Under the pieces are notes generated by a model. That model was given only the letters and a program-made list of their open reading frames with translations. It had not been told where the DNA came from and made no database searches. Positions 1 through 41,266 of a stretch of 41,266 nt of DNA are shown here, piece by piece (the stretch's first letter is position 1; each line of letters begins with the position of its first letter). The DNA comes from Lentibacillus persicus (lineage in GTDB: Bacteria > Bacillota > Bacilli > Bacillales > Amphibacillaceae): the NCBI RefSeq assembly GCF_900112705.1, contig NZ_FOMR01000012.1, positions 1 through 41,266 of the forward strand, in the 5' to 3' direction. Made by a program: the position numbers and the translations under genes.

Positions 1-45
1 AAAAAGTATGATAAAATTTAAAAGGTTTATAAGGAGCAATTTTCT

Positions 46-597
46 TTGAATAATAGTGAAAATGTTTCGGTCAGAGGTACACTCAGCTTCGAGGATATAA
101 AAGAATTTCAAATTCATCATTTGAAATTCTTGGGAATAATAGCGTTTATTACAATATTTGTACTTTTTACTCCGCTTCTGTTCATCGCAATGCGAATAAT
201 TTTTTTAGATATATTACGTGTGAATTTATTGTTTATACAAGTAGTCCTTGCACTAATTTTGTCTCTAATCGCTGCTACTTTAATGTATTTCTGGTTTAGA
301 TTGGTGATACGTTTCCGTTCTACCTCAGAATATAAAAGTGACCAACAAATCAGAAGCGAAGTTATTTACACATTTTGCGATGATGGGATTAATCAAAAAA
401 GAAGCAACTCAAATATTTATTATGAGTGGGATGACGTTATCTCAATATATGAACACCAAAATATGTATTTATTGTATGTTTCCAAATTTAAAGCAATTAT
501 TTTACCTAAAAGGTTTTTTGAAACAGAAGACCAAAAAGAATTATTTAAGCAGGTTGTCTGTAAAAACATTACAACCCAAAAAACTAAATGGCTATAA
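46..597 (+). CDS. YcxB-like membrane protein
   Basis: A 183-residue protein with two hydrophobic membrane segments (about residues 27-51 and 59-82) followed by a C-terminal soluble part. The soluble part has the look of the YcxB-like C-terminal domain: a short beta-rich region with DDGI, then an aromatic YYEWDDV stretch, then an ILPKRFF-type motif. The family function is unknown. The TTG start at 46 is chosen because AAGGAG lies at 31-36 with a suitable 9-nt gap and no better start is in frame. It is the first of a run of small membrane-protein genes in an AT-rich stretch. The family call rests on pattern recognition of the C-terminal motifs. Confidence 0.7.
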   Translation: MNNSENVSVRGTLSFEDIKEFQIHHLKFLGIIAFITIFVLFTPLLFIAMRIIFLDILRVNLLFIQVVLALILSLIAATLMYFWFRLVIRFRSTSEYKSDQQIRSEVIYTFCDDGINQKRSNSNIYYEWDDVISIYEHQNMYLLYVSKFKAIILPKRFFETEDQKELFKQVVCKNITTQKTKWL

Positions 598-638
598 AAT
601 CATTCAACTCTAAAGGTAAATGTAATAATTATACAATC

Positions 639-670
639 GGGCGCTTATCAGGAATAAGGGCTCAGCGCCC
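639..670 (+). repeat. GGGCGC element copy 1 (hairpin)
   Basis: GGGCGC at 639-644, six variable bases, then GGAATAAGG at 651-659, closed by GCGCCC at 665-670. The two outer hexamers form a perfect 6-bp stem. First of seven copies that follow the small genes of this region. Confidence 0.6.
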
Positions 671-708
671 ATATTGTAAGGGCAATACTGTGGGAGGGGG
701 GATAATTT

Positions 709-1134
709 ATGGACTTTAACCTGTATCACGTATACATCCTCAGAAATTTGATTAAATTTTGTAAGAAAATAGGTGTTGCTTTAATATCTGTCATTATTCT
801 TATTTTAATATGGTCTTTTTCATCTGAGGATCCGTTTCTAGATTTAGTAATGATAGGCTTATTTTATTTGTTGCCGGCTTATTTAATATTTGGTATTCCA
901 ATTTCATTCCTTATTGAGAAAATAGTTCAAAAACTATCCATAATCTCAAAACCCAAGCTATATTTTTTAAATTTATTCCTTTATGGTTTTGCTGGATTCC
1001 TGATAGTCTTTATACCGGTAATGTTATCTGGTGAGATGATATTAAATTTTAAATTCTTTTCCTTTACTGGTGTGACCGCAGCATTAATTTTTTATCATAT
1101 CTCACTAATATTTGAAAATCCCACTCTTCGTTAA
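709..1134 (+). CDS. Small integral membrane protein, unknown
   Basis: A 141-residue protein with about four hydrophobic segments (roughly residues 20-36, 45-66, 84-113 as a long or split segment, 116-134). I do not recognise a family. The ATG at 709 is preceded by a very strong GGGAGGGGGG site at 692-701. Its stop codon is followed after only two bases by a copy of the GGGCGC element. The strong ribosome site and hydrophobic profile argue for a real gene. The AT-rich composition matches its neighbours and differs from the housekeeping genes further right. Confidence 0.65.
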   Translation: MDFNLYHVYILRNLIKFCKKIGVALISVIILILIWSFSSEDPFLDLVMIGLFYLLPAYLIFGIPISFLIEKIVQKLSIISKPKLYFLNLFLYGFAGFLIVFIPVMLSGEMILNFKFFSFTGVTAALIFYHISLIFENPTLR

Positions 1135-1136
1135 AC

Positions 1137-1162
1137 GGGCGCGGTATTCTAATAGTGCGTCC
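1137..1162 (+). repeat. GGGCGC element copy 2
   Basis: GGGCGC at 1137-1142, six bases, CTAATAGTG at 1149-1157. GCGTCC at 1157-1162 pairs with the first hexamer if one G-U pair is allowed. It starts 3 nt after the preceding stop codon. Confidence 0.55.
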
Positions 1163-1187
1163 TTTTGAAGCAGGCCATTTCAAAAGG
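1161..1187 (+). promoter_or_regulatory. Hairpin abutting the ribosome site of the 1198 gene
   Basis: CCTTTTGAA (1161-1169) and TTCAAAAGG (1179-1187) form a perfect 9-bp stem with a 9-nt loop. The right arm overlaps the start of the AAAGGGGGG ribosome site (1183-1191) of the gene that begins at 1198. Partial occlusion of the site is possible; this is inference. Confidence 0.4.
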
Positions 1188-1197
1188 GGGGATTCGG

Positions 1198-1720
1198 ATG
1201 TCATCTTGGACTATTTGGCTTGCTACCGGTCTAGCAGTATCTGGAGTAATCTATGCAGTTTATAGTGTGTTTGCAAAAAAGCCAATAGGACTATATATTT
1301 CCGCAGTTTTCCATATTGTTTTGGGAATTTTATCACTTTTTTCGATTAGTTTTGCAATTGGTTTATATGTATTGAGCTTAGCCATTGTTGAATTAATCGC
1401 AGGAATTATATTAAACGATTCTGTAATTATCAAAAAAACAATTCATATAACAAATATTATATTACTTGTTGGTTTATTAGCATTAGGTTTTTTTTGCGTT
1501 CTTCGGATTGCATTTTGCTCCTCAACAAGATCCCTACATATCCGAACACATACATATTATGCTTATTTACGTTATATGGGCGATAGGTTATTACCTGCAA
1601 ATAAGACAATCAACTATAAGAAACTTTGTAATTATTTTGGTTGTTTTCTTAATAATTCAGGCATTGAACTTCTTCTTTGGTTATTACGTCATTACGTTTT
1701 TAGAATTCTTCTTAGAATAG
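1198..1720 (+). pseudogene. Four-to-five-span membrane protein, frameshifted
   Basis: The frame from ATG 1198 (ribosome site AAAGGGGGG at 1183-1191) encodes hydrophobic segments up to about base 1495 and then turns into non-membrane-like sequence. From 1487 the next frame (+1) is open to the stop at 1718-1720 and continues the membrane pattern. The switch falls in a run of eight T at 1488-1495; removing one T gives a continuous protein of about 173 residues. Without the correction the first frame runs to 1725. I do not recognise the family. It may be a true decaying gene, a homopolymer sequencing error or a slippage site. The 9-bp hairpin at 1161-1187 abuts its ribosome site. Confidence 0.55.
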
Positions 1721-1800
1721 AGTAGCTTATGTTTTCTAATTAAATGGAAAATCTTATGTTACATTTGAACAAAATAAAATTCAGAAAGGAGAAAAGGCAG

Positions 1801-2059
1801 ATGAGTATGTTTCCATTTATTTTGCTTGTCTTCTTTGTCTTTCCTATAGTTTCTCTGGTCCTAGGTGTCATTGGATATTTTATCTTTAAAAAAATTTATA
1901 TAACACCTGGCATTATTGCAATAGCTGCCATTTTTGCGGTATTTAACAGTATTTAATTCTTCATTTTGGTTTCGGGCTGTATTGTATACTTTGTTATCGC
2001 TTATATCAGGAATAACTGCTAAATTATTAACTGCTAAAAAACATCTTACACAAATGTAG
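1801..2059 (+). pseudogene. DUF2651/YbeF-like small membrane protein, frameshifted
   Basis: From ATG 1801 (AAAGGAG at 1785-1791) the frame gives a two-segment hydrophobic peptide of 51 residues that stops at 1954-1956. The next frame (+1), open from 1925 to TAG 2057-2059, continues with TVFNSSFWF and a further hydrophobic segment. To me this matches the second half of DUF2651/YbeF-type proteins of about 80 residues. The shift must lie between 1925 and 1953, where TTTTT occurs at 1931-1935. The repaired product would be about 85 residues. The 51-residue form alone is the alternative reading. Family function is unknown. Confidence 0.55.
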
Positions 2060-2072
2060 ACATTCAAGAAAT

Positions 2073-2093
2073 GGGCGCAAAAATTGAATAATG
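2073..2093 (+). repeat. GGGCGC element copy 3
   Basis: GGGCGC at 2073-2078, six bases, TGAATAATG at 2085-2093. It lies 14 nt after the restored stop of the DUF2651-like gene, which independently supports the longer frameshift-corrected gene end. Confidence 0.5.
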
Positions 2094-2201
2094 CTGGGCT
2101 TAGCAGTCCAATTTTCTTGGTCTTTAAGCAGTCAAAAAGACGGAAACGATTTATGTCAATAAATAAAACTAAAGGCTGCTTAATTTGAAGGGAGGGAGCA
2201 A

Positions 2202-2450
2202 ATGTTTAAATACTTGGCAGCTATATGTCCATTGTTAGTGATAGTTCCTTATTTTGGTGCTGAACCATTGTATCCAATAGCATTTTCCTTTGTATTCGCT
2301 TTATTGGGCACGGTTTTTGGTGCAATTAGCACTAAAAGAGAATCAGGTTTGTTAGGAAAATTCGCCCTTTTTATAAACGGTTTACTTCTTTTGCTCGGCT
2401 TTTTAATATTATTATTTGCTGTATTTTGGATGATTGGTGGTACTTCTTAA
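2202..2450 (+). CDS. Small membrane protein, unknown (82 aa)
   Basis: An 82-residue, strongly hydrophobic protein with three probable membrane segments (about residues 4-17, 24-43 and 52-78). A short charged turn (STKRES) separates the last two. The ATG at 2202 has an excellent ribosome site, GGGAGGGAG, just upstream. I do not recognise a family. It is followed after about 34 nt by another GGGCGC element. It is probably expressed, given the ribosome site, but there is no functional clue beyond membrane location. Confidence 0.6.
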   Translation: MFKYLAAICPLLVIVPYFGAEPLYPIAFSFVFALLGTVFGAISTKRESGLLGKFALFINGLLLLLGFLILLFAVFWMIGGTS

Positions 2451-2484
2451 ATATGTCTAAAAAATAATAACTTATACTGCAAAC

Positions 2485-2513
2485 GGGCGCGATTCACTAA
2501 TAAGAAATCGTGT
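2485..2513 (+). repeat. GGGCGC element copy 4
   Basis: GGGCGC at 2485-2490, six bases, CTAATAAGA at 2497-2505. In this copy the sequence GGCGCGATT can pair with AATCGTGTC (2506-2514) using two G-U pairs, so a hairpin is again possible. Confidence 0.55.
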
Positions 2514-2577
2514 CAATATCGCATATAAGAGCCATTTAGTTGAATAGCACTTACGAAAGCGAATGGGTGGATTTTCG

Positions 2578-2769
2578 ATGAAAAAACATAATAATATGGG
2601 CAGATCATTGTATTATATTGGGACATTTCTAAGCGCATTTGGCATTGCATTTGAGTTGCTTGAAGATGCACCAGACTCACTATCCGTGATAGCAATGCCT
2701 CTAATTATCATTGGGGTAATTTTATTAATTGCTTCAAATTTTTTCAGGAAAACTAAAGGTGCTGATTAA
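2578..2769 (+). CDS. Small membrane protein, unknown (63 aa)
   Basis: A 63-residue protein: basic N-terminus (MKKHNN), two hydrophobic segments (about 10-25 and 34-53) and a basic C-terminus (FFRKTKGAD). The ATG at 2578 is preferred over an in-frame ATG at 2563 because a GGGTGG stretch at 2565-2570 can serve as a weak ribosome site for the former. I recognise no family. It belongs to the same array of small membrane genes. Confidence 0.5.
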   Translation: MKKHNNMGRSLYYIGTFLSAFGIAFELLEDAPDSLSVIAMPLIIIGVILLIASNFFRKTKGAD

Positions 2770-2814
2770 AAGCATTTTGGGCCTTACGATTAAAGAACGT
2801 AATTCCTAAAACGG

Positions 2815-2835
2815 GGGCGCATTCGCGGAAGAAGG
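2815..2835 (+). repeat. GGGCGC element copy 5
   Basis: GGGCGC at 2815-2820, six bases, GGAAGAAGG at 2827-2835. Same spacing as the other copies. The right-hand stem partner is not obvious here. Confidence 0.5.
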
Positions 2836-2887
2836 CATCTATTAGAGTTGATCCATATAAAAGGGATTAAATAAGGGGGCAAGTGTG

Positions 2888-3091
2888 ATGTCTAAAGGTT
2901 TGAAAATAATGTTATTTTGGTCACTTGGATTTCCAGTTATTATTACCTTTCTTCGCATTATTACAGATTACTTTTTAGGTCGTGACATTGAATTACTTTC
3001 ATATTCGGCAGTTTTCTTAGGTATAGTTGCTGCAGGATTAATTTTTGCCGGACCTTTAAATTACTTCATACCCAAATCTCAAGAAAATTAA
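2888..3091 (+). CDS. Small membrane protein, unknown (67 aa)
   Basis: A 67-residue protein with two hydrophobic segments (about 8-25 and 37-57) separated by a short charged loop (GRDIELL), ending in a polar tail. The ATG at 2888 is preferred over the GTG at 2885 by the spacing from AAGGGGG at 2874-2879. No family recognised. It is the last membrane gene of the array and is followed by a weaker copy of the element. Confidence 0.55.
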   Translation: MSKGLKIMLFWSLGFPVIITFLRIITDYFLGRDIELLSYSAVFLGIVAAGLIFAGPLNYFIPKSQEN

Positions 3092-3114
3092 CTTACACGT
3101 GTTATTCCGTTATA

Positions 3115-3135
3115 AGGCGCAAGAGTTGAACAATG
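3115..3135 (+). repeat. GGGCGC element copy 6 (degenerate)
   Basis: AGGCGC at 3115-3120, six bases, TGAACAATG at 3127-3135. Two positions differ from the consensus but the spacing is identical. Confidence 0.4.
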
Positions 3136-3238
3136 ATAAACAATTAAACAGGGGACGAAATTTTGACATCAGGATGAGTTATGTAAATGATGTATCCGAT
3201 GATATAATGGTGTTAGTAAATACAAGGCGGTGTTTGAA

Positions 3239-3490
3239 ATGAGTGTTAACCGTGAAGAGCTAAAACAGTTAATTGACTTTATTCACGAAGATGATGCACC
3301 TGAAGTATATGATTTTATCGGTTATCTAAACATGAAACGGGAAAGAGAAGCCATTGACCAATCTGATTTAGACCTATTTACTCGGGATAAGGAACTCATT
3401 CGTCAAGTACAGAAAAGTCAGGAAGATCGTACAAGTGGACGTATTTACAATCAAGAGCAGGGGCTAAAATATCTTCAGAATAAAATATAA
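3239..3490 (+). CDS. Antitoxin-like helical protein, orphan
   Basis: An 83-residue, highly charged, mostly helical protein. The N-terminal part (REELKQLIDFIHEDDAPEVYDFIGYLNMKRE) resembles short antitoxin-type proteins of Firmicutes that pair with RelE/ParE-like toxins. The C-terminal RTSGRIYNQEQGLKYL stretch is similar to the toxin-binding tail of such proteins. No toxin gene follows, so it would be an orphan. The ATG at 3239 is chosen over GTG 3230 because AAGGCGG lies at 3224-3230. A TATAAT box is at 3203-3208. The family call is tentative; it could be an unrelated regulatory protein. Confidence 0.5.
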   Translation: MSVNREELKQLIDFIHEDDAPEVYDFIGYLNMKREREAIDQSDLDLFTRDKELIRQVQKSQEDRTSGRIYNQEQGLKYLQNKI

Positions 3491-3503
3491 ATCTTCCGCA
3501 AAC

Positions 3504-3524
3504 GGTCGCAAGTCAGGAATAAAT
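3504..3524 (+). repeat. GGGCGC element copy 7 (degenerate)
   Basis: GGTCGC at 3504-3509, six bases, GGAATAAAT at 3516-3524. It follows the antitoxin-like gene by 13 nt and is the last copy seen. Confidence 0.45.
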
Positions 3525-3694
3525 GAATTAGGTCTTTCCAGTCGATTGGAGTATTTGAGCCAAACTTGGTATTGACAGCGCATTCCTGTTGGTTGTAGTG
3601 TCGTACGATACGCTATAACAAAAGGGAGTGTTGCCTTGTCTATTTTTGCAAGGTCAAAAATGTAAGTTATGGTTGACCTTATAAGAAAAGCTAA

Positions 3695-3730
3695 GACTTT
3701 CACTATTATATTTGTGAAAGTCAAGTTTTT
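3695..3730 (+). terminator. Rho-independent terminator-like hairpin
   Basis: GACTTTCAC (3695-3703) and GTGAAAGTC (3714-3722) form a perfect 9-bp stem, followed by AAG and five T (3726-3730). It sits immediately upstream of the holin-like toxin remnant. The stretch 3525-3694 holds no convincing gene. A further 7-bp inverted repeat (AAGGTCA/TGACCTT) lies at about 3649-3680. Confidence 0.6.
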
Positions 3731-3739
3731 CTAAAGACA

Positions 3740-3799
3740 ATGGTTCTAATAATCGCGTTTGCAACACTTGTTGTAACGATTATAGACCATAAGAAATAG
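3740..3799 (+). CDS. Holin-like type I toxin peptide (short or truncated)
   Basis: ATG 3740 to TAG 3797-3799 encodes 19 residues: hydrophobic LIIAFATLVVTIIDHKK preceded by MV. This matches the C-terminal two-thirds of the 'putative holin-like toxin' peptides common in Firmicutes, which usually begin with a further ten or so residues. The upstream frame stays open (VFLK, then T before the ATG) but offers no obvious start. The copy may therefore be N-terminally truncated by the hairpin just upstream, or may use a rare start. The stop codon lies inside a 9-bp inverted repeat (3796-3804 with 3826-3834), a usual feature of these loci. Confidence 0.6.
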   Translation: MVLIIAFATLVVTIIDHKK

Positions 3800-3834
3800 A
3801 CCTCCCTGAGTTTTAGCGAACGGGTGAGGTCTAT
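3796..3834 (+). terminator. Hairpin over the toxin stop codon
   Basis: ATAGACCTC (3796-3804) pairs perfectly with GAGGTCTAT (3826-3834). In holin-like toxin loci this hairpin is part of the region shared by toxin mRNA and antisense RNA. Here it could end the leftward antisense transcript. Confidence 0.5.
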
Positions 3835-3839
3835 ATTCT

Positions 3840-3945
3840 TACTCGCGCTGACCCCCTCTTGAAGGGGAGCGATTAATTGCTGACCGGAGATATTGCCGTA
3901 TCTTCGGTCTTTTATTAGTTTATGTCTTATTACTGTTTCTATGTT
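3840..3945 (-). ncRNA. Antisense antitoxin RNA (predicted)
   Basis: A minus-strand promoter at 3947-3974 would start a transcript near 3940 running left through the toxin terminator and toward the toxin 3' end. The intervening sequence (CCCCT...AGGGG at about 3852-3866, then GCTGACCGGAGATA) is the conserved 3' part of holin-like toxin loci as I know them. Ends are approximate and no transcript evidence is available. Confidence 0.45.
3882..3913 (+). terminator. Terminator of the toxin mRNA
   Basis: GACCGGAGATA (3882-3892) and TATCTTCGGTC (3899-3909) form an 11-bp stem with one G-U pair and a 6-nt loop, followed by TTTT. This is the expected end of the rightward toxin transcript. Confidence 0.7.
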
Positions 3946-3946
3946 T

Positions 3947-3974
3947 ATTATAACACGAAAAAACAGCTTGCAAA
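3947..3974 (-). promoter_or_regulatory. Minus-strand promoter for the antitoxin RNA
   Basis: Reading leftward, a perfect TATAAT (complement of 3947-3952) is preceded by TTGCAA or TTTGCA (complement of 3968-3974) at 15-16 bp. Its direction and distance from the toxin gene match type I antitoxin RNAs. Confidence 0.55.
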
Positions 3975-4176
3975 CAAAAAATGTAATGAGTTTTGTTTGC
4001 TATTTATAATGTTAATTTGCAGGTGAAAATGAAACCGGATGGTGCATTTTCCCGCTCGCTAATAGCACTTTTCTCTACTGGAGCTGAACTTCTTAACTTT
4101 AATGGCAGTCTTTTTATTTAAGAGGACGGGTATGGTATCATGACAACCACAAAGATGGACGAAAAGGAAGATCATA

Positions 4177-5571
4177 ATGACAAAAAAAGCAGCACCAGTG
4201 AAAAAGAACGAAACAGTTAGATTGAAATTTGAAGATTTGACCCATGAAGGAAGCGGTGTCGGGAAAATTAACGGCTACCCGCTCTTTGTTCCCTATGCAC
4301 TCCCCGGTGAAGAAGGCGACGTGAAAGTTGTTAAAGTGAATAAAAATTTTGGGTTCGGGAAGCTGCTTAATGTGAAGAAATCCAGCGAGGAGCGTGTTGA
4401 ACCGCCGTGCGATGTGTATTATAAATGTGGCGGTTGTCAGCTGCAGCATATGAGTTACGATATGCAGCTTAACATGAAACAAGAACAGGTTAAAAATGCC
4501 ATGAAAAAAATCGCCCATCTTGAATCAGTGCCCGTTCATCCGATTATCCGCATGGAAGACCCGTGGCGCTACCGCAATAAAGTGCAGATGCCGGTCGGTG
4601 AAAAAGCTGACGGTGAATTGATGACAGGTTTCTATCAGAAGCGGAGCCACCGGATTATTGAAGGTATGGAAACATGCAACATCCAGGATGAGGTAAACGA
4701 CCGGATGGTTGAAGCGGTGCGCCGAATAGCTGACCGATTTAACATCCCTGCCTATGACGAAAAGAACGACACGGGTGTATTAAGGCATATTGTCGTACGA
4801 ACGGGTGAAGCGACAAACGATACGATGATTGTCATTATCACACGGACACCCGATTTGCCGCATCAGGACGAGCTGGTTGATGAATTGAGCAAAACTTACC
4901 CGCACATCAAATCAATCGTGCATAACATTAATGACCGGCAGACAAATTCGATTTGGGGTAAAAAATCAAAGACTATCTGGGGAGAGGGCTATATTTACGA
5001 TAAGATTGGTGATATCACTTTTAAAATCTCTGACAAATCATTTTACCAGGTTAACCCGCCTCAGACGAAGAAGTTATATGACAAGGCTTTGGAGTATGCG
5101 AATGTCGGCATTAATGATACGGTCGTTGATGCTTATTGCGGCATCGGGACCATCTCATTGTTTATGGCAAAGGAAGCAAAGAAAGTTTATGGCGTGGAAG
5201 TTGTGCCTGAAGCTATCACCGACGCAAAAGAAAATGCCCGAATGAATGGGTTTACCAATGCAGAATTCTATGTCGGTGAAGCGGAGAAAGTCATGCCGTG
5301 GTGGACGGCTCAAGGCCTCGAGCCTGATGTAATTGTTGTAGATCCGCCAAGAAAAGGCTGTGACGAAGAACTGCTCAAAGCAATGCTCGGCATGAAACCG
5401 AAGCGGATTGTCTATGTTTCATGCAATCCGTCAACGCTGGCACGCGATTTGCGCATTCTGGAAGATGGCGGTTATGTCACCCAGGAAGTCCAGCCGGTTG
5501 ATATGTTCCCGCAGACACACCATGTTGAAGCAGTGTGCTGGTTGAAGAGGGATGTGTCTACCCAGGTTTAA
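4177..5571 (+). CDS. rlmCD: 23S rRNA (uracil-C5)-methyltransferase RlmCD
   Basis: SAM-dependent enzyme that methylates uracils of 23S rRNA (U747 and U1939 in the Bacillus enzyme). The 464-residue protein has an N-terminal TRAM RNA-binding domain (about 10-65) and a four-cysteine iron-sulfur site at C78, C84, C87 and C167. It also has a SAM-binding motif (DAYCGIGTISLF) and the catalytic VSCNPSTLARDL motif with the nucleophilic cysteine near residue 413. Start ATG 4177 follows GGAAG with good spacing. It appears monocistronic, closed by the terminator at 5607-5648. The dual-specificity RlmCD name is by analogy to Bacillus YefA; a single-site RlmD activity is the alternative. Confidence 0.93.
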   Translation: MTKKAAPVKKNETVRLKFEDLTHEGSGVGKINGYPLFVPYALPGEEGDVKVVKVNKNFGFGKLLNVKKSSEERVEPPCDVYYKCGGCQLQHMSYDMQLNMKQEQVKNAMKKIAHLESVPVHPIIRMEDPWRYRNKVQMPVGEKADGELMTGFYQKRSHRIIEGMETCNIQDEVNDRMVEAVRRIADRFNIPAYDEKNDTGVLRHIVVRTGEATNDTMIVIITRTPDLPHQDELVDELSKTYPHIKSIVHNINDRQTNSIWGKKSKTIWGEGYIYDKIGDITFKISDKSFYQVNPPQTKKLYDKALEYANVGINDTVVDAYCGIGTISLFMAKEAKKVYGVEVVPEAITDAKENARMNGFTNAEFYVGEAEKVMPWWTAQGLEPDVIVVDPPRKGCDEELLKAMLGMKPKRIVYVSCNPSTLARDLRILEDGGYVTQEVQPVDMFPQTHHVEAVCWLKRDVSTQV

Positions 5572-5606
5572 CGCTCGCCGGCAAAAATAAATAGTTGCCG
5601 AGCCAA

Positions 5607-5648
5607 CCCTGAATTCGTGCGATAAATTGCGATTTCAGGGGTTTTTTT
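5607..5648 (+). terminator. Rho-independent terminator after rlmCD
   Basis: CCCTGAA (5607-5613) pairs with TTCAGGG (5634-5640), followed by GTTTTTTT (5641-5648). Confidence 0.8.
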
Positions 5649-6089
5649 ACTTATCCATAAATTAGCCCTGCATGATTCGGATAATGCGAGGTACAATGCC
5701 ACTGAAAAGAGTCTCCCCTGCTGGAGCATCCGCATGTCTTTTTTTTCTCACGTTTCAAGTTGATTCCTTTGGGATATTGTATATTAATCCAAATTTCATT
5801 AGGTTGAGAATGTCATTTATTAAGGCTCTTTTATTAAAGATTGCTGTTTTGCAGCTTGCACTTACCCAACTGAAGCGGGCAAGAAACTGTGTAATGATTC
5901 CGTGATATGTTATAAGCAACAGTATCTGTGGGAAAAGCCTTTATTGAAGCAGGAATAATGGTAGGTTCTGCTTCCATGAAATATTAAAAGTGAAGCAATA
6001 ATGAAATCCGGATAAGCCTTTCATTAATTCAAATTCCTGGAAGGCTTTTCTTAACGAAAGTCCATTAAATGATGAGGAGTGTGTCAACC
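5649..6089 (+). other. Leader/intergenic region before the ATP-grasp gene
   Basis: No convincing gene. A 77-codon open frame at 5672-5905 lacks a ribosome site and looks random. Two hairpins are visible. GAAGCAG (5946-5952) pairs with CTGCTTC. AAGCCTT (6014-6020) pairs with AAGGCTT (6041-6047), followed by TTCTT. The second lies about 25 nt before the ribosome site at 6073 and could act as an attenuator. No known riboswitch or T-box core was recognised. Confidence 0.3.
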
Positions 6090-7136
6090 ATGAATATCTT
6101 ACTGACATCGACAGCAAGAAGAATAGACTTTGTACAATTTTTTCAAGAAGCTCTGAAAGATGCAGGTATGGATGGAAAAGTAATTGTCGCAGACCCCGAG
6201 GGGAATGCGCCATCCCTTCAAGCGGGCGACGTAAACTATGTTATCCCGCATCAAACCGATTCCCGTTTCATCGATGCTATCTTCAATATTTGCAGGCAAC
6301 ATAAGGTGGATTGTCTTGTCCCCTTAAACGATTGGGAAGTGCCTAAACTATCTGCACATAAGGAAGAACTTACACAATTAGGCGTTTCCGTATTTGCGCC
6401 GGATCCCGAGATTATTGACAGAGTACGGGATAAGGGAAAGTACCGTGAATTGCTGAAAACTTTCGACGTTATGGCCCCCCGCTCATATATCAGACTGGAG
6501 GATGCTGAGAGGGCACTGGAAAACGAAGAGGTATCTTTTCCATTAATTGTAAAGCCACGAAATGGATCCGCATCAATTGGAATTGAATTCGTCAATACTG
6601 TGGAAGACATGAAGTTTGCTTACCAGCATGCCGCACGCACGATTGAAGATACACCGTTAAATGATGTTACAAATAAAAAACCGGAAGATAATGTCATTAT
6701 ACAGGAAGTGATTGAAGGCGAAAAGTTCAGTGTCGATATGTTCAATGACCTGGATGGAAATTTTCTTGCTTCCTTTATTCGAAAGCAATTGGATATGAGG
6801 GGCGGAGATGTTGATCGCTGTATTACCGTAAACACCCCTGAATTGGTAAGTATTGCGAAAAGGACCGGGGAAAACCTTGGGCATGCCGGCTATGTGAATG
6901 CCGACGTCTATTACGATGGCACGGATTATTATGTCATTGATATTAATCCGCGTTTCGGCGGAGGCTATGCGTTCACTCATCAGGCAGGAGCGGATATACC
7001 GGCCGCGATCATTGCACTGGCGGCTGGTGAAGAGATAAATGAAGATTGGCTGGAACAAGATTCAGATATAGAACTGGCCCGCCATGACATTGTTGTGCCG
7101 ATAGATGTACAAAAGGTCAGCGAAGAATTTAAGTAG
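6090..7136 (+). CDS. ATP-grasp ligase (CarB-like fold)
   Basis: A 348-residue ATP-grasp family protein, a class that joins a carboxylate to an amine or thiol through an acyl-phosphate. The N-terminal pre-ATP-grasp domain begins MNILLTSTARR. The central domain has the lysine-bearing FPLIVKPRNGSASIGI loop and the metal-binding end DINPRFGGGYAFTHQAG. ATG 6090 is chosen over ATG 6069/6072 because GAGGAG lies at 6073-6079. An M20 peptidase gene follows at a 24-nt gap, suggesting an operon for synthesis and hydrolysis, or maturation, of an amide-linked metabolite. The substrate is unknown. Confidence 0.8.
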   Translation: MNILLTSTARRIDFVQFFQEALKDAGMDGKVIVADPEGNAPSLQAGDVNYVIPHQTDSRFIDAIFNICRQHKVDCLVPLNDWEVPKLSAHKEELTQLGVSVFAPDPEIIDRVRDKGKYRELLKTFDVMAPRSYIRLEDAERALENEEVSFPLIVKPRNGSASIGIEFVNTVEDMKFAYQHAARTIEDTPLNDVTNKKPEDNVIIQEVIEGEKFSVDMFNDLDGNFLASFIRKQLDMRGGDVDRCITVNTPELVSIAKRTGENLGHAGYVNADVYYDGTDYYVIDINPRFGGGYAFTHQAGADIPAAIIALAAGEEINEDWLEQDSDIELARHDIVVPIDVQKVSEEFK

Positions 7137-7160
7137 GAACAGATGGATAGGAGGGTTAAC

Positions 7161-8237
7161 ATGGGTGATCCAATCCCATTACTGGAAAAACTGATTGAAA
7201 TAGATAGTTCCACCAAAGAAGGAGCGAACGAAGCAATCGATTTTTGTGGAGAATGGCTGGAAAACCGGGGTCTTACCGTTAAAAGAATCGAGAATAACGG
7301 GTTCCACATGTTAGTTTGTGAGATTGGCCAAGGTGATAACACAATCGTTTTAAATGGTCATATAGATGTTGTCGAAGGAGAGGAAGAGCAGTTCGAACCA
7401 TATATTAACGAAGGAAAAATGTATGGCCGTGGCTCTGTTGATATGAAAGCAGGCGTAGCATCAATGATGGAGACCGTTGCACAGCTGAAAGACAGAGATA
7501 TAACATCGAAGGTCATGTTGCAAATCGTACCTGATGAAGAAGTTGGCGGCATTAACGGGACAAAGTATTTAACAGATAATGGTTATGTTGGCGAATTTAT
7601 CATATGTGGTGAACCGACAAGCATGGGAATTGCCATTCAATCGAAGGGCGTATTGCAGCTTGATTTCACCATCCGTGGAGAGCCTGCACATGGAAGCCGC
7701 CCATGGGAAGGCGATAACGCCATTACGAAGGCATATAACCTTTTTGAGGATATTCTCAAGCTTCCTTTTGCAACAGAGACTGCCGAACCTATGTATGGAA
7801 AACCATCCATTAATTTCGCTAAAATAAAAGGTGGAACGGTTTATAATAAGGTACCGGCCGCATGTGAGATGTCACTTGATATCAGGTATTTACCGGAACA
7901 ATCACCTGACGAGATATTTAAACAGATCCAAGCGATAATCGAAGGAAACGTAACAATCCATATGCACAACCCCCCGGTCAAAACAGAAGAAGATAACCCA
8001 TATGTACAAGCTCTGAAAACGTCAGTAACAAATCAAACCGACCTTGAAAAGGTGGCGATTTTTGGCCAGCACGGATCAAGTGACGGCCAGTTCTTTACTA
8101 AATATGGAGGCGCCGCCGTTGAATTTGGACCTGTGGGACACGACTGGCATGGCGAAAAAGAACTCGTTTACGTAGATTCTGTCAGAGAATACCAAAAAGT
8201 ATTAAAAGAATTCTTATTAAACGGCAGCCATGGCTAA
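7161..8237 (+). CDS. M20-family metallopeptidase/deacylase (ArgE/DapE type)
   Basis: A 358-residue two-zinc amidohydrolase of the ArgE/DapE/CPG2 family. Visible metal and catalytic motifs are NGHIDVV, GRGSVDMKAG, PDEEVGG with the catalytic glutamate, GEPT, and the C-terminal FGPVGHDWHGEKE histidine. A dimerisation (lid) domain occupies roughly residues 165-280. ATG 7161 is chosen because TAGGAGGG lies at 7148-7155; an in-frame ATG at 7143 has no site. It shares an operon with the ATP-grasp ligase and ends before a terminator at 8271-8309. Genuine acetylornithine deacetylase activity is possible, but the partner gene argues for a specific amide substrate. Confidence 0.85.
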   Translation: MGDPIPLLEKLIEIDSSTKEGANEAIDFCGEWLENRGLTVKRIENNGFHMLVCEIGQGDNTIVLNGHIDVVEGEEEQFEPYINEGKMYGRGSVDMKAGVASMMETVAQLKDRDITSKVMLQIVPDEEVGGINGTKYLTDNGYVGEFIICGEPTSMGIAIQSKGVLQLDFTIRGEPAHGSRPWEGDNAITKAYNLFEDILKLPFATETAEPMYGKPSINFAKIKGGTVYNKVPAACEMSLDIRYLPEQSPDEIFKQIQAIIEGNVTIHMHNPPVKTEEDNPYVQALKTSVTNQTDLEKVAIFGQHGSSDGQFFTKYGGAAVEFGPVGHDWHGEKELVYVDSVREYQKVLKEFLLNGSHG

Positions 8238-8270
8238 AATTATTTTGTTCAAAAGAATTTACGAAAAGGG

Positions 8271-8309
8271 AGTATGATGTGTATGGTGAAGCACACATAC
8301 TTCTTTTTA
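8271..8309 (+). terminator. Terminator after the M20 gene
   Basis: AGTATG plus TGTG (8271-8281, one bulged A) pair with CACACATACT (8292-8301), then TTCTTTTT. Confidence 0.7.
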
Positions 8310-8338
8310 TATGTGTTTTTCAAAACACGCTTAATCAA

Positions 8339-8368
8339 TTGATAAAATATGTTTAATCATGGTATAAG
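8339..8368 (+). promoter_or_regulatory. Promoter of the dihydrouridine synthase gene
   Basis: TTGATA at 8339-8344 and TATAAG at 8363-8368 with an 18-bp spacer: a sigma-A-type promoter 43 nt before the start codon. Confidence 0.55.
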
Positions 8369-8410
8369 TGTAAAGGTAGATTTCTATTTGCATAATGAGA
8401 GGGTTTGACT

Positions 8411-9367
8411 ATGGAAGCTAATTTTTGGCGTCATTTACCTCGTCCGTTTTTTGTCCTGGCTCCGATGGAAGATGTAACGGACGTTGTATTTCGCCATGTC
8501 ATAAGTGAAGCAGCAAGACCTGATGTGTTTTTTACCGAGTTTACGAACTCTGAAAGTTATTGTCATCCGGAAGGCCGTCAAAGTGTGCGCGGACGGCTGA
8601 CATTTACTGAAGATGAGCAGCCGATGGTGGCACATATATGGGGAGATAAACCCGAATACTTCAGACAAATGAGTATTGGCATGGCTGAACAGGGATTCAA
8701 AGGTCTGGATATTAATATGGGCTGTCCCGTGCCGAATGTAGCAACCAAAGGGAAGGGCTGCGGTCTTATCCGCCGGCCAGATGTGGCAGCTGAATTAATT
8801 CAGGCAGCTAAAGCAGGCGGATTGCCCGTCAGTGTGAAAACAAGACTGGGTTATACGTATGTTGATGAATGGCGTGACTGGCTGACCCACTTATTGAAAC
8901 AAGACATCGTTAACCTTTCCATTCATTTGCGTACAAAAAAAGAAATGAGTAAAGTGGATGCGCATTGGGAGCTCATCCCGGAAATTAAGAAACTCCGTGA
9001 TGAAGTGGCACCGGGTACATTGTTGACGATTAACGGCGACATTCCTGATCGCAGTGCCGGTCTCGAACTCGTGCATCAATACGGTGTTGACGGGGTTATG
9101 ATCGGACGGGGAGTATTTAAAAATCCGTTTGCGTTTGAACAGGAACCGAGAGAGCACAGCAGCCAGGAATTACTTAATCTTTTGAGGTTGCACCTTGATC
9201 TTTTTGATAAATATTCAACCGAATTGGAGCCGCGCCAATTTAAACCGCTCCGCCGTTTTTTTAAGATATATGTCCGCGGCTTTCGAGGCGCGAGTGAACT
9301 AAGAAATCAATTAATGATGACAGAATCAACAAACGAGGTCCGAACACTGCTCGATCAATTTGGATGA
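8411..9367 (+). CDS. tRNA-dihydrouridine synthase
   Basis: FMN-dependent reductase that converts uridine to dihydrouridine in tRNA. The 318-residue protein starts with the TIM-barrel signature [10 protein letters not shown]. It carries MGCPVPNV with the catalytic cysteine C105, the SVKTRLGY strand, INGDI, and the phosphate-binding [12 protein letters not shown], followed by a helical C-terminal domain. The post-cysteine loop reads KGKGCG rather than the more common KxGAG/AAL form. ATG 8411 follows GAGAGGG at 8397-8403. It stands alone between a promoter and a strong terminator. Which uridine positions are modified cannot be told. Confidence 0.92.
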
Positions 9368-9387
9368 ATAAACTGGTTATTATGAAC

Positions 9388-9434
9388 GGACAGGTGATGA
9401 CCCCCCGTGGGGTATGGACCTGTCCATATTTTTT
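9388..9434 (+). terminator. Terminator after the dihydrouridine synthase gene
   Basis: GGACAGGT (9388-9395) pairs with ACCTGTCC (9418-9425), with an inner CCCC/GGGG stem, followed by a T-rich run to 9434. Confidence 0.8.
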
Positions 9435-9438
9435 AATG

Positions 9439-9467
9439 TTGACAGAAAATATGTCAGCATTTATTAT
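9439..9467 (+). promoter_or_regulatory. Promoter with overlapping palindrome, YeeE-type gene
   Basis: TTGACA (9439-9444), 17-bp spacer, TATTAT (9462-9467). A palindrome TGACA-N7-TGTCA (9440-9456) overlaps the -35 box and spacer and could be a repressor operator. The regulator is unknown. Confidence 0.55.
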
Positions 9468-9511
9468 TATGGTTAAATCCTTACAAAATTTATAGGAAAA
9501 GAGAGGTTTAT

Positions 9512-10771
9512 ATGGCTGAAGCAACAAACGTACAACCGATAAATGATGTAAAAGATCCTGTGCAACAGAAAAGCACGGATTTAAATAAACCGCAAACGCC
9601 GCTGATTGTGGGAGGTCTTACCGTCGGAGCGATCTTAATGGTCTATTTGATGGCCACACAGAATAGCATGCAGCCGCTGCTGCTCGTCATTGGTTTATTG
9701 TTGGGATATACGTTATTCCATGCCCGATTTGGGTTCACTTCGGCATTTCGCAGGCTGGCGTCGGTCGGAAACGGCAAGGCGCTAAGGTCACACATGTTAA
9801 TGCTCGCAGTCGCTGTTACTTTATTTGCACCGATTTTGGCATTCGGCACGTCATTTTTCGGTGAGAGTGTTTCCGGGTATGTCTCACCTGTTGGTGTAAG
9901 TCTTTTAGTCGGCGCCTTTATGTTTGGTGTCGGGATGCAGCTTGGCGGCGGGTGCGCGTCTGGCACACTTTATGCAGTCGGCGGAGGGCGCTCTGTCATG
10001 TTTATCACGCTATTATTTTTTATTGTCGGCGCAACGATTGGAGCCCATCACTTACCGTTCTGGACAGAAGATCTTCCGGCTTTTGAACCGGTATCGCTCG
10101 CAACCTCAACCGGGTTCGGCTATGGTGGTGCCTGGCTGTTATCCCTCGTATTGTTTGGCGTGATTGCCTGGATTACGCTTGTGGTGGAAAAGAAGAAACG
10201 GCCGCCGAGAATGGCGCCAAAACCGTCAGCTGCGGGCTGGAAACGACTATTGCGCGGTTCCTGGCCATTATTTGCTGCAGCGATTGTGCTGGCAGTTCTT
10301 AATGCATTGACGTTAATGACCCGAGGCACGCCGTGGGGAATAACATCGGCATTTGCCCTGTGGGGGTCCAAAGTGGCGCAGTTCTTTGGCGTTGATGTCG
10401 CAAGCTGGGGGTATTGGCAAGGGGCAAATGCAGCTGCATTGGAATCTTCCATTTTTGCTGATTCGACGACTGTTCTTAACCTGGGCGTTATTCTTGGTGC
10501 CTTTCTCGCATCAGCAGCCGGCGGATTATTCAAATTCAGCAAAATAACCGGCAAAAATGCAACAGCTTCCGTTATTGGCGGGTTGCTGATGGGTTACGGT
10601 GCACGCCTGGCGTTCGGATGTAATATCGGTGCGTACTTCGGCGGCATCGCCTCATTCAGTTTGCACGGCTATATTTGGGGTGTTATGGCCCTAGCCGGGA
10701 CGTTTATTGCGCTATATCTCAGACCGAAATTTGGCTTATCGGTCCCAAAACCAAAAGATTCATTTTGCTAG
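9512..10771 (+). CDS. YeeE/YedE-family sulfur-compound transporter
   Basis: A 419-residue polytopic membrane protein of the YeeE/YedE family, whose studied members (TsuA) carry thiosulfate through a path of conserved cysteines. Two repeats are visible. The first carries GGGCASGTLYAVGGG (about residues 147-161) and the second AFGCNIGAYFGGI (about 368-380), the two cysteine motifs of the family. A polar N-terminal tail of about 30 residues precedes the first membrane segment. ATG 9512 follows AGAGAGG. No TsuB/TusA-like sulfurtransferase gene is adjacent, so the exact substrate is uncertain. It is closed by the terminator at 10807-10839. Confidence 0.85.
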   Translation: MAEATNVQPINDVKDPVQQKSTDLNKPQTPLIVGGLTVGAILMVYLMATQNSMQPLLLVIGLLLGYTLFHARFGFTSAFRRLASVGNGKALRSHMLMLAVAVTLFAPILAFGTSFFGESVSGYVSPVGVSLLVGAFMFGVGMQLGGGCASGTLYAVGGGRSVMFITLLFFIVGATIGAHHLPFWTEDLPAFEPVSLATSTGFGYGGAWLLSLVLFGVIAWITLVVEKKKRPPRMAPKPSAAGWKRLLRGSWPLFAAAIVLAVLNALTLMTRGTPWGITSAFALWGSKVAQFFGVDVASWGYWQGANAAALESSIFADSTTVLNLGVILGAFLASAAGGLFKFSKITGKNATASVIGGLLMGYGARLAFGCNIGAYFGGIASFSLHGYIWGVMALAGTFIALYLRPKFGLSVPKPKDSFC

Positions 10772-10806
10772 ACCGATTCGGCAGCAAATTGCTGCCCCTC
10801 ATATTA

Positions 10807-10839
10807 AGACTGGTTCTCATTCGGAACCGGTCTTTTTTT
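10807..10839 (+). terminator. Terminator after the YeeE-type gene
   Basis: AGACTGGTTC (10807-10816) pairs with GGAACCGGTCT (10823-10832) allowing one G-U pair, followed by seven T. Confidence 0.8.
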
Positions 10840-10879
10840 ATGGTTTTAAACCACCGCTTGGGAATAACTGAAATGACGT

Positions 10880-10908
10880 TTGACAACATAGATAATGCAA
10901 TGTATAAT
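10880..10908 (+). promoter_or_regulatory. Perfect consensus sigma-A promoter
   Basis: TTGACA (10880-10885), 17-bp spacer, TATAAT (10903-10908): a full consensus promoter for the GbsR-type operon, which implies that it must be held down by a repressor. Confidence 0.85.
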
Positions 10909-10918
10909 TTGGTTAAAT

Positions 10919-10938
10919 TGTTCAAAACAAATTGAACA
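10919..10938 (+). promoter_or_regulatory. Inverted-repeat operator next to the start point
   Basis: TGTTCAA (10919-10925), 6 nt, TTGAACA (10932-10938): a perfect 7-bp inverted repeat just downstream of the predicted start of transcription. It is well placed for autorepression by the GbsR-type protein, by blocking initiation or elongation. Confidence 0.65.
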
Positions 10939-10981
10939 TATTATACAGATTGATAATACTGAGCTTAGGTTGGTGATTGTA

Positions 10982-11542
10982 ATGGCCAGTAATGATTTTC
11001 AAAAAATTGAAGAGTCGCGGGATATTCTCATTAGTGCAATTGCCCAGACGATGGTAATTTATGGCGTCACACCGTCCGTCGGCAGGATTTATGGTGTGCT
11101 TTACTTTGCAGATAAACCGCTCAACCTTGACGAGATCAAGGACCAGGTAGCAATGAGCAAGGGGAGTGTCAGCACCGGACTGAGAGACCTTCTTGATACA
11201 GAAATGGTTATTAAAGTCTGGAAAAAAGGGGATCGGAAAGACCACTACATTGCTGAAAAAGACTTCTTTAAAAACTTTTTTGCTTTTTTTACGAAGATGC
11301 TCAGACAAGAAAGAAATATAACATTGCGTGCTAATGAACAAGTCGAAGGCACGCTGAAGGATATTGCGGAAAATAGTGAATCTGAAGAAGCAAGAGAGAT
11401 GGCCAAAGGGGACCTGGAGGATATCAAAAACACGATGACTTATTTCGACTGGACGCTTCGGCTGGCCAATGCTATGGAGTCACGTGAAATATTTGATTAT
11501 TTTCCGAAATATGAAGGGGGTGACAACAATGAACAAGAGTAA
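10982..11542 (+). CDS. GbsR/OpcR-type transcriptional repressor
   Basis: A 186-residue MarR-like regulator of the GbsR family, which in Bacillus represses choline and betaine uptake and synthesis genes. The winged helix spans about residues 20-90 (GVTPSVGRIYGVLYFADKPLNLDEI, then VAMSKGSVSTGLRDL as recognition helix, then KGDRKDHYIAE as wing). A helical dimerisation region follows. ATG 10982 has only a weak ribosome site (GGTGAT), so expression may be deliberately low despite the consensus promoter. The perfect inverted repeat at 10919-10938 is the likely operator. The next gene overlaps its end by 14 nt, so translation is coupled. Confidence 0.88.
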   Translation: MASNDFQKIEESRDILISAIAQTMVIYGVTPSVGRIYGVLYFADKPLNLDEIKDQVAMSKGSVSTGLRDLLDTEMVIKVWKKGDRKDHYIAEKDFFKNFFAFFTKMLRQERNITLRANEQVEGTLKDIAENSESEEAREMAKGDLEDIKNTMTYFDWTLRLANAMESREIFDYFPKYEGGDNNEQE

Positions 11543-12188
11543 CACAGCACTTGTTTTAATCGATATGCAGAAAGAAAGTGAATTTGGTATCGAGAATGTT
11601 GATTCAGTCGTCAAAAATACAGAACAGTTAATCGCTGCGTGCCGAAAAATCGGCATTCCGATTATCTATACGCGGCATATTAACCGCGAAGATACAATTG
11701 GCTTATCAAACAAGGAACCATTAAATGATAAGGGCACACCGGTATTTTACGATAATGGAACCGAGGCGGTAGAAATCTTTGATCAGATTAAGCCTGAAGA
11801 CGGGGACATTGTTATTGATAAGTACCGCTGGAGCGGTTTCTATGAGACAAGTTTAGATTTGATGCTCAGCAATATGGGGGTGGAGCACTTGATCATGGGC
11901 GGCTTTGTCACGGACGGCTGTCTGATGACATCTGTATACGATGCTTACTTCCGTGATTATCAAGTGAATCTCGTTAAAGATATGTGTGGCGCCACCAATG
12001 AAGGCGCACATACGGCCTCAATTATGATAATGGCCAATTGGGTCTACGACTTAGCGATTTTTGACACATCGGAAATGATTAAAAAACTAAATGGTGAATC
12101 GTACAAAAGCTGGGAATCAACATATCCCGATCAATTGCAGTTCACCCCGGAAAATATGCGCGAAACGTTTAATAGGCTAAACAAATAA
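11529..12188 (+). CDS. Isochorismatase-family cysteine hydrolase
   Basis: A 219-residue cysteine hydrolase of the isochorismatase/nicotinamidase/N-carbamoylsarcosine-amidase superfamily. The triad is visible: D12 in LIDMQ, K98 in DKYRWSGF and C131 in VTDGCLMTS, the cysteine being the nucleophile. ATG 11529 overlaps the regulator stop by 14 nt and has AAGGGGGTG just upstream. A GbsR-type repressor precedes it and a betaine-type binding protein follows. This suggests an amide or ester of a methylated-amine osmolyte or related compound as substrate. That is inference, and family members are too varied to name a substrate. Confidence 0.85.
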   Translation: MNKSNTALVLIDMQKESEFGIENVDSVVKNTEQLIAACRKIGIPIIYTRHINREDTIGLSNKEPLNDKGTPVFYDNGTEAVEIFDQIKPEDGDIVIDKYRWSGFYETSLDLMLSNMGVEHLIMGGFVTDGCLMTSVYDAYFRDYQVNLVKDMCGATNEGAHTASIMIMANWVYDLAIFDTSEMIKKLNGESYKSWESTYPDQLQFTPENMRETFNRLNK

Positions 12189-12217
12189 ATTTAACATCCT
12201 AAGAGGAGGACGAATGC

Positions 12218-13192
12218 GTGTTAAAAAGAATTAAATTTTTAGGTACAACAGCCTTGATACTAATGCTCATGGTACTTGCAGCATGTGGAAGCGGCAATGA
12301 CGAAAGCAGCGAAAACGACGGTGCCAACAGTGAAGAAGAAACGTCGAGTGAAGAATCGAGCGAAGGGTCAAACGGTGATGCTGTCAGTGAGATCGGTCAG
12401 GAAGAATTAACGATTCCTTACGTAGCGTGGTCATCAGCAGTAGCCAGCAACCATGTTATGGAGGTTGTATTGGAAGAAGCCGGTTATGACGTGACGTTAA
12501 AACAAGTGAACTCCGGCGCGATGTATACGAGCGTTTCTGATGGTTCGGCGGATGCAACGGTTAGCGTATGGCTGCCACATACGGATGCCAGTTACTGGGA
12601 AGAATATAAAGAAGACTTGGTGCATCTGGGGCCGAATCTGGAAGGAGCACCGCTTGGCTTGGTCGTTCCTGAATATATGGACGTTGAATCGATTGAAGAC
12701 TTGAAAGAAAACACAAATTCAGTCGGTGATCAAACAGACTATACGATTACAGGAATCGAGCCCGGTGCGGGTCAGATGAAACTGACAGAAGAAGAAGTTA
12801 TGCCTGAATACGGGCTTGATGACTGGACACTTCAAGCGAGCTCTTCAGCCGCTATGTCAGCTTCATTGGGCGACGCAATTGAGAAAGAAGAACCGATTGT
12901 AGTGACGCTATGGTCTCCGCATTGGACTTTCTCGGAATATGATTTGAAATATCTTGAAGATCCGAAAAATATTTATGGCGACCCTGATAATATCAATACA
13001 ATTGTCCGGACGCAGCTGGAAGAAGATGCACCGAAAGCCCATAAAATCCTTGACCAGTTCAAATGGTCAAAAGAGCAAATCGGTGAAGTAATGGTAAAAA
13101 TTAATGACGGCATGGAACCGGCACAAGCTGCCGAAGAATGGGTCAGCAACAACCAGGATACCGTCAGTGAATGGACAAAAGGAACAGAATAA
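12218..13192 (+). CDS. Glycine-betaine-type ABC substrate-binding lipoprotein
   Basis: A 324-residue lipoprotein: signal peptide with lipobox LAAC (C23), then a linker of about 35 residues rich in E, S, D and N, then an OpuAC-type type-II binding fold. Aromatic residues that could build a quaternary-ammonium cage sit in VAWSSAVASNH, VSVWLPHTDASYW and TLWSPHWTF. GTG 12218 is chosen because AGGAGG lies at 12203-12208. An out-of-frame ATG at 12214 would give only a six-codon peptide. No ATPase or permease gene is nearby, so it is an orphan binding protein or serves a transporter elsewhere. The acidic linker fits a salt-tolerant host. Confidence 0.9.
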   Translation: MLKRIKFLGTTALILMLMVLAACGSGNDESSENDGANSEEETSSEESSEGSNGDAVSEIGQEELTIPYVAWSSAVASNHVMEVVLEEAGYDVTLKQVNSGAMYTSVSDGSADATVSVWLPHTDASYWEEYKEDLVHLGPNLEGAPLGLVVPEYMDVESIEDLKENTNSVGDQTDYTITGIEPGAGQMKLTEEEVMPEYGLDDWTLQASSSAAMSASLGDAIEKEEPIVVTLWSPHWTFSEYDLKYLEDPKNIYGDPDNINTIVRTQLEEDAPKAHKILDQFKWSKEQIGEVMVKINDGMEPAQAAEEWVSNNQDTVSEWTKGTE

Positions 13193-13206
13193 GTAAATAT
13201 TTAAAG

Positions 13207-13242
13207 AAGCAGGAACCACGTTGCGGTGGTTTCTGCTTTTTT
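13207..13242 (+). terminator. Terminator after the binding-protein gene
   Basis: AAGCAGGAACCAC (13207-13219) pairs with GTGGTTTCTGCTT (13226-13238) with one mismatch, followed by a T run. It closes the three-gene GbsR-type operon. Confidence 0.85.
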
Positions 13243-13309
13243 ATGTAAACATCAACTTGGCTATGATATCTGCTATAATAATATGAGTTATAATAGAAGG
13301 GGAATACAT

Positions 13310-14062
13310 ATGAAAAAACCAACATTTCAAAACATCGAAACAATCGGGCACGTTATTGAAGCGAATGCACTGTACAGACACTATCATTACCCCGAAATGC
13401 TGATCAGGTATGACAGTAATTTTATTGATTTCAAACAAATGCCTTCTTTGGAAGAGTTTAAGCAGACAGAAGCATTGTTGCAACAATTTCACAAACAACA
13501 TAACCAAACGCATTTAAAGTTTGAATTTCCGGAAAATGAAAAACCAGGCCCAGGGCTGGTAAAATTTCTCGACGACAATGGTTATGATGTCGGGTTCACG
13601 GAATTATATGCCATCAGGCCGGAGGATTTTCCGGCACTCACAAATAATCCGGACATCCAAGTTAAAGAAGTAACAGGAGATAATTTAGATGATTATATCC
13701 GGCTACAGTATGAAAATGATAAGCAGAATGGCGAGATATTTGCTAATGAAAAGATCAATCTGAATAAAAAGCAGTTTGATGATGATGACAATATGAAAGT
13801 GATTGCCTATTGTCAGCGGCAACCGGCCGGCACGATGAATGTAATTCTCTCAGATGACTTCGTGGAAATCGATGATCTGGCAGTAAGCGAATCGCTGCAG
13901 CGAAAAGGAATCGGCGGGCGATTGCAGCAATTTGTCATGAGTAAATTTTACGACCGAATGATAATTTTGGTGGCAGACGGAGAGGACACGCCCAGGGAAA
14001 TGTACCAGCGGCAAAACTACCAGTATTTAGGTTTTAAATACGAGGCGTTAAGAATCGACTAG
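13310..14062 (+). CDS. GNAT-family acetyltransferase
   Basis: A 250-residue protein whose C-terminal half is a GNAT domain. The acetyl-CoA-binding motif VSESLQRKGIGGRLQ lies near residues 194-208, preceded by the FVEIDDLAV strand and followed by RQNYQYLGFKYE. The N-terminal 110 residues form a separate, poorly conserved region that could be a degenerate GNAT-like domain. ATG 13310 follows AAGGGG at 13298-13302; TATAAT boxes occur at 13274-13279 and nearby. It seems to be transcribed alone. Substrate unknown. Confidence 0.8.
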   Translation: MKKPTFQNIETIGHVIEANALYRHYHYPEMLIRYDSNFIDFKQMPSLEEFKQTEALLQQFHKQHNQTHLKFEFPENEKPGPGLVKFLDDNGYDVGFTELYAIRPEDFPALTNNPDIQVKEVTGDNLDDYIRLQYENDKQNGEIFANEKINLNKKQFDDDDNMKVIAYCQRQPAGTMNVILSDDFVEIDDLAVSESLQRKGIGGRLQQFVMSKFYDRMIILVADGEDTPREMYQRQNYQYLGFKYEALRID

Positions 14063-14229
14063 GGTGACAATTGTGTGAAGGCAGGCATAAACAGTCGAAA
14101 AATGCTATAATAATAACAGATATGTCTCGGAAAAAAAGCTGAGACAAGCTGATTTTGCACATACAAAAAAAGGACACGTTTTGGTATAACGGATCCTTGT
14201 TTTTGGTTGTCTTTGAAAGGATGAATTGG

Positions 14230-15168
14230 ATGAGCAGGCAAATTGTCACCTCATCAAATATAAAAAATGCTGGAGATGCAACAGACAAAGAAAAATCGTC
14301 ATCCCTGGCGGCGGATTTGAAATCACTCTTCAAAATTCCTGTCCTGATTGCGAATGCCGTTCCGGTTTTTGCTGGTTTCTGGCTTGCTTTATATTTTACT
14401 GAAGCTTCATTTGCATCTAACCTTGATATGTTATTATTGACGCTTGTTGGCAGTACGCTGGTGATGGCAGGTGCACTTGTTTTTAATAACTGGTACGATG
14501 TTGATATTGACACCATTATGGACAGGACGAAATCACGGCCAACAGTGACCGGCCGTATTTCGCTTCAAACAGTGCTTGGAATTGCTGTTGCAGTGACTGT
14601 GCTTGGATTGTTGCTGTTATCGTTCACAACCCTTGAGGCGGTTATTTATGCCTTCATCGGATGGTTTACTTACGTTGTACTTTACACAATGTGGTCAAAA
14701 CGCCGCTATACGCTGAACACCGTGATTGGAAGTATTTCAGGTGCTGTCACACCATTGATTGGCTGGGCGGCGCTGGAACCCGCTTCACACATTGTTCCGA
14801 TTGTTCTGGCACTCATTATTTTTGTTTGGCAGATGCCGCACACGTTTGCGATTGCCATACGAAAATATGATGAGTACAAGGCGGCTAATGTAAAAATGCT
14901 TCCGGTCGTGCATGGGTTGGAAATAACAAAACGCCAGATGGTTATTTATATTGCATGTCTTTTGCCGCTCCCGTTTTATTTGTTTTCACTCGGCACAGCG
15001 TTTGTAGTGATTGCTACAGTGCTGAACCTTGGCTATCTTGTGTTGGCATTCAGCGGCCTCTTCACTGAAAACACCCGTAAATGGGCGGACAAGATGTTTA
15101 TGGTGTCCGTTAACTATTTAATGGTTATTTTTGTAGCGGCAATTGCAGTCACATTGCCGTTGTACTGA
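14230..15168 (+). CDS. ctaB: Protoheme IX farnesyltransferase (CtaB-like, UbiA family)
   Basis: A 312-residue polytopic membrane prenyltransferase that would convert heme b to heme O for cytochrome oxidases. Both family motifs are present: NNWYDVDIDTIMDRTKSRP (first aspartate motif) and the DEYKAANVKMLPVV loop. About nine hydrophobic segments follow a 35-residue soluble N-terminus. ATG 14230 is preferred over ATG 14221 because AAAGGATG gives correct spacing only for the former. No other oxidase gene is adjacent, so it may be a second ctaB copy in the genome. Another UbiA substrate is less likely. Confidence 0.85.
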   Translation: MSRQIVTSSNIKNAGDATDKEKSSSLAADLKSLFKIPVLIANAVPVFAGFWLALYFTEASFASNLDMLLLTLVGSTLVMAGALVFNNWYDVDIDTIMDRTKSRPTVTGRISLQTVLGIAVAVTVLGLLLLSFTTLEAVIYAFIGWFTYVVLYTMWSKRRYTLNTVIGSISGAVTPLIGWAALEPASHIVPIVLALIIFVWQMPHTFAIAIRKYDEYKAANVKMLPVVHGLEITKRQMVIYIACLLPLPFYLFSLGTAFVVIATVLNLGYLVLAFSGLFTENTRKWADKMFMVSVNYLMVIFVAAIAVTLPLY

Positions 15169-15237
15169 GTAACAGTTAAGATTAAATTATGGTTATATCG
15201 GGGAATATGAAACTAAATGGAAAAGGAGGCGCTTGTT

Positions 15238-15513
15238 ATGGCAGACATTAAAAAAGGTGACCATAAGTTTTACATTGGGGATGAAGAAGATCCCAAAGCC
15301 GAAATAACGTATATTGATGTCGATGCTGACACGCTGAATGTTGACCATACCTATGTGTCAGAAGATCTCCGCGGTGAAGGCATAGCAGGCAAGCTGGTTG
15401 AAAAAATGGTGAATTTTGCACGCGATGAAGGAAAAAAGATTGATCCGACATGCGAATACACCAAGAAAAAAATGGAAAAAACACCTGAATATCATGACGT
15501 GCTGGCTGGATAG
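15238..15513 (+). CDS. YjdJ-type small GNAT acetyltransferase
   Basis: A 91-residue mini-GNAT protein (N-acetyltransferase YjdJ family). It has the strand AEITYIDVDADTLNVDHTYV, the acetyl-CoA loop LRGEGIAGKLVEKMVNFARDEG and a C-terminal CEYTKKKMEKTPEYHDVL segment, all typical of the family. ATG 15238 follows AAAGGAGGCG with ideal spacing. It sits between ctaB and a terminator at 15535-15562 and is probably cotranscribed with ctaB or expressed from its own promoter. Substrate unknown. Confidence 0.88.
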   Translation: MADIKKGDHKFYIGDEEDPKAEITYIDVDADTLNVDHTYVSEDLRGEGIAGKLVEKMVNFARDEGKKIDPTCEYTKKKMEKTPEYHDVLAG

Positions 15514-15534
15514 CAGTCAGTATGGTGAACAGTT

Positions 15535-15562
15535 GCCGGGGTTACGCTTCCCTGGCTTTTTT
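15535..15562 (+). terminator. Terminator after the yjdJ-like gene
   Basis: GCCGGGG (15535-15541) pairs with CCCTGGC (15550-15556) with one G-U pair, followed by six T. Confidence 0.8.
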
Positions 15563-15607
15563 AATATAATATAATAGAGAATGATTAAGCTGGAAGAGGG
15601 ACAAACC

Positions 15608-16252
15608 ATGCAAAAAGTGGCACAAATTATTTATGAAAGCATAATGATTTTACTCGTGATGCTTACGATCATAACCATATGGACAGAGGATACCTATAAT
15701 TCGACACTCAGCTGGATTGTCTGGGGAGTATTCTTTGCGGATTTTACGGTCCGTTTTGTTATGGCGAAAGCAAAGTGGGACTTCATTAAACAAAACCCTT
15801 TTCTATTAATCGCTATTATTCCATTCGACCAGTTTTTTCAGGTTGCGAGAGTCGTACGGATTATCTATTTATTCAGGATTAAAACGATTACGAAATACTA
15901 TGTCGTGCCTTATATCGAAAAACTCACCGTTCAATCTAAATCATTGATTTTATCCATTGTTGTGATACTACTCTTAGCTGAAGGCTTTCTGCTCCAAAAA
16001 GCAGAACAATCAGTGGATACTTACGTGGATGCATTATATGTCGTGACGGGTTATTTACTCTTTTTTGGCCATCGGATCTTTGAAATCGAACAAGCCATTT
16101 CGGTAGCGACACTGACAGTTGTGTCGGTTCTTGGTATTGCCCTCCAGGGACTTGCCCTGCAATGGGTGTTTAATAAATTGGACGTCGTGTTTAAACGATT
16201 TACACACCGGCGGAAAACGAATTCGGATGAACGGCGGGAAGCCAAAAATTAA
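15608..16252 (+). CDS. Voltage-sensor/ion-channel-like membrane protein without a K+ filter
   Basis: A 214-residue membrane protein with the layout of a bacterial six-segment potassium channel. Segments S1-S3 (about 10-30, 36-55, 66-76) lead to an S4-like helix with spaced arginines (VARVVRIIYLFRIK, about 80-93). Then come S5 (about 113-131), a re-entrant region starting DALYVVTGYLLFFGHR and a last helix. The canonical TVGYGD-type selectivity filter is absent at the expected place. ATG 15608 follows GAAGAGGG; an in-frame ATG at 15581 lacks a site. It may be a channel relative that has lost K+ selectivity, or a voltage-sensing protein. Confidence 0.7.
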   Translation: MQKVAQIIYESIMILLVMLTIITIWTEDTYNSTLSWIVWGVFFADFTVRFVMAKAKWDFIKQNPFLLIAIIPFDQFFQVARVVRIIYLFRIKTITKYYVVPYIEKLTVQSKSLILSIVVILLLAEGFLLQKAEQSVDTYVDALYVVTGYLLFFGHRIFEIEQAISVATLTVVSVLGIALQGLALQWVFNKLDVVFKRFTHRRKTNSDERREAKN

Positions 16253-16266
16253 AATACTATAGCGGT

Positions 16267-16400
16267 TCGCTGCAGTTTACCCGGGAATCGCTGTAGTCTT
16301 CAGCGGTCCGCTGTAGTTGGGCTAAGAATCGCTGTAGATTGCTCCATGATTGCTGTAGATTCTTTCAAAATCGCTGTAGTTTTACCGATAATCGCTGTAA
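16267..16400 (+). repeat. Tandem array of seven 21-bp-period units
   Basis: The core (A)ATCGCTGTAG recurs seven times, with the CTGTAG part at 16270, 16291, 16311, 16332, 16353, 16374 and 16395. Spacing is 21 bp except one of 20. The sequence between cores is not conserved. The same core in the opposite orientation and with the same period occurs at 37931-38005. The rest of 16253-16555 shows only an AT-rich promoter-like stretch before 16556. Confidence 0.8.
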
Positions 16401-16555
16401 TTCCCCTTAAGGATTCCTATTCCACGAGATTCTTCGTATAAGTAAGCTCCCCTTAACATAGTTATAACGAGAAAAACATTCATATCTTTTCCTTTTTTCA
16501 TCAAACTTTCATAAAACTTGCTTATAGTAAAAGAGAGACGAACGGAGGATATATC

Positions 16556-17206
16556 ATGACATCAGCTTGGGTATTTATGAAGGTTACTGTTATTGTTTTA
16601 AGCATCGTGGCCGGGTTGATCTTTTTTTACGTCACAAGTCCGGCAGGGAAGGCGTTGAAAAAACAGCAATTAGAGGAAAGTATTTCACTTATCATTAATT
16701 TTGTCCTGTTTATATGGGCGGGGAAAATCTTGCTTAATTTGAATATATTTATAACGGACCCGCTTGCGGTGCTGGCTTATCCAAGTGATTCGAATGCTTT
16801 TTACCTCGCGCTGTTACTCCTTTTGGCCAATCTGGCGTGGAAGGTAAAAAAAGAAAAAGCCAAAGTAGAAACGATGCTTATGTCACTTATGCCGGTATTT
16901 CTGGCTTCGGCGTTCACATATGAATTTTTAGATATTATTGTGAATGACAAGCTGCTGTCATGGGGGCATTTAAGTTTACTTTTTATACTGCTTATTGTCT
17001 ATTTGATCTGGCAGGAGCGGCTTGCTGCAGAAAAGCTGATGGCGGTCGTTTTTGCGTTATGGAGCGCGGGTCAACTCCTCATAGCCATCCCGTTATCGTT
17101 CACGGTTTTATATGGCTATACGATGGCCACGTGGTTTTTAGCGATTGTATTCATCATAAGTGTCATCACAATTATAAACAATAAGAGAAAGGAACGACGA
17201 ACATGA
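16556..17206 (+). CDS. Polytopic membrane protein coupled to ccdA, unknown
   Basis: A 216-residue membrane protein with about seven hydrophobic segments and a basic C-terminus (NNKRKERRT). I do not recognise a family. ATG 16556 is preceded by ACGGAGG. Its stop overlaps the start of the truncated ccdA (ATGA at 17203-17206), a sign of translational coupling, and resA follows. Context suggests a role in extracytoplasmic thiol chemistry or cytochrome c maturation, but no cysteine motif is visible in it. The association could be lost now that ccdA is broken. Confidence 0.65.
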
Positions 17207-17379
17207 CTGCAGCAGCAGATTTAACGGTTTGTCTGGCATTGGGCGCCGGGGTTCTTTCCTTCCTTTCCCCATGTACATTGCCGATTTTTCCGGCATATTT
17301 GTCTTACATAACCGGGAATGCGCTGTCAACATTTCTGTTAAAAGCAGTTGAAGGGACATGGTTTTCCAATTTAGGATGA
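17203..17379 (+). pseudogene. ccdA: Truncated ccdA (thiol-disulfide transfer membrane protein)
   Basis: The 58-codon frame begins with a clear CcdA N-terminus, [28 protein letters not shown], including the first redox cysteine (C24). It then runs into unrelated sequence and a stop at 17377. Complete CcdA proteins are about 235 residues with six membrane segments and a second essential cysteine, both missing here. It is a remnant after an internal or 3' deletion. The start is translationally coupled to the upstream membrane gene and GAAAGGAACG serves as ribosome site. resA follows after 15 nt, so the deletion left the downstream gene intact. Confidence 0.8.
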
Positions 17380-17394
17380 CAGGAGGTAATGCAT

Positions 17395-18021
17395 TTGAAA
17401 AAAATAGCCATAATTGTTGTCTTGACAGGTATGCTTGCATGGTCGGTCTATGACCTTGTTGGCAGTTCAGATAATCAAGAGACAGCAAATGAAGCAGAAA
17501 AAGCCGAAGAGAGTTCGTTTTCAGTTGAGGAAGGTTCAGTAGAAGAAGGCGGTGGTACACCAAGTGAGAGTGCTGAGGACAGTCCTGATTCGGACAGTGT
17601 TGGTCTTGATGTTGGCAATATAGCACCGGATTTTCAGTTGGAAACACTGAATGGTGAGCAAGTTGCTTTATCTGATTACCGCGGGCAGCGTGTTATGGTA
17701 AACTTCTGGGCGACCTGGTGTCCGCCATGCCGGGCTGAGATGCCGGACATGCAATCATTTTATGAAAATAAGAATGTCGAAATTCTTGCCATCAATCTTA
17801 CCGGAACAGAAAGCAGTCGTGAAGGTGTCTCAGACTTCACAGATGAGTTTGGGCTGACGTTTCCTATATTGATGGACGAAAACACGCAAGTTGCCAATGA
17901 CTATCAAATTCAGCCGATTCCCTCATCATTTATGATTGATTCAAACGGACGTATCCAGTTTAAAGCCCTGGGTGCGATGAACTATGAAATGATGGTTCAG
18001 GAATTTGAAATGATGCAATAA
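17395..18021 (+). CDS. resA: ResA/TlpA-type membrane-anchored thiol-disulfide oxidoreductase
   Basis: A 208-residue protein: N-terminal membrane anchor (about 3-23), a 45-residue linker rich in E, S and G, then a thioredoxin-like domain. The active site is WATWCPPC (C109, C112) and a cis-proline loop (PIPSSF) is present. The family reduces apocytochrome c or other disulfides on the outer face of the membrane. TTG 17395 is preferred over ATG 17389 because AGGAGG at 17381-17386 leaves a proper 8-nt gap only for the former. Its usual electron donor CcdA is broken immediately upstream. Bacillus ResA has CEPC, so a general TlpA-like role is also possible. Confidence 0.85.
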   Translation: MKKIAIIVVLTGMLAWSVYDLVGSSDNQETANEAEKAEESSFSVEEGSVEEGGGTPSESAEDSPDSDSVGLDVGNIAPDFQLETLNGEQVALSDYRGQRVMVNFWATWCPPCRAEMPDMQSFYENKNVEILAINLTGTESSREGVSDFTDEFGLTFPILMDENTQVANDYQIQPIPSSFMIDSNGRIQFKALGAMNYEMMVQEFEMMQ

Positions 18022-18060
18022 GTTCGCCTGTATCGTACAATGGAGCCAGAGGTGTTGAAT

Positions 18061-18744
18061 ATGCAACAAACGATACTCGTGGTGGAAGATGATCAGATGA
18101 TACGTCGTCTGATTCGTTTGCATTTGGAAAAATATAACTATGACGTTGTTGAAGCAGGTAATGGTGAAGAAGCTCAGGATGTATTTTTAAACCATCATCC
18201 TTGTCTTATCATCCTTGATTTAATGCTGCCGAAAATGAGCGGTGAAGAATTTTGTCACTGGGTTCGTGAACAGGAACGGAATGAAGTCTCTGTTATAATG
18301 CTATCGGCTAAAGCCCGGATTGAAGATAAGATTGCCGGGCTGCGCATGGGTGCGGATGATTATATCACGAAACCATTTGAGCCCGATGAACTTATTGCAC
18401 ACGTGGAGGCGGTTCTGAGACGCACGGGGCAGTTTTGCCAAAAGGTCGTGCATAACGGCCTGTGTATCAAACCCCGTAAGGGCGAAGTACTTCTTTATGA
18501 CAAGCGGGTTAAATTAACAAAGCATGAATTTAATCTTCTCTATTATTTCATGCAAAATCCCAATAATGTATTGACGCGTGAACAATTGATTGAACAGCTT
18601 TATCCCTACGCAGATAATACAGTGTTGGATCGGACAATTGATGCGCATATAAAAAAGCTTCGGGAAAAAGTTGAAGATAACCCTTCTGAGCCACAACGCA
18701 TCCAGACTGTCCGGGGAATGGGGTATAAGTTTGTCAGTGTATAA
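18061..18744 (+). CDS. OmpR/PhoB-type response regulator
   Basis: A 227-residue two-component response regulator. The receiver domain (about 4-115) has the acidic pair E9/D10 and D11, the phosphorylated aspartate D53 in ILDLMLPKMSG, and KPF near residue 104. The C-terminal winged helix (about 130-226) shows the family motifs LTKHEFNLLYYF and VLDRTIDAHIKKLREKV. ATG 18061 follows AGAGGTG; it lies only 39 nt after resA, so it may share that transcript. The histidine kinase gene overlaps its end. Targets are unknown; resA and its neighbours are candidates. Confidence 0.92.
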   Translation: MQQTILVVEDDQMIRRLIRLHLEKYNYDVVEAGNGEEAQDVFLNHHPCLIILDLMLPKMSGEEFCHWVREQERNEVSVIMLSAKARIEDKIAGLRMGADDYITKPFEPDELIAHVEAVLRRTGQFCQKVVHNGLCIKPRKGEVLLYDKRVKLTKHEFNLLYYFMQNPNNVLTREQLIEQLYPYADNTVLDRTIDAHIKKLREKVEDNPSEPQRIQTVRGMGYKFVSV

Positions 18745-19834
18745 ACGCATGACATCCTTGATTCCGGATGGGTTTCTGGGTCGGCTGTCACTTTTGAATG
18801 TCGTTATTTTTGCATCAGCTATTATTCTCAGCAGTCTTGCGGTTTATAATACAGCATGTTTCTTAGTAGATGCCATGGGAACTTTAAATGATTCACAGCA
18901 AAGACAATTCAATTCGCTGCTGTTTAATTATCTGCTGATTTTTTCAGTTATAACAATCGTTGGCGGGAGTTTGCTTCATTTTTATTTAACGCGGAAATTA
19001 ATTAAGCCAATACGTCGTTTAATCATATCGTTTAAACAGCTGAAAAAAGGGGAGTATCCCAAAGTTGCCGAACTTTCAACAAAGGATGAGATAGGCCAAC
19101 TTGCTTCTCATTTTAATGCGCTGGTAAATCAGCTGGAGGCAAATGACCAGCAGCGCCATAAACTTATTTCGGATTTATCACACGAATTGCGGACGCCGCT
19201 GACTAATTTAAACGGCTACCTTCAAGCACTGGAACGGGGGGATATTGAGGGAAGCCGTGAATTGTACACGTCATTGCACGGGGAATCCCGGCGGCTGACG
19301 TCCATGATGGAAGCACTTGATCAGCTTAAGGAATGGGATCATGCCGCTTCCAGATCGTATGTACAGTACACAACAGCTGATATGGCCGAAATTATCAAGC
19401 AGTGTACAGATATGTTCAGCTGGCGGTTGGAGCAGGAAGCGATCCCAATAACGGTTGATGCCGAAACGTTTGAGATATCAATTCATATAGATGGCGTTCA
19501 GCAGGTAATCAGCAATTTATTGGAAAATGCCATACAATATTACACTGGCAGCGGGGCAATAGACATTCGAGGAGAATTGTATGGATCATGTTATCGTATA
19601 TCGGTCAGCGGCCCAAGTGAATCCATACCTGAAGCGGAAGTGGAAAATATTTTTAGGCGGTTTTATCGATTGGATCATTCCAGAAACAGACTAACCGGAG
19701 GGAGCGGCCTTGGACTCTCAATAGCCCGGGAGATTGTTGTGAATCATGGCGGAAGAATCGGCCTGTCGTCTCAGGGCTCTCGAAACATGTTCTGGTTTGA
19801 ATTGCCGCTTGATAGGAATAAGGATTTGGAATAA
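18731..19834 (+). CDS. Sensor histidine kinase
   Basis: A membrane sensor kinase of about 367 residues. It has two membrane segments (about 18-42 and 64-86) with only a short extracytoplasmic loop, a HAMP domain, and a dimerisation/phosphoacceptor helix SDLSHELRTPLTNL with H151. The ATPase domain has an N-box (NLLENAIQYY) and GGSGLGLSIAREIV. The G1-box, normally DxGxGIP, reads GPSESIP, so the adenine-binding acidic residue is missing. The start overlaps the response-regulator stop. TTG 18731 is used here because GGGG lies at 18719-18722, but GTG 18737 and ATG 18749 are possible. The short loop suggests membrane or intramembrane sensing. Confidence 0.88.
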   Translation: MSVYKRMTSLIPDGFLGRLSLLNVVIFASAIILSSLAVYNTACFLVDAMGTLNDSQQRQFNSLLFNYLLIFSVITIVGGSLLHFYLTRKLIKPIRRLIISFKQLKKGEYPKVAELSTKDEIGQLASHFNALVNQLEANDQQRHKLISDLSHELRTPLTNLNGYLQALERGDIEGSRELYTSLHGESRRLTSMMEALDQLKEWDHAASRSYVQYTTADMAEIIKQCTDMFSWRLEQEAIPITVDAETFEISIHIDGVQQVISNLLENAIQYYTGSGAIDIRGELYGSCYRISVSGPSESIPEAEVENIFRRFYRLDHSRNRLTGGSGLGLSIAREIVVNHGGRIGLSSQGSRNMFWFELPLDRNKDLE

Positions 19835-19837
19835 TCT

Positions 19838-19867
19838 TTGCATTAACCCATCAAACAGTGATATAAT
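19838..19867 (+). promoter_or_regulatory. Promoter of the riboflavin operon
   Basis: TTGCAT (19838-19843), 18-bp spacer, TATAAT (19862-19867), about 30 nt before the FMN riboswitch. Confidence 0.6.
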
Positions 19868-19892
19868 ATAAAAAAATTCAATACTGAATATA

Positions 19893-20040
19893 ACACATTC
19901 CTTCGGGGCAGGGTGCAATCCCCGACCGACGGTGATGAGACATTGTCTCAAAGTCCGTGACCCGTGCGGCATAAAGCCAAACGGTGGATCTGGTGAAACT
20001 CCGGAACCGACAGTGACAGTCTGGATGGGAGAAGGAATTT
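19893..20040 (+). ncRNA. FMN riboswitch (RFN element)
   Basis: Contains the conserved RFN blocks: TTCGGGGCAGGGTG, CCCCGACCGACGGTGAT, AGTCCGTGACCCG, GGTGGATCTGGTGAAACTCC and CCGACAGTGACAGTCTGGATG. The basal stem is ATTCCTTC (19897-19904) with GAAGGAAT (20031-20038). FMN binding is expected to favour the terminator at 20145-20173 and switch off the rib operon. Confidence 0.97.
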
Positions 20041-20144
20041 TTTCGAAGCGTTTTTGTCGGGCTAAGTGTATACATTTGGCGTTTTTGCCGTAGTATATCT
20101 AATCCGCTCAATACAAAACGATGCGATTAAAATTCTGTCCGTAT

Positions 20145-20173
20145 GCCTCTGAAGTGAATTCAGGGGCTTTTTT
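20145..20173 (+). terminator. Riboswitch expression-platform terminator
   Basis: GCCTCTGAA (20145-20153) pairs with TTCAGGGGC (20159-20167) with one G-U pair, followed by six T. It lies 56 nt before ribD and is the likely FMN-controlled attenuator. Confidence 0.88.
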
Positions 20174-20228
20174 AGTGCCTGAATTGTATTATCACAGTTA
20201 AATACTTGCGTGTGAGGAGGATGCAGCA

Positions 20229-21338
20229 ATGGACGATGCACATTATATGCAAATAGCCTTAAATTTGGCTGGTTCAGTTTCGGGACAAACGACTCCCAAT
20301 CCGCCGGTGGGTGCGGTAGTCGTCAAGGATGGCGAAATCCTCGGATTTGGCGCTCATTTGAAGGCAGGGGAGCCACATGCTGAAGTACATGCGCTTCAAA
20401 TGGCCGGCGAGAAAACAAAAGGTGCCACCATATACGTCACGCTCGAACCCTGCAGTCATCATGGCAAAACGCCGCCATGTGCTGATTTAATTATTGAAAA
20501 GGGGTTAAAACGCGCGGTCATTGCCATCAAGGACCCAAATGAAAAAGTCGCCGGGCGCGGGATTGAAAAGTTAGAAGCGGCGGGCGTTGATGTTGAATTG
20601 GGTGTCCTGAAAAGCGAGGCAGCCAAGGTGAACAAATATTTTCTTCACTATATTCGGACCCAAAGGCCGTATGTCACGATGAAGTCGGCTGTCAGTCTGG
20701 ACGGAAAAACTGCAACATATACGGGTGACAGCAAATGGGTGACCGGTGAGGTTGCACGGCGTGATGTTCATCAGTATCGTCACACACATGATGCAATTTT
20801 AGCGGGCGTAAACACCGTTTTTGCTGATAACCCAAGCCTGACTGCCCGTCTGCCGCATGGCAGTAAAAGTCCGCTCCGAATCATTCTCGACAGTGATTTG
20901 CGTACACCTTTGGAAGCTAACGTCGTGAATGATAAGCAAGCTGAAACATGGATTATCACCGGAAAACATGTCAGCGAAGCGCACATGGCAACATTTAAGG
21001 AAAAAAGCGGTGTAAGCATTGTCCCGCTTGATTCACTCGACCCAATGACTGTCCTTGACTATTTGGGAAGCAGAAAAATTATGTCATTATTCGTTGAAGG
21101 TGGAGCTGAGGTGAACGGTTCGTTTTTGGAAAGCGGGGCAATCAATCAGCTTGTGCATTATATGGCGCCAAAATTAATTGGCGGAAAGGATGCGCCTTCA
21201 TCCATTGCGGGCACAGGATTTAAATATATGACAGAAGCATTTCCTCTGACCATCACAAATGTGGAAATGATCGGAGAGGACATTAAAATCACAGCGGAGC
21301 CACGAAAGGGTGATACAGATGTTTACGGGGATTATTGA
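20229..21338 (+). CDS. ribD: Bifunctional riboflavin pyrimidine deaminase/reductase RibD
   Basis: A 369-residue enzyme for the second and third steps of riboflavin synthesis. The N-terminal zinc deaminase domain has HAEVHA (H50, E52) and EPCSHHGKTPPC (C75, C84). The C-terminal NADPH-dependent reductase domain (about 145-360) has VTMKSAVSLDGKTA and the FVEGGAEVNGSF loop. ATG 20229 has GAGGAGG upstream. It is the first gene of a four-gene operon under the FMN riboswitch and overlaps ribE by 20 nt. No unusual residues were seen. Confidence 0.96.
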   Translation: MDDAHYMQIALNLAGSVSGQTTPNPPVGAVVVKDGEILGFGAHLKAGEPHAEVHALQMAGEKTKGATIYVTLEPCSHHGKTPPCADLIIEKGLKRAVIAIKDPNEKVAGRGIEKLEAAGVDVELGVLKSEAAKVNKYFLHYIRTQRPYVTMKSAVSLDGKTATYTGDSKWVTGEVARRDVHQYRHTHDAILAGVNTVFADNPSLTARLPHGSKSPLRIILDSDLRTPLEANVVNDKQAETWIITGKHVSEAHMATFKEKSGVSIVPLDSLDPMTVLDYLGSRKIMSLFVEGGAEVNGSFLESGAINQLVHYMAPKLIGGKDAPSSIAGTGFKYMTEAFPLTITNVEMIGEDIKITAEPRKGDTDVYGDY

Positions 21339-21957
21339 AGAAAAAGGCATCATTAAACAAATCAATCACGTATCCGAAAAATCGATTCAAATGACAATCG
21401 GATCCTCAAACGTTCTGTCAGATATGAACATCGGTGACAGTATTTCGGTGAATGGCATTTGCCTGACCGTAACGGCTTTTACGGGGACAAGCTTTCAGGT
21501 CGATGTCATGCCGGAAACAATTAACGCTACGTCGCTCAAGTCACTGGCAGAAGGGTCCAATGTGAACCTTGAACGCTCAATGCCTGCAGATGGCAGGTTT
21601 GGCGGTCATTTTGTTTCCGGACATGTCGATGGGATTGGGACGATTGTACGTAAAGAAAAACAGGAAAATGCGATTTATTATGACGTGAAAATACCGGACG
21701 AACTGGCTGACTATTTTATCATGAAAGGCTCTGTCGCCGTTGATGGTGTCAGTCTGACGGTATTCGGCTTCAGCGACAGCACGTTTACGATCTCACTTAT
21801 CCCCCATACAGTATCAGAAACCGTATTGGGCGAGAAAAGCACGAACGATATCGTAAATATTGAATGTGACATGCTCGCTAAATATGTAAAAAACATGCTC
21901 AATCACCACCATATAAAAAACGAAGGAAGTGGACAACGTGTTTCATACAATCAATGA
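21319..21957 (+). CDS. ribE: Riboflavin synthase alpha subunit
   Basis: A 212-residue lumazine-to-riboflavin dismutase made of two homologous beta-barrel halves. Both repeats are visible: [10 protein letters not shown]...NGICLTV with [14 protein letters not shown], and [10 protein letters not shown]...[10 protein letters not shown]. The ATG at 21319 overlaps the ribD end by 20 nt, with GAAAGGGTG upstream, and the gene overlaps ribBA by 20 nt. This tight packing means translational coupling. It acts with the RibH shell, encoded two genes downstream. Confidence 0.96.
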
Positions 21958-23131
21958 AGCGATAGATGATTTGAAAGCTGGCAAGCCGGTAATTGTGGTT
22001 GATGATGAGGACCGGGAAAATGAAGGCGATCTGGTGGCACTGTCAGAATATGCGACACCTGAAATGATTAATTTTATGATTACGCACGGAAAAGGGCTTG
22101 TCTGCACATCCATCACACCACACTTAGCCGAAAAACTTAAACTGCCGATGATGGCGAGTCAGAGCAGTGACCCGTATGAAACGGCATTCACTGTCAGCAT
22201 CGATCATCAGGAGACAACGACAGGCATTAGTGCGGGTGACCGGTCGAAAACAATCCGGGCGTTAGTCGATCCCGAAGTTAAAGCGGAAGATTTTAAGCAG
22301 CCTGGCCATGTTTTTCCGTTGATTGCTAAAGAAGGCGGCGTTTTGACGCGGCAGGGTCATACCGAAGCTTCAGCCGATCTCGCAAAGTTGTGCGGCGCCT
22401 CCCCATCAGGTGTTATTTGTGAAGTTATTAAGGATGATGGCACAATGGCGCGGGTGCCGGATTTACGTAAAATGGCTGACACGTTTGGCTTGAAACTGAT
22501 ATCGATAGCAGATCTGGTTGCATACCGCAAGCAGCAGGAATGGCATATCAGCAGAGTTGTGGAAACAACGTTGCCAACCGACTTTGGCACATTTACCGTG
22601 TATGGTTATACGAATGATTTGGATGACAAGGAACATGTTGCGCTCGTAAAAGGCGACATTCATGAGCAAGACAATGTGTTGGCCAGAGTGCATTCCGAAT
22701 GTCTTACCGGTGATGTGTTTGGTTCCCATCGCTGTGATTGCGGACCGCAGCTGCAGGAGGCTTTAAATAAAATTAATGAAGCAGGTGCCGGTGTGTTAGT
22801 ATACATGCGTCAGGAGGGGCGTGGCATCGGGCTGATAAACAAACTCCGTGCCTATGAACTGCAGGATTCCGGTATGGATACGGTAGAAGCAAATGAACAG
22901 CTGGGATTTTCGCCGGATATGCGTGAATATCACCTCAGTGCACAGATTTTAAAGGATATAGGAGCCGAAAAAGTGAATCTTATGACGAATAATCCGGAAA
23001 AAACACGCGGGCTTAAGTTTCACGGTATTGAAATTAGTTCCCGTGTGCCGATTGAGACGGGAAAAACAGACGAAAATCAACGTTACATGCAAGCGAAATA
23101 TCATAAAATGGGACACTTATTCAGTATTTAA
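21938..23131 (+). CDS. ribBA: Bifunctional DHBP synthase/GTP cyclohydrolase II
   Basis: A 397-residue fusion enzyme supplying both riboflavin precursors. The N-terminal half (about 1-200) makes dihydroxybutanone phosphate ([25 protein letters not shown]). The C-terminal half is a zinc GTP cyclohydrolase II with [18 protein letters not shown] and RQEGRGIGL motifs. GTG 21938 is chosen over GTG 21929 because AAGGAAG lies at 21923-21929 and the product then starts [12 protein letters not shown], like Bacillus RibBA. It overlaps ribE by 20 nt. Confidence 0.96.
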
Positions 23132-23157
23132 ATTGATGAAAAAAGGAGATGAACGTT

Positions 23158-23625
23158 TTGGGTAAAACATTTGAAGGAAGTCTTGTCGGATCGGACCTGA
23201 AGATTGGTATTGTTGTAGCGCGGTTTAATGATTTCATTACAAGCAAGTTGCTGGAAGGCGCATCCTCTTCCTTAAAACGGCAGGGTGTCAAAGAAGAAAA
23301 CATTGATATTGCCTGGGTGCCCGGTGCCTTTGAGATCCCGGTAGTTGCCGAAAAAATGGCGGTCAAGGATGAATATGATGGCGTGGTGACACTTGGTGCG
23401 GTTATCCGTGGTTCGACACCACATTTTGACTATGTCTGCAGTGAAGCGGCGAAGGGTATCTCCAATGCCGCATCACGTTCCGGAAAACCGGTTATTTTCG
23501 GAGTGCTTACGACCGAAACGATTGAACAGGCGATTGAACGAGCGGGAACAAAAGCGGGCAATAAAGGAGCAGAAGCAGCTGCTGCAGTTATTGAAACCGT
23601 AAATGTCATGAAAGAATTGGATTAA
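23158..23625 (+). CDS. ribH: 6,7-dimethyl-8-ribityllumazine synthase
   Basis: A 155-residue lumazine synthase, the icosahedral shell enzyme of the riboflavin pathway. Motifs: [36 protein letters not shown] with the catalytic histidine, [27 protein letters not shown] 23158 is chosen because AAGGAG at 23143-23148 abuts ATG 23149 too closely. It is the last gene of the operon; no clear terminator directly follows, and a hairpin-rich repeat region begins about 110 nt downstream. Confidence 0.95.
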
Positions 23626-23746
23626 GACTGAAATCCCAGGCATGATTTTTACCTTTTAACTTCAGACATACCAGCTTTCATTGCAGATTTTTCATAATGG
23701 CAATGAAGCCTTCAATACGATAAACTGGGGATAGAGAGTTTTATAC

Positions 23747-24002
23747 TTTTATCCCGCATGTAAGGGACAGTAACCTGCCGAAGAACGGCAGCTAACTGTC
23801 CCTAAATGTCCGATTCTGTTCGGGCCCGCAGGACGCGGGTCACAAAGGCGTTGCCACAGGACGTGGCGAGCTTAGCCTTTGTTCCACTTAATCAGTGAAG
23901 AAAACCACTTCACTGATTGAAGATTCACTTTATCCCACATGTAAAGGACAATAAGCCGTCAAAGTACGCCGGCTAACTGTCCCTAAATGTCCGATTCTGT
24001 TC
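23747..24002 (+). repeat. Two direct copies of a structured intergenic repeat
   Basis: Copy A (23747-23821) and copy B (23928-24002) share TTTATCCCRCATGTAARGGAC at the left and CTAACTGTCCCTAAATG plus TCCGATTCTGTTC at the right. In copy A, GGGACAGT (23764-23771) pairs with ACTGTCCC (23795-23802) and CTGCCG pairs with CGGCAG inside it. In copy B the inner stem is AGCCG/CGGCT, so the sequence changed but pairing was kept. Confidence 0.75.
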
Positions 24003-24039
24003 AACTAACATTCAGCGGGAAAAGGCATTCCGCTGAATG
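23825..24039 (+). other. Cluster of perfect hairpins, candidate structured RNA
   Basis: Two 5-bp hairpins have the same loop AGGAC: CCCGC/GCGGG (23825-23839) and GCCAC/GTGGC (23853-23867). The second is enclosed by ACAAAGGC/GCCTTTGT (23842-23849 with 23875-23882). Further stems are AATCAGTGAAG/CTTCACTGATT (23890-23900 with 23908-23918) and CATTCAGCGG/CCGCTGAATG (24009-24018 with 24030-24039). No gene is encoded here. It may be a transcribed structured RNA or a composite of dispersed palindromes. Confidence 0.55.
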
Positions 24040-24051
24040 AAGTTTCACTTT

Positions 24052-24267
24052 ATGTCTGGGGGGATCATCATTAAATTTTTTGTTTATCAAATACTCGGTT
24101 TGGGTGTTATCTGGATCGGGATGGCATTCTTTTTTCAGGAAATGGATCAAATCAGTAAATTAATCTTTTATGCTGTCACGTCATGGCTGTTATTTTTAAT
24201 TGTCATTTTAATAAAACAGCTGATTAAAAATCATAAAAATGATGATGATTCAACAATAGGAAGGTAA
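24052..24267 (+). CDS. Small membrane protein upstream of the ABC-F gene
   Basis: A roughly 71-residue protein with two hydrophobic segments (about 5-25 and 35-58) and a charged C-terminal tail (KNHKNDDDSTIGR). I do not recognise a family. The start is uncertain: ATG 24052 lacks a ribosome site, and ATG 24037 lies inside the last hairpin of the repeat region. The repeats may have replaced the original upstream sequence and start. It lies 5 nt before the ABC-F gene and is probably cotranscribed with it. Confidence 0.5.
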   Translation: MSGGIIIKFFVYQILGLGVIWIGMAFFFQEMDQISKLIFYAVTSWLLFLIVILIKQLIKNHKNDDDSTIGR

Positions 24268-24272
24268 TTAAT

Positions 24273-26147
24273 ATGCTCACAGTCGAAAATTTATATAAAT
24301 CATACGGTGACAAAACGTTACTGAATAATATTTCATGCATCATCAAACCAAATGCCAGAATCGGGTTGATTGGTGTTAACGGCACCGGGAAATCAACGTT
24401 TTTAAAGGTGCTTGCAGGGATTGACACTGCGGAAAAAGGTACGATTGATCATCCCAAAAATTATCAAATCGAATATCTGGCCCAGGAACCTCAACTCGAA
24501 GAAGAACTGACTGTAATTGAACAGATTTATTATGGGGAAGCCCTCATGATGAAAGTGATGCGTGAATATGAACAGGTGCTGCTTGATATGCAGCATAACC
24601 CGGAAAATGAGAAAAACCAGGAACGGTTACTGGAAAAGCAGCAGCAGATGGATCAAGTGGAAGCATGGGAAGCTAACACAGCTGCCAAGACGGTTCTTAC
24701 GAAGTTAGGAATTACTGACTATCACAAACAGGTGGCCGAACTGTCAGGCGGCCAAAAAAAACGCGTTGCCATAGCAAAAGCGCTGATACAGCCCGCCGAC
24801 CTATTAATTCTTGATGAGCCGACCAACCATCTTGATAACGAAACGGTAGACTGGCTGGAGAACTACTTGGCGTCGTATAAAGGCTCTTTACTGTTGGTTA
24901 CGCACGACCGCTACTTTTTGAACCGAGTCACCAATAAGATTTATGAATTGGATAAAGGTAACCTTTATATTTACGAAGGTAATTATGAATTATTCCTGGA
25001 GAAAAAAGCCGAACGGGAAGCATTAGAGAAAAGTTATGAAGAGAAACATCAAAATACGCTGCGCCGTGAACTTGCCTGGCTGAAAAGCGGTCCTAAAGCG
25101 AGAGGAACGAAACAAAAAGCACGTGTCGAGCGGGTGCAGGAAATGAAAAAGCAAACATTTGACACGAAATCGCAGGACGTCTCGTTTGAAGCGGGTTCAA
25201 CCAGGCTGGGAAACAAAGTGCTGGAACTGGAAGGCATTGAAAAAAGCTATGAATCAGGAACACTCATTAAAAATTTTGACTTTATGGTTGTTCCAGGTGA
25301 CCGTCTTGGTATTGTTGGACCGAACGGCACGGGTAAAACCACTTTATTGGATATGATGGCAGGCAGAACGGAACCTGACAAAGGTGAAATTGAGACAGGT
25401 CAAACGGTTAAAATCGGCTATTATACACAAGGTGACGAAGAGCTGGATGGCGATAAACGAATCATTGAATATATTCGTGAGACCGCTGAGGTTGTCCATA
25501 CAAAAAATGGAGGGGTTATCACAGCAGAACAAATGCTGGAACGGTTTTTATTCTCCCGGCGAGAACAGTGGAACTATATACGCAAGTTATCCGGCGGGGA
25601 GCGAAGACGCCTCTTTTTGCTGAAAGTTCTTATGCAAGAGCCAAACGTTCTGCTGCTGGACGAGCCGACCAACGACCTGGATACACAGACGCTTGGGGTG
25701 CTGGAAGAGTACTTGGACCATTTCCCCGGCGTTGTTATTACAGTATCGCACGACAGGTATTTCCTCGATCGCGTTATTAATCATATGCTGGTGTTTAAAG
25801 AAAACGGCCCCATTGAGCATTTTTACGGCAATTACAGTGAATTGCTCGAGCGTGACAAGCATCAGGAAAAGCAGACATCCAAAACAACTGGAAAAACGCA
25901 AAAGAAACCTGTGCAAAAGAAGAAAATGTCTTATCATGATAAAATTGAATGGGAAACGATTGAAGATGATATAACAGAGCTGGAAACGAAGCTGGAAGAG
26001 CTTGAAGGGCAAATAGCCGGCGCGGGGAGTGACGCCGGTAAAGTCCAGGAACTTTTTAATGAGCAGCAAAAGATAGAGGAAAAACTGGAATCCAAAATGG
26101 AACGCTGGGAACAACTTTCCATTTTGGCCGAAGAACTGAACCAATAA
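24273..26147 (+). CDS. yfmR: ABC-F ATPase, Uup/YfmR type
   Basis: A 624-residue soluble protein with two ATP-binding cassettes and no membrane segment, of the ABC-F group that acts on ribosomes. Cassette 1 has GVNGTGKST, LSGGQKKRVAIAKAL and ILDEPTNHLD. Cassette 2 has GPNGTGKTT, LSGGERRRLFLLKVL and LLDEPTNDLD. The inter-domain linker LAWLKSGPKARGTKQKARVERV and the C-terminal coiled coil (about 540-624) are those of Uup/YfmR. YfmR in Bacillus helps EF-P at difficult peptide bonds. ATG 24273 follows GGAAGG. Resistance-type ABC-F is unlikely given the Uup-like linker. Confidence 0.9.
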   Translation: MLTVENLYKSYGDKTLLNNISCIIKPNARIGLIGVNGTGKSTFLKVLAGIDTAEKGTIDHPKNYQIEYLAQEPQLEEELTVIEQIYYGEALMMKVMREYEQVLLDMQHNPENEKNQERLLEKQQQMDQVEAWEANTAAKTVLTKLGITDYHKQVAELSGGQKKRVAIAKALIQPADLLILDEPTNHLDNETVDWLENYLASYKGSLLLVTHDRYFLNRVTNKIYELDKGNLYIYEGNYELFLEKKAEREALEKSYEEKHQNTLRRELAWLKSGPKARGTKQKARVERVQEMKKQTFDTKSQDVSFEAGSTRLGNKVLELEGIEKSYESGTLIKNFDFMVVPGDRLGIVGPNGTGKTTLLDMMAGRTEPDKGEIETGQTVKIGYYTQGDEELDGDKRIIEYIRETAEVVHTKNGGVITAEQMLERFLFSRREQWNYIRKLSGGERRRLFLLKVLMQEPNVLLLDEPTNDLDTQTLGVLEEYLDHFPGVVITVSHDRYFLDRVINHMLVFKENGPIEHFYGNYSELLERDKHQEKQTSKTTGKTQKKPVQKKKMSYHDKIEWETIEDDITELETKLEELEGQIAGAGSDAGKVQELFNEQQKIEEKLESKMERWEQLSILAEELNQ

Positions 26148-26286
26148 TCGTGGAATGGTTTGTGCAATCAACTGAAATGCATTATTTTGATGATTAAACT
26201 GTATTTTATCCCATTTTATGTTTAATTTATGTGGTATTACGGAAAATAAGAATGATATAATGTATAAAATTTGAGGAGGCACTAGA

Positions 26287-26958
26287 ATGAAATTATTCCA
26301 GGTTAGAAAAGGACAGTTCGTTTATTACAAAAATGAACTTCATAAAGTTTATTCAGTTAAACCAATGTTCAAGCAATCTGTACATCTCTATCGCTTGAAA
26401 GATATGCAGCAGGATATAACGAGTGCCGGCAATATTGAGCCCTGCCGTCCAAAACATAACGATTCATTTATTTTTTACGGTAAGCGTTACACGATTGATA
26501 AAAATAGAAAGCCTGAGCCAGGCGATTTTATCTTAATCATAAAACCGGCGCCCGATTTTCTGGATCATTATTCGCTCAACGAAATTGAAAAAGTAGACAA
26601 TGTTGAAGATGGAAATGTTGTTACGACGCGTGATAATGGTGTTAAACACAGTGAATATGTTGTCATGGTTCCGGGAAAACAAGAAGGCAGCGAAGATATA
26701 GCCTATTATGATAAGCAGCTTGTGTCAGAAGCGCAGCTGGAAGAAGATGAATCAGCGGGAATCATCACCCAAAATGAAAACTTCGAAAAGCCTGTTGTCG
26801 GTGATATTTATTTCGATATACAAAATGATACAAAAGCGATGGTTGTAGCAATTAACGAGCATGAAGTCTATTTGGGTCATAATGTGACAGTTGATCTTAA
26901 TGATTTAATGGATGATGAAAAATACAGGTTAATTTATCGATTTGAAGAAGGATTTTAA
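26287..26958 (+). CDS. Conserved-looking soluble protein, unknown
   Basis: A 223-residue, soluble, acidic protein with no signal peptide or membrane segment. It opens with beta-rich sequence (FQVRKGQFVYYKNELHKVYSVKP) and ends in LMDDEKYRLIYRFEEGF. The beta-rich motifs with KxGxFVYYxN suggest small SH3-like barrels, one near each end. I do not recognise a family. ATG 26287 has GAGGAGG upstream and a TATAAT box at 26256-26261. It is a single-gene unit followed by a weak AGCAC/GTGCT hairpin at about 27007-27030. No function can be assigned. Confidence 0.75.
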   Translation: MKLFQVRKGQFVYYKNELHKVYSVKPMFKQSVHLYRLKDMQQDITSAGNIEPCRPKHNDSFIFYGKRYTIDKNRKPEPGDFILIIKPAPDFLDHYSLNEIEKVDNVEDGNVVTTRDNGVKHSEYVVMVPGKQEGSEDIAYYDKQLVSEAQLEEDESAGIITQNENFEKPVVGDIYFDIQNDTKAMVVAINEHEVYLGHNVTVDLNDLMDDEKYRLIYRFEEGF

Positions 26959-27046
26959 GCGTTTATTGCGTTTTATAGAATTGTTAATGAATAACATAGA
27001 AAAGGGAGCACTATTCAGCGGGAGGTGCTTCTTTTGTGTTGGATAT

Positions 27047-27091
27047 AAAAAAGCCTCGGCACACCTGTAAGAAAAGGAGGGAGTGCCGAGG
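27047..27091 (-). terminator. Terminator of the CoA-disulfide reductase gene
   Basis: CCTCGGCAC (27054-27062) pairs with GTGCCGAGG (27083-27091). On the minus strand the stem is followed by a C and then the T run given by the complement of AAAAAA at 27047-27052. Confidence 0.8.
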
Positions 27092-27099
27092 TTTGTTAA

Positions 27100-28443
27100 T
27101 TAGGCGTTCAGTTTGCTGATTGCTTTATAGCCTATGACATTGACAGGATCTTTCGGTGATGAATATGGCGGTGCGTAGCCCAGTTCTAATTCAGGAAGCA
27201 TCCGCACGGACATTTTTCCTTTCATAGCTGTCGCCAGGACAGCCAATCGTTTATCGGCACCTTCTCTCCCAATCACTTGAGCCCCGTAAATGAGCCCGGA
27301 TTTTGCATCGAACAGAATTTTGATGCAAATTTTCTCAGCGCCGGGATAATAGCCGGCATGTGAGAGCGCTTCGTGCGTCACTGTTTTGATATCGTAATCC
27401 AACTGATCCAATACCGCAGTGTTTAAGCCTGCAGAGCCAACTGTTAAATCGAAAACTTTAAAAATTGAAGTCCCTTGAACGCCGGAATATTCAATTGGTT
27501 TCCCTTGAATATGGCTGGCTGCAATGATTGCCTGTCGGTGAGCAGGTCCTGCCAGTGCAACGTGTCTTGGTATCCCGGTCAGGTAGTCGTTTGTTTCAAT
27601 AACATCGCCTATGGCGTAAATATCCGGATCGTTCGTTTGCATATAATTATTCACTTTAATGGCGCCGGTCTCACCTAATTCTAACGCGCTTGATTCAGCC
27701 AGCTTTTTATTCGGCCGGATTCCGGCAGCCATGATGGTCATGTCAGCCTGCAAGCTTTTGCCACTACCTAAGTTCAGGGTCGTGCCATTATTGGAAAACG
27801 AGTTAAGCTCTTCATTTAAGAGCAGATGAACCCCTTTTGATGTAATATGGTGTTCAATCATTTCTGCCATGTCTTTATCCACCAGTTTCATGACTTGTTC
27901 AGAGCGGTCAACAATTGTACAGTCAATACCCAATGCCTTTAAATTTTCCACCATCTCCAGTCCGACGAAACCAGCACCGACAATAGCGCACGTCTGAGGC
28001 TGATGTGTCTGGATAAAATTCTGAATCGCATCCATGTCCGGAATCGTGTGGAGTGTGAATATGCGTTCCTCATTATAACCATCAATGTCAGGTTTGACGG
28101 CAGAGGCGCCAGGGGCGAGTACAAGTTTGTCATAAGGTGCGTTGTGTTCCCCTGAAGCGTCCCTGTATGTCACCTGTTTATTTTCACGGTCGATAGCGGT
28201 CACTTCTGAATTTGTTTGAAGGTTAATATTGTATTTGTCGGCGAATTTATCACTATTCACAAGCAATTGTTTTCGTTTTTCGACTTCGCCGCCAATATAA
28301 TATGGCATGCCACAGGTAGAGAATGCAATGTGCTCGTCTTTATCAAACAACGTGATGTCAGAATTCTGATCATTCCGCCGTACTTGGGTGGCAATGTTGG
28401 CACCGCCCGCGACTCCGCCAACGATGATGATTTTTTGTCCCAT
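27100..28443 (-). CDS. cdr: CoA-disulfide reductase
   Basis: A 447-residue FAD/NAD(P)H pyridine-nucleotide-disulfide oxidoreductase. In low-GC Gram-positives this family keeps coenzyme A reduced, in place of glutathione reductase. Visible: FAD-binding IIIVGGVAGGANIATQ, the single active-site cysteine C44 in FSTCGMPYY (the CoADR/NADH-oxidase signature), NAD-binding AIVGAGFVGLEMVE, AIGDV, and the C-terminal YAPPYSSPKDPVNVIGY motif. No C-terminal rhodanese domain is attached. The ATG at 28443 follows GGGAGG. An NSS transporter lies upstream in the same direction at about 100 nt. NADH oxidase or polysulfide reductase activity is the alternative. Confidence 0.88.
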   Translation of the reverse strand: MGQKIIIVGGVAGGANIATQVRRNDQNSDITLFDKDEHIAFSTCGMPYYIGGEVEKRKQLLVNSDKFADKYNINLQTNSEVTAIDRENKQVTYRDASGEHNAPYDKLVLAPGASAVKPDIDGYNEERIFTLHTIPDMDAIQNFIQTHQPQTCAIVGAGFVGLEMVENLKALGIDCTIVDRSEQVMKLVDKDMAEMIEHHITSKGVHLLLNEELNSFSNNGTTLNLGSGKSLQADMTIMAAGIRPNKKLAESSALELGETGAIKVNNYMQTNDPDIYAIGDVIETNDYLTGIPRHVALAGPAHRQAIIAASHIQGKPIEYSGVQGTSIFKVFDLTVGSAGLNTAVLDQLDYDIKTVTHEALSHAGYYPGAEKICIKILFDAKSGLIYGAQVIGREGADKRLAVLATAMKGKMSVRMLPELELGYAPPYSSPKDPVNVIGYKAISKLNA

Positions 28444-28547
28444 ATGTGTATACCTCCCTTTCATTATAAATTCCCTGTTACTATTATTTTAATCCTAGAG
28501 TCTATCTGGACTGGGTTGAGGAAGCCTGCCGTGCAGACTCCCTGGCA

Positions 28548-29882
28548 TTAAAGAATTCCCAGTGAATTTAAAAACACAATAACGATCGTAACCGGCACGA
28601 GCCAGCGCATAATTTGAAACCAAAGCTGGTATGCACTGTGGGACAGATTGTTGGCATAGGAAAATTCCTGCTTCATCAGTGCTTTGTCCATTCTGATACC
28701 AATAAATAATGCCATCATGAGGCATCCGGCCGGGAGCATGATATTGCTTACAAGAAAGTCACTGGCGTCAAAGACCGTTTTTCCAAAGATTTGAAAGTCT
28801 GCCAAAACACTTGAAGAAAGAGCAGCGGGAATGCCTGCGATAAAGACAATTACCCCTGATATCCATGTAACTTTTACGCGTGATATGTTTTTGCGTGCAG
28901 TGACCGCAGCTGTCATAATCTCAAGCATGCTGAATGCAGATGTGAAAATAGCAAACAAAAACAATAACAGAAACAGTGTCAGAAACAATTCACCGAGGGG
29001 CATTTGCGCGAAAGCGGCCGGCAGGACCATGAATAATAGCCCTGGGCCCTCTGTCGGCTCCAGCCCAAATGAAAAGACCACCGGAAATATGGCGAGCCCG
29101 GCTAAAAGTGAAACAAAGATGTTCATGATGGACACTGATGCAGCTGAAAACGGAAGACTCACGTCTTTACCGAGGTAGGAGCTGTATGTCACCATGACGG
29201 AAAAACCGACCGCCAATGCGAAAAATGACTGACCGAGCGCATATAAAATGCCTTCTGCCGTAATTTTTGAAAAATCCGGCTGCAGAAAGAACCTGAGGCC
29301 TTCTGCTGCACCTTCAAATGTAATCGACCGGATAACCAGTATAATGAAAAAGATAAATAATAAAGGCATCATCACTTTACTGGCTTTTTCAATGCCCGCT
29401 TTAATACCAAATGAAACAATAATGACAGCGATAATTAAAAATAAAGCATGACCGGAAATGGCTATAAGCGGATTCCCGGTTATCATTCCGAATAGTTGTT
29501 CATAGTTGGCCCCCTCGGATATGACGGAGCCAAACAACGACATGACACTGTATATAAGCACCCAGCCGCCGACAACACTGTAAAATGACAAAAGTATAAA
29601 TGAACCGGCGACACCCCAATAACCGATGACCCGCCAGCTGCTGCCGGGCGCAAGTTTTTGAAATGCACTGACAGCTTCTTTCTGGGCACCGCGTCCAATG
29701 ATAAATTCAGTAATTAACAGGGGTAGCCCGATGATTAACGTAAATGCGATAAAAAGCAGGAAAAAAGCGCCGCCCCCGTTCATCCCTGTCATATAAGGGA
29801 ACTTCCATATAGCTCCGAGGCCGATTGCCGCACCTGCCGATGATAAAATAAATCCAATTCGTGATGACCAATGATCGCTCAT
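28548..29882 (-). CDS. Sodium-dependent NSS-family transporter (YocR/YhdH type)
   Basis: A 444-residue neurotransmitter:sodium symporter family protein. The unwound first membrane segment GLGAIWKFPYMTGMNGGGAFFLLF carries the sodium and substrate-binding motif of LeuT-like transporters. About eleven membrane segments are seen, as in other short bacterial members. Likely substrates are amino acids or amines driven by sodium. The ATG at 29882 follows GGAAAGGAACT, and a minus-strand TATAAT lies at 29917-29922. Given the amino-acid catabolic genes just to the right, lysine or another amino acid is a plausible cargo; that is inference. Confidence 0.88.
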   Translation of the reverse strand: MSDHWSSRIGFILSSAGAAIGLGAIWKFPYMTGMNGGGAFFLLFIAFTLIIGLPLLITEFIIGRGAQKEAVSAFQKLAPGSSWRVIGYWGVAGSFILLSFYSVVGGWVLIYSVMSLFGSVISEGANYEQLFGMITGNPLIAISGHALFLIIAVIIVSFGIKAGIEKASKVMMPLLFIFFIILVIRSITFEGAAEGLRFFLQPDFSKITAEGILYALGQSFFALAVGFSVMVTYSSYLGKDVSLPFSAASVSIMNIFVSLLAGLAIFPVVFSFGLEPTEGPGLLFMVLPAAFAQMPLGELFLTLFLLLFLFAIFTSAFSMLEIMTAAVTARKNISRVKVTWISGVIVFIAGIPAALSSSVLADFQIFGKTVFDASDFLVSNIMLPAGCLMMALFIGIRMDKALMKQEFSYANNLSHSAYQLWFQIMRWLVPVTIVIVFLNSLGIL

Positions 29883-30064
29883 AGTTAGTTCCTTTCCAAT
29901 TTAAAATGTAACCAATATTATATACCATGTCAGCCGCCGGCCACAAATACATACGCATCAAGGTAAGCCGGCCGGCGAAACTTCTGTCAAAAATCCCTGG
30001 GTATCGGGGAGCAGAAGTCAACGCAGAACCTCTCGTTTAGGGCAATAATATCCGCTGCTGCTTT

Positions 30065-30697
30065 TTAGCCAGCTTGGCGCAGTACGGCACGGACCGGGCT
30101 GCCATCAGCGCCACTGATGGCAAGCGGCAGCGCAATGAGTTCATAGCGGCCGGGCGTAATATGATCAAGCATCAGGTTTTCCAGAATAAAAATATCGTGC
30201 CGGTAAAGCGCTTGGTGTGTCGCTAAATCTTGACTCTCCGGCGGGTCAACAGAAGGCATATCAACACCGAGCAGTTTGACCCCGTTTTCATGTAAGAATT
30301 CTGCAATACTTGTGTCCAGCTCCGGCATTTGTTCGGGAAACCGTTCCGGATTATTGGGCAGCGATGTATGCAGCAGAACACGTGTCACACCATGTAGATT
30401 AAACGCCTGAAGCGTTTCGGCGGTAATTTTCTCAGTGTGGCTGACATCAAGCACAATGGCTTCACCGATATACAGGTTTAAGTCCAGTTGATCAACTGTT
30501 TTGCCGTTGCTGTCGTAGTGGAATGGCGCGTCTATATGGGTGCCGGTGTGGACGCTGCCGGCAATTTGCCCAACATTGACCAAGCCGGTTTGTTTTTTTG
30601 TATGCGTGAATGAATAGTCAAACGGCATATCACCAGGAAAGTGGGCCATGTCATTTGTCAGCGGCTGTGATATATCAATCCATTTTGGTTTTGTCAT
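30065..30697 (-). CDS. Cyclase-family hydrolase (kynurenine-formamidase-like)
   Basis: A 210-residue metal-dependent hydrolase of the cyclase/KynB family. It has HTGTHIDAPFHY, the zinc-binding signature, and GVDMPSVDPPES...HQALYRHDIFILENLML, which resembles bacterial arylformamidases. The start is placed at 30697 (MTKPKWIDIS). The frame is open further upstream, but that extension translates the 20-bp repeat at 30833-30930 and is not real protein. AAAGGAG lies 12 nt before the ATG, slightly long. No kynureninase or tryptophan dioxygenase gene is near, so the true substrate may be another amide or lactone. Confidence 0.82.
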   Translation of the reverse strand: MTKPKWIDISQPLTNDMAHFPGDMPFDYSFTHTKKQTGLVNVGQIAGSVHTGTHIDAPFHYDSNGKTVDQLDLNLYIGEAIVLDVSHTEKITAETLQAFNLHGVTRVLLHTSLPNNPERFPEQMPELDTSIAEFLHENGVKLLGVDMPSVDPPESQDLATHQALYRHDIFILENLMLDHITPGRYELIALPLAISGADGSPVRAVLRQAG

Positions 30698-30832
30698 CCG
30701 GCAATGATGCTCCTTTCGTATTTGTATAATTAGATCTTTCTTTATCATAACAGTGAAATGAACTGTATGGAATGTTGACAAACCGAGAAGGGATTTTCGG
30801 GAAGATGTTTCATATCTTGAGCTGATGTTTCC

Positions 30833-30930
30833 GTTCTCCGGCCCATATATTTGTTCTCCGGCACATATTTCTGTTCTCCGGCCCATATATTTGTTCTCCG
30901 GCACATATTTCTGCTTTCCGCCCATGTTTG
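30833..30930 (-). repeat. 20-bp alternating tandem repeat, array 1
   Basis: Four exact 20-bp units at 30833, 30853, 30873 and 30893 plus a diverged fifth at 30913. On the plus strand each begins GTTCTCCG; units 1 and 3 are identical, units 2 and 4 are identical, so a 40-bp dimer is tandemly duplicated. They alternate GCCCATATATTT with GCACATATTTCT. The same unit in opposite orientation ends this window (41187-41266). The rest of 30698-31103 holds promoter-like sequence only. Confidence 0.9.
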
Positions 30931-31066
30931 ATATTTTGAACGTATTATCGCAAAGTACGTCGTTGTTATGGATTTTGTGCCAAAGTCAGCTGCTATTTTA
31001 TATTGATCGTTTACAAACTGTTGTAATTTTTCAGACGATGGTTTACACTTAACACAGATATTTATT

Positions 31067-31091
31067 TGAAATGTTGTTTCATTAAATGAAA
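31067..31091 (+). promoter_or_regulatory. Overlapping palindromes before the catabolic operon
   Basis: TGAAA-N5-TTTCA (31067-31081) and TTTCATT-A-AATGAAA (31077-31091) overlap just upstream of the ribosome site at 31092. The pattern resembles operators of IclR-family regulators (GAAA...TTTC type), and an IclR gene lies in the same cluster. Function inferred. Confidence 0.45.
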
Positions 31092-31103
31092 TGGAGGTGT
31101 GCC

Positions 31104-32282
31104 ATGTCATTTGTCTCGGATAAAGTCAGTAATTTGCCGCCCTATTTATTTTCCGAATTAAACCAAAAGAAAACAGCGCTTCAGGCAAAGGGTGTGGACG
31201 TCATTGATTTGGGAATCGGGGCACCGGATTTGCCGACGCCTGATTTTGTTATCAACCGATTAATTAAAGAGTCACAGGTTGCTGCCAATCACGGCTATTC
31301 GGTTTATAACGGTTCTAAGGAATTCAGAGAAGCAGTCGCTCACTTTTACAAGACCCACTACAAGGTGGAATTGGATCCTGAGACTGAAGTACTTGCTGTG
31401 ATCGGTTCAAAGGAGGGTATCGCTAATTTAATGCAGGCAACTGTCAATCCGGGAGAAATAGTGCTGGTGCCGGACCCGGGTTATCCGGTATACAGGACAG
31501 CCGTACATTTAGCAGGCCTGGAAAGTGAGACATTACCGCTCGATGAGGCGAACGGCTATAAACCGTTATATAGCCATATCGATCCTAACGTTATTAATCG
31601 ATCGGCCTTAATGTTATTGAATTACCCGAATAACCCGACCGCGGCCATTGCTGATTACAACACTTTTTTGAAAGCGATTGCATTTGCCAGGAAAAATCAG
31701 CTTTTACTGGTGCACGATGCGGCCTATGACTTGCTTACATTTAATGGGTACAAATCACCCAGCGTAATGCAAGTGCCTGAAGCAAAAGAATGGGCGGTGG
31801 AGTTTGGCTCATTGTCGAAGAATTTTAATATGGCCGGATGGCGCATCGGCTATGCGGTTGGCAATAAGAACGTTATAAAGGCGCTTTCCACCATTAAAAG
31901 CAACATTGACACCAGTCAGTTTCTTCCTATTCAAAAAGCTGCTGCTACTGCTTTAAAAAGTGACTTCTCAGCAGTTGATAACCATAAAAAAATCTATGAA
32001 AAACGAATGGAAACGATGTATGCGGCGTTACACAGGCTGGGTATTCAGGCAGATAAACCGAATGGAACAATCTTTCTCTGGGCGAAAGTTCCGCAAGGTT
32101 ATACATCTATGTCATTTGCCGAAAAATTACTTGACGAAGCGGGTGTTATTGTTACTCCCGGAAATGCGTTCGGCTCGAAAGGCGAAGGTTATTTCAGGGT
32201 GGCGCTCACCGTTACGGTGGAGCGATTGAAAGAAGTCATCAGCCGAATAGAACAGTTGAATTTAAATGAGGTGATACATTAA
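31104..32282 (+). CDS. PLP-dependent class I/II aminotransferase
   Basis: A 392-residue fold-type I aminotransferase resembling LL-diaminopimelate/aspartate-type enzymes. Motifs: LGIGAPDLPTP, NYPNNPT, the Schiff-base lysine K239 in GSLSKNFNMAGWRIGY, and a C-terminal FRVALTV with the substrate-carboxylate arginine. ATG 31104 follows GGAGGTG. It opens a plus-strand operon with the ThDP enzyme immediately after its stop. In the proposed lysine pathway it would convert 2-aminoadipate to 2-oxoadipate. By sequence alone another amino donor (for example arginine, as in AruH) cannot be excluded. Confidence 0.85.
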   Translation: MSFVSDKVSNLPPYLFSELNQKKTALQAKGVDVIDLGIGAPDLPTPDFVINRLIKESQVAANHGYSVYNGSKEFREAVAHFYKTHYKVELDPETEVLAVIGSKEGIANLMQATVNPGEIVLVPDPGYPVYRTAVHLAGLESETLPLDEANGYKPLYSHIDPNVINRSALMLLNYPNNPTAAIADYNTFLKAIAFARKNQLLLVHDAAYDLLTFNGYKSPSVMQVPEAKEWAVEFGSLSKNFNMAGWRIGYAVGNKNVIKALSTIKSNIDTSQFLPIQKAAATALKSDFSAVDNHKKIYEKRMETMYAALHRLGIQADKPNGTIFLWAKVPQGYTSMSFAEKLLDEAGVIVTPGNAFGSKGEGYFRVALTVTVERLKEVISRIEQLNLNEVIH

Positions 32283-33956
32283 ATGGAGACAGGTGTCCGA
32301 ACGCGTAAAACCGTGACAGGCGGACAGGCGATCGTTGAGTGTATGAAAATTGAAGGTGTCCGTGAGTGCTTCTGTGTTCCCGGTGAAAGTTATTTGCCAT
32401 TGCTTGATGCACTGTATGATGAAGAAAGTATTAACCTGATAGCCGCTCGTCATGAAAGTGGTGCAGCGTTTATGGCAGAAGGCTATGCGAAAAGAGCATT
32501 AAAGCCCGGAATCGTAATGGCAACAAGGGGCGTTGGCGCCTCCAATCTTTCTATAGGTGTTCACACCGCCTACCAGGACTCGACGCCGATGGTTGTATTT
32601 TTGGGGCAGGTGCACAGTAAGAACCGGGGCAGGGAAGGGTTCCAGGAGATTGATCTTGATCAGTATTTCGGACATATTGCCAAATGGGCTGTTGAAGTGA
32701 AGGATGCTGCTCGGATAGCTGAGATCACACAGCGTGCTTTCCGAATTGCGAAAACCGGAAGACCGGGGCCTGTTGTAGTGTCCCTGCCTGAAGATATATT
32801 GCCCCGAAAAGCCGAAATGGTGTTTAGTCCGGCGACTGTCCTCCCTCAGCCAGTCCCGGCCAAAGAGGAGATTAACCATATCAAGCAATTGCTTTCTGCA
32901 GCTAAAAAGCCGCTTATTATTGCCGGCGGAGGGGTAAAAAGTGCCGGTGCAGAAGAAAAATTGATCACATTTGCAGAAGCGTATCATTTGCCTGTTGTGG
33001 CGGCGTTTCGCAGACAGGACGTTTTTCCGAATCATCACCCGCTCTATGCCGGCCATTTAGGTCTTGGGACGAACCCAAGGATTTTAAAAACTGTCGAGGA
33101 AGCAGATACAATCCTTGCCATCGGCACCCGCCTTTCGGAAGTAACCACACAAGACTACGAAATTATCACACCGGAGAAAAAACTAATCCACGTTGATATC
33201 AGTTTTGAAACAATCGGTAAAGTGTTCGCCCCCGACGCCGGCATTGTGGCGGACGCCGGTGAAGCATTGCAAGCATTAACGGATATCGGCATTCAAACCA
33301 GCTGGCAAACGTGGGCAGATGAACGCAGGCGTGCATTTGAAGAGGTGAGCTCGCTCGATGTATCGCATAAAGACACTATATACAAGCATATAGTGGCACT
33401 GATGGAAGATATTTTGCCAGATGATGCTTTTTTGACCAATGACGCCGGAAATTTTGCCGGCTGGCTGCATGCTTATTACCCGTTCAAAAATAAACAGACG
33501 TATACAGGGCCCACTTCCGGTGCCATGGGGTACGGGTTACCATCAGCAATAGGAGCAAAGCGTGCCGAACCTGGTAAACCGGTCATCGCTTTGGCAGGCG
33601 ATGGTGGTTTCATGATGACGATGCAGGAACTCGAAACGGCGGTCAGGTATCAGATTCCTGTCATCAGTATCGTATTTAATAATCAAATGTATGGAACCAT
33701 CCGGATGCACCAGGAGATGAACTATCCGGAAAAAGTGATCGGCACTGATTTGGGAAAGGTCTCTTTCAAAGGTGTAGCTGAAAGTGTAGGAGCGGACGGT
33801 TATTTAACCAATACGCCAAATGAATTTGCGAAAGCACTTAAACAGGCATTGTCGAAAAACGCGCCGGCTGTAATCGAAATTATGACGGAGAAAGAACAGA
33901 TTTCCGTTTCTTCCACGATTTCACAACTCCGTGATCGTGCTGAAAATAAAGAATAG
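32283..33956 (+). CDS. ThDP-dependent 2-oxoacid decarboxylase (acetolactate-synthase-like)
   Basis: A 557-residue three-domain ThDP enzyme. The catalytic glutamate is E58 in ARHESGAAFMAEGYA, and GDGGFMMTMQELETAVRY...NNQ is the ThDP/magnesium motif near residues 440-465. The central domain spans about 190-330. The length and the aminotransferase/aldehyde-dehydrogenase neighbours resemble AruI-type 2-oxoacid decarboxylases rather than true acetolactate synthase, and no small regulatory subunit gene is present. ATG 32283 directly abuts the upstream stop, so translation is coupled. The inferred substrate is 2-oxoadipate, giving 5-oxopentanoate. Acetolactate synthase or glyoxylate carboligase activity is the main alternative. 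Confidence 0.82.
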   Translation: METGVRTRKTVTGGQAIVECMKIEGVRECFCVPGESYLPLLDALYDEESINLIAARHESGAAFMAEGYAKRALKPGIVMATRGVGASNLSIGVHTAYQDSTPMVVFLGQVHSKNRGREGFQEIDLDQYFGHIAKWAVEVKDAARIAEITQRAFRIAKTGRPGPVVVSLPEDILPRKAEMVFSPATVLPQPVPAKEEINHIKQLLSAAKKPLIIAGGGVKSAGAEEKLITFAEAYHLPVVAAFRRQDVFPNHHPLYAGHLGLGTNPRILKTVEEADTILAIGTRLSEVTTQDYEIITPEKKLIHVDISFETIGKVFAPDAGIVADAGEALQALTDIGIQTSWQTWADERRRAFEEVSSLDVSHKDTIYKHIVALMEDILPDDAFLTNDAGNFAGWLHAYYPFKNKQTYTGPTSGAMGYGLPSAIGAKRAEPGKPVIALAGDGGFMMTMQELETAVRYQIPVISIVFNNQMYGTIRMHQEMNYPEKVIGTDLGKVSFKGVAESVGADGYLTNTPNEFAKALKQALSKNAPAVIEIMTEKEQISVSSTISQLRDRAENKE

Positions 33957-33981
33957 ATTATCAATAATAGGAGGTATTATC

Positions 33982-35478
33982 ATGCGAGAAGCACTGCTGA
34001 ATACGAAAAAGCTGCAAAATTTTATCGACGGTGAATGGTTGGAAGCACGTGAAGCGGCCCCTGTTGTTAACCCGGCAAACGGTGAAACAATCGTGGATGT
34101 GCCCTTATCAAAAGGTGAGGATGTCAATAAAGCTGTGCTGGCAGCAAAAAAAGCACAAAAGGAATGGGCACTGGTACCCGCACCACAGCGGGCTGAAGTG
34201 TTATTTACAGCAGGTCAAATGATGAAAGAGCGAAAAGAACATCTTTCCAAGCTTTTGACAATGGAAAACGGCAAGGTGCTTGAGGAAGCACGCGGAGAGG
34301 TCCAGGAAGGGATTGACATGGCATTTTATATGGCCGGTGAAGGGCGCCGTCTATTCGGTCATACAACACCGGCAGAGCTGCCAAATAAATTTTCCATGAG
34401 TCAGCGTGCCCCTGTTGGTGTTGTCGGTATCATCACTCCGTGGAACTTTCCGATTGCAATCGCAACCTGGAAGTCGTTTCCGGCAATCGTTGCAGGGAAT
34501 GCAGTTATCTGGAAGCCGGCAACCGAAACACCCATCATGGCATTTGAATTGGCAAAGATCTTGGAAGAAGCAGGTCTTCCAAAAGGTGTGCTGAACGTTG
34601 TATATGGCAAGGGATCTGAAGTGGGCGATGCGATGGTGCATCATGATGATATTCGGGTCATTTCCTTTACAGGGTCCAATGAAACCGGCCGCCATATTGC
34701 GAGTGAGTGCGGCAAACAATTGAAGAAAGTTTCGTTGGAGATGGGCGGCAAGAACGCCATTACCGTTATGGATGATGCTGATCTTGATCTGGCAGTAGAG
34801 GGTATTATCTGGAGTGCATACGGAACAAGCGGTCAGCGATGCACTGCAGCAAGCCGTGTCATCGTCCACGAAAATGTGAAGGAAAAGGTAGAGGAGCGGC
34901 TGCTTGCTCAAATTGAGAAACTGACAATCGGTGATGGCCTCGATGAATCAAATAAAGTAGGACCAATTATTAATAAAGCCGGGCTTGAAAAAATTGAAAA
35001 GTATATACAAATCGGCAAAGAAGAAGGCGCCAAATTAATGGCTGGCGGCTATGTGCTAGATAATGATAACTATGCGGCTGGCCATTATTTCGCACCAACC
35101 TTGTTCACGGACTGTACAGCGGATATGCGCATATCGCAGGAAGAAATCTTCGGTCCGGTAATTTCATTAATTCCGGTAAAAAGTTTTGAAGAAGCAATCG
35201 AAGTGAACAATGGCGTGAAATACGGACTGTCGAGCTCGATTTTTACAACCGATGCCAACAGGGTTTTCCAGGCCCAGCGTGACCTTGATACAGGAATCGT
35301 TTATGTTAATGCAGGAACCACAGGAGCAGAAATACACCTTCCGTTTGGCGGTACAAAAGGCACAGGCAATGGTCACCGCGACTCAGGCGTTCAGGCACTT
35401 GATGTATTTACGGAGTGGAAAGCTGTCTATATCGATTACAGCGGCAAGCTTCAACGTGCACAGATTGATACGGAGTAA
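33982..35478 (+). CDS. Aldehyde dehydrogenase (aminoadipate-semialdehyde type)
   Basis: A 498-residue NAD(P)-dependent aldehyde dehydrogenase. Catalytic residues are C287 in GTSGQRCTAASR and E253 in SLEMGGKNAI; the cofactor site includes TPWNFPIAI and FTGSNETG. The C-terminal GTTGAEIHLPFGGTKGTGNGH resembles ALDHs acting on aminoadipate semialdehyde or similar dicarboxylate semialdehydes. ATG 33982 follows TAGGAGG, 25 nt after the ThDP gene. With the lysine 6-dehydrogenase next door it would oxidise allysine/piperideine-6-carboxylate to 2-aminoadipate, and might also oxidise 5-oxopentanoate to glutarate. The second role is speculative. Confidence 0.88.
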   Translation: MREALLNTKKLQNFIDGEWLEAREAAPVVNPANGETIVDVPLSKGEDVNKAVLAAKKAQKEWALVPAPQRAEVLFTAGQMMKERKEHLSKLLTMENGKVLEEARGEVQEGIDMAFYMAGEGRRLFGHTTPAELPNKFSMSQRAPVGVVGIITPWNFPIAIATWKSFPAIVAGNAVIWKPATETPIMAFELAKILEEAGLPKGVLNVVYGKGSEVGDAMVHHDDIRVISFTGSNETGRHIASECGKQLKKVSLEMGGKNAITVMDDADLDLAVEGIIWSAYGTSGQRCTAASRVIVHENVKEKVEERLLAQIEKLTIGDGLDESNKVGPIINKAGLEKIEKYIQIGKEEGAKLMAGGYVLDNDNYAAGHYFAPTLFTDCTADMRISQEEIFGPVISLIPVKSFEEAIEVNNGVKYGLSSSIFTTDANRVFQAQRDLDTGIVYVNAGTTGAEIHLPFGGTKGTGNGHRDSGVQALDVFTEWKAVYIDYSGKLQRAQIDTE

Positions 35479-35533
35479 GCTCTTTTTTAAAGTGCCGGAT
35501 ATGACAAAGGGAGAGGACTCTCTCTGAAAATGC

Positions 35534-35546
35534 GGGGACAGTCCCC
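35534..35546 (+). other. GGGGAC-A-GTCCCC palindrome in the ALDH-lysDH gap
   Basis: A perfect 6-bp palindrome with a single central base lies between the aldehyde dehydrogenase and the lysine dehydrogenase genes. It has no T run, so it is more likely a processing, mRNA-stability or repeat element than a terminator. Confidence 0.35.
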
Positions 35547-35585
35547 CTAAACGCAAAAAAGATTACAGGCAGGGAGTGGATGCGT

Positions 35586-36758
35586 GTGAAGATAGGTGTG
35601 CTTGGTTCCGGATTGATGGGAAAGGAAGCTGCACGGGATTTAGTACAAAGCGAAGGTGTAACAGCAGTTGGGTTGGCTGATATTAATATTGATGCGGCCG
35701 AACAAGTTGTTAATCAGCTTGGTTCACCTAAATTAACAGCTTACCAGGTCAACGCCAAAGACGAAGAGGAGCTTGGCAATTACATGCAGCAGTTTGACGT
35801 CGTTATTAATGCATTATTTTATTCATTTAACGAAATTGTTGCCCAAACGGCGATAAAAGCTGGCGTTCATTCAGTTGATTTGGGAGGGCACATTGGCCAT
35901 GTAACCGATAAAGTGCTCGAAATGCATGACGATGCCCGGACAGCGGGCGTGACATTAATTCCGGATCTGGGTGTTGCTCCGGGTATGATTAATATTCTAT
36001 CAGGCTATGGGGCAAGCAAGCTTGATAAATTGGATGAAATTAAGTTATATGTAGGGGGAATTCCGGTAAACCCTGAGCCGCCATTTGAGTATAACCATGT
36101 TTTTTCAATGGAAGGTGTTTTTGACCATTATACGGATCCGGCGCTGATTATACGTAATGGTATAAAACAAGAAATCGAATCGTTATCAGAAGTGGAACGT
36201 GTTCATTTTGAGAAATTCGGACCGCTTGAAGCGTTTCATACCTCCGGCGGGACATCAACACTATCATTCTCGTATCCTGATTTAAAAACACTGGAATATA
36301 AAACAATTCGCTATCCTGGTCACGCAGAGAAATTCAAACTTCTTGTTGATTTGAATTTGACGCGGATGGATTATTCAGTTGATGTGAATGGTCAGGAAAT
36401 TAACCCGCGCGAAGTATTGCTTAAGGTGCTTGATCCAATCGTTGACTTGGGCGAGAAAGATGACGTGGTATTGCTGAGAGTAAAAGTGAAGGGTGAAAAG
36501 GCCGGCAACACCGAAGCCCATGAATTTGAAATGACAACGTATAAAGACCGCGAACATAATGTGACAGCGATGGCCCAAGCGACTGCGAACACGATATCAG
36601 TCGTGGCTCAGATGATTGCCGACGGTACTATAAGCAAACGTGGAGTTTATCCGCCCGAGCAAATTGTTCCCGGTGATGCCTATATCAAGAAAATGGCAAA
36701 AAGAGGCGTAAAGATTTGCGAATCCGGCAGCGATGCGAAAACACACGTAACAAGCTGA
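35586..36758 (+). CDS. lysDH: L-lysine 6-dehydrogenase
   Basis: A 390-residue NAD-dependent enzyme of the saccharopine-dehydrogenase superfamily that oxidatively deaminates the epsilon-amino group of lysine to allysine, which cyclises to piperideine-6-carboxylate. The Rossmann start [16 protein letters not shown], the stretch [24 protein letters not shown], the [22 protein letters not shown] motif and the ending [14 protein letters not shown] closely match the Geobacillus enzyme as I remember it. GTG 35586 is chosen over ATG 35580 because GGGAG at 35572-35576 sits too close to the latter, and the product then starts MKIGVLG. It gives the whole cluster its likely function. Confidence 0.9.
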
Positions 36759-36842
36759 TCATTTAATCTTACGAAAGCTTTAAAAAAACCAATTATAATT
36801 TGTAAATGTTTCTAATTATGAATACAGCAAGGAGTTTTCGTC

Positions 36843-37583
36843 ATGAACCAAAGTGTCATTAAAGCTTTAAAATTACTTGACCATTTTTCAGCCGATACAC
36901 CAGAATTGACATTAAAGGAAATCGCCGATAAGTCAAATCTTCCAAAGCCGACAGCATACAGGCTTTTATCATCACTTGAATCGAGCGGTCTTTTAACCAA
37001 AACTAAGGAAAACGAACATGACAGCAAATATCAATTGGGGCTGAAACTGCTGGAACTTGGTCAAATTGTTTCTGACCAGCTCGAAATCCGGCATATTGCG
37101 CTGCCTTTTATGCAGCAGCTTGCCCGCGACATAAATGAGGTTATTCATTTGGTTATTCGGGATCAGGATGAAGCTGTCTATATTGAAAAAGTGGACAGTT
37201 CACGAGCCTTAACGCTGAATACAAGAGTCGGCAAAAGCTCTCCACTTTATATGGGTTCAGGACCGAAGATGCTTCTGGCCCACATGCCGCGGGGTCGTCA
37301 GGAAGCAATCTTGGAGGATACCTCTAATAAAAAGAAACGGCTCCGGGAACTGCAAACGATTTATGAAACGAGTTATGCCTTCAGTATCGGGGAACAGGAT
37401 CCTGATACAACTGGCATTTCGTTCCCTATTTATGACTACAGCAATCAAGTGGTTGCCGCATTGGCAGTAAGCGGTTTGTCAAGCCATTTTGAAGGTGAAA
37501 ATCTGCAGGCGCTGAAGCAAAAAACAAAATCAACAGCTGAAACAATATCCAAAAAACTTGGCTTTCGTGAATCTGTTTACTAG
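36843..37583 (+). CDS. IclR-family transcriptional regulator
   Basis: A 246-residue regulator. The N-terminal winged helix (about 1-65) shows SVIKALKLLDHF, LTLKEIADKSNLPKPTAYRLLSSLESSGLL. The C-terminal effector domain contains YIEKVDSSRALTLNTRVGKSSPLYMGSGPKMLLAH and a late SFPIYDYSNQVVAALAVSG, typical of IclR. ATG 36843 follows AAGGAG. It lies 84 nt after the lysine dehydrogenase gene in an AT-rich gap that may hold its own promoter. The likely effector is a pathway intermediate. Candidate operators are the palindromes at 31067-31091. Confidence 0.92.
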   Translation: MNQSVIKALKLLDHFSADTPELTLKEIADKSNLPKPTAYRLLSSLESSGLLTKTKENEHDSKYQLGLKLLELGQIVSDQLEIRHIALPFMQQLARDINEVIHLVIRDQDEAVYIEKVDSSRALTLNTRVGKSSPLYMGSGPKMLLAHMPRGRQEAILEDTSNKKKRLRELQTIYETSYAFSIGEQDPDTTGISFPIYDYSNQVVAALAVSGLSSHFEGENLQALKQKTKSTAETISKKLGFRESVY

Positions 37584-37602
37584 CTGGAAGGGGCTGATAC
37601 GA

Positions 37603-37920
37603 ATGAATACGATATTTATTGCAGGACACGCCAGGCTGCCATCCGGAATGGCTGCCAGGAGCATGTATGAGACACTTACAATTACAGCTGAAATTGATAA
37701 GAAATACGGTGTTATCATTACCGCCAATTGTACACTCGCGACCGAGCACGGCAGAGACTTTATCCACCACCTGCTAAGAGGTCATAGTCTGCAGGATGGC
37801 GTTGATGAACCTGCTGAGGCGATGAAAGAACACTATCTCGGAAAGGCCGGCAATGCCCTTTTATCTGCGTTGTATGATTTGTACAGGCAGTATGAGCAAT
37901 ATAGGGAAAGTCTTGACTAG
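37603..37920 (+). CDS. DUF3870-family protein
   Basis: A 105-residue soluble protein of the DUF3870 type: FIAGHARLPSGMAA at the start, a central VIITANCTLATEHGRDFI and the ending LGKAGNALLSALYDLYRQYEQYR. The family has no established function but tends, as far as I know, to sit in catabolic operons beside dehydrogenases and IclR or similar regulators. ATG 37603 follows GAAGGGG 19 nt after the IclR gene, so the two are cotranscribed. A small-molecule-binding or regulatory role in this pathway is conjecture. Confidence 0.75.
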   Translation: MNTIFIAGHARLPSGMAARSMYETLTITAEIDKKYGVIITANCTLATEHGRDFIHHLLRGHSLQDGVDEPAEAMKEHYLGKAGNALLSALYDLYRQYEQYRESLD

Positions 37921-37930
37921 CAATCCTGAT

Positions 37931-38005
37931 CTACAGCGATTCACCCGCAGACTACAGTGATTGCGTTTTAAACTATAGCGACTCCGGACAAAACTACAGC
38001 GATTC
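37931..38005 (-). repeat. 21-bp-period repeat array, second copy
   Basis: CTACAGCGATTC-type cores start at 37931, 37952, 37973 and 37994, exactly 21 bp apart; the two inner cores are diverged (CTACAGTGATTG, CTATAGCGACTC). They are the reverse complement of the core at 16267-16400. Confidence 0.8.
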
Positions 38006-38032
38006 TGTCACAATCAACAGCCTCAATCTCAA

Positions 38033-38076
38033 AAAAGGATAGCTGCATTCCCCGGCAGGATGCAGCTATCCTTTTA
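38033..38076. terminator. Bidirectional terminator between convergent operons
   Basis: AAAAGGATAGCTGCAT (to 38048) and ATGCAGCTATCCTTTT (from 38060) form a perfect stem of about 16 bp with A and T tracts at the ends. It serves the plus-strand catabolic operon and the minus-strand CoA genes alike. Confidence 0.92.
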
Positions 38077-38080
38077 ATAC

Positions 38081-39283
38081 TTAAACCTGTACCTGATTGC
38101 CTTCCCATGCTGGAAGCATTTTGTTTAATGGTTTATCCTCACGATAGCCCAGTGCGTAATCTGCCTGCATGAGTGTATGCACTTCCCGTGTTCCTTCGTA
38201 TATAACAGGGGCTTTCGAGTTGCGCAAATAACGCTCAACCGGATATTCATCGGAGTAGCCATAGGCACCGTGGATTTGTACAGCATCGTCTGCAGCCTTG
38301 TTGGCAAAATCGCACGCCTGCCATTTGGCCATGGATGTTTCTTCGGTATTGCGTTTTCCTCTGTTTTTCAGTTCGCCGGCACGGTATACGAGCAGGCTGC
38401 TCATTTCAAGACCGGCCTTCATTTTGGCAATCATTTGCTGGACAAGCTGATGCTGACCAATGGGCTTGCCGAATGTTTCGCGCTCATTTGCGTATTGGAC
38501 ACTTGCTTCAAGGCAGGCGCGGATTTGTCCGACAGCACCTGCAGCAACCGTAAAGCGGCCATTATCGAGCGCGGCCATGGCAATTTTAAACCCTTCACCT
38601 TCTTCACCGAGCAGGTTTTCTTTGGGCACCTTCACGTGGTCAAAAAAGATCTCACCAGTATTCCCTGAGCGGATGCCGAGTTTTCCTTTCGTTGCTTTGG
38701 AATCAAATCCTTCCCAGCCGCGTTCAACGATAAAAGCCGAAATCCCCTTGTGACGTTTAGCTTTATCGGTATAAGCAAATACAAGAAAGTGGTCAGCTGT
38801 ATCGCAAAGTGAAATCCAAGCTTTAGAGCCATTTAAAATATAATAATCGCCATCCTTGACTGCAGTGGATTGAAGCGAGGCAACATCCGAACCGGCACCA
38901 GGCTCTGTCAGACCGTAAGCACCGACTTTTTCACCCTTCGCCTGTGGCACGAGGTACTTCTGCTTTTGTTCTTCCGTCCCCCACTGCAGAAGTGTCATGC
39001 TGTTCAGCCCGGTATGAACGGAAACAGCTGTACGAAATGCCGTGTCGCCGCGCTCAAGCTCCTCACAAACAATGGCCAATGAATTATAATCCATCCCGCT
39101 TCCGCCATACCGCTCCGGGATGCAGACACCCATCAAACCAAGGTCAGCAAGCCGTTGCATAATGGCAGGATCAAATTGGCCTTTTCGGTCCCATTCGGCA
39201 ATATAAGGCATGATTTCGTTGTCGACAAAGCTTCTGACCGTGCTGCGCAACATATTTTGTTCTTCTGAAAAATTAAAATCCAT
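38081..39283 (-). CDS. Acyl-CoA dehydrogenase, glutaryl-CoA dehydrogenase-like
   Basis: A 400-residue FAD acyl-CoA dehydrogenase. The catalytic base is E363 in VIYEGTREVHTL, at the position of the GCDH glutamate. In DTAFRTAVSVHTGL, R84 and S88 align with the arginine and serine that bind the glutaryl carboxylate in glutaryl-CoA dehydrogenase (from memory of the human enzyme: YRSAMSVQ). This favours glutaryl-CoA, giving crotonyl-CoA or glutaconyl-CoA. The ATG at 39283 uses TAGGAGATG, overlapping the stop of the upstream CoA-transferase gene 11 nt away, so the two are coupled. A short-chain acyl-CoA dehydrogenase of other specificity is the alternative. Confidence 0.85.
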   Translation of the reverse strand: MDFNFSEEQNMLRSTVRSFVDNEIMPYIAEWDRKGQFDPAIMQRLADLGLMGVCIPERYGGSGMDYNSLAIVCEELERGDTAFRTAVSVHTGLNSMTLLQWGTEEQKQKYLVPQAKGEKVGAYGLTEPGAGSDVASLQSTAVKDGDYYILNGSKAWISLCDTADHFLVFAYTDKAKRHKGISAFIVERGWEGFDSKATKGKLGIRSGNTGEIFFDHVKVPKENLLGEEGEGFKIAMAALDNGRFTVAAGAVGQIRACLEASVQYANERETFGKPIGQHQLVQQMIAKMKAGLEMSSLLVYRAGELKNRGKRNTEETSMAKWQACDFANKAADDAVQIHGAYGYSDEYPVERYLRNSKAPVIYEGTREVHTLMQADYALGYREDKPLNKMLPAWEGNQVQV

Positions 39284-39294
39284 CGAATCATCTC

Positions 39295-40455
39295 CTAGTG
39301 TTTTTGTTTGGAAATCCCTAATTGTTCCAATAGCGAATCGGTGTGTTCGCCGGCATCAGGCGGGTGACGGCGTGTGTTCACCGGTGTACGTGATAGTTTC
39401 AAAGGACTGCCGATCATCCGGATACTGCCTGCTGTCGGGTGTTCACTGTTGATAAACATATCCCGCGCTTTCAGCTGTGGGTCTTTTACAACTTCATCAA
39501 TAGATTGAATCGGGCCGCACGGGATGCTGTTTTTCTGAAGCTTCTCCTGCCAGAAAGCAGTCGATTCAGTTGAGAGCACCTCCTGCAGCAGCGGAATTAA
39601 TACGCTGCGATTCTCAACACGGTCCGGGTTTGTCGTGAAGCGTTTATCTGATCCATATTCCGGTTTGCCCAACATCGTGCACAGCCGCTGAAATTGCTGA
39701 TCGTTTCCTACTGCTATCACCATCTGACCGTCCTTGGTGTCGAATGTTTGATAAGGAACGATATTCGCATGCTGATTACCCAGCGCGGTTGGTTTCTTCT
39801 CTGCCATCAAATAATTGCTTCCAATATTAACAAGGGCACTGACAGCCGAATCATACAGTGAAAGGTCAATCTTTTGCCCTTTGCCGGAGTATGTGCGTTC
39901 CAAGAGCGCTCCCTGAATGCCGATGCAAGCGTATAGACCGGTTAAAATATCGGTAATGGCAACTCCGACTTTCTGCGGTCCGGACGCACTGTCACCGGTA
40001 ATGCTCATTAACCCGCTCATCGCCTGAATAATGAAGTCATAGCCTGGCATATCTTTATAGGGTCCAGTTTCACCAAAGCCTGTGATGGTGCAGTAAACAA
40101 GTTCCGGGTTGATGTCTGCCAACGTTTCATAATCGAGACCAAGCCGATCCATCGTTCCGGTTTTAAAGTTGTTGATGACAACATCACTTCCACGGACAAG
40201 CTCCTTGATCGCCTTAATCCCTTCCTCGGATTTCAAATCAAGCGTTATACTTTTTTTGTTCCGATTGGCGCAAAGATAATAGGCACTTACGCCATTTTGA
40301 AAGGGCGGTCCCCATTTCCGTGTTTCGTCGCTGCCGCCGGGTGCTTCGACTTTAATAACGTCTGCACCGAGATCTCCGAGAATCATCGTGCAATATGGAC
40401 CTGCCAGCACACGGGATAAGTCAAGGATTTTTATATTCTCAAGTGCTCCGGTCAT
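39295..40455 (-). CDS. Class III (CaiB/BaiF) CoA-transferase, glutarate-type
   Basis: A 386-residue family III CoA-transferase. The N-terminal ILDLSRVLAGPYCTMILGDLGADVIKVE and the catalytic aspartate D169 in VGVAITDILTGLYA are clear. The closest human counterpart in kind is SUGCT, which makes glutaryl-CoA from glutarate with succinyl-CoA or similar as donor. The start at 40455 (MTGALENIK) follows AAAGGAGTGAGGAA; an in-frame extension to 40500 has no support. It is the first gene of a two-gene minus-strand operon with the acyl-CoA dehydrogenase. Other dicarboxylate substrates (for example oxalate, mesaconate) are possible. Confidence 0.85.
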   Translation of the reverse strand: MTGALENIKILDLSRVLAGPYCTMILGDLGADVIKVEAPGGSDETRKWGPPFQNGVSAYYLCANRNKKSITLDLKSEEGIKAIKELVRGSDVVINNFKTGTMDRLGLDYETLADINPELVYCTITGFGETGPYKDMPGYDFIIQAMSGLMSITGDSASGPQKVGVAITDILTGLYACIGIQGALLERTYSGKGQKIDLSLYDSAVSALVNIGSNYLMAEKKPTALGNQHANIVPYQTFDTKDGQMVIAVGNDQQFQRLCTMLGKPEYGSDKRFTTNPDRVENRSVLIPLLQEVLSTESTAFWQEKLQKNSIPCGPIQSIDEVVKDPQLKARDMFINSEHPTAGSIRMIGSPLKLSRTPVNTRRHPPDAGEHTDSLLEQLGISKQKH

Positions 40456-40619
40456 TTCCTCACTCCTTTCATAAAAAATAAACCACTCCAAAAAGACCAC
40501 AGGATTCTGCGCGTCAATTTGAACTGGCTTTTGTCTGTTGAATCAGAACTGGTGTTGAACTGTTAACAGATTAGGCAGTTTTTTGATTGTTTGTTAATAA
40601 GCATCATGGATTTGAGCGT

Positions 40620-40633
40620 GGAAAACGCTTTAG
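40620..40633 (-). promoter_or_regulatory. Candidate cre (CcpA) site
   Basis: GGAAAACGCTTTAG matches the cre consensus core (AAARCGYTT) at 11 of 14 positions by eye. It sits about 15-25 nt downstream of the predicted minus-strand start point, where CcpA binding would block transcription of the CoA-transferase operon when glucose is present. An AGCGT/ACGCT inverted repeat overlaps it. Confidence 0.45.
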
Positions 40634-40646
40634 CATGATTAATAAT

Positions 40647-40675
40647 AGTATATAGTATTCTGAAAAATATGTAAA
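40647..40675 (-). promoter_or_regulatory. Minus-strand promoter of the CoA-transferase operon
   Basis: On the minus strand TTTACA (complement of 40670-40675), 17-bp spacer, TATACT (complement of 40647-40652). The leader to the start codon is about 185 nt. Confidence 0.6.
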
Positions 40676-40679
40676 CCGT

Positions 40680-41036
40680 TTAGTAGTGATCCGTTGTAAA
40701 AGTTGCAGCGATTACCTTTGATTGGTCAGTCGTATCGGCCAGTTGATCACGAATCAGCCGGATATCCGATCGATCACTAACTTGATTCATTACATCGTGG
40801 TAGTGCGATTTATTCCGGTACACCGACTGCCCCAGGAAAATAGCTTCATTATCGTCTTTTGAAATGATATCGGTCAATCCTTTATAGTCATGATGGCCAA
40901 TCAGACTGTCAGCCTGATAGGTTTTCTCTTCCAGGGAGCCATGTGACATATAAATTTCGCCAGCCTGGTGATTCATGTCGATAAACGTTTGGACATTTTC
41001 ATGCTTAACCCGATATAGATAAATAAGTGTATACAT
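40680..41036 (-). CDS. Small soluble protein, DUF1428/ABM-like
   Basis: A 118-residue protein beginning MYTLIYLYRVKHENVQTFIDMNHQAGEIYMSHGSLEEKTYQAD. The pattern of a beta strand, a helix with a HGSLE-type motif and a second beta strand suggests a dimeric alpha-beta (ferredoxin-like) barrel such as DUF1428 or antibiotic-biosynthesis-monooxygenase-like proteins. The ATG at 41036 has an excellent GGAGGGGTG upstream. Its end abuts the promoter of the CoA-transferase operon. The family assignment is tentative and no function is claimed. Confidence 0.65.
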   Translation of the reverse strand: MYTLIYLYRVKHENVQTFIDMNHQAGEIYMSHGSLEEKTYQADSLIGHHDYKGLTDIISKDDNEAIFLGQSVYRNKSHYHDVMNQVSDRSDIRLIRDQLADTTDQSKVIAATFTTDHY

Positions 41037-41110
41037 ATGACCACCCCTCCATCAATAATTCCATAAAAAAAGTAAAAATCCTTTTTACGGAAGGCAATTT
41101 TTTTAGCTGT

Positions 41111-41125
41111 TAACTAAAATAGTTA
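41111..41125 (-). promoter_or_regulatory. TAACTA-aaa-TAGTTA palindrome, candidate operator
   Basis: A perfect 15-bp palindrome about 75 nt upstream of the 41036 start codon, in the promoter region of that gene. Its form fits a MarR- or TetR-like operator; the regulator is not in the window. Confidence 0.4.
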
Positions 41126-41186
41126 CATTTTCGACACAAAACCCACGATCTACCGCGTACCTTGTGATATTACTCCCGGAAAAGAC

Positions 41187-41266
41187 AGAAACATGGGCGG
41201 GGGAACGAAAATATGTGCCGGAGCGCGGGAATATGGGCGGGAGAACAAAAATATGTGCCGGAGCGC
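41187..41266 (+). repeat. 20-bp alternating tandem repeat, array 2 (runs off the end)
   Basis: Four 20-bp units at 41187, 41207, 41227 and 41247. Units 2 and 4 carry ATATGTGCCGGAGCGC; units 1 and 3 carry ATGGGCGGG then GAAC. They alternate as in the array at 30833-30930, but in the reverse orientation. The array is still going at the last base. Confidence 0.88.

Follow-up and report, generated by a model that had tools for sequence, protein, structure and literature searches.

The stretch of Lentibacillus persicus DNA analysed here (41,266 nucleotides; the window) carries a gene cluster with the following members.

31104-32282, plus strand: class I/II aminotransferase (AT) of the LL-diaminopimelate-aminotransferase type (PF00155), predicted 2-aminoadipate aminotransferase
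32283-33956, plus strand: ThDP-dependent enzyme of the PRK08199 family (NF006052), predicted 2-oxoadipate decarboxylase
33982-35478, plus strand: aldehyde dehydrogenase ALDH1 (PF00171), predicted 2-aminoadipate-semialdehyde (piperideine-6-carboxylate) dehydrogenase
35580-36758, plus strand: saccharopine-dehydrogenase-like protein LysDH (PF16653 and PF03435), predicted from sequence to be a lysine 6-dehydrogenase
36843-37583, plus strand: IclR-type regulator (KdgR and PcaR/PcaU-type models, both under cut-off)
37603-37920, plus strand: DUF3870 protein of 105 aa (PF12986, matched on the longer ORF 37558-37920)
38081-39283, minus strand: acyl-CoA dehydrogenase (GCDH-like) with Arg84/Ser88 and Tyr362, predicted decarboxylating glutaryl-CoA dehydrogenase
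39295-40455, minus strand: class III CoA-transferase (PF02515), predicted succinyl-CoA:glutarate CoA-transferase

Every gene named in an earlier note on this DNA (those for the aminotransferase, ThDP enzyme, ALDH, LysDH, IclR regulator, acyl-CoA dehydrogenase and CoA-transferase) was found in its place, but the list had omitted the DUF3870 gene (37603-37920, plus strand), which is part of the cluster. A GGAGG motif precedes the aminotransferase start (ATG at 31104). Promoter and terminator counts lay within about one standard deviation of those in shuffled sequences, and no such signal was used.

Family assignment of the cluster proteins

In a domain test LysDH matched both of its Pfam models; it had one match in its own genome at E <= 1e-80, and its closest solved chain was PH1688 (3abi, 139.9 bits), which is labelled uncharacterised. 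Its nearest relatives belong to Lentibacillus and Virgibacillus, genera of salty habitats. The Bacillus thermoamylovorans lysDH has been reported to function in E. coli (PMC9437556). The neighbouring ALDH1 had been described as an aminoadipate-semialdehyde type, which was a misjudgement: it scored 435 bits with the piperideine-6-carboxylate model NF050084 (cut-off 730), and its best model, that of alpha-ketoglutaric semialdehyde dehydrogenase, was likewise below cut-off (532 of 770 bits). We infer its role on piperideine-6-carboxylate from its linkage to LysDH.

The aminotransferase scored 512.5 bits with NF006756 (cut-off 507) and did not reach the equivalog TIGR03540 (503 versus 593 bits). 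The ThDP enzyme is a clear member of the PRK08199 family (NF006052, 751 bits, cut-off 539), and E35, the GDG at 439-441 and the NN at 466-467, which we take to be ThDP-binding residues, were invariant in 37 sequences. Its structure was modelled with a pLDDT of 90.1, and the nearest solved structures were HKA synthase (8x3x, 32% identity) and AHAS (6lpi, 29-30%). Fold comparison thus pointed to the general AHAS-type family only and gave no hint of the substrate. This general fold, close to carboligases, counts against a decarboxylase reading of the enzyme.

In decarboxylating glutaryl-CoA dehydrogenases an Arg holds the distal carboxylate, and a Tyr, not Val, precedes the catalytic Glu. The window protein has both, and R84, S88, Y362 and E363, the last two adjacent, were present in 57/57 aligned GCDH-like proteins, the alignment being confined to proteins longer than 300 aa (which left out L065) and more than 60% identical. 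The glutaryl-binding Arg/Ser pair claimed earlier is therefore real, but only the Arg is diagnostic: the acyl-CoA dehydrogenases 4l1f and 5ol2 share the Ser and have the Tyr, with Gly at the Arg position, and the glutaryl-CoA dehydrogenase 3mpi keeps the Arg, with Asn for Ser and Val for Tyr. The score with the glutaryl-CoA dehydrogenase model NF045552 was 378.5 bits, below its threshold of 470. For the CoA-transferase, the best NCBIfam model was succinate--glutarate CoA-transferase NF052585 (448 bits, below the cut-off of 750) and the best solved chain was succinate--hydroxymethylglutarate CoA-transferase 9br6. ALDH1, the CoA-transferase and the GCDH-like protein thus all score too low to take their names from the corresponding curated models.

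Synteny and co-occurrence within the order

We compared 73 LysDH loci and sampled 299 genomes of the order. All six enzymes (AT, ThDP enzyme, ALDH, LysDH, GCDH-like protein and class III CoA-transferase) occur together in 38 of the 73 loci, 28 of which also hold a second ALDH. Such clustering is far beyond chance. With a threshold of E <= 1e-120 for the ThDP enzyme, LysDH was found in 53/299 genomes, the ThDP enzyme in 54/299 and both in 44, counts that hold at the stated E-values, with only part of the first-pass candidates scored in many genomes. The ThDP enzyme was thus present in 44/53 LysDH genomes versus 10/246 others (p 6e-34), and the association persisted when counted by genus (24/30, p 2e-13) and when the 36 genomes in which the genes are linked were set aside (8/17 versus 10/246, p 1.5e-6). 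Moreover, the ThDP enzyme is linked to GCDH in three genomes without LysDH (G035, G235 and G231); for linkage, 42 possibly near GCDH places in LysDH or ThDP genomes were typed and the remainder were judged by eye. Nine of the 53 LysDH genomes had no ThDP match at E <= 1e-120, which suggests that another 2-oxoadipate step may exist there; seven of these nine carry GCDH.

The genes fall into three modules, ALDH1-LysDH, AT-ThDP and ALDH2-GCDH-CoA-transferase (ALDH2 being the second ALDH), whose borders coincide with the proposed intermediates. ALDH1 is present in 60/73 LysDH loci, nine of which lack AT, ThDP enzyme, GCDH and CoA-transferase. AT and ThDP genes lie on the same strand and at most 30 bases apart in all 41 loci holding both; the pair stands apart from LysDH in L097, L098 and L103. 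Family f58, which lies outside the order, has four loci where the pair occurs with an IclR gene nearby and with no LysDH at the locus, which is where LysDH was looked for. One locus, L105, keeps all six genes in a different order. The L088 operon combines a permease, an amino-acid dehydrogenase (PF00208) that stands in for the aminotransferase, CoA-transferase, GCDH, ThDP enzyme and an ALDH, and has no LysDH; its ALDH belongs to the alpha-ketoglutaric semialdehyde type (668.7 of 770 bits) rather than to the SSADH type. Whatever these enzymes make has to be accepted by a CoA-transferase, and 2-aminoadipate as the input would agree with this.

ALDH2 lies beside GCDH and on its strand in 31/73 loci, two of 33 ALDHs (L059 and L061, of low identity) having been dropped from the count as unrelated, and is of the SSADH type in both loci scanned (L005 and L018). 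It is absent from the window. Since two steps of the scheme oxidise an aldehyde and only a single ALDH is encoded in the cluster, the cluster is incomplete in the window, contrary to the earlier note, which had proposed a complete pathway. Relocation of ALDH2 within the L. persicus genome is disfavoured, because the best match there (G000:C5:58950) is 53% identical to the query, compared with 65-96% for the ALDH2 of other loci, and looks like a paralogue. The ALDH2 and GCDH genes of L018 and L026 are separated by genes for an omega-aminotransferase and a permease, an arrangement to be expected if 5-aminovalerate also entered at the semialdehyde that ALDH2 would oxidise.

The IclR gene is present in 34/73 LysDH loci, and its product probably regulates the cluster. 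DUF3870 is found in 40/73, 33 of them with the ThDP enzyme, and adjoins the ThDP gene in L086 and L087, both without LysDH. A fold search with DUF3870 gave no match at E <= 0.001, and we disregarded a hit to the IscU chain 2z7e (probability 0.97, E 0.069).

Members of the PRK08199 family also lie near glucarate dehydratase (L091), near enolase-superfamily and TRAP-transporter genes (L089) and near a sugar-diacid-type regulator (L104, in a LysDH genome). On a tree of 45 ThDP enzymes, 25 of them representing the window plus 24 selected LysDH loci (of 73), the LysDH label was clustered (4 changes versus a shuffled average of 10.0; none of 500 shuffles was as low). A separate lysine clade was nevertheless rejected, because the label needs 4 changes and the GCDH-linked enzymes of L088 and L096 group with that of the glucarate-linked L091; the L104 enzyme, too, falls into the group of L088 and L091.

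Proposed route and alternatives

We consider it likely that the cluster encodes a three-module catabolism of lysine to crotonyl-CoA via 2-oxoadipate and free glutarate. LysDH would oxidise the epsilon amino group of lysine to give 2-aminoadipate semialdehyde (piperideine-6-carboxylate), which ALDH1 would convert to 2-aminoadipate and the aminotransferase to 2-oxoadipate. The ThDP enzyme would then decarboxylate 2-oxoadipate non-oxidatively to glutarate semialdehyde (5-oxopentanoate); this is the key new step, its substrate being predicted from the gene neighbourhood. The SSADH-type ALDH2 would oxidise the semialdehyde to glutarate (in L. persicus the product of G000:C5:58950, ALDH1 or another ALDH would replace it), the class III CoA-transferase would turn this free acid into glutaryl-CoA, from which the decarboxylating GCDH would form crotonyl-CoA. 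Decarboxylation of 2-oxoadipate is chemically feasible, since KivD is reported to accept alpha-ketoadipate (PMC7900509). This reaction order, proposed in the earlier note, is the best explanation of the clustering, the co-occurrence, the three modules, the amino-acid-dehydrogenase operon of L088 and the lack of matches for other routes. What we observed are the gene families, the Arg and Tyr of the GCDH-like protein, synteny and co-occurrence; from these we infer all the substrates, and this applies most of all to the ThDP enzyme. Several observations weigh against the route: the ALDH missing from the window, the nine LysDH genomes without a ThDP match, the sugar-acid neighbourhoods of some PRK08199 enzymes, the ALDH type and the ThDP grouping of the L088 operon, and the sub-threshold scores of ALDH1, CoA-transferase and GCDH-like protein.

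As to those other routes, HglS (PF07063) was found neither in the L. persicus genome nor in the 299 genomes of the order (controls matched in 2/14), and CsiD (PF08943), of the glutarate hydroxylation route, was not found in the L. persicus genome (control matched in 1/14). A dedicated second 2-oxoadipate dehydrogenase E1 of the TIGR00239 type was also not found in that genome, which has one full-length 2-oxoglutarate-dehydrogenase E1 over the TIGR00239 cut-off; two further matches were short and scored far lower.

An unlikely alternative is that AT and the ThDP enzyme act on lysine itself, giving 6-amino-2-oxohexanoate and 5-aminopentanal, which ALDH1 would oxidise to 5-aminovalerate and an omega-aminotransferase and ALDH2 would take to glutarate, with LysDH as a side branch. 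The gene order AT-ThDP-ALDH1, the diaminopimelate-aminotransferase-like AT and the omega-aminotransferase of L018 and L026 fit this reading, and the chemistry is reported to work in an engineered strain with an oxidase instead of the aminotransferase (PMC7900509). However, it leaves LysDH unexplained, the companion of ALDH1 even where the other enzymes are missing; at E <= 1e-40, only 2/73 loci hold a protein related to the L018 omega-aminotransferase, and the L088 operon has no omega-aminotransferase.

We give slightly less credence to conversion of 2-oxoadipate to glutaryl-CoA by the 2-oxoglutarate dehydrogenase complex, with the ThDP enzyme a frequent neighbour acting on another substrate. 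The single full-length E1 and the seven genomes with LysDH and GCDH and no ThDP match are compatible with it, but the CoA-transferase presupposes free glutarate, which the complex would bypass, and the CoA-transferase and ALDH2 would be left unexplained, as would the association of the ThDP enzyme with LysDH when unlinked and its linkage to GCDH where LysDH is missing. Least probable is that LysDH and ALDH1 serve mainly to produce 2-aminoadipate for use as an osmolyte, with catabolism secondary or separate: the nine loci with the pair alone, the closest LysDH relatives in the two genera named above and the Ruegeria pomeroyi precedent, in which the locus tags of LysDH and semialdehyde dehydrogenase follow one another directly (PMC4334477), speak for it, but in the window and in 38/73 loci the pair shares its cluster with AT, ThDP enzyme, GCDH and CoA-transferase. 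Lysine breakdown in L. persicus probably takes the short cut through 2-oxoadipate and free glutarate, as predicted from gene neighbourhoods.

Relation to known pathways and significance

To our knowledge, two natural fates of 2-oxoadipate are usually named, the dehydrogenase complex and HglS. The mammalian route runs through saccharopine and then the 2-oxoadipate dehydrogenase complex; its intermediates are alike up to 2-oxoadipate and again at glutaryl-CoA, whereas the L. persicus scheme lacks saccharopine and replaces the complex by free glutarate and a CoA-transferase. The DavTD-type route leads from 5-aminovalerate to glutarate and glutaryl-CoA, and has glutarate semialdehyde, glutarate, CoA activation and GCDH in common with our scheme (L. 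persicus relatives carry the SSADH-type ALDH), but in the latter the semialdehyde would be entered from 2-oxoadipate. An engineered E. coli glutarate pathway (Wang 2017, cited in PMC7900509) reportedly also decarboxylates an alpha-keto acid, as proposed here; that pathway is artificial and biosynthetic, while the L. persicus route would be natural and catabolic and would use a different ThDP family.

In R. pomeroyi the same pair of LysDH and semialdehyde dehydrogenase (the LysDH/AASADH route) is reported to make 2-aminoadipate as an osmolyte (PMC4334477), whereas in L. persicus the pair is joined by the genes of a predicted downstream route. In the D-lysine pathway described for Pseudomonas putida, 2-oxoadipate is likewise a branch point, but HglS there makes 2-hydroxyglutarate with Fe and O2 (PMC7286885), and PF07063 gave no match in L. 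persicus or the 299 genomes. Searches of an open-access library gave no description of a ThDP-dependent 2-oxoadipate route, and to that extent they support the earlier suggestion of an undescribed Bacillaceae pathway.

The key novelty is the predicted 2-oxoadipate decarboxylase within lysine catabolism. At even chances, we extend this to the PRK08199 enzymes as natural decarboxylases of six-carbon 2-oxo-dicarboxylates, acting on 2-oxo-3-deoxyhexarate in sugar-acid clusters and, in Bacillaceae and their kin, connecting the LysDH-dependent breakdown of lysine with free glutarate and crotonyl-CoA. If the prediction is true, 2-oxoadipate, the branch point of lysine breakdown, would have a third, non-oxidative fate, with a candidate gene in 54/299 sampled genomes of an order in which HglS was not found. 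A function would be assigned to a ThDP family whose model calls it no more than 'thiamine pyrophosphate protein', LysDH-dependent catabolism in Bacillaceae would be completed, and a natural enzyme for glutarate production would be at hand.

Gene content and conservation of the cluster

The enzymes proposed to convert lysine through 2-aminoadipate, 2-oxoadipate and glutarate to crotonyl-CoA are encoded in two convergent gene groups.

Genes of the cluster and its left flank (window position, strand, product)
28548-29882, minus, sodium:neurotransmitter-symporter-type transporter
30065-30697, minus, orphan arylformamidase, 210 aa from its likely start
31104-32282, plus, aminotransferase
32283-33956, plus, ThDP enzyme (predicted 2-oxoadipate decarboxylase)
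33982-35478, plus, aldehyde dehydrogenase (ALDH1)
35580-36758, plus, lysine 6-dehydrogenase type (LysDH)
36843-37583, plus, IclR regulator
37603-37920, plus, DUF3870
38081-39283, minus, acyl-CoA dehydrogenase (GCDH)
39295-40455, minus, class III CoA-transferase

The ThDP start directly abuts the aminotransferase stop codon, and 11 bases lie between the CoA-transferase and GCDH. The earlier note located the genes it listed correctly, and all are present, but it left out DUF3870. Its observation is sound, with better support than a sequence-only reading could show.

A scan of public genomes for LysDH yielded 73 loci, mostly labelled as Bacillaceae and close kin (e.g. Lentibacillus, Virgibacillus, Oceanobacillus, Thalassobacillus and Scopulibacillus), with Roseburia sp. 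(L024) and Paenibacillus bovis (L049) as outlying labels. ALDH1 was found in at least 60 of these loci, GCDH and the CoA-transferase in at least 53 each, ThDP in at least 46, the aminotransferase in at least 43, DUF3870 in at least 40, IclR in at least 34 and all six enzymes in at least 38; these are lower bounds, since contig ends cut some loci and the ORF caller missed some short genes, and kinship among the loci makes the counts dependent events. Six loci contained no partner enzyme, and in L105 the six enzymes are all kept in a changed order.

Across an even sample of 299 genomes of the order, 53 had a LysDH match (E <= 1e-80), 54 a ThDP match (E <= 1e-120) and 88 a GCDH match (E <= 1e-135). 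LysDH and ThDP occurred together in 44 genomes (p 6e-34), and GCDH accompanied LysDH in 46 of 53 and ThDP in 46 of 54; at genus level, the overlap extended to 24 of 30 LysDH genera (p 2e-13, 116 genera). LysDH and ThDP lay within 15 kb of each other in 36 of the 44 shared genomes and not in the other 8. Their association persisted after removal of the 36 linked genomes (p 1.5e-6), and leaving out G189 as well, with a ThDP of only 50% identity, gave p 1.7e-5. Nine LysDH genomes lacked a ThDP match at E <= 1e-120, seven of them with GCDH.

The Arg/Ser pair noticed earlier in GCDH is present: all 57 aligned proteins have R84 and S88, and Y362-E363 as well. The R84 position is Gly in the acyl-CoA dehydrogenases 4l1f and 5ol2 and Arg in the glutaryl-CoA dehydrogenase 3mpi, the non-decarboxylating Desulfococcus enzyme. 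A Tyr at the Y362 position accompanies the decarboxylating type. Since the window protein has Tyr here, as do 4l1f and 5ol2, unlike the Val of 3mpi, crotonyl-CoA is the likelier predicted product.

DUF3870, a short protein in which H9, C43 and H49 are invariant in 41 sequences, adjoins ThDP even without LysDH; a fold comparison gave no significant match. An M17 leucyl-aminopeptidase-type gene lies between the CoA-transferase and DUF3870 in L042, L054, L086 and L087 (typed in L042 and L086; other copies are 57-71% identical to that of L042). In 28 of the 73 loci the transporter gene also stays close to the cluster, and uptake of the amino acid could be its function. At the arylformamidase position, relatives carry tryptophan 2,3-dioxygenase, formamidase and kynureninase (typed in L005); the L. 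persicus genome has no kynureninase over cut-off. A 20-base tandem repeat, with a unit like TTCTCCGGCACATATTTCTG, occupies the kynureninase position and flanks the cluster at 30828-30925 and, inverted, at 41208-41266. The L. persicus contigs C11 and C12 also carry copies (12 matches in total), and a stricter pattern matched none of 105 loci.

Three modules and the second aldehyde oxidation

Nine of the 73 loci have ALDH1-LysDH but none of the other enzymes. The aminotransferase-ThDP pair is separate from LysDH in L097, L098, L103 and, within the locus, L135; in four loci of f58, a family outside the order, it is likewise separate and accompanied by an IclR gene 52-59% identical to that of the window. 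GCDH and the CoA-transferase share their strand with a second aldehyde dehydrogenase, ALDH2, in 31 of 73 loci. Typing covered two of these 31: against a cut-off of 646.35 for the succinate-semialdehyde dehydrogenase model, the ALDH2 of L005 scored 643.8 and that of L018 650.8. The separate occurrence of the three modules thus places borders at 2-aminoadipate and glutarate semialdehyde. L018 and L026 encode, between ALDH2 and GCDH, an omega-aminotransferase together with an amino acid permease (typed in L018; 84% and 88% identical in L026), as would be expected were 5-aminovalerate to feed in at glutarate semialdehyde too.

The window itself has no ALDH2 for the second aldehyde oxidation, and the complete pathway proposed for it in the earlier note is not supported. 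An ALDH2 query returned 15 aldehyde dehydrogenases from the L. persicus genome, the best (C5:58950) 53% identical, versus 65-96% for the ALDH2 of other loci. Oxidation of the second aldehyde must therefore fall to the C5:58950 enzyme, ALDH1 or another aldehyde dehydrogenase. ALDH1 scored below the piperideine-6-carboxylate model cut-off, and by this model its assignment as an aminoadipate-semialdehyde type was not upheld.

Other routes

HglS, which the earlier note proposed to be bypassed, was found neither in the L. persicus genome nor in any of the 299 genomes of the order, while a control search matched E. coli and Deinobacterium; CsiD was likewise not found in the L. persicus genome. This genome contains one full-length 2-oxoglutarate dehydrogenase E1 and no second. 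The CoA-transferase implies that glutarate arises in free form, and a dehydrogenase complex would not produce it. In an open-access library, which leaves most subscription journals outside its scope, no paper was found that joins lysine 6-dehydrogenase, 2-oxoadipate and glutarate, or 2-ketoadipate, glutarate semialdehyde and decarboxylase, or that mentions '2-oxoadipate decarboxylase'; oxoadipate, glutarate semialdehyde and lysine appear jointly only in a breath-analysis paper.

The ThDP family outside LysDH clusters

On one strand, L088 encodes an amino acid permease, an amino-acid dehydrogenase of the Glu/Leu/Phe/Val type, CoA-transferase, GCDH, ThDP and an ALDH of the alpha-ketoglutaric semialdehyde, not SSADH, type; its genome (G231) has no LysDH match at E <= 1e-80. 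From this gene set (deamination, decarboxylation, oxidation, CoA transfer and a glutaryl-type dehydrogenase), the substrate is best read as 2-aminoadipate. L092 groups ThDP with an L088-like amino-acid dehydrogenase, a permease and an ALDH, with no GCDH within the stretch, and L096 (G022) holds ALDH, ThDP and a partial GCDH as far as the contig end. GCDH, CoA-transferase, M17 aminopeptidase, DUF3870 and ThDP form a row in G035 and G235.

Outside the order, 378 genomes gave 24 class-level ThDP matches. Among the 14 inspected, L134 has ThDP-ALDH1-LysDH, and the ThDP match of L142 is followed after ~30 bases by the start of a CoA-transferase of 56% identity; others, such as L138, L139 and L145, have no partner genes next to ThDP.

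The family is not limited to lysine. The ThDP copy of L091 (8211-9866) lies near glucarate dehydratase, that of L089 (8309-9958) near enolase-superfamily, epimerase and TRAP-transporter genes, and that of L104 near a sugar-diacid-type regulator. The tree yields no single lysine clade. Judging by their sugar-acid gene clusters, the L091 and L089 enzymes are possible decarboxylases of 2-oxo-3-deoxyhexarates, and the shared theme of the family may be six-carbon 2-oxo-dicarboxylates.
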